Shown here one piece after another: positions 1 to 64,000 of a stretch of 64,000 nt of DNA. This DNA is from Maritimibacter dapengensis. GTDB taxonomy: Bacteria; Pseudomonadota; Alphaproteobacteria; Rhodobacterales; Rhodobacteraceae. The notes under the pieces are model-generated. The model worked only from the letters and a program-made list of their open reading frames with translations, searched no databases and was not told where the DNA came from. Position 1 is the stretch's first letter. Each line of letters starts with the position of its first letter. The DNA lies in contig NZ_JAHUZE010000002.1 in assembly GCF_019218265.1 (NCBI RefSeq), positions 868,001 to 932,000 of the forward strand. Direction: 5' to 3'. The position numbers and the translations under genes are program-made.

Positions 1-29
1 TGGGACCGAACCACGCGATAGGAAGCGGT

Positions 30-1229
30 ATGAACGACACCCGTTATTCCGTTATTCGGCTGAAACCCAAAACCAACGCGCGCGCCATTCGTCATGGCGC
101 GCCGTGGGTCTATGACAATGAGCTTGTCACCGACCGGCGCACGAAGGCGATCGCGCCGGGGAGTGTCGCCGTTCTGGAAGACGCGGACCGGCAGCCGTTG
201 GGGCTTGTCGGGGTCAACCCGAAGTCCCGGATCATGGCGCGGATGCTGGATCGGGATGTGGATGCGGTCATCGGGCAGGACTGGTTGCGCGAGAAGATCG
301 CAGCGGCGTTGACCCATCGCGACCGACTTTTCCCCGATCCGTTCTATCGCCTGATACATGCCGAGGCTGATGGATTGCCCGGTGTCATCATCGACAGGTT
401 CGGAGATACCGCGGTGATCCAGCCCAATGCGGCCTGGGCGGATGTACTCTTGGGCGAAATGGTCGATGCGCTCGTCGCGGCGAGCGGTGTCACCACGGTG
501 ATCAAGAATGCGTCGGGGCGCGCGCGGGCGCTGGAAGGTCTGGACGAGGGTGTCGAGATACTTCGGGGTCAGGTCGAAGGGCTGATCCCGGTGCCGATGA
601 ACGGCGCGGTTTACATGGCCGATCTTCTGGGCGGGCAGAAGACGGGGCTGTTCTATGACCAACGCCCGAACCACGCCTTCGGAGCTACGCTTGCCAAAGG
701 TGCGCGGGTGCTCGACGTGTTTTCGCATGTGGGGGGCTTCTCGCTCGCCGCTCTGTCCGGAGGGGCGGAACGGGCGCTTGCGGTTGACGGGTCCGCGCCC
801 GCGCTAGCGCTTGCCGCGCAGGGGGCCGAGGCGATGGGCGTAGGCGAGCGGTTCGAGACGCGCCAGGGTGATGCGTTCGATGTTCTGGCGGCCATGGGCG
901 AGGAGGGGGCGACATTCGATGTCGTGATCTGCGATCCGCCTGCATTCGCGCCGAACAAGGGGGCGCTGGAAGCCGGGCTGCGGGCCTACGAGCGGGTCGC
1001 GAAACTTGCCGCGCCGCTGGTGGCGGAGGGCGGCTATCTTGGCCTGTGCTCCTGTTCTCATGCGGCTGATCTGGACAAGTTCCGTCGTGCCTCGACGCGA
1101 GGCATCGGGCGGGCTGGTCGGGCGAGTCACCTCATCCATACAGGCTTTGCGGGACCGGACCATCCGCAGCACCCGGCGCTGGCCGAAAGCGGGTATCTCA
1201 AGGCCTTGTTCTACAGGCTCATTCCGTGA
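30..1229 (+). CDS. Class I SAM-dependent rRNA (cytosine-C5) methyltransferase, RlmI-like
   Basis: The 399-aa protein fits the RlmI/COG1092 family, which methylates a cytosine of 23S rRNA. The first ~80 residues look like a PUA RNA-binding domain. The Rossmann methyltransferase core follows, with the SAM loop around VLDVFSHVGGFS, the DPPAF motif in ICDPPAFAPNKG, and a cysteine-bearing LCSCSH segment near the C-terminus that matches the catalytic region of the family. An AGGAAG ribosome-binding site sits seven bases before the ATG. The stop overlaps the GTG of the following PIN gene (GTGA), so the two are probably translated together. The exact target nucleotide cannot be read from sequence, so I leave the symbol open. 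Confidence 0.85.
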   Translation: MNDTRYSVIRLKPKTNARAIRHGAPWVYDNELVTDRRTKAIAPGSVAVLEDADRQPLGLVGVNPKSRIMARMLDRDVDAVIGQDWLREKIAAALTHRDRLFPDPFYRLIHAEADGLPGVIIDRFGDTAVIQPNAAWADVLLGEMVDALVAASGVTTVIKNASGRARALEGLDEGVEILRGQVEGLIPVPMNGAVYMADLLGGQKTGLFYDQRPNHAFGATLAKGARVLDVFSHVGGFSLAALSGGAERALAVDGSAPALALAAQGAEAMGVGERFETRQGDAFDVLAAMGEEGATFDVVICDPPAFAPNKGALEAGLRAYERVAKLAAPLVAEGGYLGLCSCSHAADLDKFRRASTRGIGRAGRASHLIHTGFAGPDHPQHPALAESGYLKALFYRLIP

Positions 1230-1780
1230 AAGTGCTGATCGACGCCTGCGTGCTTTATCCGACCGTCATGCGCGAGATGGTGATGGGGGCGGCGGGCGCG
1301 GGGCTGTTCACGCCGCTCTGGTCGCCGCGCATCCTCGAGGAATGGGCGCGGGCGGCGGCGAAGCTCGGACCCGGTCAGGAAGGGCTTGCGCGTGGTGAGA
1401 TTGCCGCGCTGGACGCGGCTTGGCCCGCCGCCAGCGTGCGGCCGCGTGATGGGGACCTGCGTCGCCTGCACCTTCCGGACGAGAACGACATTCACGTGCT
1501 GGCCGCTGCCATTGCCGGGTCGGCGGATGCGCTCATGACGTTGAACGTGAAGGATTTTCCACGGCAGGCCGTGGGCGAGGAAGGACTCGCTCTCGTGGTG
1601 CCGGATCTGTTTCTGAAGGCGCTCTACGACGAACATCCGGCGGCGATGCGCGACGTGGCCGAACGGGTGCGTGGCGAAGCGGAACGGCTGTCGGGCGAGG
1701 ATTGGGCGATACGAAAGCTGATGAAGAAGGCGCGGTTGCCGCGATTGGGCAAGGCGCTGGAAGCCAGCGGTCTGCGTTAG
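1226..1780 (+). CDS. Solo PIN-domain protein (RSP_2648-type)
   Basis: The 184-aa protein has the PIN nuclease fold pattern. It has an N-terminal LIDACVLYP strand with the first acidic residue, a middle DENDIHVLAAAI segment, and NVKDFP, which together would supply the acidic metal-binding pocket. It resembles the PIN family typical of Rhodobacteraceae. It starts with GTG inside the stop of the upstream methyltransferase gene. No antitoxin gene is adjacent on either side, so it does not look like a classical VapBC toxin. An RNA-processing role linked to its rRNA-methyltransferase partner is only inferred. Confidence 0.75.
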   Translation: MKVLIDACVLYPTVMREMVMGAAGAGLFTPLWSPRILEEWARAAAKLGPGQEGLARGEIAALDAAWPAASVRPRDGDLRRLHLPDENDIHVLAAAIAGSADALMTLNVKDFPRQAVGEEGLALVVPDLFLKALYDEHPAAMRDVAERVRGEAERLSGEDWAIRKLMKKARLPRLGKALEASGLR

Positions 1781-1784
1781 GGCG

Positions 1785-2468
1785 TCATTTCACCCATTTC
1801 GCCTCGTTCCTTTCGATCGCTGCGATACGTTCCTGCGTCTTCGGGTGCGACATGAGCCATGCAAGTTGACCGGAGCCGCGCGATTGAGTCAGGTCTTCGA
1901 GCTTGGTGAACAGCGTTTTCTGCGGGCCGACGCCGATGCCGGACTTGATCAGCAGCGCGGTGGCGTATTCGTCGGCTTCGTATTCGTCGGAGCGTGACAG
2001 GCGGGCCGCGAGCATCGAGGTAATGGCCCCGGCGATAAGGGGACCGATCCCGGGAATGAAGCGACCGATCACCATCATCAGCGCGGTGCGCAGCGCGTTC
2101 TGCCCGGAAAAGTCGATCATGCGGCGGCGGGCATGGCCGAGCGCCACATGGCCCAGTTCATGCGCGATGACCGACGCCATTTCCTCGGCCGTCACCTTGC
2201 CGTTGCGGTAGGCGTCGTAGAATCCGCGGGTGATGAAGATGCGCCCGTCGGGAGAGGCGAGGCCGTTCACCGGTTCGATCTCGTAGATATTCACCCTGAT
2301 CCTGTCCACATCGAGGGCCGTGGCCATCTTGTCGGTCAGGGCGCGCAGCCGGGCGTCTGCAAGCTCGGTCGATTTCTGGTCGAGTTCGTGGCGCAACCGC
2401 AAGGCAGAGAACCACCACATGATGAACCCGTAGAGCACCGCGATGAGGATGGGGGCGAATTTCAGCAT
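1785..2468 (-). CDS. M48-family membrane metalloprotease (HtpX/Ste24-like)
   Basis: The 227-aa protein begins with one hydrophobic segment (about residues 4-24), which is probably a membrane anchor. It carries the zinc-protease motif HELGH in SVIAHELGHVALGHA. The downstream EYEADEYA supplies the likely third zinc ligand, as in M48 peptidases. A second hydrophobic stretch (about 125-155) lies between them. M48 enzymes act on misfolded or membrane proteins. It is the last gene of a minus-strand run, 38 bases after the vWA gene, and converges with the PIN gene with a 4-base gap. Confidence 0.82.
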   Translation of the reverse strand: MLKFAPILIAVLYGFIMWWFSALRLRHELDQKSTELADARLRALTDKMATALDVDRIRVNIYEIEPVNGLASPDGRIFITRGFYDAYRNGKVTAEEMASVIAHELGHVALGHARRRMIDFSGQNALRTALMMVIGRFIPGIGPLIAGAITSMLAARLSRSDEYEADEYATALLIKSGIGVGPQKTLFTKLEDLTQSRGSGQLAWLMSHPKTQERIAAIERNEAKWVK

Positions 2469-2506
2469 ATGTCAGATATGGGGCTTTCGGCGCGGGCGGG
2501 AAGGGC

Positions 2507-3691
2507 CTAGCGCCCCAATTCGCGCATACCTCGGTCGATCCCTTCGAGTGTCATCGGGACCATGCGGCCCTCGAAGATCTCGGAGATCATCTGCACGGAT
2601 TGCGTATAGCGCCAGTGGGTTTCGGGCAGGGGATTGATCCAGAGATGGTCGGGCCATTGGTCGCGCGCGCGTTGGAGCCATGTAACGCCTGCTTCCTCGT
2701 TCCAATGCTCGTTCGCGCCGCCGGGCATGGCGATCTCGTATGGTGACATGGAGGCGTCGCCGACGAAGATGCATTTGTAGTCGGAGCCATAGGTGTGAAG
2801 CACGTCGTATGTCGGGGTTTGCTCGGCCCAGCGACGGCGGTTGTCGCGCCAGACACCTTCGTAAAGGCAATTGTGGAAGTAGTAGTATTCGAGGTGCTTG
2901 AATTCGGCGCGGGCGGCCGAAAACAGCTCTTCGACGACCTTGATATGCGGGTCCATCGAACCGCCGACGTCGAGGAACAGGAGCACTTTCACGGCGTTGC
3001 GCCGTTCCGGTCGGGTCTGCACGTCAAGATAGCCGTGTTCCGCAGTGGCCTTGATCGTGCCGTCGAGGTCGAGCTCGTCATGCGCGCCGTCGCTGGCCCA
3101 GTTGCGCAGGCGCTTCAGCGCGACCTTGATGTTGCGGGTGCCGAGCTCGACGTCGCCGTCGAGGTTCTTGAATTCGCGTTTGTCCCAGACCTTCACCGCG
3201 CGCTGGTGGCGGGATTTGTCCTGACCGATGCGCACGCCTTCGGGGTTGTAGCCATAGGCGCCGAAGGGCGACGTTCCTGCGGTGCCGATCCATTTCGATC
3301 CGCCTTCGTGCCGTTCGCCCTGTTCTTCGAGCCGCTTCTTCAGCGTTTCCATGAGCTTCTCGAAGCCGCCCAGCGCCTCGATCTCGGCACGTTCCTCATC
3401 GGTGAGGTGCTTCTCGGCCATCTTCTCGAGCCAGTCGCCGGGGATGTTCACGGCTTCCAGCACCTGGTCCAGACTGATCGCCTCCAACCCTTCGAAGGTC
3501 TGGGCGAAGGCGCGGTCGAACTTGTCGAGATTGCGCTCGTCCTTGACCATCGTGGTGCGGGCGAGGAGGTAGAACGCTTCGATGTCGTAGAGCGCGAGAT
3601 CAGCCTTCATCGCGTCGAGAAAGGTCAGGTATTCGCGCAGCGACACCGGCACGCGGTTTTCGCGCAGCGTTTCGAAAAAGGGTATGAACAT
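2507..3691 (-). CDS. vWA-domain protein, CoxE-like
   Basis: The 394-aa protein has an N-terminal helical region (residues 1-200) and a C-terminal von Willebrand A domain. The metal-ion-dependent adhesion site reads LFLDVGGSMDPH, where the usual DxSxS is DxGxS, as in CoxE-type proteins. Such proteins usually partner a MoxR AAA+ ATPase in metal insertion or complex maturation. Here a MoxR gene lies 2.4 kb upstream on the same strand at 6093-6947, with three small genes between. The start MFIPFFETLREN is the natural N-terminus, although the ribosome-binding site is weak. Confidence 0.85.
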   Translation of the reverse strand: MFIPFFETLRENRVPVSLREYLTFLDAMKADLALYDIEAFYLLARTTMVKDERNLDKFDRAFAQTFEGLEAISLDQVLEAVNIPGDWLEKMAEKHLTDEERAEIEALGGFEKLMETLKKRLEEQGERHEGGSKWIGTAGTSPFGAYGYNPEGVRIGQDKSRHQRAVKVWDKREFKNLDGDVELGTRNIKVALKRLRNWASDGAHDELDLDGTIKATAEHGYLDVQTRPERRNAVKVLLFLDVGGSMDPHIKVVEELFSAARAEFKHLEYYYFHNCLYEGVWRDNRRRWAEQTPTYDVLHTYGSDYKCIFVGDASMSPYEIAMPGGANEHWNEEAGVTWLQRARDQWPDHLWINPLPETHWRYTQSVQMISEIFEGRMVPMTLEGIDRGMRELGR

Positions 3692-3711
3692 CGGGAACGG
3701 GGCCTCTCAAC

Positions 3712-3870
3712 CTACCTGCTGAGAAACACCGTAACAAACAAACCGACGATGGCGAAAGCCATGCCGTAACCCGCCGCGTATTGCGCGATGTCGAGCCGTT
3801 GGCCGCCGCGCCGTTTGGCGGTGATGCCGCCAATCACGGCACCGACAAGGGCGAAAGCGAGGATGATCAT
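3712..3870 (-). CDS. 52-aa predicted inner-membrane protein
   Basis: I trim this open frame to the internal ATG at 3870, giving a 52-aa protein with two hydrophobic helices (about residues 2-15 and 33-50) joined by a basic KRRGGQR turn. The upstream part of the frame overlaps the DUF2927 gene and does not look like protein. The gene sits 20 bases before the vWA gene in the same direction. Short proteins like this in related bacteria have been labelled acyltransferase by error propagation. I assign no function. Confidence 0.6.
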   Translation of the reverse strand: MIILAFALVGAVIGGITAKRRGGQRLDIAQYAAGYGMAFAIVGLFVTVFLSR

Positions 3871-3910
3871 GGGCGCTCCCGGGGCCGTGCGGCGCACCGG
3901 GTCGCCCCGA

Positions 3911-5320
3911 TCAGCCGCGATTGTTGGGCGAGATCGCCGCGATTTCCAGAAGACGCGCACCGACCTCGATGTCAGACCCGAAGCCATACCGTGCCCATCC
4001 GAGACTGTCGAGCCGGACCAGCTGCGCCTCTACGTCGCGGCCTTGCAGATCCATCGCTTCGGCCTTGATCATCAGGAGCGTCGCGAGGAGCGCGGCGTTC
4101 TGGGCGGCCTGCACGGGCGGCAGGTGTTCGTCGACGATCCGAAGCGCCGTGTTCGCATTGCCGAGCGAGAGCGCGTGGGCCGCGAGTTGGACACCCATGT
4201 GCGCGGCTTGAAGCTCGTTGCCGGGGAGGCCCTGGTAGATCGCTTCCGCCTCGCGGAACGAAGCCAGCGCGATGTCGGAGTTCACGCCGAGGCTGAGACG
4301 GCCCAGCGCGAAGAGCGAGAAGGCGAGACGGGTGTCGCGCCAGTCCATGGCACGGGCGATATCGACCGCGTGACGCGCGGCGGCGCGACGTTGGCCGGTC
4401 GTGGCGTTGCCGCCAAGTGCCATCTCGATAGCTTCTTTCCAAGCGTGGGGTGTGGGTGAGGCGGGGGCAGGTGCACCACTGCCGCCCGCCGGATTGAGGC
4501 GAGCCAGAAGCCTGGGGAGCTTGGCGGCCACCTCGGAACGGGTCATGCCGGATTTGAGCTCCGGCGCGTAATAGGCGCGCAGGATCAGCATGTCGAAACC
4601 GGTGAGAACGGTATGAAAGTTGTCGTCATTGAAGACGCTGTCGGACAGCCGGTAGAGGTCGTTTACCGGGCCGAGTGCCTGTGCGATTTCTTCGTGCAGG
4701 CAATCACGCATTTCCTGCGGAGCCACGTCGCCGGGCATGAAGACGGCCATGCGTGTGCGCTGGGTCAGCTTGGTCCAGTCGGTCTGAGGCGAACGGCGGG
4801 CGGCCTTGTATTCCGACCAGCTCGACACGTTCGGCGCGACGAAGCACGCGGCACCGGGAACGAGCCGTTGCAGGGCGTTCCGGGAGATGACCTCGAGCGT
4901 GATGGAGGCATTGGAGGAGGAAGAGGCGACACGGGTGATGTCGATGCCGGCCTCGGTGTTCAGGCGCGCGACGAGTTGTGTCAGGTCGTTGTCGAGGATG
5001 GCGGGTGCCCGGCCTGTGAGCCGAAGCGTGATCGGGCCTTCGAAACGTGACAGGACGGGCAGGGTGCGGCCGCTTTCGAGCTCGAAGGAAAGATCGAGGA
5101 AATCCGCCGCGATCTGGCTGTTCGGGCGCGCGGGTGCCGAGATGCGGCCAGAGGTGAACGCTTTCATCGGGGGAAGCTCGGACGGCAGGGTCATTTGCCG
5201 CGCCGTGACTTCGCGCACCGCCGCGAAATCGTCCACGCGGGTGCTGTTCGGCCCCTGCGCACAGGAGGCGAGTGCGAATGCCGCCGCCATCATCGTGCCC
5301 GCTGCGAAATTGCCCGTCAT
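3911..5320 (-). CDS. DUF2927 domain lipoprotein with helical-repeat C-terminus
   Basis: The 469-aa protein starts with a lipoprotein signal peptide (hydrophobic core then ALASC, with cysteine near residue 20). The middle part contains the DUF2927 signature region: a DCLHEEIAQALG helix followed by ND and FNDDNF, about residues 195-225. This looks like a degenerate zinc-protease-type helix. The C-terminal third (about 300-460) is alanine-rich and helical and may form TPR-like repeats. Its start lies 3 bases after the GNAT stop, so the two are probably one transcript. The molecular role is unknown. Confidence 0.75.
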   Translation of the reverse strand: MTGNFAAGTMMAAAFALASCAQGPNSTRVDDFAAVREVTARQMTLPSELPPMKAFTSGRISAPARPNSQIAADFLDLSFELESGRTLPVLSRFEGPITLRLTGRAPAILDNDLTQLVARLNTEAGIDITRVASSSSNASITLEVISRNALQRLVPGAACFVAPNVSSWSEYKAARRSPQTDWTKLTQRTRMAVFMPGDVAPQEMRDCLHEEIAQALGPVNDLYRLSDSVFNDDNFHTVLTGFDMLILRAYYAPELKSGMTRSEVAAKLPRLLARLNPAGGSGAPAPASPTPHAWKEAIEMALGGNATTGQRRAAARHAVDIARAMDWRDTRLAFSLFALGRLSLGVNSDIALASFREAEAIYQGLPGNELQAAHMGVQLAAHALSLGNANTALRIVDEHLPPVQAAQNAALLATLLMIKAEAMDLQGRDVEAQLVRLDSLGWARYGFGSDIEVGARLLEIAAISPNNRG

Positions 5321-5323
5321 CCT

Positions 5324-5776
5324 CTACCCCCGTTGGTACTTGATGAACGGCGTCAAAGTTCCGATCCGGTCATAGAGCTTGCGGGCTGTCGTGTTGAACT
5401 CCTGCGTCAGCCAATAGACGGTGGGCGCCTTTGCGGTGTCCGCGGCGGCATAGACCGCCTCGATCAACGCACGGCCCACGCCCGTGCCCCGAGCATCGGG
5501 GTCGGCATAGAGGTCTTGCAGGTAACACACGTCTTCGACGCGCCAGTTGTGGCGGTGGAAGATGAAATGGACGAGTCCCACAGGACGACCGGCGCACTCC
5601 GCGATCAGACAATGCTGCGGTTCTTCATCGGACAGAAGCCGGTCGAAGGTGGTCAGGTACACCTCCTCGGGCAATTCCGTCTCGTAGAAGCGCAGATAGT
5701 CCGACCAGAGGCGCCGCCACTGGGGCTCGTCAGCTCGCGTCAACGAACGGACGGAGATGTTCGTATCGTCTCCCAA
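5324..5776 (-). CDS. GNAT-family N-acetyltransferase
   Basis: The protein is about 150 aa with a GNAT fold. It has an N-terminal ISVRSLTRADEPQW strand-helix, a VCYLQDLYADPDARGTGVGRAL segment carrying the acetyl-CoA R-x-x-G-x-G loop, and a C-terminal YDRIGTLTPFIKY end. The substrate is unknown. The open frame extends to 6031, but the upstream part lacks protein character. I choose the TTG at 5776, which has an AAGGA-like site about nine bases before it; no suitable ATG exists in frame. The start is therefore less certain than the gene. Confidence 0.72.
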   Translation of the reverse strand: MGDDTNISVRSLTRADEPQWRRLWSDYLRFYETELPEEVYLTTFDRLLSDEEPQHCLIAECAGRPVGLVHFIFHRHNWRVEDVCYLQDLYADPDARGTGVGRALIEAVYAAADTAKAPTVYWLTQEFNTTARKLYDRIGTLTPFIKYQRG

Positions 5777-6092
5777 AACAATACGTCCTTCACCGTTCTG
5801 ATGCCCCCCCAGGCCTTCAGGCCCTAACAGGGTTAAGGGGTGCGGCGCAGATTCCCCAAGCGAAAAGTGGCGCAATTGGGGCGAAAAAAGGTTTGTTCCG
5901 TGATGAGAAACAATGAGCCCGCAACATCTAGCGCCGCCCCGACGCGTCGCCACAAGCGAACGCCGGGAAATGCGGCGAGATTGTGACGACGTGTCAGAGG
6001 CCCTGCGATGTGTTGCGCGAATCGAAACCATGATGATTGAGCGTCATCATTGTTTCCGTCAAATTTGCGGCACCGCCGTGGTTTTCGCCGGG
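5777..6092. other. Intergenic region between moxR and the GNAT gene
   Basis: No credible gene is seen in these 316 bases, although a minus-strand open frame continues through much of them. There is a 7-bp inverted repeat ATGATGA/TCATCAT at 6030-6050 with no long T-run, so at best a weak terminator for moxR. An A-rich patch (about 5884-5892) and a T-rich patch lie nearer the GNAT gene and may hold its promoter. Confidence 0.4.
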
Positions 6093-6947
6093 TCAGCGAC
6101 GCGGCGCGTTGCTCTCCCGCCGGGCAAGGAACGCGAGGCGTTCGAACAGGTGCACGTCCTGTTCGTTCTTGAGAAGCGCCCCGTGAAGTTTCGGGAGCGC
6201 AGAGGCCCCGTCGCGCTTCAGATCTTCGGCATCCATGTCTTCGGCCAGAAGGAGCTTGAGCCAGTCGAGGACTTCGGAGGTCGAAGGTTTCTTCTTCAGT
6301 CCGGCCTGTTCGCGGATTTCGTAAAATTGCGTGAGGGCCGTGGTCAGCAGTTGTTCCTTGATGCCGGGATGATGGACATCGACGATCCGCTTCATCGTCT
6401 CCATGTCAGGAAACTTGATGTAGTGAAAAAAGCACCGGCGCAGGAAGGCGTCGGGCAGTTCCTTTTCGTTATTCGACGTGATGATGACGACAGGGCGATG
6501 GCGGGCCGCCACCGTCTCGCCGGTTTCGTAGACATGGAATTCCATCTTGTCGAGTTCCTGAAGCAGATCGTTCGGAAACTCGATGTCGGCCTTGTCGATT
6601 TCGTCGATCAGCAACACCACTTTTTCGTCGGCTTCGAATGCCTGCCAGAGTTTGCCCTTCTTGATGTAGTTGGCAACGTCATGGACCCGCTCTTCGCCGA
6701 GTTGGGAATCGCGCAGTCGGCTGACCGCGTCGTATTCATAAAGGCCCTGCTGGGCGCGTGTGGTGGATTTGATGTTCCATTCGATCATCGGCAGGCCGAG
6801 CGCATTCGCGACCTGACGGGCGAGTTCGGTCTTGCCGGTTCCCGGTTCGCCTTTCACCAGGAGCGGGCGCTCGAGCGTCACCGCGGCGTTGACCGCGATC
6901 GAGAGGTCGTCCGTCGCAATATATTCTTTTGTCGACGTAAATTTCAT
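6093..6947 (-). CDS. MoxR-family AAA+ ATPase (CoxD-like)
   Basis: The 284-aa ATPase has a Walker A GEPGTGKTEL near residue 37, a Walker B VVLLIDEIDKAD near 110, and a sensor 1 region VIITSNNEKELPDAF. These define the MoxR branch. MoxR proteins act as chaperone-like ATPases with vWA partners in cofactor insertion. The likely partner here is the CoxE-like protein at 2507-3691, and no carbon-monoxide-dehydrogenase genes are present. It is divergent from dksA across about 200 bases. Confidence 0.88.
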   Translation of the reverse strand: MKFTSTKEYIATDDLSIAVNAAVTLERPLLVKGEPGTGKTELARQVANALGLPMIEWNIKSTTRAQQGLYEYDAVSRLRDSQLGEERVHDVANYIKKGKLWQAFEADEKVVLLIDEIDKADIEFPNDLLQELDKMEFHVYETGETVAARHRPVVIITSNNEKELPDAFLRRCFFHYIKFPDMETMKRIVDVHHPGIKEQLLTTALTQFYEIREQAGLKKKPSTSEVLDWLKLLLAEDMDAEDLKRDGASALPKLHGALLKNEQDVHLFERLAFLARRESNAPRR

Positions 6948-7153
6948 GCCGCGAACCCTTTGATGTTTGATGACTAACCGCTATACGCAGCGCAACTGTC
7001 GTGCAAAAGCATAAATTGGGCCGCCGGGTCCCACAACCCGCGCTTTGTGTAGTGACAACATACCGACGCTACGGTAAATGACCGCGAGGAGTGTACCGCA
7101 TGGTCAAAGACAACATCTACAACGGCGCCTCCGATGTTTTAGAGGAGAGTGGA

Positions 7154-7576
7154 ATGAAGGCTGAAACCTTCCTGCCAGAGGATTATAGCCCGGCTGAAGA
7201 CGAACCTTTCATGAATGATCGCCAGGTGGAGTATTTCCGCCGCAAGCTACTCAACTGGAAAGCCGAACTGCTCGACGAGAGCAAGCACACGATCGAGGGC
7301 CTGCAGGACTCGACCCGGAATATTCCCGACATCGCAGATCGCGCGTCCGAAGAGACGGACAGGGCGTTGGAATTGCGCACACGGGACCGCCAGCGAAAAC
7401 TGGTCGCAAAGATCGACAGTGCGCTGCGCCGCATCGACGAGGGCGAATACGGCTATTGCGAGGAAACGGGCGAGCCGATTTCGCTCAAGCGTCTCGACGC
7501 GCGGCCGATCGCGACCCTGAGCCTGGAGGCGCAAGAGCGGCACGAACGGCGCGAGAAAGTGCATCGCGACACCTGA
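7154..7576 (+). CDS. dksA: RNA polymerase-binding transcription factor DksA (one-cysteine type)
   Basis: The 140-aa protein matches DksA along its length. The coiled-coil tip residues D59, D62 and A64 (PDIADRA) that contact RNA polymerase are intact. The zinc-finger positions are C102, T105, S123 and A126, so only one of the four cysteines of E. coli DksA remains. This fits the cysteine-poor DksA described for Rhodobacter. I choose the ATG at 7154, preceded by AGGAGAG, because homologues start MKAE. An in-frame ATG at 7100 with its own AGGAG could give an 18-residue N-terminal extension. DksA with ppGpp controls stringent-response promoters. Confidence 0.9.
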   Translation: MKAETFLPEDYSPAEDEPFMNDRQVEYFRRKLLNWKAELLDESKHTIEGLQDSTRNIPDIADRASEETDRALELRTRDRQRKLVAKIDSALRRIDEGEYGYCEETGEPISLKRLDARPIATLSLEAQERHERREKVHRDT

Positions 7577-7585
7577 TCGCAGCAG

Positions 7586-7621
7586 ACGGCACCAGGCAAC
7601 CGCTTCGGTGCCGTTTTTCTT
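7586..7621 (+). terminator. Rho-independent terminator after dksA
   Basis: An 8-bp perfect stem, ACGGCACC at 7586-7593 pairing with GGTGCCGT at 7607-7614, is followed directly by a T-rich tract. It lies 10 bases after the dksA stop and 15 bases before the monooxygenase start, so dksA is probably monocistronic. Confidence 0.85.
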
Positions 7622-7635
7622 TCAAGGATACGGAC

Positions 7636-8805
7636 ATGCTGATCGGTCAGGAGATCACGGTTCTGGGGGCCGGTATAGGGGGTCTCGCGGCGTCCATTGC
7701 GCTTGCCATGCGCGGCGCGCGGGTCACGGTTCTCGAACAGGCCCCAAGTGTGCGTGAGGTCGGTGCCGGGATACAGATCAGCCCGAATGGCCTCGTGGTG
7801 CTCGATGCGCTGGGGGTCGGGGATCGGATGCGCGACGTTTGCCCCAGGTCACATGCGGTCACGCTCCATGACGGGCTGACGGGAGAGCGCGTGATCCGGC
7901 TCGATCTGGCCGGGCAGCGACCGGAACAGGAATTCCTGCTGGTGCATCGGGCCGATATCATCGCGATCCTGCTCGAACGGGCCGAAGAGGTCGGCGTTTC
8001 GGTCGAGACGACGCGGCGGGTCACGCATGTCGGGATCGGCGACAGGGTTACACTCGAAATCGAGGGTGAAGGCCCGCGCGACGCGCCGTTCGTGGTTGGC
8101 GCGGATGGACTGCATTCGGTCATGCGAGAGGTCTTGAACGGGGTGCGCGAGCCGTCGTTCACCGGGCAGGTCGCATGGCGCGCGATCGTACCTGCCACGG
8201 GCGACGAGCCGCAGGAGGCCCGCGTCTTCATGGGACCGGGGCGCCATTTCGTGACCTATCCTCTGCGCGACCGGAGCATCGTCAACATCGTCGCCGTCGA
8301 AGAACGCGCCACTTGGGCCGCTGAGGGGTGGCACCACGAAGACGACCCGGAGAACCTCCGGCGGGCGTTCTCACGGTTCGGGGACTTGCCGCGTCACATC
8401 CTCGACCGTGTCGATACGGTCAACCTGTGGGGGCTCTTCCGTCATCCGGTGGCCAACCAATGGCACAAGGGCGGCGCGGTGATCCTGGGCGATGCCGCGC
8501 ACCCGACGCTTCCGTTCATGGCGCAGGGTGCCGTACTTGCGCTCGAGGATGCCTGGGTGCTGGCCGATTGTCTTGCGGTCGCGGGGCTGGACGAGGGTCC
8601 GGCATTGTATCAGGCGCGGCGGCGGACGCGGGCCTCCCGGGTGATCGAAGCCGCAAACGCGAATGCGCGGAACTATCATTATGCGAACCCGCTTCTGCGT
8701 TTCGCGGGCCATACCGCGCTCCGGTTCGCGGATCGGTTCGCGCCGCAAACCATCCTGTCGCGCTACGACTGGATCTACGACCACGACGTGACGCAGGCGG
8801 CGTGA
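7636..8805 (+). CDS. FAD-dependent aromatic-ring monooxygenase (salicylate hydroxylase-like)
   Basis: The 389-aa flavoprotein has the dinucleotide motif GAGIGGLAAS at residues ~10-20, the middle VGADGLHS (DG) motif, and the late GDAAHPTLPFMAQGA FAD motif. These are the three marks of class A NAD(P)H-dependent hydroxylases such as salicylate or 3-hydroxybenzoate hydroxylase. The start at 7636 has AAGGA seven bases upstream; the longer frame back into dksA is discarded. No aromatic-degradation genes are adjacent, so the substrate stays open. Confidence 0.82.
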   Translation: MLIGQEITVLGAGIGGLAASIALAMRGARVTVLEQAPSVREVGAGIQISPNGLVVLDALGVGDRMRDVCPRSHAVTLHDGLTGERVIRLDLAGQRPEQEFLLVHRADIIAILLERAEEVGVSVETTRRVTHVGIGDRVTLEIEGEGPRDAPFVVGADGLHSVMREVLNGVREPSFTGQVAWRAIVPATGDEPQEARVFMGPGRHFVTYPLRDRSIVNIVAVEERATWAAEGWHHEDDPENLRRAFSRFGDLPRHILDRVDTVNLWGLFRHPVANQWHKGGAVILGDAAHPTLPFMAQGAVLALEDAWVLADCLAVAGLDEGPALYQARRRTRASRVIEAANANARNYHYANPLLRFAGHTALRFADRFAPQTILSRYDWIYDHDVTQAA

Positions 8806-8888
8806 GAGGCGCAATGCCGATCAGGGGTGCGGGACGGGCCATATTTCTCGCCATACCCCCTTTCCATTCCGGCGCCTCCGTGAAATAG

Positions 8889-10378
<1,490 letters not shown>

Positions 10379-10379
<1 letters not shown>

Positions 10380-11548
10380 TGACGCCCGGTGCCCGCGCAC
10401 AGGCCGCAATCGACGTGCTCGACGCCTGGCAGGCCGGGCAGGCGCCGGAGCAGGCGCTGACCCGTTGGGCGCGCGCCAGCCGCTATGCCGGGTCCAAGGA
10501 TCGCGCGGCGGTGCGCGACCTGGTCTATTCCGCGATACGTTGCGCGCGCTCGCATGCTGCTATGGGACAGGGTGACGACGGTCGCGCGATGATCATCGGG
10601 GGCTTGCGGGAGGCAGGCGACGCGCCGGAAGCGGTGTTCGATGGGTCGCGGTTCGCGCCGGATGCCCTGCAGGACCATGAGCGGCGGGTGTGCGACCTGA
10701 ACGCATTGCCGGAGGCGGTTCGGCTCGACATGCCGGATTGGTTGCTGCCGTATCTTGAACGGTCGCTCGGGCCCGATTGGCGGACGGTCGCGGCAGAGTT
10801 GCGCAAGCGCGCGCCGGTGTTTCTTCGCGTGAATGCCGCGAAGTGCAGCCGCGATGAGGCCGTCGCCGCGCTCGCAACAGACGGCATCGTGACGGCGGCG
10901 CATCCTCTTTCGCCGACGGCGCTCGAGGTGGTCGAGGGCGCGAGGCGGGTGCATCTGTCAGCGGCGTTCAACGATGGGTTGGTCGAGCTTCAGGATGTCG
11001 CAAGCCAGGCGGTGATCGACCTCACAGGCGTCACGGCGGGGATGCGGGTTCTGGATTATTGCGCGGGCGGCGGCGGCAAGGCGCTCGCCATGGCCGCACA
11101 AGGCGCAGAGGTCTATGCGCATGACGTGAACCAGAAGCGGATGAACGATCTTCCGGAACGCGTCAGGAGGGCCGGGGTCGATATTGCGATTCTCGAGTGT
11201 CCCGGAATGGGCGGCACATACGACATGGTGCTTGCCGACGCGCCCTGCTCGGGGTCCGGGGCGTGGCGTCGTGCGCCGCAGGGGAAATGGGATCTGACCG
11301 AGGAGCGACTCAGCGAACTCTGCAATATTCAGGCCGAAATACTTGGAGACATCGCGCCGCTCGTCGCGGTGGGCGGGCAACTTGTCTACGCCACATGTTC
11401 ACTGTTCGATGAGGAAAATCAGGCGCAGATCGAGGCGTTCATTTCCCGCACGCCCGGATGGAAAATCGTTCGGAGTCAACGGTTTACGCCGCTCGACGGG
11501 GGCGATGGGTTCTTTGTTGCGGTGCTGCAGCGCGACGGGGTGGCGTGA
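10379..11548 (+). CDS. RsmB/NOL1/NOP2/Sun-family rRNA cytosine-C5 methyltransferase
   Basis: The 389-aa protein has an N-terminal NusB-like helical region (about residues 1-130) and a C-terminal methyltransferase core. The core has VLDYCAGGGGKALAMAAQG for SAM binding, DAPCSGSGAWRR with the first cysteine, and YATCSLFDEEN with the second, catalytic cysteine. The family methylates 16S or 23S rRNA. Its start overlaps the guaB stop, so expression should follow guaB. No terminator is visible after it before cckA. Confidence 0.86.
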
Positions 11549-11595
11549 GGAACGGCCCGACGCAGATCAACCCTAGATTGAACGATGTCGGTTCA

Positions 11596-11610
11596 TTAAT
11601 CTCGCATTAA
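11596..11610 (+). promoter_or_regulatory. Perfect CtrA-type box upstream of cckA
   Basis: The sequence is TTAA, seven bases, TTAA: exactly the full CtrA recognition pattern known from alphaproteobacteria. It lies about 95 bases before the chosen cckA start. A second copy follows 17 bases on. Confidence 0.65.
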
Positions 11611-11612
11611 GA

Positions 11613-11627
11613 CTAATCGCGCCTTAA
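11613..11627 (+). promoter_or_regulatory. Second CtrA-type box (one mismatch)
   Basis: CTAA, seven bases, TTAA differs from the consensus at one base. It is spaced 17 bases from the first box, so two CtrA dimers could bind side by side. It lies directly before the tandem GANTC sites. Confidence 0.5.
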
Positions 11628-11633
11628 TGGCCG

Positions 11634-11643
11634 GAATCGAATC
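11634..11643 (+). promoter_or_regulatory. Tandem GANTC (CcrM-type) methylation sites
   Basis: GAATCGAATC contains two abutting GANTC sites, the target of the cell-cycle methyltransferase CcrM in alphaproteobacteria. They lie 60-70 bases before the cckA start. Whether this genome has CcrM and GcrA cannot be seen here. Confidence 0.5.
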
Positions 11644-11703
11644 GAAAGCGAGCGCCATTTGCCTGTAGCCGCATTGTCCCCCGGACCAGTGACGCGAGCC
11701 GCA

Positions 11704-14085
11704 ATGTCGTTGACCCGCCATTGCAAAGTTCTGTTGCTCGTCGGGCTCGGGGCTTTCGGGATCGGGTTTCTGACATCAAACGATGTCATCGCGGTGTTTT
11801 CGGGATTGTTGGGGATGGTATTCCTTGCGTTCGCATCCCTGTCGCTGGTCGCGCACTGGCGGTATCGGTTGTCACGCATCCAGCTGAGGGAAACGATCGC
11901 GGCCTTGGCTGGCGAAGATGCCGCGCCGATCATGACCACGGATCGGGACGGCGAAATCGGCTATGTGAACCGCGCGGCGAAAGACCGTTACGGTGCTGCC
12001 GCCGGCAAGACGCTGGCCAATGTGCTCGGCGATATCCTGTCCCAGCCGGCGACCGTCGTCTATCGCTTGCAGAACAAGGCGCTGGCGCTGGGGTCGGCTC
12101 GTGAAGACATCCCGAACCGTGGCGAGCGCGTACAATTGTCGGTGCACCGGATAGGCGAGGATGGGTTTCTGTGGCGACTCGACGAGCTTGGTGAATTTCG
12201 CGCGGCGGGTCATGCCGGTGAAAACATCGGGATGCCGATGATGACGGTCTCGCGCTCCGGCACGATCCTTTTCCTGAACGAAGCGCTGCGCCGACTGCTT
12301 GGCGGGCGTGAGACGTCGATCGACCGTGTGTTCACGGATTACCCGATCCGCAATGGCGAGGTTCACACGATCCGTGCGTCGCAGGGGAGTGTCGCGGTGC
12401 AGGTCGCAGAAGTGGCGCTTTCGGGTGGGCGGCGCGAACTCTATCTCCTGCCCGAACCCGAACGCCCCGTGATCGCGACGCCGGAGTGGGGCCTGGTCGA
12501 GAGCCTCCCGATTCCGTTGATCAAGCTGGATCGAGCCGGCACGATCACGATGGCCAACCAGCGGGCACGCCGACTTCTGGGTTGCGAGTCCCCTTCGGGC
12601 GTGCCCTTCGCCGAACTGGTCGAAGGGCTTGGCCGCCCCCTGAACGATTGGCTCGACGAGGCATGGATCGGGCGCAACAGCGGCCGCACAGAAACGGTCC
12701 ATGCCAGGCGGCGCGAAGAGGACACCTTTTTGCAGGTGTCTCTGGAGCGGATGCGGGGAGACGACGGGGATGCGTTGGTCGCGGTTCTGAACGATGCGAC
12801 GGAGCTGAAGACGCTCGAAGGACAATTCGTTCAGAGCCAGAAGATGCAGGCGATCGGGCAGCTTGCGGGCGGGGTGGCGCATGATTTCAATAACGTTTTG
12901 ACTGCAATCTCAGGCCATTGCGACCTTTTGCTTATGCGGCATGATGAGAATGATCAGGATTTTGCCGATCTGAAACAGATATCGCAGAACACGAACCGCG
13001 CAGCGGCGCTGGTTGGCCAGTTGCTGGCGTTTTCGCGCAAACAGAGACTGCGCCCTGACGTGATCGACCTAGCCGAAAGCATGTCCGACCTTTCGCATCT
13101 GCTGGGGCGGCTGGTCGGAGAGAAAGTCACGCTCGAGTATCGGCACGACGCCTCGGTGAAACCCGTCCGTGCAGACAAGCGAAAGCTGGAACAGGTGGTG
13201 ATGAACCTCGTCGTCAACGCGCGGGATGCCATGCCGGACGGTGGACGCGTCAGGCTCGACGTTCGCGACACGCGGCTCGACCATCCGATGGAGCGGGACC
13301 GCGTGCGCGTTCCGATGGGTGATTACGTGACGATCCGGGTGATCGACGAAGGGCAAGGCATCGCCCCCGACAGGATCGACAAGATTTTCGAGCCGTTTTA
13401 CACAACTAAAGGGTCGAAGGGCACCGGGCTCGGTCTTTCGATGGCCTATGGTATTGTGAAGCAATCCGGCGGCTATATTTTCGTCGATTCTACAGTCGGT
13501 TCGGGCACGACGTTCGTCCTTCACTTCCCGGTCCATCATGCATCGAAAGAGCAGGGCGACGTGGCGCTCAGTGACCCGGACGATGCGCCGGAACTTCGCG
13601 ACGATGCGCACCCGGAAGATGTCGCGCAACCGCACGGCCGCCGATCTGACTTGCCCGACGTGGCGCCCCCTGATGGGGAGGCATTCGCGGAAATCACCGA
13701 TCGAACCGCCGAAAAACAGGGCGGAAACGTGCTGCTTGTCGAGGACGAGGCACCTGTCCGCGCGTTCGCCGCACGGGCATTGCAACTGCATGGCTATGAC
13801 GTGATCCAGGCGGATAGCGCGGAAGCCGCGCTCGAGCGTCTCGCCGACCCGGCTGTGGGCGTGGATGTGATCGTGACGGATGTGGTGATGCCGGGCATGG
13901 ACGGGCCGACCTGGGTTGCGAAGGCGCTCACGGATCGCCCCGACGTGAGAGTGGTGTTCATCTCGGGCTATGTCGAAGATTCGGTTTCGGAACAGCAATC
14001 GCGGATTCCCAATTCGGTGTTCCTGCCGAAACCGTTTTCGCTACAGCAATTGACAGCGACGGTATCTGGGCAAATTCACCCATAA
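11704..14085 (+). CDS. cckA: Hybrid sensor histidine kinase CckA
   Basis: The ~793-aa protein has two membrane helices within the first 50 residues and PAS-like regions before the kinase core. The H-box is GGVAHDFNNVLTAI with the phospho-accepting His393. The ATPase domain carries N, G1 (DEGQGI) and G2 (GLGLSMAYGIVKQSGG) boxes. A C-terminal receiver domain follows, with Asp726 in VIVTDVVMPGMDG. This architecture matches CckA, which phosphorylates ChpT and thus CtrA. The ATG at 11704 is chosen; GTG 11689 or TTG 11659 in the same frame are alternatives, and no start has a good ribosome-binding site. CtrA and GANTC motifs lie upstream. Confidence 0.9.
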   Translation: MSLTRHCKVLLLVGLGAFGIGFLTSNDVIAVFSGLLGMVFLAFASLSLVAHWRYRLSRIQLRETIAALAGEDAAPIMTTDRDGEIGYVNRAAKDRYGAAAGKTLANVLGDILSQPATVVYRLQNKALALGSAREDIPNRGERVQLSVHRIGEDGFLWRLDELGEFRAAGHAGENIGMPMMTVSRSGTILFLNEALRRLLGGRETSIDRVFTDYPIRNGEVHTIRASQGSVAVQVAEVALSGGRRELYLLPEPERPVIATPEWGLVESLPIPLIKLDRAGTITMANQRARRLLGCESPSGVPFAELVEGLGRPLNDWLDEAWIGRNSGRTETVHARRREEDTFLQVSLERMRGDDGDALVAVLNDATELKTLEGQFVQSQKMQAIGQLAGGVAHDFNNVLTAISGHCDLLLMRHDENDQDFADLKQISQNTNRAAALVGQLLAFSRKQRLRPDVIDLAESMSDLSHLLGRLVGEKVTLEYRHDASVKPVRADKRKLEQVVMNLVVNARDAMPDGGRVRLDVRDTRLDHPMERDRVRVPMGDYVTIRVIDEGQGIAPDRIDKIFEPFYTTKGSKGTGLGLSMAYGIVKQSGGYIFVDSTVGSGTTFVLHFPVHHASKEQGDVALSDPDDAPELRDDAHPEDVAQPHGRRSDLPDVAPPDGEAFAEITDRTAEKQGGNVLLVEDEAPVRAFAARALQLHGYDVIQADSAEAALERLADPAVGVDVIVTDVVMPGMDGPTWVAKALTDRPDVRVVFISGYVEDSVSEQQSRIPNSVFLPKPFSLQQLTATVSGQIHP

Positions 14086-14187
14086 CTAACCGAATTCACT
14101 CGGATTTGTCGCTTCGATGCCATCGCTCCATTCGCCGTCAACACTTCGTTAATCGTTTTCGTGGCAGGGTGAATGCGTAGAATTTTC

Positions 14188-14216
14188 TTGAAATGTTCTC
14201 TTTTGTTCTCCATCAA
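14188..14216 (+). promoter_or_regulatory. Putative recA promoter region with TGTTCTC direct repeat
   Basis: TTGAAA at 14188-14193 is a fair -35 element. A -10 about 17 bases on (CATCAA) is poor. The spacer holds TGTTCTC twice (14194-14200 and 14204-14210) with a 10-base period, giving GTTC-N6-GTTC, one base short of the LexA spacing. Confidence 0.4.
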
Positions 14217-14224
14217 TGCCGGCA

Positions 14225-14239
14225 GAACACAAGGCGAAC
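14225..14239 (+). promoter_or_regulatory. SOS box (LexA operator) of recA
   Basis: GAAC, seven bases, GAAC is the exact alphaproteobacterial LexA-binding pattern (the complement of GTTC-N7-GTTC). It lies 50 bases before the recA start, where a bound repressor would cover the start of transcription. Confidence 0.75.
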
Positions 14240-14288
14240 AAGAGCACAATTGCCGCCCGGCGCAGGGTGTGGAATAAGGATAGAAAAC

Positions 14289-15356
14289 ATGGCAACCGCG
14301 AACCTCCTGGAACTCGATATGAAACGCGACAGCGAGAAGCAAAAGGCGCTCGACTCGGCATTGGCCCAGATCGAACGTCAATTCGGCAAAGGCTCGATCA
14401 TGAAGCTCGGCGCCGACAACCCGGTGGCCGAGATCGCCTCGACCTCGACAGGGTCGCTGGGGCTCGACATTGCGCTTGGGATCGGCGGTCTGCCGAAGGG
14501 TCGGATCGTGGAGATCTATGGGCCGGAAAGCTCGGGCAAGACGACGCTGACGCTGCATTGCGTGGCCGAAGAACAGAAGAAGGGCGGCGTTTGCGCCTTT
14601 GTCGATGCGGAACACGCGCTCGACCCGCAATACGCGAAACGCCTTGGCGTGGACCTCGACGAGCTTCTGATCTCGCAGCCGGACACCGGCGAGCAGGCAC
14701 TGGAAATCGTCGATACGCTGGTGCGTTCGGGTGCTGTGAACATGGTCGTGGTCGACTCGGTCGCCGCGCTTACGCCGCGCTCGGAGCTGGAAGGCGACAT
14801 GGGCGACTCGAACGTGGGGGTGCAGGCGCGGCTGATGAGCCAGGCGATGCGCAAACTCACGGGTTCGATCGCGCGCTCGAACTGCATGGTCATCTTCATC
14901 AACCAGATCCGCATGAAGATCGGCGTCATGTTCGGCTCGCCGGAAACCACCACGGGCGGCAACGCACTCAAGTTCTACTCGTCGGTGCGGCTCGACATTC
15001 GCCGGATCGGCGCGATTAAGGACCGCGACGAGGTCGTGGGCAACGCCACACGCGTCAAGGTCGTGAAAAACAAGGTCGCCCCGCCGTTCAAGCAGGTGGA
15101 ATTCGACATCATGTATGGCGAAGGCATCTCCAAGACCGGCGAGCTTTTGGACCTCGGCGTGAAAGCCGGCGTGGTCGAGAAATCGGGTGCCTGGTTCTCC
15201 TACGGGGACGAGCGCATCGGTCAGGGACGCGAGAACGCCAAGACCTTCCTTAAGGAAAACAAGGAAATCGCGCATCAGATCGAGGACAAGATCCGCGCGG
15301 CCCATGGGCTCGACTTCGACATGGCCCATCACGACGAGGACATGATCGAAGAGTGA
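14289..15356 (+). CDS. recA: Recombinase RecA
   Basis: The 355-aa protein is a full-length RecA. The Walker A is [13 protein letters not shown], the Walker B lies in [10 protein letters not shown], loop L1 is in [22 protein letters not shown], and [22 protein letters not shown] spans loop L2. It catalyses strand exchange and activates LexA cleavage in the SOS response. The ATG at 14289 has AAGGA nine bases before it. Upstream there is a GAAC-N7-GAAC SOS box and downstream a strong terminator, so it is a single-gene unit. Confidence 0.98.
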
Positions 15357-15422
15357 TCCGGTCGGAGACGGCCAACTCCGGAAATGGCCCACGCCGCGCA
15401 TATGCGGTGGAGAATACCTGGA

Positions 15423-15450
15423 AAGGGGCGGGCTTCGGTCCGTCCTTTTT
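15423..15450 (+). terminator. Rho-independent terminator after recA
   Basis: An 11-pair stem (15423-15433 with 15438-15448, three G-T pairs) is closed by a TTCG tetraloop and ends in a T-run. It separates recA from alaS. Confidence 0.85.
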
Positions 15451-15536
15451 CGTCGTGGTGGACACGCCTCCTGCACATGGATAAACCGGGACGGACGGGC
15501 CGCGCGCCCCTGAAAACACAGCCGAACCGGAAGAAC

Positions 15537-18188
15537 ATGGCCAGCCTGAACGACATCCGCTCTACCTTTCTCGACTACTTCGCCAAAAACGGACATGAGG
15601 TGGTCGACAGCAGCCCCCTCGTGCCCCGCAACGACCCCACGCTCATGTTCGTCAATTCCGGCATGGTGCAGTTCAAGAATTGCTTCACGGGAGTCGAAAA
15701 GCGCGACTATGTGCGCGCGACGACGGCGCAGAAATGCGTGCGGGCCGGCGGCAAGCATAACGACCTCGACAATGTGGGCTACACCGCGCGTCACCACACG
15801 TTCTTTGAAATGCTGGGGAATTTCAGCTTCGGCGACTATTTCAAGAACGAGGCGATCCCGTTTGCCTGGGAGCTGATCACGGGCGAGTTCGGGATCCCGA
15901 AGGACAAGCTCTATACCACGGTGTTTCACACCGACGACGAGGCGTTCGAAATCTGGAAGAAGGTGGGCGTGCCGGAAGACCGGATCATCCGCATCGCCAC
16001 CTCGGACAATTTCTGGCAGATGGGGCCGACTGGCCCGTGTGGTCCGTGCACGGAGATTTTCTACGACCACGGCGATCACATCTGGGGCGGACCTCCGGGC
16101 AGCCCGGAAGAAGATGGCGACCGGTTCATCGAGATCTGGAACATCGTTTTCATGCAGAACGAGCAGTTCGAGGACGGCTCGATGCGTGAGCTCGACATGC
16201 AGTCCATCGACACCGGCATGGGGCTGGAACGGATCGGGGCGTTGCTTCAGGGCAGCCATGACAATTACGACACCGACCTGTTCAAGGCACTGATCGAGGC
16301 TTCGGCGCATCAGACCAGCGTCGATCCGTACGGCGACAAGAACGTGCATCACCGGGTAATCGCCGATCACTTGCGCTCGACTTCGTTCCTGATCGCGGAT
16401 GGGGTGATGCCATCGAACGAAGGCCGGGGCTACGTGCTGCGCCGGATTATGCGGCGCGCCATGCGGCACGCGCATCTGCTCGGCGCGGCGGATCCCGTCA
16501 TGCATCGGCTGGTGCCGACATTGGTGAGCGAGATGGGCCAGGCCTATCCCGAGCTTGGCCGTGCGCAGGCGCTGATCGAGGAAACCCTGTTGTCTGAGGA
16601 GACGCGGTTCAAGGCGACTTTGGATCGCGGGCTGAAGCTTCTGGACGATGAGCTTTCCGGTTTGCCGGAGGGCGAGGCGCTCCCCGGTCAATCCGCGTTC
16701 AAGCTTTACGACACCTACGGCTTCCCGCTCGACCTGACGCAGGATGCGCTGCGCGAGATGGGGCGGGTCGTGGACACCGAGGGTTTCGACACCGCCATGG
16801 CAGAGCAGAAAGCCAAGGCGCGGGCGGCCTGGTCGGGGTCGGGCGAGGCGGCGGATGCGACCGTCTGGTACGACATCGCCGAAGAGAAAGGCACGACCGA
16901 GTTCCTGGGCTATGACACTGAACATGCCGAAGGGCAGATCGTGGCGCTGGTCATCGGGAACGAACCGGGCAAGAGCGCCAAGGCGGGCGAAGAGGTGCAG
17001 ATCGTCGTCAACCAGACGCCGTTCTATGCAGAAGCCGGTGGCCAGGTCGGCGATACCGGGTTCATCAAGACGCCGACGGGCGAGGCCAAGGTGAGTGACA
17101 CGAAAAAGGTCGCCGGGGTCTTCATCCATTCCGCCAAGGTCGAAAGCGGCGAGATCGCGACCGGGCAAGGCGCGGAGCTTGTCGTCGATCACCTGCGGCG
17201 CACGGCGATCCGGGCCAATCACTCGGCCACGCACCTGATCCACGAAGCTTTGCGGGAAGAACTGGGTGACCATGTCGCCCAGCGTGGGTCGCTCAACGCG
17301 CCAGACCGGCTTCGCTTCGATTTCAGCCACAACAAGGCGCTGACGCAGCAACAGATCGACAACGTGTCGCGCGAGGTGAACACGTTCATTCGTCAGAACG
17401 CGCCGGTCGAAACGCGGATCATGACTCCGGACGACGCCCGAGCGATCGGCGCGCAGGCGCTGTTCGGTGAGAAATACGGCGACGAGGTCAGGGTCGTGTC
17501 GATGGGCAAATCCGCGACCGGAAAGGGTGCGGATGGGAATACCTATTCCATCGAGCTTTGCGGCGGCACGCATGTGACCCGGACGGGGGACATCGGGCTG
17601 TGCGTGATCCTGTCGGACAGCGCGTCCTCGGCCGGGGTGCGCCGTGTCGAGGCGCTGACCGGCAAGGCGGCGTTCGCCTATCTCGAGGATGAGGCCAAGC
17701 GGATCGCGGAGCTGGCGGGCGTGTTGAAGGCGCAGCCGTCCGAGCTGGTGGACCGGGTCCGGGGGCTGTTGGATGAGCGCAAGAAGTTGACGAACGAGAT
17801 TGCGCAGCTCAAGCAGCAGATCGCGCTTGGCGGCGGTGGTGAAACCGGTGGCGACGTCAAGGAGGTCGGCGGGGTCAAGTTTCTCGCGCAGGCGCTTCAA
17901 GGTGTCTCCGGAAAGGACCTTCGCGGGTTGATCGATGCACACAAGGGCAGGATCGGGTCCGGCGTCGTGCTGCTCATCGCGGAAGAGGACGGCAAGGTGG
18001 CCGTGGCCTGCGGTGTGACCGACGACCTGACCGACCGCGTGTCGGCCGTAGATGTTCTCAAGGCTGCAGTCCCCGCCGTCGGCGGCAAGGGCGGCGGTGG
18101 TCGCCCGGATATGGCACAGGGCGGCGGCAAGGATTTCTCAGGCGCCGAGGCCGCGATTGCCGAGGCCGAAAAACTGTTGGAGGGATAG
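15537..18188 (+). CDS. alaS: Alanyl-tRNA synthetase
   Basis: The 883-aa enzyme charges tRNA-Ala. The class II catalytic domain starts [15 protein letters not shown] and includes the motif 2 region [17 protein letters not shown]. The editing domain carries the zinc-binding HSATHLIH and [10 protein letters not shown] signatures near residues 560-690. The C-terminal glycine-rich C-Ala domain follows ([16 protein letters not shown]). Length is normal for the family. GGAAG precedes the ATG, and the DUF1330 gene begins at the base after its stop. Confidence 0.98.
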
Positions 18189-18476
18189 ATGCCTGCACTC
18201 TGGATCGCACATGTGAATGTCACCGACGCCGAAGCCTACGGCAAATACGCAGAGCTGGCGGGTCCGGCCATCGCCAAGCATGGCGGCGCGTTCATCGCGC
18301 GGGGCGGGCGTTACGTGCAACTCGAAGGCACCGAGCGGCCCCGCAACGTGGTTGCGCGGTTCCCCTCGGTCGAGGATGCGGAAGCCTGCTACAACTCGCC
18401 GGAATACCAGGCCGCGCTCGACCACGCGCGGGGTGCATCCGAGCGGGAATTGGTGATCGTTGAAATCAACGAGTGA
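18189..18476 (+). CDS. DUF1330-family small dimeric alpha+beta barrel protein
   Basis: The 95-aa protein has the DUF1330 pattern: WIAHVNVTDAEAYGKYAELA at the start, HGGAFIARGG in the middle and FPSVEDAEACYNSPEYQ near the end. It is a ferredoxin-like fold whose biochemical role is not established. The ATG directly follows the alaS stop and a GGAGG within alaS serves as ribosome-binding site, so it is co-expressed with alaS. A terminator follows. Confidence 0.85.
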   Translation: MPALWIAHVNVTDAEAYGKYAELAGPAIAKHGGAFIARGGRYVQLEGTERPRNVVARFPSVEDAEACYNSPEYQAALDHARGASERELVIVEINE

Positions 18477-18529
18477 GTGCTTTCAGAGAGTTTTCAAATT
18501 GAGCGCGCTGGCGCGCGCGCATGAAAAGT

Positions 18530-18563
18530 CCGCCTGACCTTGGGGTCAGGCGGGCGATTTTTT
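18530..18563. terminator. Bidirectional terminator between alaS-DUF1330 and typA
   Basis: A perfect 10-bp stem, CCGCCTGACC (18530-18539) with GGTCAGGCGG (18544-18553), has a T-run on the plus-strand side and an A-run (GAAAAG) before it that serves the opposite strand. It sits between convergent genes. Confidence 0.85.
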
Positions 18564-18598
18564 GCCTCCGGCGGGGATATTTCAGGACCGGAAAGACG

Positions 18599-20419
<1,821 letters not shown>

Positions 20420-20475
20420 ATTGCGCGCGTCCTTGTTGTTCTGACGCGGGCCATACAGGGGGGCGGGAGGAATGG

Positions 20476-21444
20476 CTAGTGCAGTTTTGCGAGCCAGTCG
20501 ATCAGGCGCGTGTTTACCGCCTCGGGCGCTTCCTGTTGGGTCCAGTGACCGATGCCGGGGAGCATGTGGCAGCCTTGCAAGTCGGCGAGCACGTCGGGGA
20601 GCAATTCCGCAGGCGGACGGGCGAACATGGTGAGGACCGGGTCGTATTCGCCGCCGATGAAGAGCGCGGGTTGCTGAATGATCGGGTTCGAGGGGTGGTT
20701 TTTCAGGAACGCATGGTCACGATGCCAGTTGCGGTATCGGTTGAGAGGGCCGCGGAAACCTGAGGCTTCGAATTGGGCGGCGAAGGTATCGACATCTTCC
20801 TGTGTCAGCCAGGGGAGAGGCAATGGCGGGCGGGAGATGCCGGTGAGCACCTTGTCGCCGTGGGGCTTGTCCGTGGGCCAGCCGTCTGGATATGCGTCAC
20901 CCGACCACGCCCAGAGAAACCGCGCTATGCTGTCTTCGGGGTCGGCTTCCAGTTCGGCTTCGGCGATGCCTTCATCCTGAAAGTAGACCTGGTAGAAGAA
21001 GCGGCCCTTTTCGGTGAAGAGCTTCTTGTAGAGGTCGAGGGGGACGGTTTCGCCCGGGGTGGAATAGGGCACCGACAGGCCCGCCACCGCGCGGAAAGTG
21101 TCGGGGTAGAGGCGGGCAGAGTTCCACGCAAGGGGTGCGCCCCAGTCGTGGCCGACGATGACGGCGGGGTCATCCGGGGAAAGTGCCTTGGCAAGTCCGG
21201 CGAAGTCGGCGGTCATGCTCTCCATGTCGTAGGCTTCGATGGCGTGCGGGCGGTCGGACTCGCCATAGCCGCGCACGTCGGGTGCGGCGACGCGATACCC
21301 GGCCTTGGCCAGCGCCGGGATCTGGTGTCGCCAGCTGTACCAGCTTTCAGGAAAGCCGTGGACGAGGATGACAAGCGGGCCGTCGCCCGCCAGCGCCACG
21401 TTCAACGCGATTCCGTTGGTTGCGATCTTCTGCATATCGGTCAT
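20476..21444 (-). CDS. Alpha/beta hydrolase, epoxide-hydrolase-like
   Basis: The 322-aa protein has the oxyanion region HGFPESWYSWRHQ, DVRGYGESDRP, the nucleophile elbow GHDWGAPLAW with aspartate as nucleophile, GGEYDPVL for the acid, and GIGHWTQQEAP for the histidine. Asp in place of Ser marks the epoxide hydrolase/dehalogenase branch. I move the start from the longer frame to ATG 21444, which has GGGAGGAA before it. It lies 56 bases downstream of typA and may share its transcript. The substrate is unknown. Confidence 0.85.
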   Translation of the reverse strand: MTDMQKIATNGIALNVALAGDGPLVILVHGFPESWYSWRHQIPALAKAGYRVAAPDVRGYGESDRPHAIEAYDMESMTADFAGLAKALSPDDPAVIVGHDWGAPLAWNSARLYPDTFRAVAGLSVPYSTPGETVPLDLYKKLFTEKGRFFYQVYFQDEGIAEAELEADPEDSIARFLWAWSGDAYPDGWPTDKPHGDKVLTGISRPPLPLPWLTQEDVDTFAAQFEASGFRGPLNRYRNWHRDHAFLKNHPSNPIIQQPALFIGGEYDPVLTMFARPPAELLPDVLADLQGCHMLPGIGHWTQQEAPEAVNTRLIDWLAKLH

Positions 21445-21506
21445 GGCGTTCCTCCCTTGATCCAAGGGAAGCGCAGCCCGCCGCCCGCGTCAAACGCCAC
21501 GTGACG

Positions 21507-22124
21507 TCAGGACCGGGCGATATAGCGGTCACGGCGGTGATTGAGCGCGATGATGATGTTGAGAAACGCGGCGCCTGCGAGCGACCAGAGGACGGTTTCA
21601 AACGCAAAGAGGAAGAAGGCGACGGCGAAAACGCAGGCGTCGAAAGCGAGTTGGGTGATGCCTGCTCGGATGTCGTGGGCATCTTGAAGGTAGAGTGCGA
21701 GCATCCCGATCCCGCCAAGTGAGGCGCCGTGGCGAAAGAAGGACAGCAGCCCGAGGCCGGCACAGACGGCGCCGATCAGCGCGGCCAACGCCGGGTGGGG
21801 GAGGTCAATAGTCAGCGCCGCACCGAGGTATTCGGTCATGGTGGACATCATGGCGACCGCGAGGAAGCTCTTGATCGTGAAGGTCCAGCCCATGCGCAGG
21901 ATCGCGAAGATGTAGAAGGGCAGGTTCAAGAGAAAGAAAGCGAGGCCGAAGGGCCAGCCGCCGAGGTAGGAGACGATCAGTGCTGCGCCTGCGATCTGCC
22001 CGGTGAAGAGCCCTGCGGTTTGGAGAAACACGATGCCAAGCGCGACGAGGGTCGCGGCGATGATGAAGGCGACAGCGTCTTCGACGAGGGAATGACGGTC
22101 GGGCGGGGCCGAGAGGATGAGCAT
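21507..22124 (-). CDS. YitT/DUF161-family membrane protein
   Basis: The 205-aa protein has about five or six hydrophobic helices and the YitT-like motif region TAGLFTGQIAGAALIVSYLGGWPFGLAFFLLNLPFY. It lacks the C-terminal DUF2179 domain of longer YitT proteins. The ATG at 22124 overlaps the SMR stop by one base (TGATG), which fixes the start; the frame upstream of it runs over the SMR gene and is discarded. Transport substrate unknown. Confidence 0.78.
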   Translation of the reverse strand: MLILSAPPDRHSLVEDAVAFIIAATLVALGIVFLQTAGLFTGQIAGAALIVSYLGGWPFGLAFFLLNLPFYIFAILRMGWTFTIKSFLAVAMMSTMTEYLGAALTIDLPHPALAALIGAVCAGLGLLSFFRHGASLGGIGMLALYLQDAHDIRAGITQLAFDACVFAVAFFLFAFETVLWSLAGAAFLNIIIALNHRRDRYIARS

Positions 22125-22453
22125 CAGTGCGTGGCTGTGTTGGAGAACAGGTGGATCACGAGGATGCCACCGAGGATCATCGCCATGCCAAGAACGGCCG
22201 GAAGGTCGAGCCGTTGCGAGAACACGAGGAACCCGATGATCGCGATGAGGACGATGCCGAGCCCGGACCAGATTGCGTAAGCTATCCCGACGGGCAGGAA
22301 TTTGAGCGCCCATCCGAGAAGCAGGAAAGAGACGGAATAGGCCACCACGACGATCACGCTTGGCACAAGCCGGGTGAACTGTTGGCTGGCCTGCAAAGCG
22401 GTGGTGCCGATGGTCTCGGCGAGGACAGCGAGAAAAAGGATGAGATAAGGCAT
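22124..22453 (-). CDS. Small multidrug resistance (SMR/EmrE-type) efflux protein
   Basis: The 109-aa protein has four membrane helices and the conserved membrane glutamate at residue 13 (LAETIGTTAL) that binds protons and cationic drug in EmrE. The GWALKFLPVGIAYAIWSGLG segment is typical of the family. It overlaps cutA upstream by one base and yitT downstream by one base, so cutA-SMR-yitT form one coupled operon. Confidence 0.9.
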   Translation of the reverse strand: MPYLILFLAVLAETIGTTALQASQQFTRLVPSVIVVVAYSVSFLLLGWALKFLPVGIAYAIWSGLGIVLIAIIGFLVFSQRLDLPAVLGMAMILGGILVIHLFSNTATH

Positions 22454-22767
22454 CAGGTCGCGACCTCGTCTGCGATCCAGTCGAGGTAATCCTGAGCACC
22501 GCCGACGATTGGAAGCGCCGTGATCTGGGGCACGTCGTAGGGATGGTTTTCGCGGACATGACGCTCGATGCCGGGCAGGCAGGTGTCGAGCGTCTTGAGG
22601 GTCAGGAGGAACTCTCCTTCGGTTTCGATCCTGTCCTGCCAGCGGTAGACCGAGGCGATCTGCGCCACCTGCCCACAGGCGGCAAGCCTGCCTTCGACAA
22701 GACGGGAGGCTGCCTGTCGGGCCTCGGCGTCGCTCGGGTAAGTGATCTGCACTTCGATTGCTGGCAT
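22453..22767 (-). CDS. cutA: CutA1-type divalent-cation tolerance protein
   Basis: The 104-aa protein matches CutA along its length: ITYPSDAEARQAASRLVEGRLAACGQV, then the YRWQDRIETEGEFLLTLKT core and the HPYDVPQI motif near the end. CutA forms a trimer and has been linked to copper tolerance. It is the first gene of a three-gene overlapping operon with an SMR pump. Confidence 0.92.
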   Translation of the reverse strand: MPAIEVQITYPSDAEARQAASRLVEGRLAACGQVAQIASVYRWQDRIETEGEFLLTLKTLDTCLPGIERHVRENHPYDVPQITALPIVGGAQDYLDWIADEVAT

Positions 22768-22913
22768 GGGCCTGTCCTTCGCGCGGTGACCTGTTTCCTC
22801 GGCAAGGCTACGAAGCGGGTCGAAGGAAGGAAAGCGGGGAATAATTCAGGGCCGCGACAGGCAGCCGGGTTTTCGGCGAAGCCTGATCGTTGTGCGTTTT
22901 CGCGATGGCGGGG

Positions 22914-23699
22914 TCAGGACCAATCGGGTTTCCGCTTTTCGATGAACGCCTGGATGCCTTCTGCGGTGTTCGTGTCCATCATGTTGGTTGCCATGACCTG
23001 ACCAGTGTACTCATAGGCGGCGTCGAGGGGCATCTGTATCTGCTCGTAGAACGCCCGCTTGCCGATGCGCACGGCGCTCGACAGCTTGGCGGCCACGGTT
23101 TCGGCGAGATCGCGGGTCTCGGTGTTGAGCGCGTCCGGCGCGACGACGCGGTTGACCAGCCCCAGTTCGCGGGCGCGGCTGGCATCGACGAACTCCCCGG
23201 TGGTCAGCAGTTCGAATGCCTGCTTGCGCGGGACGTTGCGGCTGAGCGCCACCATCGGCGTCGAGCAGAACAGGCCGATGTTCACGCCGTTCACCCCGAA
23301 ACGCGTGCCTTCGGCGGCGACGGCCATGTCGCAGGACGCGACGAGCTGACATCCGGCGGCGGTGGCGATGCCGTGGACCTGCGCGATGACCGGCATCGGC
23401 AGGTGCGGGATCATCTGCATGACCTCGCCGCAGCGAGAGAAAAGATCGCCAAAATAGGCGGAGCCGCCATCCTCGGACTGACGTCCGGCCTGCATTTCCT
23501 TGAGGTCGTGCCCTGCGCAAAACGCCTTGCCTGCGCCTTTGAGGACCACGGCCTTCACGGTGTCGTCCTCCATCAGGTCCAAAAACGTGGATTTCAATGC
23601 GGCCAGCATGTCGTCCGACAGCGCGTTCAGCGCGCCCGGATTGTTCAGGGTCAGCGTCGAAATTGACGCGGCGTCCTCACGGATCAGAAGCTCCGACAT
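22914..23699 (-). CDS. Enoyl-CoA hydratase/isomerase-family protein (ECHDC3-like)
   Basis: The 261-aa crotonase-fold protein has KAFCAGHDLKEM and an oxyanion-hole region HGIATAAGCQLVASCD. The two catalytic glutamates of true enoyl-CoA hydratases read as glutamine (AGCQL) and glycine (GVNGVN). The GLFCSTPMVALSR segment resembles the ECHDC3 branch. It may therefore not be a hydratase. I use ATG 23699, which has GGGAGGACA upstream. It is divergent from the thioesterase gene over 55 bases, and the two may share regulation of acyl-CoA metabolism. Confidence 0.82.
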   Translation of the reverse strand: MSELLIREDAASISTLTLNNPGALNALSDDMLAALKSTFLDLMEDDTVKAVVLKGAGKAFCAGHDLKEMQAGRQSEDGGSAYFGDLFSRCGEVMQMIPHLPMPVIAQVHGIATAAGCQLVASCDMAVAAEGTRFGVNGVNIGLFCSTPMVALSRNVPRKQAFELLTTGEFVDASRARELGLVNRVVAPDALNTETRDLAETVAAKLSSAVRIGKRAFYEQIQMPLDAAYEYTGQVMATNMMDTNTAEGIQAFIEKRKPDWS

Positions 23700-23754
23700 C
23701 TTGTCCTCCCTCAAGTCTCGGTGAACCATAGGACGCAAAAGAGGGAGGTGAAAG

Positions 23755-24177
23755 ATGCAGCTCGCAATGACATTGGATGATCTGAACGCGTTTCTTGATG
23801 CGCAGTTTCCGCAGGTGGCCAACGAGTTCGAGGTGATGGATGTTTCGCCCATGCATGCGACGATCCGGGCCAACATCGGTGACAAGCACCTGCGCCCCGG
23901 TGGAACGGTCTCGGGGCCGACGATGTTCGCGCTGGCGGATGTGTCGGTCTATCTTGCGACCCTCGCCATGATCGGGCCGAAGGCATTGGCCGTCACCACG
24001 AATTGTTCGATGGATTTCATGCGAAAACCCATTGCGGGCGCGAACTTGCGTTCCGAGACCCGCATCCTCAAGCTCGGCAAGGTGCTGGCAGTCGGAGACG
24101 TGCTGATTTTCTCGGAAGGGGACGATCGGCCCGTAGCGCGCGCCGCGATGACCTATTCAATCCCGCCCGAGCGCTGA
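23755..24177 (+). CDS. PaaI-family hotdog-fold thioesterase
   Basis: The 140-aa protein has the hotdog pattern HLRPGGTVSGPTMFALADVSVYLATLA, with the active aspartate in ALAD, and a C-terminal strand ending VARAAMTYSIP. Such enzymes hydrolyse acyl-CoA thioesters. The ATG has GGGAGG ten bases upstream. It is divergent from the ECHDC3-like gene. Confidence 0.85.
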   Translation: MQLAMTLDDLNAFLDAQFPQVANEFEVMDVSPMHATIRANIGDKHLRPGGTVSGPTMFALADVSVYLATLAMIGPKALAVTTNCSMDFMRKPIAGANLRSETRILKLGKVLAVGDVLIFSEGDDRPVARAAMTYSIPPER

Positions 24178-24256
24178 TCCGCGGCAATGCGTTTCGCTTG
24201 ACCTCCCGGCGGGTGGACAGCCAGTGTCGGAGCAGGGATAGCGAGAAGGGGTCGAC

Positions 24257-25234
24257 ATGAGCGATGTCATGGAAGGGGCGGTGCCCCATAACAGGCTGGA
24301 ACATTTTCCCGTCACGTTCTTCGCGGTGGCGATGGGACTTTGGGGGCTGACGCTCGCCCTTCACGCTGCGCGCTTCGTCATCGGTTGGGCCGAGACGGCG
24401 GCGATCGGTGCCTTCTGGTTTGCATCAATGGTCATGGCGGCGATTACGGCCGTCTTTTTTGCCAAGATCCTGCGTTATCCGCGCGCCGTGATCGAGGAGT
24501 GGCACCATCCCGTAAAGCTCGCTTTCTTTCCGACCATCACGATCTCGCTTCTGCTGCTGGGCACGGCCATGCACAGTCAGTTTCCGCAGACCGCGGAAAT
24601 CTTCTGGCTTGTCGGCGTGGTCGGGCAGGGCGTTCTGACCGTTTCGGTCGTGACGGGCTGGATCAGCCACCGGTCCTTCGAAGTGGGGCATCTGACCCCC
24701 GCATGGTTCATTCCCGCCGTCGGCAACGTGATCGTTCCCGTCGCAGGCGCACGTATGGGATATATCGAGACATCGTGGCTGTTCTTTTCCGTCGGCATGA
24801 TGTTCTGGGGTGTGCTGCTGACGCTGGTCATGAACCGGCTGGTGTTTCACGATCCGATCCCCGCGCGGTTGTTTCCGACGATGGTGATCCTCATAGCGCC
24901 GCCGTCGGTGGCCTTCGTGGCCTATGTCGGGATGAATGGGGTGGTGGACGGCTTCGCACGTGTGCTGATCTACATCGCTTACCTGTTCGCAGCCCTGGTC
25001 ATTGCTCAAGTGCCCAAACTTGCGCGTCTGCCGTTCGCGCTCAGCTGGTGGGCGTTATCGTTCCCGCTCGCCGCGCTCTCCATCGCGTCGTTCCTGTTTG
25101 CGCGGGTCGAAGGAACGCAGTTTCATCAAACGGTTGGCGTGAGCGCACTGGTCCTGTTGCTCGTGGTGGTCTTCGGGTTGATCCTGCGGACTGCCAAAGC
25201 GATCGGGGCTGGAGAAATCTGCCGGCCGGACTAG
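24257..25234 (+). CDS. TDT/SLAC1-family anion channel or transporter (TehA-like)
   Basis: The 325-aa protein has about ten hydrophobic helices and the family start VPHNRLEHFPVTFFAVAMGLWGL, with the FPVxFF motif of TehA/SLAC1 proteins. It probably passes anions or small organic acids through the inner membrane. A GAAGGGG site precedes the ATG. It lies 79 bases after the thioesterase gene on the same strand, but a functional link is not evident. Confidence 0.85.
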   Translation: MSDVMEGAVPHNRLEHFPVTFFAVAMGLWGLTLALHAARFVIGWAETAAIGAFWFASMVMAAITAVFFAKILRYPRAVIEEWHHPVKLAFFPTITISLLLLGTAMHSQFPQTAEIFWLVGVVGQGVLTVSVVTGWISHRSFEVGHLTPAWFIPAVGNVIVPVAGARMGYIETSWLFFSVGMMFWGVLLTLVMNRLVFHDPIPARLFPTMVILIAPPSVAFVAYVGMNGVVDGFARVLIYIAYLFAALVIAQVPKLARLPFALSWWALSFPLAALSIASFLFARVEGTQFHQTVGVSALVLLLVVVFGLILRTAKAIGAGEICRPD

Positions 25235-25448
25235 TTCGATCGCCGATGAGAATCGGTCCTGCGATCTCCGAAACGGCAGACGACCCGCCGACCATCGTTT
25301 TCAATTCGGGGATGGCCGAGGCACGATCACCCCATTGTCCGCGCATGGTCGACAAACCTGATCAAAATAGGCTGAAAACACAGTTTTTCCACGCGTCCCA
25401 ACTCATTCGCGGATAGGATGGTCACGGTTGGAACAAACGCGCAAGTCC

Positions 25449-26090
25449 ATGAAAGAACATACGAAAGCCGTCCTGGAGGCCTGCACCGGCCACCTCGTCG
25501 CGCAGGGGATGACCCGGCAGCGGCGCAATCTTGCCGTCTGGCAGATGAACGACGAGATGTGGGGCGGGATATCCATGCAGGTTCAGGTGAAGGGGCGCCG
25601 TGTTCGCGTCCTTCCATCGGCACAGGTGCTCTGGGAACCGGTCGAAGTGCTGGTCGCTCATGGCAAGGGCGAGGGTTTTCGCCCCTGGACCCGGTTTTCG
25701 ATCACTCGGTCGCGCCAGGTGACGCCGCCGCCCGCCATCGGGCCGTTGGACTTCTACGAACCTGAACTCGACGGTTCGGTGCTGGAGCGGTTCGCGATCC
25801 TTGCGCGGCAGGTGATCGTGGGCGAAGTGCTCGACCTCGCCGATGAACGGGCCCTGCTGCAACATTTCCGGAAGAACGCGAACAAGGGGGTCGGGCGCGC
25901 CGAACATGCGCTGGCCATCCGAGCCTGGCAGAAAAAGAGCCTGGACCTCGAGGACGATTACGGTTCTCTCATGATCGAACAGCGCGAAGACGAACAGCGA
26001 GATCGTCTTGAACGGTTCCACCTCAGGCTCCGGCAATCGGTGGCCGCCCGCGAAATGTTGCGGTATTCCGGTGGGCAGGGCGTGGGGTAA
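25449..26090 (+). CDS. Conserved-looking hypothetical protein
   Basis: I do not recognise this 213-aa protein with certainty. The first half (residues 1-95) alternates strands and helices (RRNLAVWQMNDEMWGGISMQ) and might be related to DUF4304-like domains. The second half is charged and helical, ending EQREDEQRDRLERFHLRL, a possible coiled coil. Third-position G+C is high in this frame, which supports coding. The start could be ATG 25449 or TTG 25428; neither has a strong ribosome-binding site. It stands alone between the TDT gene and rplM. Confidence 0.6.
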   Translation: MKEHTKAVLEACTGHLVAQGMTRQRRNLAVWQMNDEMWGGISMQVQVKGRRVRVLPSAQVLWEPVEVLVAHGKGEGFRPWTRFSITRSRQVTPPPAIGPLDFYEPELDGSVLERFAILARQVIVGEVLDLADERALLQHFRKNANKGVGRAEHALAIRAWQKKSLDLEDDYGSLMIEQREDEQRDRLERFHLRLRQSVAAREMLRYSGGQGVG

Positions 26091-26147
26091 AATAATACCG
26101 AAAATACAAACCACTGAAATCGTTGCATTTTCGCGATATCAATGCTC

Positions 26148-26175
26148 TTGACCGGGTCGGAAAAATCACTAGAAA
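26148..26175 (+). promoter_or_regulatory. Possible sigma-70 promoter of rplM-rpsI
   Basis: TTGACC at 26148-26153 and TAGAAA at 26170-26175 are separated by 16 bases, in an A+T-rich stretch just before rplM. The leader would be about 30 bases. Confidence 0.45.
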
Positions 26176-26209
26176 CACGCCATCCGAAACCCATCAAGGG
26201 CCGACAACC

Positions 26210-26674
26210 ATGAAAACCTTTTCTGCGACCCCTGCAGATATCGACAAGAAATGGATCATCATCGACGCCGAAGGCGTGGTGCTGGGCCGTCTTGCTTCGA
26301 TCGTCGCCATGCGTCTGCGTGGCAAGCACAAGCCATCGTTCACTCCGAACATGGATTGCGGTGACAACGTCATCGTCATCAACGCCGACAAGGTGCAGAT
26401 GACCGGCAAGAAGCGCACCGACAAAGTGCATTACTGGCATACCGGCTATCCGGGCGGCATCAAGTCGCGTACCGCTGGCCAGATCCTCGAGGGCGAGCAC
26501 CCCGAGCGCATCGTCATGCAGGCCGTCAAGCGGATGCTTCCGGGCAACCGGCTGAGCCGTAAGCAGATGACCAACCTTCGCGTTTACGCCGGGGCCGAGC
26601 ATGGCCACGACGCGCAGAAACCCGAAGTGCTGGACGTCAAATCCATGAACAAGAAAAACACGCGTGAGGGCTGA
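26210..26674 (+). CDS. rplM: 50S ribosomal protein L13
   Basis: The 154-aa protein is a full L13: [17 protein letters not shown] near the N-terminus, the [20 protein letters not shown] core and [18 protein letters not shown]. It is an early-assembling protein of the large subunit. The start at 26210 is the natural MKTFSATP. It lies 2 bases before rpsI, the conserved L13-S9 pair. Confidence 0.97.
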
Positions 26675-26676
26675 TC

Positions 26677-27171
26677 ATGGCTGAAGAAGTGAAATCGCTC
26701 GATGAGCTGAACGCGGTTGTCGAAGGCACGGGCGAAGCGCCGGCCGCCGAAGAAACCATCAATCGTGAGCCGGTTCGCGACGAACTGGGCCGCGCCTATG
26801 CCACCGGCAAGCGTAAAGACGCAGTTGCTCGCGTGTGGATCAAGCCGGGCTCCGGCAAGGTCACGGTCAACGGCAAGGAAATGGACGCGTATTTCGCACG
26901 TCCGGTTCTGCAGATGATCCTGCGCCAGCCTTTCACCGTCGCTGGTGTCGAAGGTGAATTCGACGTTATGGCGACCGTCACCGGCGGTGGGCTGTCGGGT
27001 CAGGCGGGTGCCGTGAAGCACGGTATCTCCAAGGCGCTGCAGCTTTACGAACCGTCGCTGCGTCCGGCGCTCAAGGCAGCCGGGTTCCTGACCCGCGACA
27101 GCCGCGTGGTGGAACGGAAGAAATACGGTCGGCGCAAGGCGCGCCGGAGCTTCCAGTTCTCCAAGCGTTGA
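26677..27171 (+). CDS. rpsI: 30S ribosomal protein S9
   Basis: The 164-aa protein has an acidic N-terminal extension of about 38 residues before the S9 core ([20 protein letters not shown]). It ends in the invariant basic tail RRSFQFSKR that reaches the P-site tRNA. The extension is common in alphaproteobacteria. It follows rplM by 2 bases and is closed by a terminator. Confidence 0.97.
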
Positions 27172-27193
27172 TCTGCATCACGCACTGCATTGG

Positions 27194-27221
27194 AAAGGCC
27201 GCTCTTCGGAGCGGCCTTTTT
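27194..27221 (+). terminator. Rho-independent terminator after rplM-rpsI
   Basis: An 11-bp perfect stem (AAAGGCCGCTC with GAGCGGCCTTT) with a TTCG loop and T-run lies 22 bases after the rpsI stop. Confidence 0.9.
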
Positions 27222-27378
27222 CGTTGCCGCAAAGGTTGGACGGCGCAGTCGCGACAATTTTAGGTTTGCGGGACGCGCCTGCATTAACGGTGCGGAAAGG
27301 GAACGGGGTTAGCGTCCACGGCAATTCTCATCCAAGGAATGCGTCAATTGACCGGCGCATGGTTCAAAGGAGATTGCC

Positions 27379-27948
27379 ATGAAGACCCTCATCGCATCCG
27401 CTCTTGCGCTCTCGCTCGCAAGTCCCGCTGCCGCAATTGACGCATCCGCCGCGCTTGGCGATTTCGTCGATCAATACGTCATGTCTTGGGCGATGGACCC
27501 GACAGTGATCGAGGCGATCCGCGCACAGAATACCGCGCATGAGGCTTTGACGCAGGACGACATCGACTCGATGGACGCGACATGGCGGGACGAGGTCGGA
27601 ACCACCGCAACCCCGACGATTTCCTCCGTGCTGGACAACACGCTCTCGGACTATCTGCGGGCGCAGGTTGCCGGGCTCAAAGGTGCGGTGACGGAAGCCT
27701 TCGTCATGGATGCTCATGGGCTGAATGTCGGCGCTTCGGCAACGACCTCGGACTATTGGCAGGGGGATGAGGCGAAGTTCACGGAAACCTTCGGAGTGGG
27801 GCCGGACGCGCGACATTTCTCGGATATCGAGAAAGACGAAAGCACGCAGACATACCAGGCACAGGCGTCATTCGCGATTGCCGATCCTGACACGGGCGAG
27901 GTGATCGGCGCCATGACCGTGGGCATTAACGCCGCTGCGCTCCAGTAA
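27379..27948 (+). CDS. Secreted PDC/Cache-like sensor domain protein
   Basis: The 189-aa protein has a clear signal peptide (MKTLIASALALSLASPAAA, cleavage near residue 19) and no membrane helix afterwards. The mature part resembles a single Cache/PDC sensor domain: EAFVMDAHGLNVGASATTSDYWQGDEAKF, then a late AIADPDTGEVIGAMTVGINA strand pair. It lies 39 bases before the chemoreceptor gene and has an AAGGAG site. It may be a periplasmic ligand-binding partner for that receptor; this is inferred from position only. Confidence 0.75.
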   Translation: MKTLIASALALSLASPAAAIDASAALGDFVDQYVMSWAMDPTVIEAIRAQNTAHEALTQDDIDSMDATWRDEVGTTATPTISSVLDNTLSDYLRAQVAGLKGAVTEAFVMDAHGLNVGASATTSDYWQGDEAKFTETFGVGPDARHFSDIEKDESTQTYQAQASFAIADPDTGEVIGAMTVGINAAALQ

Positions 27949-27987
27949 TCCATACTGAACCACACATCCCCTATCGAAGGTACTGAA

Positions 27988-30591
27988 ATGACTAAGGCAT
28001 CGTCCGAGCCCAAAGCCGCGTTCCGCCTGAACTCGCTTTTCCTGAAAATGGCCGCAATCGTGTTCGTCATGGGGGCTGCACTGACGGCCATGGCGTCGTT
28101 CATGTACACGCGCGCGACGATCTCGCAACTGACAGATGCCTTGCGCCATTCCGCCGGCGAAATCACAGTCATGACGGCGGAAACGCTGGCAGGTGCCGTC
28201 GCGTTCGGTGACGCCGACGTGATCGAGAGCCAGCTCATGCAATTAACGGGACATGAGAAGGCGGAAACACTGCAGGGGCTTGCGGTCGATGCCGACGGGG
28301 CTGTGGTCGTCAGTGCGGGGTCGACCCCCGGCCTCGAAGTCGACCTCGCCCGCATTGGTCGGGAAGCCGTGGCAACAGGCGCCACGGTTCTCGCGAACGA
28401 CGGGCTGACTGTTGGGGTCCCGGTGCGATACCTCGGCAAAGACGCTCCGGTCGGGGCTGTGGTGACGGCGTGGACGACCGAACACGTGATTGCGAATGCC
28501 ATGCAGGCCCAGTGGCGGGTCGTCGCGGCCGTCGGAGGGGCCGTGATGGTCGGCGTCGTCTTCATGACGCTGCTTCTTCGCATCTGGGTGACGCGCCCCA
28601 TGGTGCAAACGGCTCGGGAAATCGACCGTGTCGCGAGTCATGATTATGACTTCGAGATCGGGGTCGCCCTGAGAGGAGACGAGCTGGGCGACATCGGAAA
28701 ATCGCTCCGTGCTCTGCGCGACCGACTGCGCGATGGTGCGAAGGTGGCCCTTGAAAACCAGTTCCGCGGTATCGCGTTCGACCATTCCACCGCAGCCATC
28801 ATGCTCGCCGACAAGGATCTGAACATCACGACGGCGAACGGATCGGTCATGGAAATCCTGGAGCGCTACAAGGGTGACTTCTCGAAAGTTTCCGGGGACT
28901 TCCGACCGGACGCTATCGTAGGGTCTTCGTTGGATAAATTTCACCCGGGGCCCATGGCGCAACATGTGCGCGATATCCTAACGGATCCCAAGCGACTTCC
29001 TTATACCGCACATATCTCGGTCGGCGAGGGCCGTTTCAAACTCAGCATCAACGAAGTCCGGGACGAAAGCGGTGCCCTCGCAGGCTATGTCGTCGAGTGG
29101 GAAGACAAGACCAAGGAATACATGAACGAGGCCCTTCTAGCCGCGATCGAAAACAACCAGTTGAAAGCGGAATTTTCGATCGACGGCGCATTGCTCGTTG
29201 CCAACAGGCATTTCCTCGATGCAACAGGATGCACAATGGATGAGATCGGCAGCAAAGGGGGTGGAGATCTCTTCGACTTTGATCAGACGCTTGAAGCCGA
29301 ACGTGGCAGTGTTTTTGACCAGCTTCGAGGCGGCCAAACGGTCTATGGGCAATTCAAACTGCGAACGAAGTTTGGAGACCATGTGATCGTAGACGGTGGG
29401 TTCACGCCCGTCCTCGATACCGCGGGGCGTCTTCTGCGGATTATTCTGATCGGCGCGGACGTCACGGACGTCGAACGCGAATTCGCGCGGGTCGAAGCCC
29501 AGAAGACCGCGCAGAAACAGGCGCAGGACCTGGTCGTCGAAGGATTGCGCCGTGGTTTGGAGAGCCTTGCGGAAGGCAATCTGACGATGCGGATCGAAGA
29601 GGCGTTTTCCGAGGATTACGAGCAGCTTCGTGCGGATTTCAACCTGGCTGCGGACAAGTTGCTGGATGCCATGCGCGGGGTGATCGAGAACGCCGAACTG
29701 ATCACCGGGGAAGCGTCCGAGATTTCCAACGCCGCGGACGATCTTTCGGCCCGCACCGAGAAACAGGCCGCGACGTTGGAGGAAACCGCATCGGCGCTGG
29801 ATCAGCTGACCTCGTCGGTCAGTTCTGCCGCAGATGGTGCGGCCCATGCCCGCGAGATCGTCGAGAATGCGCGCACCGATGCCGAGGCCTCGGGCAAGGT
29901 CGTGCGCGAAGCGGTCGAGGCGATGGGCGAGATCGAGGCGAGCTCGACCCAGATCTCGAAGATCACCGGCGTGATCGACGACATCGCGTTCCAGACGAAC
30001 CTGCTGGCGCTCAATGCCGGGGTCGAGGCGGCGCGGGCCGGCGAGGCGGGGCGCGGTTTCGCGGTTGTGGCCTCGGAAGTGCGGGCGCTGGCCCAGCGGT
30101 CCTCGGATGCGGCGCGAGAGATCAACGAACTGATCGCGGCGTCCGGCGGTCAGGTGAAACGAGGGGTCGAGCTCGTCGGGCAAACCGGCACGGCGCTCAA
30201 GGGTATCGTCGACGCGGTCACCGAGATATCGCGCAATGTCGCGGAGATCGCGGAAAGCGCCCGGGAGCAGAGTTCGGGGCTCGGTGAGATCAACGCAGCC
30301 GTGAACCAGCTCGACCAGGTCACACAGCAGAACGCAGCGATGTTCGAGGAAACCACGGCCGCAAGCCACGCTCTCACACGCGAGGCCGAGAGCCTGGCCA
30401 TCACGATGGCCCGTTTCAAGGTCGGAGAGGGTTCCCAAGACGCATCGGCTCTCGTCAGGTCAGAGGCTGCAACACGGTCTGACCCGTCGCAAGGCCAAGT
30501 GGTCCAGGAACCGTCTGCACTTCGTGCCGTATCCGGTGGTGCCGTGATTGAGGCTTCCGTCTCGGACGACGACGGATGGGATGAATTTTGA
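27988..30591 (+). CDS. Methyl-accepting chemotaxis protein with HAMP and PAS domains
   Basis: The 867-aa receptor has TM1 (about residues 15-38), a ~140-residue periplasmic domain, TM2 (about 178-198), a HAMP domain and two PAS-like regions (about 265-390 and 395-510). The methyl-accepting signalling domain has the hairpin tip around [42 protein letters not shown]. The protein ends in GWDEF, similar to the NWETF tether that recruits CheR and CheB. The stop overlaps the TTG start of cheB by four bases. The signalling domain is visibly richer in G+C than the N-terminal half. Confidence 0.93.
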
Positions 30592-31643
30592 ACACAGTTG
30601 CGACAGGAATTCCACGAAAGACGCGGGTCCTTATCGTTGACGATTCACCAACGATGAGAAAGCTCATCCGCGCCGGTTTGGAAGCCGATCCCAGGCTTAC
30701 AGTCGTCGCCGAAGCGGGCACGGCAGTGGAGGCACGGAAATGCATCCAATCGGTCGAAATCGATGCTGTGACCCTGGATGTAGAAATGCCAGGAATGAAT
30801 GGGTTGGAGTTCCTGAAAAGGTTAATGGCGGCGCGTCCGAAACCGGTCGTGATGATATCGTCCTTTACGCCGGAGGGCAGCGAGGCTGCAATCCAGGCCA
30901 TGAGCCTTGGTGCCATCGATTGTATCGAAAAACCAAGGTTCGGAGAAGCAGAACGAACATTCGCGCGCCTTGCCGACCTCCTTGTTTCCGTGGCGGGCAA
31001 AAAGACAAATCTCAGGTTTCCCCCGTCTAGCCGGGGCGAGCACTTGGCGCCGCAGCACTTCGCGGAGTGGAACGGCAAATTCATTCTGATCGGGGCCTCC
31101 ACGGGAGGCGTCGAGGCGCTCGAATACCTTTTCAAAGAGTTTCCTGCGGATTGCCCGCCAACCTATGTGACGCAACATATGCCGGAACAGTTTTTGTCAA
31201 GTTTCACGCGACGGCTTGATGGAATCGTCGCGCCAGAAGTGCGGCTTGCCTCAGAAGGCGACAAGCCGAGCAAGGGTCAGATCCTGTTCGCCCCCGGTGG
31301 CGCGTTCCACCTGGAATTGTCCGAAGAAGAATTTCGCGCGAAACTCTCGGCAGGGCCGAAGTGTTCCGGGCACCGACCTTCCGTAGATCGAATGTTCCAG
31401 TCCGCAGTTCCTTTTGGGAGCCGCGTCATTGCTGCCCTCCTGACCGGTATGGGCCGAGATGGCGCGGAAGGGATGCTTAATCTGAAAAAGGCGGGCGCGA
31501 TCTGTTTCGGACAAGACGAGGATTCTTGTGTGGTCTTCGGTATGCCGCGCGCAGCTTGGCAACTTGGAGCATTGGAAGATCTGGTTGGTCTCCCACAGAT
31601 GTCCGGTCGGTTGTTGCAAGCCGCATCTCTGGCGCAACCGTAA
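30588..31643 (+). CDS. cheB: Protein-glutamate methylesterase CheB
   Basis: The 351-aa protein has an N-terminal receiver domain ([14 protein letters not shown], phosphorylation site in [13 protein letters not shown]). The C-terminal methylesterase has the catalytic triad serine in [12 protein letters not shown], histidine in VTQHMPEQF and aspartate in [12 protein letters not shown]. It removes methyl groups from the receptor. The start is TTG within the receptor stop (TTGA); the next ATG would cut into the receiver domain, so TTG is required. Confidence 0.95.
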
Positions 31644-31662
31644 GAACAGCGGAGTTCCATAT

Positions 31663-32184
31663 ATGAGCATAAGCAAACTCAAGGTGGGAAAGTCCTATAT
31701 TTCACAGGGCGAATTTGCAATCGACGGCGGTCAAGATGCCGTAATCGCAACGCTTCTTGGTTCTTGCGTGTCGGCGTGCATTTGGGACGCGGCACGCGGG
31801 ATCGGTGGGATGAACCATGTGTTGTTCACTGACGACACATCGGGTTCCGATCAAGCCTACGGACATGGAGTCAATTCAATGGAACTCTTGATCAATGGAT
31901 TGCTGCGACTTGGCGCAGACCGATCGACATTAAAGGCGAAAGTCTTCGGCGGGGCACGCATGATTGACGGCTTGTCCAACGCAGGCCCGCGCAACGTCGA
32001 CTTCGTGAAGGACTTTCTTCGACGGGAATCCATCTCTTACATCGGTGGAGACACGGGTGGAAATGCTGCGCGCAGACTGGAGTTCTGGCCTGGAACTGGG
32101 CGCGCTCGTGTGAAATCGGTAGCCCTGCAAGTGCCGCTCGCTCCAACAGAGACCATGACGGCGCATGGAGTCGAATTGTTCTGA
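31663..32184 (+). CDS. cheD: Chemoreceptor glutamine deamidase CheD
   Basis: The 173-aa protein has the catalytic cysteine C35 in LLGSCVSACIWD and histidine H52 in GGMNHVLF, with the same 17-residue spacing as in Thermotoga CheD. It deamidates receptor glutamines and can bind CheY-P in some systems. It is the last gene of the plus-strand chemotaxis operon and converges with the small gene at 32321-32707. G+C here is low for the window (30 of 60 bases at 31681-31740). Confidence 0.93.
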   Translation: MSISKLKVGKSYISQGEFAIDGGQDAVIATLLGSCVSACIWDAARGIGGMNHVLFTDDTSGSDQAYGHGVNSMELLINGLLRLGADRSTLKAKVFGGARMIDGLSNAGPRNVDFVKDFLRRESISYIGGDTGGNAARRLEFWPGTGRARVKSVALQVPLAPTETMTAHGVELF

Positions 32185-32320
32185 TGAGAGCAGAATAGTC
32201 GCGGATGGCCCCAATCGCTATCGCGCGCGCGAGGTCGAAAAACCAGCAAGGTGTTCTCAGTAGTCACATCGAGGTCAGGGCGGGAACAGATTCAATCCAA
32301 ATCATGGGTGCCAAGTTGCG

Positions 32321-32707
32321 TCAAAGCCACGTCGTTCCGTCCAACCCGTCATCACTGGAGTTATCGGCCCGTGGAAACATTCGGGCTCGCAGGGACATGA
32401 GTTGAATGCTCGCTTCCAAATGGGCTCGACCTACTGTCTGGTCCGCTTTAATGCCGGACAATTGGTGAGCGTAAGCATTCAGATTCTCGAGTGTCTGATG
32501 GAGCCGATCAAGATCCTGTAACATCATGAATTCTGATGCCAGGTCCGGGTGGTTCGACTTCTCGAGCAAAGTAGATGTCAGGACTTGAAGCTTGGCGCAG
32601 TCGCAGGCCGCACGCTCCAACTCGATACTCAGGCGCCCGATCGCATCGGACAGAGGCAATGTCTCTTCCTGATCCATGTTGCTGAAACCACCATCCATGA
32701 AGATCAC
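32321..32707 (-). CDS. Small chemotaxis-operon protein with DxxxQ motif (possible CheZ/CheT-like phosphatase)
   Basis: The 128-aa protein is mostly helical and contains LQDLDRLHQTLENL. There D67 and Q71 form a DxxxQ motif like the CheY-P phosphatase motif of CheZ (QDFQDLTGQ) and of rhizobial CheT. It has a GTG start overlapping the cheY stop by four bases (GTGA) and is the last gene of the che operon; ATG 32698 is an alternative. No other CheZ, CheC or CheX gene is seen in this locus. Function is inferred from motif and position, with no overall family match claimed. Confidence 0.65.
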   Translation of the reverse strand: MIFMDGGFSNMDQEETLPLSDAIGRLSIELERAACDCAKLQVLTSTLLEKSNHPDLASEFMMLQDLDRLHQTLENLNAYAHQLSGIKADQTVGRAHLEASIQLMSLRARMFPRADNSSDDGLDGTTWL

Positions 32708-33090
32708 AGCCGTCCGACAATTGCCTCGACGGCATTGCGCAAGTCATCCGGTCGAAATGGTTTGGGAATGAAATTGTTCATTCCCAGCTTTTTACCCATC
32801 TCGATGATGTCCCGTTCCACCTTTCCGGTGATAAGGAGAAACCCGACTTTGCGTGTTGCAGGCGCATTTCTGAGCGCATGGAGGAGTTGGAGGCCGTTCA
32901 TTCCCGGCATGTTCATGTCGGAAATAACGAGGTGGACAGGCCAGGTCGCTATTTTCTTCAGCGCTGCGTGCCCGTCAGTCGCACTTTCAACCTGACGGAT
33001 ACCGAAATCATCCAATGCCTGGGTAATCAATCCGCGGCTGGTCGACATGTCATCAACGACCATGATCCTGAGCTGGTTCCGCAATGACAT
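32704..33090 (-). CDS. cheY: Chemotaxis response regulator CheY-type (second copy)
   Basis: The 128-aa single-domain receiver has the acidic pair in IMVVDDMSTSRGLI, the phospho-accepting aspartate in HLVISDMNMPGMNG, the conserved threonine in LLITGKV and lysine in FIPKPF. The start is ATG 33090 with AAGGAAA before it, overlapping the cheR stop by one base. It differs from the other CheY in this operon, so the two may divide motor control and phosphate-sink roles, as in other alphaproteobacteria. Confidence 0.88.
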   Translation of the reverse strand: MSLRNQLRIMVVDDMSTSRGLITQALDDFGIRQVESATDGHAALKKIATWPVHLVISDMNMPGMNGLQLLHALRNAPATRKVGFLLITGKVERDIIEMGKKLGMNNFIPKPFRPDDLRNAVEAIVGRL

Positions 33091-33983
33091 CAGGTTTCCT
33101 TTCGAGAGGTCGGATCGCCGCGCCGCGTGTAGGTCGTAATACCTGACTTCTCGAACAGGTTTTCCGCAGCCGCGTCGATCCTTTCGCTGTGTCCGAGGAA
33201 TAGCCAACCGTTCGGGTGAAGCATGGATCCGTATCTCTGCCAGAGGGCGCTTTGCGTTTGCTTGTCAAAATAAATGACCACGTTGCGGCAGAAAATAGCG
33301 TCGAATTTCTTCTGCATCGGCCATGGATCGAGAAGGTTCAGAGTATTGAACAGGATATAGGGTCGAAGATCTGCGGAGATGCAGGACTGGCCATCTTCGC
33401 TGGCGTCCAGAAACCGCGCACGATGCTCTTTCGTCAGGCCGCTGGTCATATGTTCCGGGTACCGACCGCGGCGTGCCGTGGACACCACCACCGGGTCGAT
33501 GTCGGTGGCGAGAATTCTGACATCTGAAGGCGGAAGCCCGGCTTCATGCAGGACCATGGCGATCGAATACGGTTCCTGCCCATTTGCACAACCTGCTGAC
33601 CAGATCATGCTCTTGCGCCCCATCTTAGAATTATCTCTCAGTCTCGGGACCACTTCGGTGCGCAGGAAGTCGAAGTGATGCGACTCACGAAAAAAATGTG
33701 AAACGTTCGTCGTCAGGGCAGAAATCAAATGCCCCAATTCCGAATTCCCCGGCGCTTCGATAAGATCGCAGTAGCCCTCGAAGTTGTCGATCCCGACGGC
33801 ACGCAAACGGCGCGCAAGCCTGGTTCGAACCATCGCAGACTTGCCGTCATTGATCGCTAGACCTGCCTCACGCCGGGCGATCTGCGCGATACGCTCGAAT
33901 GCGGCTTTTGATAGAGAAGGACCTTGCGCCGGACCGGAGGGTGCGACGGGATCCGGCGGCTCGATCGCAGTCGGATGTGTCAC
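33090..33983 (-). CDS. cheR: Chemotaxis protein methyltransferase CheR
   Basis: The 297-aa protein has the N-terminal helical CheR domain and a C-terminal SAM domain with IWSAGCANGQEPYSIAMVL, the LATDIDPVVV acidic loop and the IFCRNVVIYFDKQTQ motif. It methylates receptor glutamates. It begins with GTG inside the cheW stop (GTGA). Confidence 0.95.
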   Translation of the reverse strand: MTHPTAIEPPDPVAPSGPAQGPSLSKAAFERIAQIARREAGLAINDGKSAMVRTRLARRLRAVGIDNFEGYCDLIEAPGNSELGHLISALTTNVSHFFRESHHFDFLRTEVVPRLRDNSKMGRKSMIWSAGCANGQEPYSIAMVLHEAGLPPSDVRILATDIDPVVVSTARRGRYPEHMTSGLTKEHRARFLDASEDGQSCISADLRPYILFNTLNLLDPWPMQKKFDAIFCRNVVIYFDKQTQSALWQRYGSMLHPNGWLFLGHSERIDAAAENLFEKSGITTYTRRGDPTSRKET

Positions 33984-34459
33984 GCGGCTTCCTCATCCTG
34001 TGATGGAAGAACGGCTGTCAGGTCCAGAACCCTGATCATGCGGTTTTCCATGATGGTCAAAGCACTTACGAAGTTGCGTTGCTGGTCGGCTGGCAGATCC
34101 GGTGGCGGCTGGAGGTCGTCCTCGGCAATCGCCAGAATGTCGGACACAGCATCCACCATGAGCCCGACGATCCGGTCCGATATCGCGACCACGATGATCA
34201 CGTTTCGGTCGCCGTCGGTCTCGGTATCCAGTGCGAGGCGGGACGCCAGATCCATGATCGGGAGAACGGTTCCGCGCAGGTTTATCACGCCACGCATGTA
34301 ATCCGGGGAATGCGGAAGGGTTGTCGCCTTCGCGCCGCCACGGATTTCTCGAACCTGCATGATATCGACGCAGTAATCCTGACCCCCGACGAGGAAAGAG
34401 AGATACTCGTGCACGTTGCTATCTCTTGTTTTGTCGTTAGACGTGTGGGCGGTCACCAT
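33980..34459 (-). CDS. cheW: Chemotaxis coupling protein CheW
   Basis: The 159-aa protein is a single CheW domain: YLSFLVGGQDYCVDIMQVREI, YMRGVINLRGTVLPIMDLASRL, then VGLMVDAVSDIL. It links CheA to the receptors. It overlaps the end of cheA by 7 bases and the start of cheR by 4. Confidence 0.95.
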   Translation of the reverse strand: MVTAHTSNDKTRDSNVHEYLSFLVGGQDYCVDIMQVREIRGGAKATTLPHSPDYMRGVINLRGTVLPIMDLASRLALDTETDGDRNVIIVVAISDRIVGLMVDAVSDILAIAEDDLQPPPDLPADQQRNFVSALTIMENRMIRVLDLTAVLPSQDEEAA

Positions 34460-36744
34460 TCTCGCACCTCCAGTGTTGTGCCGTCAGAGGGATGGTTGCA
34501 GGGATCGACGGCGGAGTATGGTTTCGTCCGTCCGCTGGCCTGAGCGATCAGGTCTGCCGGGTCCAATATGAGTGCGATCTGGCCGTCGCCGAGGATCGTG
34601 GCGGCGGCAATACCGGGGACGCGCCCGTAGCTGTCCTGCAATCCCTTGATGACGACTTGGCGCTGATCCTCGATCGAGTCGACGATCACGGCGGCCGACA
34701 GGCCGTCCTCCTGACCGATCAGAAGAACGACGCCACCTGTGTAATCGCCGAGAGGGCTTCGGTAGCCAAGTTCGGTGCCGAGGTCTATCAACGGAACGAA
34801 CGTGTCGCGAATGTTGATGACATGCGTCGAAGGTCCGAACGTGCGAAGGTCATCGCTGGAAACAGCCAGCGTCTCGAAGATCGCGTTCAGGGGTATGACG
34901 AGCGTTTCGTCTTCAACTCGCACGACCATACCGTCCAGTACGGCAAGCGTCAGCGGAAGCGAGATCGAAAACGTGGTGCCCTCGCCGGGTTCGGAGTGGA
35001 TGGACACCCGGCCACCCAGCGCCTGGATCGAACTTCTGACGACATCCATCCCGACACCGCGCCCCGACAGGTTCGAGACTTCGTCGGCCGTGGAGAACCC
35101 GGGAAGAAAAAGAAGGTTGTCGATCTCACCGTCCGACAATTGGCTTTCGGGCGGTATGAGACCCTTTTCGATCGCCTTGGCGAGGACCTTTTCGCGGTTG
35201 ATGCCTGCTCCATCGTCGCGCACTTCGATCACGACCCTCCCGGAGCGGTGCAAGGCCGAGAGATACACGTTGCCTTCTCGGCTCTTGCCGAGCGTCTCGC
35301 GCTCTGCATTGCTTTCCAGCCCATGGTCCACGGCGTTGCGGATCATATGCGTGAGCGGGTCGGCGAGCCGTTCGATCACGGTCTTGTCGACCTCGGTATT
35401 CTCGCCTTCGGTGCGCAGCCGAACGTCTTTTTTGATATCAGCCGAAGATTCCCGCACGATACGTGACATGCGCTGGAAGAGCGATTTGACCGGCTGGGCG
35501 CGGATCATCATGACGCTTTCCTGAATGTCGCGGGTGAGCTGCTGGAATTCTTCCAACCCGGTGCGAACGGGTGAATTGGGTGGAATGCCGACGGCTTCGA
35601 CGCTCTGGCTGAGCATTGCCTGATTGATGACGATTTCTCCGACGAGGTTCACCAGGCGGTCGATCCTGTCGAGATCTACGCGCACCGTGGCTTTCGGCGT
35701 GGCATTGTTCTGCCCGCGTCGGGCGTTAGGGGCACTCGGGTCGCTCGGTATAGGGGGCGGCGGAGCTGATGCCGGTTCCAAGTCTTGTGGATCGGGCCGA
35801 GCGTCAGCAGTTGGAACGTCTGAACCCGATGCCGGTGAAGGGTGGACTTCGTCGCTGGTCGCGTCGGTATCAGATGTGATCTCGTCGGGTGGTGCCGGAA
35901 GGTCCGCATCGCCGCCCATTGTGGCCATCGGCTCGTCGGTTCCCGAATGATCGGCCGGAGGCAAGTTACCGAGACCCGGTGGCTGGTCTTGTGATTGCGC
36001 AATGTCGAGTTGACAAAGGTCTTCGACGAATTCGAATGCTTCGCGGATTGCATCTTTTGCTTCATTGGTTTTCAGGGAGATGACCCAGGACATGTGCCCA
36101 TGTTCCGGATCGAGCTCGGCAAGGTGCGGCAGATCGGGCGTCTCGCACGTAACCTCGATTTCGCCGAGATCGCGAAGCGCGCGGAACAGGAACTGGGGCT
36201 CATTGCCATTGGCATAGAGAAGCGATGACGGCGTGAAGGACACCCGCCAGGCCGGATCGCTTCCCAGGCCCGCGTCTTCGGGCGTGCCAATATCAAGATC
36301 GAGCGAAAGGGCCGTGACTTCGAATTCGATATTCGTTTGCTCGCCGGTAACTTCATCGGTTCCGATCAGCTTTTCCAAGTCGTTGACAACCGGTTCGAGG
36401 CGCGCCTCGTCGTGTGTTTCGTCGTCGCGGGCTTCGCGGACGAGGTCGCCCAGCATGTCGCCACAGGTGAAGAAGAGTTTGAGAACATTGCCTTCGGCCT
36501 TGAGACGGCCGGAGCGGACCTCGTCGAGTGTGGTTTCGAATTTGTGGGCGAAGGACACGAGCGTATCGAGCCCGAAGGCCCCGGCACCGCCCTTGATCGA
36601 GTGAACCGCCCGAAAGACGACGTTGATCGTCTCCTCGTCATCCGACTCATCGTAGATCACCTGAAGCCCGTCCTGGAGCGATTCCAGAAGTTCTTCGCAT
36701 TCAACGAAGAAGGATGCCTTGATTTCGGCCATAGGGTCGGACAT
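34453..36744 (-). CDS. cheA: Chemotaxis histidine kinase CheA
   Basis: The 763-aa kinase has the P1 domain with His48 in FRAVHSIKGGAGAFG, a linker with P2-like and proline-rich segments (about 130-345), and the P3 dimerisation helices. The P4 ATPase domain has MIRNAVDHGLESN, DDGAGINREK and GRGVGMDVVRSSI, and a CheW-like P5 domain lies at the C-terminus. It phosphorylates CheY and CheB. The length is on the long side because of the linker. It lies 4 bases after the first cheY. Confidence 0.96.
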   Translation of the reverse strand: MSDPMAEIKASFFVECEELLESLQDGLQVIYDESDDEETINVVFRAVHSIKGGAGAFGLDTLVSFAHKFETTLDEVRSGRLKAEGNVLKLFFTCGDMLGDLVREARDDETHDEARLEPVVNDLEKLIGTDEVTGEQTNIEFEVTALSLDLDIGTPEDAGLGSDPAWRVSFTPSSLLYANGNEPQFLFRALRDLGEIEVTCETPDLPHLAELDPEHGHMSWVISLKTNEAKDAIREAFEFVEDLCQLDIAQSQDQPPGLGNLPPADHSGTDEPMATMGGDADLPAPPDEITSDTDATSDEVHPSPASGSDVPTADARPDPQDLEPASAPPPPIPSDPSAPNARRGQNNATPKATVRVDLDRIDRLVNLVGEIVINQAMLSQSVEAVGIPPNSPVRTGLEEFQQLTRDIQESVMMIRAQPVKSLFQRMSRIVRESSADIKKDVRLRTEGENTEVDKTVIERLADPLTHMIRNAVDHGLESNAERETLGKSREGNVYLSALHRSGRVVIEVRDDGAGINREKVLAKAIEKGLIPPESQLSDGEIDNLLFLPGFSTADEVSNLSGRGVGMDVVRSSIQALGGRVSIHSEPGEGTTFSISLPLTLAVLDGMVVRVEDETLVIPLNAIFETLAVSSDDLRTFGPSTHVINIRDTFVPLIDLGTELGYRSPLGDYTGGVVLLIGQEDGLSAAVIVDSIEDQRQVVIKGLQDSYGRVPGIAAATILGDGQIALILDPADLIAQASGRTKPYSAVDPCNHPSDGTTLEVREW

Positions 36745-36748
36745 GGGC

Positions 36749-37117
36749 TTACCCCGCTACCATTCTGAGGGCCTTGACCAGCTTGGCCGGATCGAAGGGC
36801 TTAACGATCCACCCCGTCGCACCGGCCTCCCGCGCCCTTGCTTTCATTTCGGAGGCGCTTTCAGTGGTCAGCACGAGGATGGGGATGGAACGGAACTCCT
36901 CACGCGTGCGCACGGCGTCGATGAAACCGAATCCATCCATACGCGGCATGTTGATGTCCGTGATGATCGCGTCCGGCGGGGAGATTTCATCGAGCACTTC
37001 AAGACCATGCACGCCGTCTTCGGCGAGATGCGTTTGGATTCCTTCGCTCGTCAGGGCGAGCCTTACCATGTCGCGCATGGTGCGGCTGTCATCCACGGCA
37101 AGTACCTGTATCGTCAT
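36749..37117 (-). CDS. cheY: Chemotaxis response regulator CheY
   Basis: The 122-aa receiver has VLAVDDSRTMRDMVR, the phosphorylation site in AIITDINMPRMDGFGF, LVLTTESASE and IVKPFDPAKL. The ATG at 37117 overlaps the STAS stop by four bases (ATGA), which fixes the start. Classical CheY-type proteins of this kind bind the flagellar switch. Confidence 0.92.
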   Translation of the reverse strand: MTIQVLAVDDSRTMRDMVRLALTSEGIQTHLAEDGVHGLEVLDEISPPDAIITDINMPRMDGFGFIDAVRTREEFRSIPILVLTTESASEMKARAREAGATGWIVKPFDPAKLVKALRMVAG

Positions 37118-37395
37118 TGCGGCTGCTCCCAACGGGTCACGGTTTCGGGTGTGAAGCCAAGGAGCGCGAGCTGGTCTGCCACATCCGTCGAAACATTCGT
37201 CAGTGACAGCACATGGCCGTCTGCCTCCCAGCTCTTCGCTGCCGCGCGGATGACCTGAAGTGCCAAAGCCCCGACATAGTTGACGGCATTTGCGTCCAGC
37301 ACGAGGTCGGCTCCTGAACGGTCGAGGATCTCGTCGCGCAGCGGCCCGGCTGCGCGCAGGTCGAGTTTCGGGGTGAGCGCGAGTGTCGCCGTCAT
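37114..37395 (-). CDS. STAS-domain protein of the chemotaxis operon
   Basis: The 93-aa protein has the STAS fold pattern, with LDLRAAGPLRDEILD and then VLDANAVNYVGALALQVIRAAAKSWEADG. The usual phosphorylatable serine of anti-anti-sigma factors appears replaced (VNYVGALALQ), so it may be regulated without phosphorylation. The start is taken as ATG 37395; the frame continues upstream into the glucokinase gene but that part lacks protein character. It is the first gene of the minus-strand che operon. Confidence 0.78.
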   Translation of the reverse strand: MTATLALTPKLDLRAAGPLRDEILDRSGADLVLDANAVNYVGALALQVIRAAAKSWEADGHVLSLTNVSTDVADQLALLGFTPETVTRWEQPQ

Positions 37396-37484
37396 GGCAT
37401 CGCTACCTGCACCGATTGCGCCGTGGTCATCCTGACATCCCCTGTATTCCATTCGGTTCACCGAAGGGCATACGGCAGGGGGCG

Positions 37485-37499
37485 TTAAGATTGGCTTAC
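37485..37499 (-). promoter_or_regulatory. CtrA-like box before the che operon (one mismatch)
   Basis: TTAA, seven bases, TTAC on the plus strand (GTAA-N7-TTAA on the coding strand) lies about 90 bases before the STAS start and overlaps the glucokinase stop. CtrA controls motility in related bacteria. Confidence 0.35.
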
Positions 37500-38485
37500 T
37501 GGGAAAGCAGTTTTCGCGCTGTTCTGTCCTGCGACAGGAAACGGGCCTGGCCGACAAGCGCGGCGTAGTCGTCTTCGATCAGGAATACGCCGATGTCGCG
37601 CACAAGGTTTCCGAAGCGGCCCTTGTCCTCCATCGCCTCGGCGAAGGCGGGCGTCTTGAGCCAGGGGGCGAGCGCGCGGGCCATGCCTCCGATAATAAAC
37701 ACACCACCGAAACAAAGGTGAATGAGCGCGAGATCTCCGACCAGGGTGCCGAAGAGCCGGGTCGCATGTTGAACCGCGCGAAGCGCCACCGGATCACCGG
37801 ATTGGGCGCCTTCGATCACTTCGGCGGAGGTCCAGTCCCGCGGCGCGCCCGAACGCCCGGAGTGAAACCGCGCAACTTCGGCGATGCCGCGACCGGACAG
37901 GGCTTCTTCGACGGACGGGAACCCGTGCAAGGCCTCAAGATGGCGGGACAACGCGTCGTCCTCATCGGTGCGCGTCGGCAACGTGATGTGTCCGGCTTCG
38001 GCCGGCGCCACGATCCGTTGACCTGTTTCAATCAGCACTGGTGCGATGTTGAACCCGGTGCCTATGCCGACCATGAGGCGCGTCGCGCCGTCCTTCGGTG
38101 TATCGCATCTTTTCAGACAGGTGAGTTTCTCTTCCGCGATATACCCGAGCGCGTGTCCCTGCGCCTGAAGGTCGTTCAGGATTGCGACGCGTTCGGCAGA
38201 GGTGGCACGTGCGACCCGGTCGGGGTCGATGGTCCAATCGAGGTTCGTCATCTTGCCGATGCCATCGCGAACGGGTCCGGCAAGCGCGACGCTGGCGTCC
38301 GCGCAGCCGGGGGAGCCATGATCGGAAAGGTAACTCGCGAGCACGCTTTCCAGACCCTCATGTTCCGCATTGCGAAATCGTGTGATCGTATCAGGGAGCA
38401 AACGGCCATCCTCGGCCAGCGCGACCCGGGTGTTGGTGCCTCCGATATCGGCTACGAGCGACAGAGTGTTGGCGGCGTGGGTCAT
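37496..38485 (-). CDS. glk: Glucokinase (ROK-independent Glk type)
   Basis: The 329-aa kinase has the phosphate-binding VADIGGTNTRVAL at the N-terminus, LAGPVRDGIGKMTNLDW with the catalytic aspartate region, GIGTGFNIAPV, and the glucose-contacting PAEAGHITLPTRTDED. It phosphorylates the glucose released by the neighbouring glycosidases. ATG 38485 with GGAAG upstream is chosen over TTG 38512, which would overlap the GH1 stop. It is the third gene of the minus-strand agl arm. Confidence 0.93.
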   Translation of the reverse strand: MTHAANTLSLVADIGGTNTRVALAEDGRLLPDTITRFRNAEHEGLESVLASYLSDHGSPGCADASVALAGPVRDGIGKMTNLDWTIDPDRVARATSAERVAILNDLQAQGHALGYIAEEKLTCLKRCDTPKDGATRLMVGIGTGFNIAPVLIETGQRIVAPAEAGHITLPTRTDEDDALSRHLEALHGFPSVEEALSGRGIAEVARFHSGRSGAPRDWTSAEVIEGAQSGDPVALRAVQHATRLFGTLVGDLALIHLCFGGVFIIGGMARALAPWLKTPAFAEAMEDKGRFGNLVRDIGVFLIEDDYAALVGQARFLSQDRTARKLLSQ

Positions 38486-38508
38486 CGGCTTCCGTGATTG
38501 GTGCGGCG

Positions 38509-39837
38509 TCAATCGCGCGAAAGCGCGTGCTTGAAGGCGTGGTAGGACGCTTTGGGCGTGCGTTCAAGGCTGTCGAAGTCCACGTGGACCATGCCAAAGC
38601 GTTTGTCGTAGCCGAAGGCCCATTCGTAATTGTCCATCAGTGACCACGCGAAATAGCCTTTGACAGGGATGCCATCGTCAATGGCACCGCGGACCTGGGC
38701 GAGGTGACCGTTGAAATAGCCGATCCTGTCTGCGTCATCGACCTGGCCATCCTGAAAGGCGTCCGGTGCAGCCATTCCATTTTCGGTGACGTAGAGGGGC
38801 AGGGACCCGGTGTGATCGCGCGCTACACGGCGCAGGAACTGGCCGAGGCCGTCGGGATAAATCTCCCACCCCATGTAGGTCTTGGGCAATGGTCCTTCGA
38901 CCTCGGCGAGAGACGGGAAGGGGCCGGGCGCGGGGGCGATCAGCTTGCGTGTGTAGTAGTTGATCCCGGCCCAGTCGACCGGCGTTGCGATCGTGTCCAT
39001 GTCGTCCTGCCAATCGTCTGGCAGGTGCGGCGCGATGCCGTCCAGAAGCGGCTCTGGATAGGCGCGGTTGAAGACCGGGCCAAGGAAAGCTCCGTTGTAG
39101 ATCGCGTCGTATCGGTCTGCGGCGGCCCGTGCCTCGGGGCTGGCGTCAGCCGGTTCGCTATGTTCGAGGTTGAAGACCGCGCCGAGATTGTCGTGTCCCG
39201 CCGCGCGCATCGCCTGCGTCGCCGTGCCATGCGCGAGAAGCACGTGATGGATCGCGCGCGATGCCGCACGAATGTCGCGCAAGCCGGGGGCGTGGTGGCC
39301 CAGAAAATGACTGAGCCAGCTGACGCACCAGAATTCGTTGATCGTCGCGGTGGACCAGAGGCGATCCCCGATCCGGGCCATCAGCGCTTGGGCATAATCC
39401 GCGAACCATCCAGCGATGTCGCGGTTTCGCCAGCCGCCGAGATCGGAGAGCGCCGAGGGTAGTTCCCAGTGATACAGCGTGAGCGCGGGCTTGATGCCGC
39501 GCTCGAGCATCCCTTCCACGAGCCTGTCGTAGAAGTCGAGCCCCTCCGGGTTCACGCTGCGACCATCGGGCATGACCCGCGCCCAGCTCGCGGAGAAACG
39601 GTAGACGTCGAAGCCACCGTCCGCGATCAGGTCGAGGTCTTCAGACCAGCGGTGATAATGGTCACAGGCGATGTCGCCGTTTTCGGCGTTTACCACGTTG
39701 CCGGGCGTGGCGGCGAAGGTATCCCAATGGGTCGAACCGGCACCGCCGTAAGCGTGGCCTTCGATCTGGTAGGCGGATGTGGACACCCCGAAGAGGAAAT
39801 CGTCGGGGAAATCCGCGCGGCGGTATTTGAGGGTCAT
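38509..39837 (-). CDS. GH1 beta-glucosidase
   Basis: The 442-aa cytoplasmic enzyme has the GH1 start DFLFGVSTSAYQIEG, the acid/base glutamate in TINEFWCVS near residue 160 and the nucleophile glutamate in YVTENGMA near 350. The C-terminal WSLMDNYEWAFGY completes the family pattern. There is no signal peptide. It overlaps the LacI regulator gene by four bases (ATGA), so regulator and enzyme are co-translated. Confidence 0.93.
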   Translation of the reverse strand: MTLKYRRADFPDDFLFGVSTSAYQIEGHAYGGAGSTHWDTFAATPGNVVNAENGDIACDHYHRWSEDLDLIADGGFDVYRFSASWARVMPDGRSVNPEGLDFYDRLVEGMLERGIKPALTLYHWELPSALSDLGGWRNRDIAGWFADYAQALMARIGDRLWSTATINEFWCVSWLSHFLGHHAPGLRDIRAASRAIHHVLLAHGTATQAMRAAGHDNLGAVFNLEHSEPADASPEARAAADRYDAIYNGAFLGPVFNRAYPEPLLDGIAPHLPDDWQDDMDTIATPVDWAGINYYTRKLIAPAPGPFPSLAEVEGPLPKTYMGWEIYPDGLGQFLRRVARDHTGSLPLYVTENGMAAPDAFQDGQVDDADRIGYFNGHLAQVRGAIDDGIPVKGYFAWSLMDNYEWAFGYDKRFGMVHVDFDSLERTPKASYHAFKHALSRD

Positions 39838-40889
39838 GAGGGCTCCGTCTGTCTCATTGGCTTGTGGGCCGGGGCCGGCCCGGTGGACGCCCCGAGTATG
39901 AGTTCGGCCTCCATCATCTCGGTCCGGGGAGCGGGGTTTCCGCTTTCGATCAGGTCGATCAGCATTGCGGCGGCGCGCTTCCCAGCGTCGCGCACCGAGG
40001 CGCGGGTGGCCGTGAATTGCGGTTCCTCCCGACCATTGGGCAGATAGGAGAGGTCGTCGTCATGGATGATGACCGAGACATCCTTCCCGAGAGTCAGACC
40101 GGCTTCGCGCAGCGCACGACGAATGCCGATGCCGGGGATCATGGAGGACGTCAGGATGGCGGTCGGCGGTTCTGCCAGTCGCAAGAGTTCAAGCGTGCTG
40201 TCGTGGCCATATTGCTCTGTCATCTCGCCGGAGAAGTAAGAACAATCACCGGGACTTAAGCCATGTTCCTCAAGTGCGGCCTCAAAACCGGCGCGGCGGC
40301 GGATGGCGAAATCCATGTCCTCCAGCCCGTTGATGAGGGCGAAGCGGCGATGACCGAGGTCGATCAGGAATTTGGTCGCACGGTGGAAAGCGCGGAGGTT
40401 GTTCATATCCACCCATGAATAGGCCTCGTCACTGTCGGAAGCGCGCCCGTGGACAACGAAAGGTATGCCCACCTGTTTCAGAAGATGAATGCGCTGATCT
40501 CCGGCGCGTGGCGCGTGCACGATGATGCCGTCAACGGAGCCTTTCGTCCGGAATTCCTCGTAAGCGCGTTCCTGGTCTTCGTCAGGAACGATCGAAATCA
40601 GCATGTCATAGCCGTGGCTGGCATAAACTTCCCCTGCGCCAGAGATGAAATCGGCGAAGACCGGGTTCATCATCTCGTGCTCGGAAGAGACGGGAATCAC
40701 ATGCCCGATCGCCATCGCCCGGCCTGTGGCCAACGAACGGGCCCGCATGTTCGGGCGGTAGCCATATGCGTCTGCCGCGGCCTGAACCTTTTTGCGTGTC
40801 GCTTCAGACACTTCGGGAAAGCCGTTCAACGCACGGCTCACTGTCGTGGGGGACAGGTTCAGGGCTTTGGCAAGTTCCTTGAGGGTCAT
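39834..40889 (-). CDS. aglR: LacI-family repressor of the alpha-glucoside module
   Basis: The 351-aa regulator has an N-terminal LacI helix-turn-helix (MTLKELAKALNLSPTTVSRALNGFPEVSE) with hinge YGYRPNMRARSLATG, and a periplasmic-binding-protein-like sugar domain. It is divergent from aglE and first in the operon with GH1 and glk, as AglR is in rhizobia. Two related palindromes in the 249-base divergent region are its likely operators. The symbol is given by gene order, not by tested function. Confidence 0.85.
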   Translation of the reverse strand: MTLKELAKALNLSPTTVSRALNGFPEVSEATRKKVQAAADAYGYRPNMRARSLATGRAMAIGHVIPVSSEHEMMNPVFADFISGAGEVYASHGYDMLISIVPDEDQERAYEEFRTKGSVDGIIVHAPRAGDQRIHLLKQVGIPFVVHGRASDSDEAYSWVDMNNLRAFHRATKFLIDLGHRRFALINGLEDMDFAIRRRAGFEAALEEHGLSPGDCSYFSGEMTEQYGHDSTLELLRLAEPPTAILTSSMIPGIGIRRALREAGLTLGKDVSVIIHDDDLSYLPNGREEPQFTATRASVRDAGKRAAAMLIDLIESGNPAPRTEMMEAELILGASTGPAPAHKPMRQTEPS

Positions 40890-40902
40890 TTTCTGCGCAT
40901 TT

Positions 40903-40914
40903 CAAACCGGTTTG
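40903..40914. promoter_or_regulatory. LacI-type operator 1 (perfect palindrome)
   Basis: CAAACCGGTTTG is a perfect 12-bp palindrome with a central CG, typical of LacI-family operators, 13 bases before the aglR start, where it could give autoregulation. Confidence 0.7.
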
Positions 40915-41059
40915 GAGTGATCCGACCGTAGACGGGGCGGGGTGATCCGTCAAAGGTATGGCGCGTTTTGTAGTCAATGTTTGCGTAAACTGTCTAAATT
41001 GGGGGCATCTTGGGAATCGCAATTGACTCCGTATCGGTGACGGGCAAGAGTGACCCCAT

Positions 41060-41073
41060 CCAAAGCGGTTTGG
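41060..41073. promoter_or_regulatory. LacI-type operator 2
   Basis: CCAAAGCGGTTTGG shares CGGTTTGGAG with operator 1 and is palindromic at 12 of 14 positions. It lies about 65 bases before aglE. The two operator centres are 158 bases apart, compatible with looping. Confidence 0.6.
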
Positions 41074-41138
41074 AGCGCTGCTGTTGCAAGCCGGTGACGA
41101 GCGAAAATGAATTAAAATCGCGGATCTGGGAGGATTCC

Positions 41139-42506
41139 ATGACAATGATGAAACAGAAACTTGCGGCGAGCGCGGCGGCTTTGGCCTTGATCGCGGGCGC
41201 GGCCCACGGTGCGAGCCATGAAGGTGGCATGTTCACGCCGGGTGAAGGCCCCTATGATTGGGAAGGGCTCGATGCCTTCGCTGCCGAGCATGATTATTCC
41301 GGCGCGGAAGTGACCATTCTGGGCCCGTGGCTGGCCGCGGAACAGGAAAACTTCGAGAACCTTCTGAGCTTTTTCGAGGAAGCAACCGGGGCGACCGTGT
41401 CCTATGTCGGCTCCGACTCTATGGAACAGCAGATCGTAATCGACGCCGAAGCCGGCTCGGCCCCGAACATCGCGGTGTTCCCCCAACCGGGTCTTGCCGC
41501 GAACATGGCGCAGCGCGGATTTCTCGCGCCGCTTTCGGATGAAACGGCGAGCTTCATCACGGACAATTACGCGGCTGGTGAAAGCTGGGTCGATCTCGGG
41601 ACCTACGCAAACGAGAATGGCGAAGACCAGTTCTTCGGCTTCTTCTTCAACGTCAACGTGAAGTCGCTGGTTTGGTACATCCCGGAAAACTTCGAGGATT
41701 TCGGCTATGAGATCCCGGAAACGATGGAAGACCTGAAGGCGCTTACCGAGCAGATGGTCGAGGATGGCGAAACGCCGTGGTGCATCGGGCTCGGCTCCGG
41801 TGGTGCGACCGGTTGGCCCGCGACCGACTGGGTCGAGGACCTGATGCTCCGCACGCAGGAGCCGTCGGTCTATGACCAATGGGTGACGAACGAAATTCCG
41901 TTCAACGATCCTGCGGTGGTCGGCGCAATCGAAGAGTTCGGATGGTTCCTTGAAGGGGACCGCGTGTCGGGTGGCGCTGAAGCGGTGGCTTCGGTCGATT
42001 TCCGCGACTCGCCCAAGGGCCTGTTCGACGCGCCGCCACAGTGCATGATGCACCGTCAGGCGTCCTTCATCCCGGCCTATTTCCCGGAAGGGACGGAAGT
42101 GGGCGTGGATGCCGACTTCTTCTATTTCCCGGCTTACGCCGAGAAGGATCTGGGCCGTCCGGTTCTGGGTGCCGGCACCCTTATGGGGATCACGGATGAC
42201 AGCGACGCGACGCGCGGCTTCATCGAATTCCTGCAAACCGCCTTTGCCAACGAGATCATGATGGCGCAGGGCGGGTTCCTCACGCCGCATTCCGGCGCAG
42301 ATACCGCGGCTTATGCCACCGACACGCTCCGTGCGCAGGGTGACATCCTGTTGGGCGCCACTACCTTCCGTTTCGACGGTTCGGACCTCATGCCGGGCGG
42401 CGTCGGTGCCGGCAGTTTCTGGACCGGCATGGTCGACTATGCAGGCGGGAAATCCGCCGAAGAGGTCACGCAGGAGATCCAGGATAGCTGGGACGCCCTG
42501 AAGTGA
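41139..42506 (+). CDS. aglE: Alpha-glucoside ABC transporter substrate-binding protein
   Basis: The 455-aa protein has a signal peptide (cleavage near AAHGAS, residue ~25) and the family 1 sugar-binding fold: ITFxxP-type regions, PNIAVFPQPGLAANMAQRG, FNVNVKSLVWYIPENF and a C-terminal GVGAGSFWTGMVDYAGGK. It binds di- or oligosaccharides such as sucrose, maltose or trehalose in the periplasm. A GGGAGG site precedes ATG 41139. A hairpin with T-run follows the gene. Confidence 0.92.
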   Translation: MTMMKQKLAASAAALALIAGAAHGASHEGGMFTPGEGPYDWEGLDAFAAEHDYSGAEVTILGPWLAAEQENFENLLSFFEEATGATVSYVGSDSMEQQIVIDAEAGSAPNIAVFPQPGLAANMAQRGFLAPLSDETASFITDNYAAGESWVDLGTYANENGEDQFFGFFFNVNVKSLVWYIPENFEDFGYEIPETMEDLKALTEQMVEDGETPWCIGLGSGGATGWPATDWVEDLMLRTQEPSVYDQWVTNEIPFNDPAVVGAIEEFGWFLEGDRVSGGAEAVASVDFRDSPKGLFDAPPQCMMHRQASFIPAYFPEGTEVGVDADFFYFPAYAEKDLGRPVLGAGTLMGITDDSDATRGFIEFLQTAFANEIMMAQGGFLTPHSGADTAAYATDTLRAQGDILLGATTFRFDGSDLMPGGVGAGSFWTGMVDYAGGKSAEEVTQEIQDSWDALK

Positions 42507-42531
42507 TCGGTTGACCGACCACGAGAAAATG

Positions 42532-42564
42532 AGGGCGGGCCGTTTGCCACGGGCCGCCCTTTTT
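42532..42564 (+). terminator. Intercistronic terminator/attenuator after aglE
   Basis: A 12-pair stem with one mismatch (42532-42543 with 42549-42560), a 5-base loop and a following T-run lie between aglE and aglF. It probably lets aglE be made in excess over the permease genes. Confidence 0.75.
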
Positions 42565-42599
42565 GCCTAGGCTTTTCAAAGGCGAACGGGGGAAGAAAC

Positions 42600-43604
42600 A
42601 TGCATCCAGCTCTACAGGCGGTTCTGACGGTCGGCATCGGCGTGTCATCGGCGATCGCGTATTTCTACCTCGCCAACATGTTCCTCGACAAAGTCCTGTT
42701 TCCGCCACGCGGCGCGAATGCGGGCCGCAACATCAACCGCGCCAACATGATCCGGCCGTGGGTGTTCCTGTTCCCCGCGCTTTTCGCTCTTTGCCTCTAT
42801 CTCGCCTATCCCGTGGTTGAGACCATCCGGCTTTCCCTGACCGACAGGGTGCCCGGCGGTTACGAATGGGCGGGGGCGGAGAATTACGTCGCGCTGACGA
42901 AGGACCCGAAATTCTGGGAGGCGCTGCGCAACAACTTCTTCTGGCTGCTCGTCGTGCCAGGGCTTTCCACGGCGTTCGGGCTTATAATCGCGCAGCTCAC
43001 CGACCGCCTGTCTTGGGGAAACATCGCCAAGTCGATCATTTTCATGCCGATGGCGATCAGCTTTGTCGGCGCTTCGGTGATCTTCAAACTGGTTTATGAC
43101 TACCGACCGGCCGGAGAAGAGCAGATCGGCATTCTGAATGCGGCCTATCTCGCCCTCGGCGGCAGCGAGCCGCAAGCGTGGCTGACGATACCCGGCCTCA
43201 ACTCGTTTCTTCTGATGATCGTGCTGATTTGGATTCAGACCGGTTTTGCCATGGTGATCCTGTCCGCCGCTCTGCGTGGCATCCCCGAGGAAACCATCGA
43301 GGCGGCCATCGTGGATGGGGCCAACCCGTTTCAGATTTTCTTCAAGATCAAGGTGCCGCAGATTATGCCGACGATCATGGTGGTCTGGACCACGATCACC
43401 ATCGTCGTCCTCAAGATCTTCGACATCGTGTTCGCCATGACCAATGGGCAATGGGGCACGCAGGTTCTGGCGAATTACATGTACGACAAGCTGTTTCGCG
43501 CCAACGACTGGGGCATGGGGTCGGCGGCGGCCATGGTGATCATGTTACTCGTTCTGCCGATCCTCGTGTGGAACGTGCGGCAGGCCCGCAAGGAGATGCG
43601 CTGA
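42600..43604 (+). CDS. aglF: Alpha-glucoside ABC transporter permease AglF
   Basis: The 334-aa MalF-like permease has about eight hydrophobic helices; the first (residues 5-28) precedes the RPWVFLFPALFALCLYLAYPV core. The EAA loop reads EETIEAAIVDGANPFQIFFKIKVPQIMP, which contacts the ATPase. It overlaps aglG by one base (TGATG). Confidence 0.93.
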   Translation: MHPALQAVLTVGIGVSSAIAYFYLANMFLDKVLFPPRGANAGRNINRANMIRPWVFLFPALFALCLYLAYPVVETIRLSLTDRVPGGYEWAGAENYVALTKDPKFWEALRNNFFWLLVVPGLSTAFGLIIAQLTDRLSWGNIAKSIIFMPMAISFVGASVIFKLVYDYRPAGEEQIGILNAAYLALGGSEPQAWLTIPGLNSFLLMIVLIWIQTGFAMVILSAALRGIPEETIEAAIVDGANPFQIFFKIKVPQIMPTIMVVWTTITIVVLKIFDIVFAMTNGQWGTQVLANYMYDKLFRANDWGMGSAAAMVIMLLVLPILVWNVRQARKEMR

Positions 43605-44755
43605 TGGATAATATCGCAGGCCGCAAACCGGCGCTTGGCTGGGCCGTCAATCTCAGCGTCATCTTCATCGTACTTCTGTGGATTTTCCCTACGGTCGGGC
43701 TTCTGGTGTCGTCGTTCCGAACCGCGGACCAGATCGCGTCCTCGGGGTGGTGGAAGGCGTTTTTTCCAACCGAGCAGACCGAACAGGTCCGCACGTCCGA
43801 CCCCGACGATACACGGATCGAGACCGATGACGGCACCTTCGTCGTCGAGGGGTCTTTCTACGGCGAAGAGGGTGGGCCGCCGATTTCGGCTTGGGGCGTG
43901 TCGAGCCGCGATGTCTCGGCCTATGGCCCGGGCGACACGGCGGACATGGGTGAGGGCGAAAACCTGACGCTTCTCGAGGATGGAAGCTACACCTGGACCG
44001 GGAATGACGATCAGATTTCGGGACGCGGACAAAGGGTGTTCGTGACCGCGGAGGTGCCGCCGGAATTTACCCTCGACAATTACGACAGCATGTTGTTCGG
44101 GAGGGGCAACGACAACATCTCCAAAGCGTTCTTCAATACGCTGACGGTGACGATCCCTGCGACGATCATTCCGATCCTGTTCGCGGCTTTCGCCGCCTAT
44201 GCGCTCGCCTGGATGGATTTTCCGGGTCGCGCGCTCCTGATCGCATTCATCGTCGCGCTTCTTGTCGTGCCCTTGCAACTCGCCCTCATACCGCTGCTCA
44301 AGCTCCATCTGTCGATCGGGATCGGGAAGGGGTATCTGGGCGTCTGGCTCGCGCATACCGGGTTCGGTTTGCCCTTGGCGGTCTACCTCTTACGCAACTA
44401 CATGGCCGGACTTCCACGCGACATTATCGAGAATGCCCGCGTGGACGGTGCGACGGATTTCCAGATCTTCGTCAGGATCATCCTGCCACTTTCCTTCCCG
44501 GCGCTGGCGAGTTTCGCAATTTTCCAGTTCCTTTGGACCTGGAACGACCTGCTCGTCGCCATCGTGTTCCTCGTCGATTCTTCGGGCGATACGACGGTCA
44601 TGACGCGCCACATCGTCGAACTTCTCGGCACGCGCGGCGGAAATTGGGAAATCCTCGCAACCGCCGCCTTCGTGTCGATGGCGGTGCCGCTTCTCGTCTT
44701 CTTCCTAATGCAACGTTATCTCGTGCGCGGCCTGTTGGCCGGGTCGGTAAAATGA
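43604..44755 (+). CDS. aglG: Alpha-glucoside ABC transporter permease AglG
   Basis: The 383-aa MalG-like permease has six helices and an EAA loop IIENARVDGATDFQIFVRIILPLSFP. Between TM1 and TM2 there is a hydrophilic insertion of roughly 100 residues (about 45-155) rich in D, E, G and T. This is a known feature of AglG and would project into the periplasm. Start ATG overlaps the aglF stop. Confidence 0.93.
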   Translation: MDNIAGRKPALGWAVNLSVIFIVLLWIFPTVGLLVSSFRTADQIASSGWWKAFFPTEQTEQVRTSDPDDTRIETDDGTFVVEGSFYGEEGGPPISAWGVSSRDVSAYGPGDTADMGEGENLTLLEDGSYTWTGNDDQISGRGQRVFVTAEVPPEFTLDNYDSMLFGRGNDNISKAFFNTLTVTIPATIIPILFAAFAAYALAWMDFPGRALLIAFIVALLVVPLQLALIPLLKLHLSIGIGKGYLGVWLAHTGFGLPLAVYLLRNYMAGLPRDIIENARVDGATDFQIFVRIILPLSFPALASFAIFQFLWTWNDLLVAIVFLVDSSGDTTVMTRHIVELLGTRGGNWEILATAAFVSMAVPLLVFFLMQRYLVRGLLAGSVK

Positions 44756-44762
44756 GGCCTGA

Positions 44763-46448
44763 ATGTCCCTTGAACAAAGCGAACCGAAAATGACGCACCT
44801 CGCGAAAGACCCCGACTGGTGGCGCGGCGCGGTGATCTACCAGATCTATCCGCGCTCGTTCCAGGATTCCAACGGGGACGGGATCGGCGACCTTCTCGGT
44901 GTCGTGCACCGGTTGCCATACATCGCTTCACTGGGTGTGGACGCGATCTGGATTTCTCCCTTCTTCACCTCGCCGATGAAGGATTTCGGCTACGACGTGT
45001 CGGATTACTGCGACGTGGACCCGATGTTCGGGACGCTCGCGGATTTCGACGCGGTGATCGAGACCGCCCATGCGCTCGGGATCAAGGTGATGATCGACCT
45101 CGTGCTGTCGCACACGTCGGACGAACACCCGTGGTTTAAGGAAAGCCGGTCGTCGCGCGACAACGGGCGGGCGGATTGGTATGTCTGGGCGGATGCGAAG
45201 CCGGACGGGACGCCGCCCAACAACTGGCTCTCGATTTTCGGGGGGAGTGCCTGGCAATGGGATTCCAAGCGTCTGCAATATTACCTCCACAACTTCCTGA
45301 CGTCCCAGCCGGACCTGAATTTCCACAACGACGACGTCCAGAACTCGCTGCTCGGCGTCGCGCGATTCTGGCTGGAGCGGGGCGTGGATGGGTTCCGGCT
45401 CGACACGATCAATTTCTACACCCATGACGCGGAGCTTCGGGACAACCCGCCGCTGCCGGTCGAGCAGCGCGGGTCCAAGATCGCGCCGGACGTGAACCCC
45501 TACACCTGGCAGATCCACCTCTATGACAAATCGCGGGACGAGAACCTGATCTTCCTGAAAAAGCTCGGTGATCTCATGTCCGACTACAACGCGGCCGCCG
45601 TTGGCGAAGTGGGCGACGACCAGCGGGGGCTGGAGATCCTCGGGCAATACACCAAAGGCGCGGACATGGTGCAGATGTGCTATGCGTTCGAGCTTCTGTC
45701 CGGGTCGACGCCCTCCGCGGGGTACGTGGCCGAGACACTTCAGGCGGTCGAGGATTTCGCGCCCGACGGGTGGGCGTGCTGGGCCTATTCCAACCACGAT
45801 GTCATACGGCACATTTCCCGGTGGAACCTGTCGCCGGCTGCGGCGCGAGGTTTCGCGACGCTTCTCATGTGTCTCAAGGGGTCGGCCTGCATCTATCAGG
45901 GCGAAGAATTGGGGTTGCCGGAAGCCGATCTGGCCTTCGAGGACCTGCAGGACCCCTACGGCATCGAGTTCTGGCCCGAATTCAAAGGCCGCGACGGGTG
46001 CCGCACGCCGATGGTCTGGGATCATGACAGGGCGCTCGGTGGTTTTACGAGCGGCGGAAATTCCTGGCTGCCGGTGCCCGCCGAACACCTGGGGTTGGCG
46101 GTGAGCAAAGCCGACAACGACCCGGGCGCGCTCCTTCATCACTACCGCCGCGCTATCGCGTTCCGCCACACGCACACGGCGCTCAAGAAAGGCACGCTGG
46201 AGGATCTGCGGGCCTATGGACAGGTTCTGTCGTTCCGGCGTGTCTCGGAGACCGAAGAAATCTTCTTCGCGATCAATCTGGGGGAACACCCGGTCAACAT
46301 CACGCCGCCGAAAGGCGATTGGATGGAAATCGGGGCCGAACTGAATGCGGCGCATCCGCGCCTCGACGGGCAGATACATCTCGCGCATTGGCAGCCTTCG
46401 ATCCTGCTGAAAGTGCGCGTAGAGGGGGAGGAGAGCGAGAATGGCTGA
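44763..46448 (+). CDS. aglA: Alpha-glucosidase (GH13)
   Basis: The 561-aa enzyme has the GH13 pattern: WWRGAVIYQIYPRSFQDSNGDGIGD, region II GFRLDTINFYTH with the nucleophile aspartate, the acid glutamate in AAAVGEVGDD, and WAYSNHDVIRH with the third carboxylate. No signal peptide is present, so imported alpha-glucosides are split in the cytosol. The start at 44763 or the ATG at 44790 are both possible. It overlaps aglK by 8 bases. Confidence 0.94.
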   Translation: MSLEQSEPKMTHLAKDPDWWRGAVIYQIYPRSFQDSNGDGIGDLLGVVHRLPYIASLGVDAIWISPFFTSPMKDFGYDVSDYCDVDPMFGTLADFDAVIETAHALGIKVMIDLVLSHTSDEHPWFKESRSSRDNGRADWYVWADAKPDGTPPNNWLSIFGGSAWQWDSKRLQYYLHNFLTSQPDLNFHNDDVQNSLLGVARFWLERGVDGFRLDTINFYTHDAELRDNPPLPVEQRGSKIAPDVNPYTWQIHLYDKSRDENLIFLKKLGDLMSDYNAAAVGEVGDDQRGLEILGQYTKGADMVQMCYAFELLSGSTPSAGYVAETLQAVEDFAPDGWACWAYSNHDVIRHISRWNLSPAAARGFATLLMCLKGSACIYQGEELGLPEADLAFEDLQDPYGIEFWPEFKGRDGCRTPMVWDHDRALGGFTSGGNSWLPVPAEHLGLAVSKADNDPGALLHHYRRAIAFRHTHTALKKGTLEDLRAYGQVLSFRRVSETEEIFFAINLGEHPVNITPPKGDWMEIGAELNAAHPRLDGQIHLAHWQPSILLKVRVEGEESENG

Positions 46449-47532
46449 CCTGAAACTGACCGATGTGGGCAAAACCTACGGTGGCAAGGTCGAGGTGCTG
46501 AAGAACATCAACCTCGACATCAAGACGGGCGAGTTGATCGTGTTCGTCGGTCCGTCCGGCTGTGGTAAGTCGACCCTGCTGCGCATGATCGCGGGGCTTG
46601 AGAAAATCACGGGCGGGACTTTGGAAATCGACGGGCAGGTGGTGAACGACGTGCCCCCGTCGGAGCGTGGCATCGCGATGGTTTTTCAGTCCTACGCGCT
46701 CTACCCGCACATGACGGTCTACGACAACATGTCCTTCGCGCTGAAGATTGCCAAGAAATCGAAGGAAGAGATCGACGAGGGCGTGCAACGCGCCGCACGC
46801 ATCCTGCAACTCGACCAGCTTCTCGATCGGCTGCCAAAGGAGCTATCTGGGGGCCAGCGTCAGAGGGTCGCAATCGGGCGTGCCATCGTGCGCGACCCCA
46901 AGGTCTATCTGTTCGACGAACCACTGTCGAACCTCGACGCCGCGTTGCGGGTGGCAACCCGGATCGAGATCGCGCAGCTCAAGGAAGCGATGCCGAACTC
47001 CACGATGATCTACGTCACCCACGATCAGGTCGAAGCCATGACGCTGGCCGACAAGATCGTTGTGCTGGCCAACAAGGGCATCGCTCAGGTCGGCAGCCCG
47101 CTCGAACTCTACGAAACACCCGACAATGAATTCGTCGCGCAGTTCATCGGATCGCCTTCGATGAACCTGCTTGCGGGTGAGATCACGGGGCCGGGCGACG
47201 AGACCCAGGTCACGTTGAAAGGGGGCGGCATGGCGACTTCGGCGATCCCGACCCAGACGGCGGACAAGGGGCGCGATGTCAACGTCGGCATCAGACCAGA
47301 GGACTTCACGGTGCTCGAAGGTGAGGGGGCGGCGATTTACGAGGGCAAGGTCGACTACCTCGAAGCCTTGGGTGAGGTCACGCTGCTCTATTTCGAGGCC
47401 GACAGCGGCGCAAATCCCGTAATCGCGAAGTTGCCGGGGATTCACGGCGACCTGCGCGGCCGGACGGTGAAACTCACCGCCGATCCGGCACGGGTGCATA
47501 TGTTCTCGAACGGAAACTCCATGCGGGGATGA
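46441..47532 (+). CDS. aglK: Alpha-glucoside ABC transporter ATP-binding protein
   Basis: The 363-aa MalK-type ATPase has Walker A GPSGCGKST, signature LSGGQRQRVAIGRA, Walker B VYLFDEPLSNLD and a C-terminal TOBE regulatory domain with NVGIRPEDFTV. It energises AglFG. It is the last gene of the operon. Confidence 0.95.
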   Translation: MADLKLTDVGKTYGGKVEVLKNINLDIKTGELIVFVGPSGCGKSTLLRMIAGLEKITGGTLEIDGQVVNDVPPSERGIAMVFQSYALYPHMTVYDNMSFALKIAKKSKEEIDEGVQRAARILQLDQLLDRLPKELSGGQRQRVAIGRAIVRDPKVYLFDEPLSNLDAALRVATRIEIAQLKEAMPNSTMIYVTHDQVEAMTLADKIVVLANKGIAQVGSPLELYETPDNEFVAQFIGSPSMNLLAGEITGPGDETQVTLKGGGMATSAIPTQTADKGRDVNVGIRPEDFTVLEGEGAAIYEGKVDYLEALGEVTLLYFEADSGANPVIAKLPGIHGDLRGRTVKLTADPARVHMFSNGNSMRG

Positions 47533-47917
47533 CCCATTCCTTGGGCGGGCGCTCGTGGCCGGGGCTGGGGCAGCCCCGGCCAAGCCCCGCCCTGGCTCCG
47601 GGACAGAGCGCGAGGCGGGGCGCTGGTGCCGTTCTTGCGCCGATGGAAACGCCGCAAGCGTTCACCCGATTGTTGGGGGGTCCTTTGGCCCGGTCGCCGC
47701 TGCGATCGTCGGTGGGGTCCGAACGAAGGCGATGGAGCCAGAAGTGCGAGCATCCTGGCCCGAAACACCCCCCGGATCTCGGACCTGCTTTACCTAGGGT
47801 AAGATGACCTGAAACGGATTACAGGTGGTGGAATCCATACCTCGGCAATTTGCCGCCGCTTGCCCCGCTTCGCGGGCGTTGATAGGTAGACGCGGATAAC
47901 GCGAAGAAGGGTCTTCC
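47533..47917. other. 385-base non-coding region between aglK and prfB
   Basis: No convincing gene is seen. A perfect 11-bp inverted repeat with a 3-base loop lies at 47557-47581. The rest is very G+C-rich up to about 47770, then has an A+T richer stretch (TTTACCTAGGGTAAG) before prfB that may hold its promoter. Confidence 0.5.
47557..47581. repeat. Strong hairpin after aglK (no T-run)
   Basis: GGCCGGGGCTG and CAGCCCCGGCC pair perfectly around GGG, 25 bases after the aglK stop. Without a T-run it is not a standard terminator; it could stabilise the mRNA 3' end or act with Rho. Confidence 0.6.
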
Positions 47918-49045
47918 ATGCGGGCTGAAGCTCAGAACAACGTCGAGGCGATCGAGAAATCGCTGGAGCTTTTGCACCAGCGGATCGGTATGGATTCGGC
48001 CGAGCACCGGCTCGAGGAACTCAACGCCATGACCGAGGATCCGGAGCTTTGGAACGATCCCGACAGGGCGCAGACGCTCATGCGGGAACGGCAGACGCTC
48101 GTCGCAGCGATGGACGGTTACAAGGCTATGGCGCAGGAGAAATCCGATAGCGTCGAGCTGATCGAACTGGGTGAAATGGAAGGCGACGAGGAAGTCGTCA
48201 AGGATGCCGAGAACGCGCTCAAGGCGCTTCGCGAGCGCGCGGCGCAGGCCGAACTCGAAGCGCTTCTGAACGGCGAGGCCGACGGCAACGACACCTATCT
48301 CGAGGTTCATTCCGGGGCCGGTGGCACGGAAAGCTGCGACTGGGCCTCGATGCTTGCGCGCATGTATGTCCGCTGGGCAGAAAAGCAGGGTTACAAGGTC
48401 GAGCTTCAGTCCATGTCGCCCGGCGAAGAGGCGGGGATCAAATCCGCCACCTACAAGATTTCCGGGCACAATGCCTATGGCTGGCTGAAATCCGAAAGCG
48501 GTGTCCACCGGCTGGTCCGCATTTCGCCATATGACAGCGCTGCCCGGCGTCACACGTCGTTCTCGTCGGTCTGGGTTTATCCCGTCGTCGACGACAACAT
48601 CGAGATCGAGGTGAACCCGGCCGATATCCGCATCGACACGTTCCGTTCGTCGGGGGCAGGCGGGCAGCACGTCAACACCACCGACTCCGCCGTGCGGATC
48701 ACACACGAACCGACGGGGATCGTTGTCACGTCGTCGGAGAAATCGCAGCACCAGAACCGCGATATCGCGATGAAGGCACTTAAGTCGCGGCTTTACCAGA
48801 TGGAGCTCGACCGCCGGAACGAAGCGATCAACGAGGCGCATGCCTCCAAGGGCGATGCGGGTTGGGGCAACCAGATCCGGTCTTACGTTCTCCAGCCCTA
48901 TCAGATGGTCAAGGATCTGCGCACGAGCTTTGAAACGTCGGATACCCAAGGCGTGCTGGACGGTGACCTGGACGGTCTCATGGCCGCGACGCTGGCGATG
49001 GACGTGTCGGGCAAATCCCGCGCCGAGGCGAACGCCGAGGACTGA
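47918..49045 (+). CDS. prfB: Peptide chain release factor 2 (no programmed frameshift)
   Basis: The 375-aa RF2 has the GGQ motif in SSGAGGQHVNTTDSAVRITH and the stop-codon reading segment RISPYDSAARRHTSF, where the usual SPF tripeptide is SPY. The frame is continuous through the region (around residues 22-27) where E. coli RF2 needs a +1 frameshift, so the autoregulatory switch is absent. It recognises UGA and UAA codons. Confidence 0.96.
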   Translation: MRAEAQNNVEAIEKSLELLHQRIGMDSAEHRLEELNAMTEDPELWNDPDRAQTLMRERQTLVAAMDGYKAMAQEKSDSVELIELGEMEGDEEVVKDAENALKALRERAAQAELEALLNGEADGNDTYLEVHSGAGGTESCDWASMLARMYVRWAEKQGYKVELQSMSPGEEAGIKSATYKISGHNAYGWLKSESGVHRLVRISPYDSAARRHTSFSSVWVYPVVDDNIEIEVNPADIRIDTFRSSGAGGQHVNTTDSAVRITHEPTGIVVTSSEKSQHQNRDIAMKALKSRLYQMELDRRNEAINEAHASKGDAGWGNQIRSYVLQPYQMVKDLRTSFETSDTQGVLDGDLDGLMAATLAMDVSGKSRAEANAED

Positions 49046-49136
49046 CACATGCGTGGTTGCGCATGCGTGCTTGACCGTCGCCCCCGGCTCGTGAACACTA
49101 CCCTGCGCGCGCAACGCAACGTGCAGGGAGGGACGA

Positions 49137-49946
49137 TTGACGGATATCAGCGAAATGGGGCCATCCCCGACGCCTGAGGTGGCCAAGCTCGATATGTCGG
49201 TGATCGGGGACGTGCTCGCCGCCGGCTGGCACGATTTCAGACGCGTGCCTCTCGTCGGACTTTTCTTTTCGGCATTCTATGTGGTTGGTGGGTTGATCCT
49301 GTATTTCCAGCTTCGCCATGCCGACCAGAGCTACTCGATCATCCCGGTGGCACTAGGCTTCCCGCTCCTCGCACCGTTTCTTGCGGTAGGGCTCTATGAA
49401 GTGTCCCGGCGGCTGGAGTTGCGCGACAGTGACCTTCATTCCGGGATGGACTGCCGATGGTCCGAAATACTGGGCGTCGTGTTTCGGCAAAAGGACAGAC
49501 AGATGCCGTCGATGGCCGTGGTCATCATCATGATCTTCCTGTTCTGGGTGTTCATCGCGCACATGGTTTTCGCGCTGTTTCTCGGGCTGATGCCCATGAC
49601 GAACATCCTGTCGGACTGGCAGCACACGATTTTCTCTTTCAACGGGATCAAGATGCTGGCGGTCGGGTCGTTGGTCGGTCTGGGTTTTGCCTATGTTCTG
49701 TTTTCCTTGACGGTGGTGAGCCTGCCGCTCCTGCTGGACAAGGAATTGGACTTCATCACTGCGATGATCGTGTCTTGGCAATTCGTGGCGGAAAACAGGG
49801 CGGTGATGATCGTCTGGGGGATCGTCATTTCGGTCCTGCTGTTCGCGGCAATGATCCCGGCGTTCCTTGGGTTGTTCCTTGTCATGCCGATCCTCGGCCA
49901 TGCGACATGGCATCTTTATCGACGGGCCCTGGTGCATCCGGCCTGA
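49137..49946 (+). CDS. DUF2189 integral membrane protein
   Basis: The 269-aa protein has about six membrane helices and the DUF2189 features: AGWHDFRRVPLVGLFFS, PFLAVGLYEVSRRLE, and a late VSLPLLLDKELDFITAMIVS segment. A TTG start at 49137 is supported by an AGGGAGGGA ribosome-binding site. The function is unknown. It converges with the bactofilin gene. Confidence 0.82.
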   Translation: MTDISEMGPSPTPEVAKLDMSVIGDVLAAGWHDFRRVPLVGLFFSAFYVVGGLILYFQLRHADQSYSIIPVALGFPLLAPFLAVGLYEVSRRLELRDSDLHSGMDCRWSEILGVVFRQKDRQMPSMAVVIIMIFLFWVFIAHMVFALFLGLMPMTNILSDWQHTIFSFNGIKMLAVGSLVGLGFAYVLFSLTVVSLPLLLDKELDFITAMIVSWQFVAENRAVMIVWGIVISVLLFAAMIPAFLGLFLVMPILGHATWHLYRRALVHPA

Positions 49947-49949
49947 ATC

Positions 49950-49976
49950 GAAAAAGGCCACCCGATGGGGCGGCCT
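49950..49976 (-). terminator. Terminator of the M23-bactofilin operon
   Basis: An 8-pair stem (GGCCACCC with GGGCGGCC, one G-T pair) and a T-run of five on the minus strand lie 23 bases after the bactofilin stop. It could also stop the plus-strand DUF2189 transcript weakly. Confidence 0.7.
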
Positions 49977-49998
49977 CTTGAGAGATTTCGAGAACGTT

Positions 49999-50550
49999 TC
50001 AGCCTTCCGAGCGTGCCGTTTGCGGCGCGGGCCCGGGCGCATGGGTCGGGGCCGCCTGCGCGGGCTTTTGTCCGCCGCTGTTGTTCAGCGGGTCATCCTG
50101 ACGCTGCACGGACCCTTCAAAGTGAGCACCGCTTTCGATCGCGATGGTCTTGTGAATGATGTCGCCCTCGACGCGCGCGGTCGAAGTCAGGCGCACCTTG
50201 AGGCCACGCAGGCGCCCGACGATCCGGCCATTCACGACCACGTCGTCTGCAACGACTTCACCCCTGACCGTGGCGCTCTCGCCGATGGTGAGTTGATGGG
50301 CGCGGATGTCACCCTCGATGGTTCCTTCGACGAGGATGTCACCAGTGGATTTCATGTTGCCGACGACCGTGAGGTCCGAAGACAGGGTCGACGCGGGCGG
50401 CTTCGCCTTGCTCGGCGAGGCCGGCGACGAGGACTGGCCGGACGAAGACGGCATGGAAGGTTTCAGGGACAAGGGCCGATCTCCTTCGGCTTTCTGATCG
50501 GTTTCGCCCGCTTTCGGGCCCGGTTCGTTGATACGGCTTTTAGAAAACAT
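49999..50550 (-). CDS. Bactofilin (polymer-forming cytoskeletal protein)
   Basis: The 183-aa protein has a disordered, proline- and serine-rich N-terminus (1-55), a bactofilin beta-helix core (about 57-145, starting LTVVGNMKSTGDILVEGTIEGDI with regular glycine-valine strands), and a second low-complexity tail. Bactofilins polymerise without nucleotide and position cell-wall enzymes. It overlaps the M23 peptidase gene by 11 bases. Confidence 0.92.
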   Translation of the reverse strand: MFSKSRINEPGPKAGETDQKAEGDRPLSLKPSMPSSSGQSSSPASPSKAKPPASTLSSDLTVVGNMKSTGDILVEGTIEGDIRAHQLTIGESATVRGEVVADDVVVNGRIVGRLRGLKVRLTSTARVEGDIIHKTIAIESGAHFEGSVQRQDDPLNNSGGQKPAQAAPTHAPGPAPQTARSEG

Positions 50551-51916
50551 CGCGACCTGCCTTGATATATGTCATTGGATTGACGGCCTTGCCCCCGACG
50601 CGCACTTCGTAGTGCAGATGGGGACCCGTTGACCGACCGGAATTCCCCATATCACCTATTCTTTCTCCGCGCGATACCCTTTGTCCCTTCTTCACGGCGA
50701 TCCGCGACATATGGGCATAGCGGGTTTCGATCCCGAATTCGTGCTGAATCTTCACGAGCCGGCCATAGCCTGATTGCCAATCCGCGTGGATCACGACGCC
50801 ATCTGCGGTGGCATGGATCGGCGTTCCGACCGGTCCGGCCATGTCCGTGCCGGCATGAAGCCTGCCCCAGCGCGTTCCGAATCCAGAGGTGTAGCGAAAC
50901 GTTCCGGGACGCACGGGAATATCGAACGGCAGTTTCTCGGCCGCGATCCGGTAAAGGTTCATGCGGTCCAGCTCGTTCAGGATGCGGTTCGCCCGTTCCA
51001 TATCCGCGCTCGGCTCTTCGCCTTTCGTCGAAAGGATCAGCGGCATCAGCGGGCCGCCCTGGCCGGAATAACCGCGCCGCACGGTGTTCAGGATGTTGTC
51101 GGTCGACATCCCGGCGGCGGAAAACATCTTGTCGAGCGGTTCGAGCGAGACTGTCACGGCGTCTTCGAGTTGCGTGAATATCTGGTCGTTGCGCTCTTCG
51201 CGCAGGCGGGCTTCGTAGATCAGGTCTTCGGTCTCGCTGCGCGCCTGACGCGCGTCTTCCATGGCACGGTCGCGTTCCTCGGCGGTGGCCTCGAGCGCGG
51301 CAGTCAGCACGTCGACGGTGCCGGACATGTCCGTGCCGGTCGCGATCGCAGGGGCATTGGGGGAGGGGGCGTCGCCGCGAGCTTCCGCCAGCATCGCTTC
51401 GACCGATCCGCGCGCTTCGTCGCGTTCGGACATGGTGCGGCGCAATGTCGACTGGATCACGTCGATCCCGACTTCCAGTTCCCGCCGGCGTTCTTCGGAC
51501 GACAACAGTTCTGACTGCATGTCGGAGATCTGGGCCAGGGCGAGGTTGAACCGTTCCTGCGCGGCGGCCGCTTCCGCGGCGCGGGCATCACGTTCGGTGG
51601 CGAGCGTCTGGAGCCGCTCTTCGTAAAGACGTTGTTCACGTGCAGTTTGTTCGCGGACGTTGCCGGAAGAAATCGAGTCCATCATCAGGACTGCGGTGGC
51701 GATGATCGCCCAGGCCACGAAGGCCGCGCTCCCGGTCCATGCAATCAGTTGCGTCAGGGGCGGAAGGATCACGAAACGGGTGGTCTCGTCCGACCGAAGA
51801 AACAAACGCTGTTCCGGAAAATGGCGTTCCAGTCGGCGATTGAACTGATGCCAAAGATTATTCAGCCTGCTCTGCAAGACTTCTCCGTCCCGTTGCCCCA
51901 TGCATATGGAGCGCAT
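50540..51916 (-). CDS. M23-family (LytM) peptidoglycan endopeptidase with coiled coil
   Basis: The 458-aa protein has a short cytoplasmic part, one membrane helix (about residues 57-77), and a long coiled coil in the periplasm (about 85-260, with RRRELEVGIDVIQSTLRRTMSERDEAR among others). The C-terminal LytM domain has zinc ligands in HAGTDMAG and HLHYE. It probably cuts peptidoglycan cross-links under bactofilin guidance. ATG 51916 with a G-rich site is chosen. Confidence 0.88.
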   Translation of the reverse strand: MRSICMGQRDGEVLQSRLNNLWHQFNRRLERHFPEQRLFLRSDETTRFVILPPLTQLIAWTGSAAFVAWAIIATAVLMMDSISSGNVREQTAREQRLYEERLQTLATERDARAAEAAAAQERFNLALAQISDMQSELLSSEERRRELEVGIDVIQSTLRRTMSERDEARGSVEAMLAEARGDAPSPNAPAIATGTDMSGTVDVLTAALEATAEERDRAMEDARQARSETEDLIYEARLREERNDQIFTQLEDAVTVSLEPLDKMFSAAGMSTDNILNTVRRGYSGQGGPLMPLILSTKGEEPSADMERANRILNELDRMNLYRIAAEKLPFDIPVRPGTFRYTSGFGTRWGRLHAGTDMAGPVGTPIHATADGVVIHADWQSGYGRLVKIQHEFGIETRYAHMSRIAVKKGQRVSRGERIGDMGNSGRSTGPHLHYEVRVGGKAVNPMTYIKAGRDVF

Positions 51917-52343
51917 CCAGTCCCCCCCGGGTGCGCTCAACGGTCTGTAACTTGCGCCCGCCGCGCTGCGCAAGGAAATTTGCCCGCTGCAACCTGTCGC
52001 ACCGCCCTACGGGCGAGTTCTTGCCGATAATTGTAGTTTTCCAACGCTCACGGCAGAAGTGCCGGTCTCAGAACAAGCGACCGGACAACGTCCGGCGGGA
52101 AGCCTGTTTCGCTCCGCTGGTCAGGTTTTTTGGATATGCATACGCCGTATTCTTTGACTGGAACAAATACGGTTGAAGCCACGGGGAGCGGTTGATTGTC
52201 GTCAGTGGTGAAGTTCGGGCTCTGGGACTCAGAGCCTTCGTCGCTCTTAAGTGCGTGATTTACGTCTCTGAAAAAGCGTCATTTTTCGTCCACTTCCGAA
52301 CCTCTCCGCATGTCCACTACGCCCAGATCCGCTTGGACCACGC
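51917..52343. other. 427-base non-coding region between bcp and the M23 gene
   Basis: No gene is credible here; the open frames present lack protein character. On the minus strand TACAAT (complement of 52030-52035) could be a -10 element for the M23 operon. A 7-bp hairpin GGCTCTG/CAGAGCC lies at 52218-52236, and A/T patches at 52250-52290 follow bcp. No tRNA-like structure is seen. Confidence 0.45.
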
Positions 52344-52817
52344 TCAAAGGGCGCGGGCCGCTTCGAGCACCTCTTCGGCGTGGCCGGGCACCTTAACCTT
52401 CGACCAGACGTGGGCGATCTTGCCGTCCGCCCCGATCAGATATGTCGTGCGGGTGATGCCCAGGAAGGTTTTTCCATACATCTTCTTTTCGCCCCAGACC
52501 CCGTAAGCCTCACACACCTCGTCTTCGGCGTCCGATAGGAGTGGCACGCCGAGTTCCTGCTTCGCAGAGAAGTTTTCCTGACGTTTCACGCTGTCCTTGG
52601 AAATACCGATGACGGCCGCGCCGGCTTTCTCGAAGTCCGGCAACAGGCGGGTGAAGTCGATGGCTTCGGTGGTGCACCCGGGCGTCGATGCCTTCGGATA
52701 GAAGAACAGCACCACCGGTTGGCCCGCATAATCGCTCAGGGCGACGTGATCTCCGCCGTCGCGGGGCAGCCGGAAATCGGGCGCTTTCACGCCAATTTCA
52801 AGAGGTGCATTCGCCAT
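52344..52817 (-). CDS. bcp: Thioredoxin-dependent peroxiredoxin (Bcp/PrxQ)
   Basis: The 157-aa peroxiredoxin has the peroxidatic cysteine C48 in YPKASTPGCTTEA. The position five residues on, where E. coli Bcp has its resolving cysteine, is isoleucine. A cysteine in DEVCEAYG further along could resolve instead, as in the other PrxQ subtype. It reduces hydroperoxides in the cytosol. ATG 52817 with AAGGAAA is used. It is divergent from the large gene that follows. Confidence 0.92.
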   Translation of the reverse strand: MANAPLEIGVKAPDFRLPRDGGDHVALSDYAGQPVVLFFYPKASTPGCTTEAIDFTRLLPDFEKAGAAVIGISKDSVKRQENFSAKQELGVPLLSDAEDEVCEAYGVWGEKKMYGKTFLGITRTTYLIGADGKIAHVWSKVKVPGHAEEVLEAARAL

Positions 52818-52904
52818 TTCATTTCCTTCCACGTCGCCATCGGTCTATAGGACGGTCTAGGCAATTTGCGCCAGATTGCAAAGGCGCACGACATCGAGAC
52901 CCAT

Positions 52905-55900
52905 ATGAGCGACACGGACAACCCGGCCGGGATGAGGGAAGGAGAGGACCCCCCTCGGGCCAGCTGGTGGAAACGCTACAGGTTCCACTTCCATCTTGGG
53001 TTCTGGTCGATCCTCGCCGTTGGCCTGATCTTTCTGTTTCTCGTTTTCGCCTCGATGTCGTTGACCGGACGTTCCATCGCTTTGCCGAACTGGGTGGCAG
53101 AACGTGTCGAGGCCCGATTGAACGGAGCGCTTCCCGAGGGCGAAATCACGCTCAGGCAGTTCGAGTTCGGCGTGACGCGCAAGGGGCGGCCACGGTTCCG
53201 GCTGGTCGATGTCAGCTTGCGCGACGCATCGGGACTGGACATAGCGCAGCTCAACGCCATCGAAGGCGGCCTTCGGCTGGCACCGATGTTTCGGGGGGAA
53301 TTGATCCCGCGCACGGCGATCCTGTCGGGCGCACAGGTGACGTTCCGCCGTCTGGGCGACGGATCGTTCGCGCTTCAGTTCGGCCAGGGCGACACGGCAA
53401 CCGGCAACCTCGCCGACATGATCGACGCGATCGACGCGACCTTTGCGCAGGGGATGTTGAACGAGGCCGGTCGCGTGGCGGCCGAGGGGCTGACCATCAC
53501 GCTCGAGGACGCGCGCAGCGGCAGACTTTGGCAGGTCACGGACGGGCGACTGGAGATCACCCAGACGGACAAGATCGTCGAGACCCAGGTCAAGTTCGAC
53601 GTGTTCAACCAGACCGAAGAACTTGCGGTTGTGGACTTGTCGCTCAGGTCTGACAAGGCCACGTCTGCCGCAAGCCTTTCGGCGACGTTCCAGAATGCCG
53701 GGGCGGCGGACATTGGCGCCCAATCGCCCGCGCTTTCATTCCTGCAACTCATCGACGCGCCGGTGTCAGGAGCGTTGCGCACGACCATGGGTGCGGATGG
53801 TGCACTCACCGACCTCGCGGGCGTGCTTTCGATGGACCAAGGTGCCGTGAAGGCCGCACCGGGCGCCAAGCCGGTGACGTTTGGCGGCGCGAAAGGTTAT
53901 ATCGACTATGATCCCGATAAATCAGAGCTGAACCTGTCGAGCCTGACATTCTCGTCCGAGTTGGGTGAGATCGAAATGGACGCAAAACTCCATTTCGTGG
54001 ATTACGCGGCGGGGTGGCCGCAGTCGGTGCTCGGTCAGATCCGGCTGTCGCGTGCGCTTCTGACGGACACGCGCCTGTTCGATGCACCGCTCGAGATCGA
54101 CCGCGGTTATGCCGACATGCGGGTTCGGCTTTCACCGTTCGAGCTCGACATCGGGCAGGCCGTGCTGTTCCACGACGATCATCGCTATGAAGTGACCGGG
54201 GAGATAAGCGCGACGCGTGAGGAATGGGATCTCGCCCTTGACATGCATGTGCCGGAACTGACCGTGGATGAGCTGAAATCGGTCTGGCCGAAGCCGGTCT
54301 CGGCCAATGCACGCAAATGGGTGTTCGATCGCACGGAAAGCGGCACGATCCGGGATGTGCACATGGCTTTGCGAGGTCCGAACTTGCAAGATGCGAGCCT
54401 TGTTATCGGAGGCAGGCTTTCCGATGGCACCGTGAAGGTGCTGCCGACATTGCCATCGGCCCGAAAGGCGAGCGGATACCTGTCGTTGTCCGACCGGGAA
54501 ATGGTCGTGCATGTGGAGGCGGGCGAGTTCCCGTCTCCTGCCGGAGATGCGGTTGATGCGTCGGGAACGACCTTCACGATCCCGGACGTGACCCAGAAGC
54601 CGGGCCGAGGGGTCGTCGACCTGCGCTTGGCGGGGCCGGTGCATGCTGGCCTCGGGCTTCTGAACCTGCCACCGATACGCGCGCTTGACGGCACCGGGTT
54701 TGGCACGGATGTGGTGGCGGGAAAGTTCGACGCAGAGGGCACAGCGCGGTTTCCGTTGTTGAAAGACCTGCCCGCCAACGAAATCGAATACGATGTCGCC
54801 GGCCATCTGGTCGACGTCGAAACAGAAAAGATCGTTCCCGGAAGCGTTCTGACGGCGGACAACCTGTCGTTCAAGGCCGATCCGCAATCGGTCACTATCT
54901 GGGGGCCGGGCAAGATCGGCGACAGCGCGGTCACGGCAACATGGACACAACCGTTCGGCAAGGATGCCGCGCAGGCGGGGTCCAGTGTCACCGGAAGGGT
55001 CGCGCTTTCGTCTTCGCTCAGCGACGAGTTCGGACTTGGAATCGGGGAGATGATCAGCGGGTCGACACCCACGAGTTTCGTGCTCGATCTGGTGCCGGGA
55101 GAGCCGCCGAAACTCACCGCATTGTCGAAGCTCGAAGGGCTGGGCATCACGATCCCGCAGGTCGGATATCGCAAGTCTCCCGACAGTTCAGGCAACCTGA
55201 CGGCCAGCGCCATTCTCGGGCCCCAGCCCGAAGTGACGGACTTCCGGCTCGTCGCGCCCGGCCTGACCGCGCTTGGCGATATCACGACGCGCGAAGGGGG
55301 CGGGCTCGACCGTGTGCGGATGTCGCGCGTAAAGCTGGGCAATTGGCTCAACGCCCCCGTCACTCTGACCGGACGTGGCGGCCAGCCGATGTCCATCGAC
55401 GTGCTGGGAGGGCTGGCCGACCTCAGACAGGCGGGCTTCGATACAGGCGGGGGTGGGAGCCTTGGCGCTGGCGGTCCGAGCCAGCCACTTTCGATCCGGC
55501 TCAAACGGCTCGACATCGCCGAGGGCATCGTCCTCCACAATTTCCGGGGAGCTTTCGACCTCGCCGGAGGGTTGTCGGGGGACTTCACGGCTCAAGTAGA
55601 GGGAGGCATCCCCATCGAAGGCACGGTCATTCAGACCGCGCGAGGGGCGGCGTATCGTATCACGTCGAAGGATGGGGGCCGGACCCTCAAGGGGTTGGGC
55701 GTATTCGCCAAGGCGCAGGCGGGGCAGTTGGAAGTGGTGCTTGTCCCGACGGGCGAGCCGGGCACGTTCGAAGGCGACATGCTCCTGACGAACACACGAC
55801 TGGTCGATGCCCCCGCTATGGCCGAAATGCTGGCCGCAATCTCGGTGGTCGGGCTGATCGACCAGCTTGACGGCAAGGGGATTTTCTTCTCCGAGGTGAA

Positions 55901-56225
55901 GGGCCGTTTCCGTCTGTCGCCCAAGCGGGTGACGCTTTACGAGAGTTCCGCGATTTCGTCGTCCATCGGCCTGTCGCTCGACGGGTATTACAACCTCGAT
56001 TCCAATACGCTCGACATGCAGGGCGTCTTGTCCCCGTTCTACCTGATCAACTCGATCGGGCGGGTTCTGTCGGCGCGGGACGGCGAGGGGCTGCTCGGGT
56101 TCTCGTTCACGCTCACAGGGCCGGACAGCAACCCAAATGTCGGGCTTAACCCGCTCTCGGCCTTGACGCCCGGCTTTCTGCGCGAGATTTTCCGCCGCCA
56201 GGCCCCGACCAAGCCCGGAGAATGA
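52905..56225 (+). CDS. Large AsmA/YhdP-like membrane-anchored protein
   Basis: The ~1106-aa protein has a single N-terminal membrane helix (about residues 35-60) and a long beta-rich periplasmic part. It has the DUF3971/AsmA-like C-terminal pattern, with repeated strands and a late [30 protein letters not shown] region. YhdP and relatives form bridge-like channels moving phospholipids between membranes. The start ATG 52905 lacks a strong ribosome-binding site; an upstream TTG at 52866 is in frame. It lies 1 base before queA, which starts with GTG. Confidence 0.82.
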
Positions 56226-56226
56226 T

Positions 56227-57303
56227 GTGACGCACGAAAACCAGCCCGCCTTCGGTGAGCGGCTGTCGGATTACGATTTCGATTTGCCCGAAGACCTGAT
56301 CGCGACGCGGCCCGCGAAACCGCGCTCATCCGCGCGGCTTCTGGTGGCGCGGGGAGATGCGATCCTTGATCGGGGTGTGACCGATCTGGTGAGTTTCCTG
56401 AACCCCGGCGACCGGCTGATCCTGAACGATACCAAGGTGATCCCGGCGCGGCTGGAAGGATACCGTGCGCGGGGCGAGGCGCAGGCGAAAATCGAAGTCA
56501 CGCTCCTCGCGCCCGCGTCCGAACCGGGCCAGTGGATGGCGCTGGTCAAGCCATTGCGCAAGGTGAAAGACGGCGAATCCATCGTCTTCGGTGCCGGGCT
56601 GGTGGCGCGGATCGAGGGCCGGGACGAAGGGCAGGCACGGCTGAGTTTCAACGTCACAGGTGATGCATTCGACGCCGCTTTGTCCGAGGCCGGGCGCATG
56701 CCGCTTCCGCCTTATATCGAGGCAAAGCGCCGCGCCGACGCACAGGACCGAGAGGATTATCAGACGGTCTGGGCGCGAGAGCTTGGCGCGGTCGCGGCTC
56801 CGACGGCGTCGCTCCATTTCGATGCCACGCTACTGAAGGCGCTCGCGGCGCGCGGCGTCGAGACGAGTCACGTGACGCTGCATGTGGGAGCGGGCACGTT
56901 CCTTCCGGTCAAGGTGGACGACGTGCGCGAACACCGGATGCACGCCGAATGGGGCCGGGTGAGCAGTGACGCGGCCGACGCGATCATGGCAACACGGGCG
57001 GCCGGTGGACGCGTCATTCCGGTTGGGACCACCGCCCTGCGCCTAATCGAGAGCGCGGCGACGGCGCCGGGGGAAATCGCGGCGTGGCAGGGGGCGACCG
57101 ACATATTCATCCGGCCTGGATATGAGTTCAGGATCGCGGACGGGTTGATGACCAATTTTCACCTGCCGAAATCGACCTTGATGATGCTCGTCTCGGCGCT
57201 CATGGGGATCGAACGGATGCGCGCGATTTATGCCCACGCAATCGCTGAACGCTATCGGTTCTTCAGCTACGGAGATGCGTCGCTGCTCTTGCCGAACGGG
57301 TGA
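56227..57303 (+). CDS. queA: S-adenosylmethionine:tRNA ribosyltransferase-isomerase
   Basis: The 358-aa enzyme makes epoxyqueuosine in the wobble position of tRNA. It has the start [69 protein letters not shown] and [15 protein letters not shown], all typical of QueA. A GGAG lies six bases before the GTG start. No other queuosine gene is adjacent. Confidence 0.95.
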
Positions 57304-57308
57304 AGTGG

Positions 57309-57338
57309 CGGCCCCGAAGCGCCTCCGGTCCGGGGCCG
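57309..57338. repeat. Inverted repeat between convergent queA and the SBP gene
   Basis: CGGCCCCG (57309-57316) and CGGGGCCG (57331-57338) pair around a 14-base loop. There is no T-run; it may stop transcription from both sides weakly. Confidence 0.45.
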
Positions 57339-57348
57339 AGACGAGGCG

Positions 57349-59190
57349 CTACTCCTCGTACCACCACGTTTCGGGCATGAACCCCTGCCAATCGCCATAC
57401 ATCGGCAGCCGGTCAGGATACCGAAGCTCCTTGGCGTGGGCGATGCGCGAAATGTCGGCATACCAGAACGGAATGACGTAGCGCCCAGCGGTCAGGATGC
57501 GGTCGAGCGCCTTGGTCGCCGCGAGGCTCTCTTCGCGACTCGTCGCCGAAAGCATCTTGTCGATCATCGCGTCGATGGCCGGGTCCGCGACGCCCATCCA
57601 GTTTCGGCTGCCTTCCTGATCGCGTGACCCCGAGCCCCAATAGAGTTTCTGCTCGTTGCCCGGCGACAAAGACACCGAGCGCCAATAGGAGGTCATGTCG
57701 AAGTCGAACGTATTCGTGCGGTCGGTGTATTGCGCGGTGTCGACCGATGTGATCGTCGGGTCGATCCCCACGCGTTGCAACGCGCCGCGATAGATTTGCG
57801 TGATCTGCCGGTCACGTGTCGGGTCTCGGGTGGCCGTTGGGCTGATGACGATCTCGAAGCTCAGCGGCACGCCGTCGGCGTTCTGCATCACGCCGTCCAC
57901 CGGCTCGTACCCGGCCTCTGCCAGCAGGTCGAGTGCACGGGCCACGCCGCTGCGGTTGCGTTCCGATCCGTCGCCGACGGGCAGGGCGTAACCCTCGATC
58001 GTGCCGGGAAGCAGGTCGTCGGAGAAGGGTTCGAGCAGTTCGGCGACACGCCCCGTCGCAGGTTCGCCGACCTCCATTCCGAGCACGGAGTTTGAAAAAT
58101 ACGATTGGATACGCGGTTCACGTCCACCGTTGAGGGTCTGGTTGATGAATTCGAAATTGAACAGCTCGATCATCGCCTGACGCACGCGCCAGTCGTCGAA
58201 CGGAGCGCGGCGGGTGTTCATCACCAGCCCTTCGATCCCGGTCGGGCGCTTGTGGCTGATCTCGGACAGGACCACATCACCGCTTTGGGCCGAGGGGAAA
58301 TCATAAAGCGTCGCCCACTTCTCGGCGTTGCCTTCGCGGTAGATGTCGGCTTCGCCCGCCTTGAACGCCTCGAAGATCACATCGCCGTCGGCGTAGAAAT
58401 CGTAACGCAACGTGTCGAAATTGGCCTGGCCCTGCATGAACGGTACATCCTTGCCCCAATAATCGGGGTTACGGTTCAGTTCGAGGTATCGGCCCTGTTC
58501 GAAATCGCCAATCACGTAGGGTGAGGAACCGATGGGCAGGACCTCGACGCCGGAGCGTTCGAAATCCAGCCCTTCCCACTGCGCCTTTTTCAGGATCGGG
58601 CGCAATCCCATGATCAGGGCAAGTTCACGGTTGTCGGTGTTGAAGGTGAACTTCACGGAACGCGGTCCGGTCTGCTCCATCGTCTCCACCGCCGACCAGC
58701 TGTTTCGGTAGCGCGGATGCCCGACAGTGCCCAGGGTTTCGTAGGACCACATGACGTCTTCGATCGTGACCGGGCTGCCATCCGAGAATTCAGCTTCCTC
58801 GCGCAGGGTGAATTCAACCCACGTTCTGTCTTCATCAGTATCGACGGTTTCCGCGAGCAAGCCATAGAGCGTGAAGGGTTCGTCGTAGTTCCGTCCGAGC
58901 ATCGATTCGAACAGGACGAAGCGCAATTGCCAGGGTGGTGTGCCCTTGGTGATCACGGGGTGCAGGGAATCGAACGTCCCCGATTCGCCGAAAGTCGCCG
59001 TGCCACCTTTGGGGGCGTCCGGGTTGACCTGTTCAAGATGTTGGTAATCAGCGGGAAGCTCCGGGTCGCCGTACATGGCGATCCCGTGCATCGGTTCCGC
59101 CGACACGGGAGCGGCGAACGCGCCGATTGTGCAGGCGAGCGCGAAAACCCGCATATGTTGGGTGAATTGGGGATATCCTGTGAAGCGCAT
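57349..59190 (-). CDS. Extracellular solute-binding protein family 5 (YejA-like, peptide transport)
   Basis: The 613-aa protein has a signal peptide (cleavage near PVSAEP, residue ~31), then the family 5 fold with GGTATFGESGTFDSLHPVI, LREEAEFSDGSPVTIEDVMWS, a mid region YLELNRNPDYWG and a C-terminal WWYEE. It probably delivers oligopeptides to an ABC permease, as YejA does. No permease or ATPase gene is adjacent. AAGGAG lies upstream of the ATG, with an internal ATG at residue 13 as alternative. Confidence 0.88.
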   Translation of the reverse strand: MRFTGYPQFTQHMRVFALACTIGAFAAPVSAEPMHGIAMYGDPELPADYQHLEQVNPDAPKGGTATFGESGTFDSLHPVITKGTPPWQLRFVLFESMLGRNYDEPFTLYGLLAETVDTDEDRTWVEFTLREEAEFSDGSPVTIEDVMWSYETLGTVGHPRYRNSWSAVETMEQTGPRSVKFTFNTDNRELALIMGLRPILKKAQWEGLDFERSGVEVLPIGSSPYVIGDFEQGRYLELNRNPDYWGKDVPFMQGQANFDTLRYDFYADGDVIFEAFKAGEADIYREGNAEKWATLYDFPSAQSGDVVLSEISHKRPTGIEGLVMNTRRAPFDDWRVRQAMIELFNFEFINQTLNGGREPRIQSYFSNSVLGMEVGEPATGRVAELLEPFSDDLLPGTIEGYALPVGDGSERNRSGVARALDLLAEAGYEPVDGVMQNADGVPLSFEIVISPTATRDPTRDRQITQIYRGALQRVGIDPTITSVDTAQYTDRTNTFDFDMTSYWRSVSLSPGNEQKLYWGSGSRDQEGSRNWMGVADPAIDAMIDKMLSATSREESLAATKALDRILTAGRYVIPFWYADISRIAHAKELRYPDRLPMYGDWQGFMPETWWYEE

Positions 59191-59265
59191 GACTGCCGCC
59201 TCTCCTTTTGAGCTGGAGTTTCAACCGAGCGTAGTGGGCGTTTCTTGCGTTTTCAAACTTTTAGC

Positions 59266-59294
59266 TTGGACTCGCGCAGCACGTTGTCTATATT
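59266..59294 (+). promoter_or_regulatory. Strong sigma-70 promoter of the small RNA candidate
   Basis: TTGGAC (59266-59271) and TATATT (59289-59294) are separated by exactly 17 bases. An A+T-rich stretch (59250-59264) directly before the -35 could be an UP element, which stands out in this G+C-rich window. Confidence 0.7.
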
Positions 59295-59300
59295 GAGATC

Positions 59301-59376
59301 ACTGCTCGATAGGTTTCTTGCCTGTATGAAACCTGCCTCAATGACTGAACGCCGGCCTTGTGCCGGCGTTTTTTTT
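59301..59376 (+). ncRNA. Orphan small RNA candidate (~76 nt)
   Basis: Between the promoter and a perfect terminator there is no open reading frame of note. The predicted transcript would fold a first hairpin (AGGTTTC 59311-59317 with GAAACCT 59328-59334), leave an unpaired GCCTCAATGACTG stretch, and end in the terminator hairpin with eight Ts, which is the form of an Hfq-type small RNA. The terminator has no T-run on the other strand, so it does not serve the neighbouring minus-strand genes. Inferred from signals only. Confidence 0.65.
59348..59376 (+). terminator. Rho-independent terminator of the small RNA candidate
   Basis: AACGCCGGC (59348-59356) and GCCGGCGTT (59362-59370) pair perfectly and are followed by more Ts, giving a run of eight. 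No plus-strand protein gene precedes it for 2 kb. Confidence 0.9.
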
Positions 59377-59391
59377 GACCGCATGAGAGCA

Positions 59392-60003
59392 TCAGACCAG
59401 ATTGAGGACCAGTTTCGCGGCGATCGCGAGCATGACCAGACCGATGATGGCATCGAGGACCTGCCATGCCCGAGGCGCGCTCATCACCGGAGCAAGCAGG
59501 CGGGCGCCATATCCAAGCGAAAAGAAAAACACGAAAGACGCGATCACGGCACCGATGCCGAATGCCAGCCGTAGATGCCAGTCTTCATATTGCGTCGAAA
59601 CCGCGCCGATCAGCCCAAGCGTGTCGAGATAGACATGAGGATTAGCCCAGGTGAACGCCGCCGCAATGGCGAGCGTGCGCCCGAGGGAATGCCCGCGTCC
59701 AGCGATGTTCATGCCTTCGTGGGCTCTCCGCGCCGCCCAGAGACGGCTCAGGCCGTAGGCCGTCAGGAAGATCGCGCCGCCAATGCTCATCACGACGGGC
59801 AGGGCGGGGATCGCTTCGGTCAGGGCACCAAAACCTGCGACACCAGCCGTAATCAGAAGCGCATCGGACCCCGCGCAGAACAGGCAGAGCCAGAATACGT
59901 GTTGATGCAGAAGCCCCTGACGCAGAACGAACGCGTTCTGCGCACCAATGGCCAGGATCAGGGAGAACCCGGTTGCAAATCCTGTGACGGCCGCTCCGGT
60001 CAC
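59392..60003 (-). CDS. LysE/ArgO-family amino-acid exporter
   Basis: The 203-aa protein has about six helices and the LysE start GFSLILAIGAQNAFVLRQGL. ANPHVYLDTLGLIGAVS in the middle is typical of ArgO/LysE. It would export basic amino acids. The GTG start lies in the DUF502 stop (GTGA), so it is translated together with that gene. Confidence 0.9.
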   Translation of the reverse strand: MTGAAVTGFATGFSLILAIGAQNAFVLRQGLLHQHVFWLCLFCAGSDALLITAGVAGFGALTEAIPALPVVMSIGGAIFLTAYGLSRLWAARRAHEGMNIAGRGHSLGRTLAIAAAFTWANPHVYLDTLGLIGAVSTQYEDWHLRLAFGIGAVIASFVFFFSLGYGARLLAPVMSAPRAWQVLDAIIGLVMLAIAAKLVLNLV

Positions 60004-60761
60004 TCTTTCACGAGCGCTTTCACGGCTTCCGGATTTGGCGGCTCACCGTTTTTCCCGCCGGGATAGACCAGGCCGGCGGAAATCACCAGTTTCGCCGCGT
60101 CCTCCACCCCCATGCCCAACTCGATTACGGAATGGCGGGGCACGAAGAGCAGGAATCCGGACGTCGGGTTCGGTGTGGTGGGCAGGAATACGGAAATCAG
60201 ATCTTCGTCCACCGGGATCTTGGAATCTATTTCGCCCTTCGCCGTTGTCGAGATGAAGGCGATGGCCCAGATCCCCTTGCGCGGGTATTCCACGAGACAG
60301 GCCTTGTCGAACTTTGCTTCGCTCTGGGCGAACACGGTTTCGGCAATCTGCTTGATCCCGTTGTAGAGCGACCGAAGGACAGGGATCCTGTCGACGATCG
60401 TTTCGCCCCAGGCGATGAACTGGCGGCCGATGAGACCCTTTGCGATCCATCCGACAAAGACCGTGAAGAGAAGGAAGATCACAACACCGAGGCCACGGAT
60501 GTTGACCGTCACGTTCTCACCGAAGATCGAAATGAACCAGTCACTTTCGCCGAACCAGCGCTGGATCAGCATATCGGGGTGATAAGCCTTCGGAACGAAG
60601 GGAAGAACCCAGCCGTCGATCCAGCCGACGAAGGTCCAGATCAGCCAAAGGGTGATGGCGATGGGGGCGACCACCACGAGCCCGGTCAGGAAATTGTTGC
60701 GAAGCCCTGCGAACGGACGCCAGCGTCGGCGGTGCTCGGGGTCGTGAGGTTGTTTTGTCAT
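60000..60761 (-). CDS. DUF502-family membrane protein
   Basis: The 253-aa protein has two main membrane segments (about residues 23-45 and 88-110) and the DUF502 pattern: LTGLVVVAPIAITLWLIW, IPVLRSLYNGIKQI and VFLPTTPNPTSGFLLFVP. The function is not known; plant relatives include LCV-like proteins. It is the first gene of a two-gene operon with LysE. Confidence 0.88.
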   Translation of the reverse strand: MTKQPHDPEHRRRWRPFAGLRNNFLTGLVVVAPIAITLWLIWTFVGWIDGWVLPFVPKAYHPDMLIQRWFGESDWFISIFGENVTVNIRGLGVVIFLLFTVFVGWIAKGLIGRQFIAWGETIVDRIPVLRSLYNGIKQIAETVFAQSEAKFDKACLVEYPRKGIWAIAFISTTAKGEIDSKIPVDEDLISVFLPTTPNPTSGFLLFVPRHSVIELGMGVEDAAKLVISAGLVYPGGKNGEPPNPEAVKALVKE

Positions 60762-60865
60762 ATGTGCTGCGCGGCCTTCAAAGTCCTTGCATATCTATGC
60801 GCTGCAGCGCGGCGCGGCAACGGTTAGTGCCGCGTTTGGTTCATTTTCACGTGACGCGCCAATCG

Positions 60866-61771
60866 TCAGGTTGTCGTAGCTATGGCGATCGCTGCGCCGA
60901 GACGCGCATTGTTGAGCACAAGCGCGATGTTGGCGGCAAGCGACGCGCCTTCGGTTGCATGGAACACGCGGTCGAGCAGGAACGGCGTCACGTCCTTGCC
61001 CGATACGCCCTGAGTCTGGGCCAGCGACAGGGCCTCGGCAATCACCGGCTCGATCACATCTCGCGGAATCTCTGCGTCTTCGGGGATCGGATTGGCGACG
61101 AGTTGTCCTCCCGGAAGGCCGAGCGCCAGACGCGTGTCCGCTGCCCGCGCGATTTCCGCGCCAGTATCGAGGCGAAGAGGAGCGCGAAGACCCGAAGACC
61201 GGGACCAGAAGGCCGGCATGTCGTCCTGTCCGACTGCGATCACCGGCACACCGTTGGTTTCCAGCACTTCGAGCGTCGCCGGAATGTCGAGAATCGCCTT
61301 TGCACCCGCAGCGACGACCGTCACCGGGGTCTGCGCGAGTTCCAGCAGGTCGGCCGAGATGTCGAGGCTCGTCTCCCATCCGCGATGCACCCCGCCGATC
61401 CCGCCGGTCGCGAACACGCGGATACCGGCGAGATGGGCCACGATCATGGTTGCAGCCACTGTCGTCGCACCTGTGCCGCCGGACGCAACGCAGACAGCGA
61501 GGTCGGCGCGTGACAGCTTGGCGACGTCTGTGGTCTGGCCCAAGGCTTCGAGTTGATCTTCGGTCAGGCCGACGAGGATCTGCCCGTCGATGACCGCGAT
61601 GGTCGCAGGCACCGCGCCGGCCGCGCGAATTTCGGCTTCGACGGCACGCGCGGTTTCCACGTTTTGCGGATAGGGCATGCCGTGGGTGATAATCGTGCTT
61701 TCGAGCGCGACGAGGGGCGAACCCGTTGCGCGTGCGTTTGCGACCTCGGGCGAGAATTGGAGCTCGATCAT
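60866..61771 (-). CDS. psuG: Pseudouridine-5'-phosphate glycosidase
   Basis: The 301-aa enzyme has VALESTIITHGMPYPQN at the active site, CVASGGTGATTVAATM, TGGIGGVHRG and the lysine-bearing GAKAILDIPATLEVLE, all matching PsuG. It splits pseudouridine 5'-phosphate into uracil and ribose 5-phosphate. It overlaps the kinase gene by four bases, so the two-step pathway is one unit. Confidence 0.93.
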   Translation of the reverse strand: MIELQFSPEVANARATGSPLVALESTIITHGMPYPQNVETARAVEAEIRAAGAVPATIAVIDGQILVGLTEDQLEALGQTTDVAKLSRADLAVCVASGGTGATTVAATMIVAHLAGIRVFATGGIGGVHRGWETSLDISADLLELAQTPVTVVAAGAKAILDIPATLEVLETNGVPVIAVGQDDMPAFWSRSSGLRAPLRLDTGAEIARAADTRLALGLPGGQLVANPIPEDAEIPRDVIEPVIAEALSLAQTQGVSGKDVTPFLLDRVFHATEGASLAANIALVLNNARLGAAIAIATTT

Positions 61772-62661
61772 TTTGGCGTGCCTCCCGACACAAAGGTTGC
61801 TGCTGCGCGAAGTGCGGTGTCGAGCGCCGCTTGCGCGTCTTCGCGGCGAAGCTCTGCGGCGATATGGGCGGCCATGAAGGTGTCGCCGGCGCCGGTTACG
61901 CGGACCTGTGCGACCTTGGGCGGCGCTGCACTGATCGTGCCTTCGAAGGTGCCAAGGGCGGCAGACCGCGCGCCATCGCTGACCATCGCGCGGGTCGCGC
62001 CAGCGGATACGAGCGCCTCAGCCGCGAGATGCGCCCCGTCGAAGCTGCGCCCCAAGAGCAGCCCCGCCTCTTCCAGGTTGACGTAGAGCGTCGCGCCCGG
62101 ATGGGCCAGAAGCGGCGTGAGCCGCGTGGCCTTGCCGGGGCTGGCCGGTGCGATGCGCAGGTCGGCGGCGCGGAACGCGGGTCGTTCGGCGATGTTGGCC
62201 AGGAGCGTTTCGGTCAGGTTGCCGTCAAGCGCGATGGTGCCGGGGTAGGGTGCCGCGTCACTCCCGAGCCGCCCGTCGAGCAGTGGCGCGAGGATGCGCT
62301 CTCCCGCGGCCTCCAGCGAATGGGCGTCGCACATGGCGGCGACAAGCCCGCTCCCGTCTTCGATCGCGATGTAACTGTCGGTGGGCAGGTCCGGGTCGCG
62401 GGTGAGATAGCGTGTGACGAGGTTCATGTCCTCGCAGGCGGCGGCGAGTTCATTGCCTGCCGGATCGGTCCCGAGCACCGAGACGAGACCCGGCACCAAC
62501 CCGAACCCCTTGAGCGTCATCGCGATGTTCAGTGCGACGCCCCCGGGAATGCGGACGATCCGCCCCGGCACGTCATTGCCCTTGACCATTTCGGCACCAG
62601 TGCGTCCGACGACATCCCAAAGGACGCTGCCGATGCACAGAATGTCGGGTGTCTTGTCCAT
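61768..62661 (-). CDS. psuK: PfkB-family sugar kinase, probable pseudouridine kinase
   Basis: The 297-aa PfkB kinase has ILCIGSVLWDVVGRTG, PGGVALNIAMTLKGFG near the N-terminus and the anion-hole motif VRVTGAGDTFMAAHIAAEL near the C-terminus. Its place directly before psuG indicates that it phosphorylates pseudouridine. I take ATG 62661 with AAGGT upstream; ATG 62676 has no such site. No nucleoside transporter is adjacent. Confidence 0.87.
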   Translation of the reverse strand: MDKTPDILCIGSVLWDVVGRTGAEMVKGNDVPGRIVRIPGGVALNIAMTLKGFGLVPGLVSVLGTDPAGNELAAACEDMNLVTRYLTRDPDLPTDSYIAIEDGSGLVAAMCDAHSLEAAGERILAPLLDGRLGSDAAPYPGTIALDGNLTETLLANIAERPAFRAADLRIAPASPGKATRLTPLLAHPGATLYVNLEEAGLLLGRSFDGAHLAAEALVSAGATRAMVSDGARSAALGTFEGTISAAPPKVAQVRVTGAGDTFMAAHIAAELRREDAQAALDTALRAAATFVSGGTPK

Positions 62662-62689
62662 GTGACCTTGGACCATGAGGGGCAGGGGG

Positions 62690-62718
62690 TTGCAATAGCG
62701 CTTGGCCTGCGCTAAATC
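62690..62718 (+). promoter_or_regulatory. Possible promoter of rpsB-tsf
   Basis: TTGCAA (62690-62695) and TAAATC (62713-62718) are 17 bases apart, about 130 bases before rpsB. The -10 is only a moderate match. The long leader could hold a control structure. Confidence 0.35.
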
Positions 62719-62848
62719 GCGCGCACTTCACAGACGGGGCTTGGGCCTTGCGGGGAGACATCCCGCTCGTGTCCGCCGGTTGGTGAGGTGCCGCGTGCAC
62801 CAAACCTCAAGGTTCCGTCGAGGCGCAAACCGGAAAAGGATATTGGAC

Positions 62849-63634
62849 ATGGCGCTCCCTGAATTCACTTTGCGTCAGCTTTTGGAAGCTGGCGTTCACT
62901 TCGGCCACCAGACTCAGCGTTGGAACCCCCGCATGGGCGAGTTCATCTACGGTGAGCGGAACGGCATCCACATTTTCGACCTGACCCAGACGCTCCCGAT
63001 GCTCGACGCGGCGCTGAACGTGATCCGCGAGACCGTCGCCAAGGGCGGCAGCATCCTGTTCGTCGGCACCAAGCGTCAGGCGTCCCGCCCGATCGCGGAA
63101 GCGGCCGACAAGTCGGCACAATTCTACATGAACCACCGCTGGCTCGGTGGCACGCTGACCAACTGGCAGACCGTGTCCCAGTCGATCAACCGCCTCAAGG
63201 GTTACGACGAAACGCTCGCAGGCGGCGCTGATGGCCTCACCAAGAAAGAACGTCTTGGGATCGAACGCGACCAGGCGAAACTCACCGCTTCGCTCGGTGG
63301 GATCCGCGAAATGGGCGGCCGTCCTGATCTCCTGTTCGTCATCGACGTCAAGAAAGAAGAACTGGCGATCAAGGAAGCCAACAAACTGGGCATCCCGGTC
63401 GTGGCCGTGGTGGACACGAACTGCTCGCCTGATGGCGTGGATTACATCATCCCGGGCAACGACGACGCCGCTCGTGCAATCGCGCTTTACTGCGATCTCG
63501 CCGCACGCGCCGCGCTCGATGGCATGTCGGGTCAGCTCGAAGCGGCCGGCATCGACGTGGGTGCGCTCGAAGAAGCACCGGTCGAAGAGGCCGTTGCCGA
63601 AGAGACCCCGGCAGAAGAACCTGCCGAAAGCTGA
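62849..63634 (+). CDS. rpsB: 30S ribosomal protein S2
   Basis: The 261-aa protein is a full S2: [46 protein letters not shown], and [25 protein letters not shown]. It ends in a glutamate-rich tail of about 30 residues. AAAAGGA precedes the ATG. tsf follows on the same strand. Confidence 0.97.
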
Positions 63635-63680
63635 GTGCGGTCGGCGCGGCCCTCGGGCCACGCCTGTCACATTCCTGATA

Positions 63681-63705
63681 CCGGGGGCAGGCACACCGCC
63701 CCCGG
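63681..63705 (+). repeat. Intercistronic hairpin between rpsB and tsf
   Basis: CCGGGGGC and GCCCCCGG pair perfectly around a 9-base loop. There is no T-run, so it may attenuate or mark RNA processing between the two genes. Confidence 0.55.
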
Positions 63706-63733
63706 AACCCTATCGACGTAAGGAGAGCCGAAC

Positions 63734-64000
63734 ATGGCGATCACCGCTGCACAAGTGAAAGAACTGCGTGAAATGACCGGCGCGGGCATGATGGATGCCA
63801 AGAAGGCGCTTGTCGAAAACGATGGCGATATGGACGCCGCAATCGACTGGCTGCGCACCAAGGGTCTCGCAAAGGCCGCCAAGAAATCGGGCCGCACCGC
63901 TGCCGAAGGTCTCGTCGGCGTCGCCGTCGAAGGCAACACCGGCATCGCCGTCGAAGTGAACTCGGAAACCGACTTCGTGGCCAAGAACGCCGAATTCCAG
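63734..64000 (+). CDS. tsf: Elongation factor Ts, N-terminal part (cut by window end)
   Basis: The first 89 residues of EF-Ts are present: [22 protein letters not shown] (UBA-like domain) followed by the nucleotide-exchange motif [10 protein letters not shown]. The gene runs off the window. AAGGAG precedes the ATG. EF-Ts recycles EF-Tu; the rpsB-tsf order is conserved in bacteria. Confidence 0.96.

Follow-up and report, generated by a model that had tools for sequence, protein, structure and literature searches.

A probable StsR-type small-RNA gene in Maritimibacter dapengensis, conserved across the Rhodobacteraceae and complementary to the dcw leader

The window analysed here, a stretch of 64,000 nucleotides from the genome of Maritimibacter dapengensis (contig NZ_JAHUZE010000002.1, positions 868,001 to 932,000), contains a real small-RNA gene, which we hold with high confidence to be that of an StsR-type trans-acting small RNA acting on the dcw leader. 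The RNA is conserved far beyond chance, and its nucleotides (nt) 19-36, comprising the loop and the 3' arm of a 5' hairpin, correspond, as read from the letters, to a dcw 5'-leader site in reverse complement. The RNA is of a known kind, StsR, and what is added here is the depth and the sharpness of the conservation of both partners. The features of the locus are collected in Table 1.

Table 1. Elements of the small-RNA locus and its flanking genes, in window positions
Feature	Position	Strand	Basis or remark
A+T-rich box TTTCAAACTTTTAG	59251..59264	+	conserved at about -51 to -38, 140 distinct rows
-35 element CTTGGAC	59265..59271	+	TTGG in 124/140, CTTGG in 117/140 distinct rows
-10 element TATATT	59289..59294	+	TATA in 131/140 distinct rows; family consensus TATAAA
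Small-RNA gene, very probably StsR-type, predicted 72-76 nt	59301..59376	+	conservation boundary, promoter spacing, family matches, fold z
5' hairpin, nt 10-17 with nt 28-35, 10-nt loop	59310..59335	+	fold, 57-row alignment
nt 19-36, perfect complement of dcw-leader site	59319..59336	+	runs in family mraZ loci
Intrinsic terminator	59348..59376	+	letters, scan, stem changes in 57 sequences
SBP_bac_5 gene	57349-59190	-	flank of the small RNA, divergent
LysE gene	59392-60003	-	other flank of the small RNA

The gene is an orphan, with no same-strand gene directly upstream and a conserved promoter of its own, and the two flanking protein genes, SBP_bac_5 and LysE, both lie on the minus strand, as an earlier note made from the sequence had stated. 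The elements which that note had listed are all there in the letters, namely TTGGAC (59266-59271) separated by 17 bases from TATATT (59289-59294), a gene-free stretch, and a terminator with a perfect 9-bp stem (59348-59356 with 59362-59370; 10 pairs by terminator scan) and eight T at 59369-59376; the same holds for the layout of the RNA as hairpin, CCUC-containing linker and terminator. Its description of the promoter as near-ideal is too strong for sigma-70, given that TTGGAC agrees with TTGACA at three of six positions; the promoter scan accepted only a -35 element shifted by one base, with nine of 12 matches. Taken alone, neither signal is significant: two promoter-like sites were found in 7 kb against 1.3 in shuffles, and six terminator-like sites against 6.0 expected, so that the significance of the small RNA comes from its conservation and not from these scans.

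The conserved CTTGG...TATA pattern fits, with the numbering one base off, the C and the TTG that are described as conserved in R. sphaeroides RpoH promoters in an excerpt of the relevant study (PMC3441632), and it is inseparable from a sigma-70 promoter by sequence. The A+T-rich box TTTCAAACTTTTAG on the 5' side of the -35 element is a candidate for an UP-like element or for a site bound by a regulator. Conservation sets in sharply at A59301 in the 142 aligned rows, which makes this base the likely transcription start; the predicted length of 72-76 nt places the 3' end somewhere within the T run, both ends being predictions. The predicted fold of the RNA has an energy of -26.3 kcal/mol (z -4.41), a value equalled by none of 200 shuffles. 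Conservation, fold and structure statistics together back what the earlier note had proposed, an orphan small-RNA unit that has a promoter and a terminator to itself. The observation of the note is confirmed and its interpretation partly supported.

The conservation of the RNA in related genomes, which the note had named as a check, was borne out, in that the 76-nt RNA is matched in 384 of 394 family genomes (a sample of approximately one genome per genus), and in 345 of the 347 that are more complete and cleaner. A blastn search with 59225-59395 matched all 37 family genomes searched, the genome itself among them, and returned for 24 other members of the class a single match of 30 bases in the terminator region; in the top 30 of its 38 matches nt 1-40 are identical, and the seven family matches outside these 30 aligned at 83-100% along part of the query. 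Among named genomes, an exact 33-mer search found at least 118 stretches, and the 80 titles among the matches listed are of Rhodobacterales type (for example Ruegeria, Paracoccus, Sulfitobacter, Roseobacter and Neomegalonema), a few being named only as alphaproteobacteria. The invariance of nt 1-33 in these 118 loci follows from their having been picked by an exact 33-mer match; nt 34-40, which are free of that selection, are identical in 142 rows. The conservation profile was built on 142 of 145 rows (148 loci), and the promoter counts in Table 1 on their 140 distinct rows. Of 240 genomes drawn from the class, four matched a 24-mer at up to three mismatches: this genome, two other members of the family, and one in which the match, with three mismatches, is without hairpin or terminator and lies in a region that reads as histidine-biosynthesis coding sequence. 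The freeze is not absolute, as five genomes that match the small RNA (G024, G036, G090, G133 and G397) are without the exact 15-mer for nt 20-34.

The two stem-loops of the RNA are conserved in different ways. The structure alignment took in 57 of 105 distinct sequences, being the first 60 minus three removed by hand for their unusual length (L045, L049 and L073), and each of the five measures taken on it went unmatched in 500 shuffles. Seven of the nine pairs of the terminator stem show changes on both sides, and the remaining two deviate only through unpaired cells; in the 5' hairpin all eight pairs are invariant in the 57 rows, an invariance that is partly the result of selection, since 35 of these rows were picked by an exact match to nt 1-33. 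The two-sided changes in the terminator against the fixed hairpin indicate that the former is kept as a structure and the latter as a sequence. Because nt 28-35 have to match two partners, nt 10-17 and the leader, the hairpin is hardly able to covary, and this dual constraint would explain its near invariance. An alternative in which the transcript encodes a very short peptide starts from an ATG at nt 26-28 within the conserved region, and its probability is negligible: after five codons the frame runs into an immediate stop, reaches a stop two codons further on, or is open, as in the row of the window; the alignment reads as containing single-base indels in the linker; and the ATG sits inside the hairpin, with no ribosome-binding site seen before it. 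On the strength of the alignment, peptide coding was rejected.

The identification as StsR draws on published work on R. sphaeroides, where StsR (formerly RSs0827) is described as an orphan RNA of 72 nt that depends on RpoHI/RpoHII and pairs with UpsM and with the dcw leader, the pairing causing a structural change that admits RNase E, which then cleaves (excerpts of PMC8307010, PMC8625941 and PMC11354728). In R. sphaeroides it lowers the expression of cell-division genes in stress and stationary phase. UpsM (formerly RSs0682), which derives from a 268-nt mraZ leader known from R. sphaeroides and other Rhodobacteraceae (PMC5089854, in part), together with the dcw leader corresponds to the partner or target of the small RNA studied here and not to the small RNA itself, and a long mraZ leader of the UpsM type with the pairing site is present in this genome too. 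The RNA of the window resembles StsR in being an orphan of about 72 nt with predicted pairing to the dcw 5' leader and UpsM, and the published change in leader structure resembles the one predicted here. It differs in belonging to another genus, Maritimibacter, and in its setting, this genome having one RpoH over the TIGR02392 cut-off as against two RpoH proteins in R. sphaeroides.

Orthology with StsR is probable, the assignment having been made by behaviour, size and site against the published descriptions, because the letters of StsR were not part of the comparison; the family sample is without R. sphaeroides and its leader, the best identity to RpoE being 78% with PDB chain 2q1z_A as the query, which we take to be the R. 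sphaeroides protein. An identity that rests on behaviour, size and site leaves room for a different, unnamed family-wide small RNA that shares the dcw-leader site without being the StsR ortholog. We regard this as very unlikely, since published StsR pairs with the same leader (excerpts of PMC8307010 and PMC8625941), and exact copies of the 15-mer AGGTTTCATACAGGC are confined in this genome to the small-RNA gene and the dcw leader, so that there is hardly space for a second such RNA. The letters of the RNA core were not found in the literature searched; in the available portions of the small-RNA surveys of Ruegeria pomeroyi and Paracoccus denitrificans (PMC4809877 and PMC5107571) no match to this gene was established; and the StsR literature searched, which lay outside the defining paper, does not use the word Rhodobacteraceae.

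Among the models of Rfam 15 none reaches its gathering score at this locus, and the best match is SorX (singlet oxygen resistance RNA X, RF02784), which covers the full model at 27.4 bits with an E value of 0.00043 for 1501 bases and has the same layout of hairpin, CCUC-containing linker and terminator. Membership of the SorX family is nevertheless highly improbable and was rejected, as the score stays below the gathering score of 46.6 and another locus of this genome, C2:759576-759650, exceeds it with 49.9 bits, which makes it probable that a genuine SorX-type RNA is encoded elsewhere in the genome. The SorX model also gives matches below the cut-off in seven of 14 control genomes. The absence of the window locus from the SorX matches listed is a weak argument, because only 150 of 839 candidates were scored. 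SorX is moreover derived from a 3' UTR, according to the title of Peng et al. 2016 as cited, whereas the gene upstream of the present RNA is encoded on the opposite strand, and the RNA follows a conserved promoter.

Since the R. sphaeroides literature names StsR and describes it as pairing with UpsM and the dcw leader, the small RNA was compared with the dcw leader in 19 mraZ loci of the family and 11 of outgroups. In 16 of the 19 family loci, this genome's among them, perfect complementarity extends at its longest over 15-18 nt; in the other three it extends over 11 nt, over 13 nt and not at all. Every one of the 11 outgroup loci stays below 11 nt. The RNA of this genome is perfectly complementary to its leader along nt 19-35. 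Measured against dinucleotide shuffles, the duplex has a median z of -3.9 for the family leaders (n = 19) and of -0.4 for the outgroup leaders (n = 11), of which a single one stands at -2.9. A strict 18-mer search that excluded the small-RNA gene itself found the site in 129 of 394 family genomes, with none for the reversed control, and in all 12 loci fetched it lies on the sense strand, 179-227 nt upstream of mraZ. The plain 15-mer, counted by hand in the same number of family genomes (n = 394), is present in two or more copies in 218, once in 165 and absent in 11 (this last figure agreeing with the search tally), a count that took in exact matches only and second copies wherever placed, and for which one match was seen with the reversed control. 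With up to two mismatches allowed, the 15-mer occurs at eight places in the genome itself against six for the reversed control, with no excess past the two exact ones. One copy with a single mismatch, at C4:373486-373500, falls in the gap that separates a YbjN gene from its neighbour, which reads as proC, and is within the chance level.

The regulators RNA I and CopA of plasmids are antisense RNAs in which long perfect complementarity involves the stem-loop of the regulator. The present pair is like them in this respect, but differs in that the small RNA and the dcw leader lie apart on the chromosome, so that selection, and not overlap, is what keeps them complementary. The two provide a natural case of unlinked RNA loci that stay complementary over 15-18 nt.

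Structure prediction places the pairing site of this genome's dcw leader inside a domain closed by a long helix, and in the cofolded structure two stretches of the small RNA are paired with it, nt 19-40 and nt 6-14, and the closing helix is lost. The long pairing was predicted for all five of the leaders cofolded (of 19), the joint fold lying 17.6-24.5 kcal/mol under the sum of the separate folds. In two of the five (L196 and L200) the unbound fold has a long closing helix that is gone on pairing, and in the other three the unbound fold is without one. Of the 19 leaders examined, 17 have the main site, and 16 of these carry a further motif, CGAGCAG, 52-60 nt on its 3' side, a count made on related leaders and with no chance control. 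Judged by its letters this motif might make a second contact, with nt 2-8 of the small RNA (CUGCUCG), a contact that is absent from the cofolded structures. In most of these 16 leaders CGAGCAG is followed by ACATCCCCC.

On these grounds a mechanism can be proposed in which a promoter, probably of the RpoH type, would give rise to an RNA of about 72-76 nt ending at the intrinsic terminator, whose nt 19-36 would pair with the dcw-leader site, aided by the 5' end of the RNA. The pairing would, according to the structure models, open the helix that closes the first domain of the leader; by analogy with R. sphaeroides, RNase E might then cut the leader and the leader-made small RNA UpsM, dcw mRNA might drop and growth might slow. 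RpoH control and Hfq binding, like the cleavage, the drop in dcw mRNA and the slowing of growth, are all carried over from that organism. The broader proposal, to which we give somewhat less than an even chance, is that StsR and the dcw-leader site form a division brake throughout the Rhodobacteraceae, with a nearly fixed hairpin and a two-point clamp made by nt 19-36 and by nt 2-8 with CGAGCAG, the hairpin having barely changed for as long as the family has existed, since one of its arms has to pair both within the RNA and with the leader. If this is true, small-RNA control of division in stationary phase, known from one phototroph, would be the rule throughout a family that is large and of ecological importance (roseobacters, Paracoccus, Rhodobacter and others), one open to testing in many organisms, and Rfam and the annotation pipelines would gain a family that they seem to lack.

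The earlier note had also hinted at the adjacent peptide-binding-protein gene as a target. Where 500 or more bases of upstream sequence are available (141 loci, a few genomes being present twice), the divergent neighbour is indeed SBP_bac_5 in 134, but in the sample of 60 loci out of 148 the pairing of the 5' regions of this gene with the small RNA was no better than that of dinucleotide shuffles (median z +0.20, one of the 60 below -2), and seven loci with enough flank have the small RNA without an adjoining SBP gene. That this gene is the main target is accordingly very unlikely, and it was rejected as one; the adjacency is a matter of synteny and no evidence of targeting. A second candidate was rpoE, a published target with which StsR pairs close to the start of the mRNA (excerpt of PMC8307010); this mRNA showed no enriched pairing in 12 relatives (median z -0.15, with two of the 12 below -2, at -2.4 and -2.6), the R. 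sphaeroides pair lying outside this sample; with no excess over shuffles in the 12, rpoE was set aside as a conserved target, which is a further difference from the published StsR. On the other flank, the LysE neighbour is not constant across the loci. Three species of Paracoccus, namely P. versutus, P. ferrooxidans and P. pantotrophus, have the small RNA on very large replicons of approximately 1.5-2.2 Mb that are filed as plasmids.
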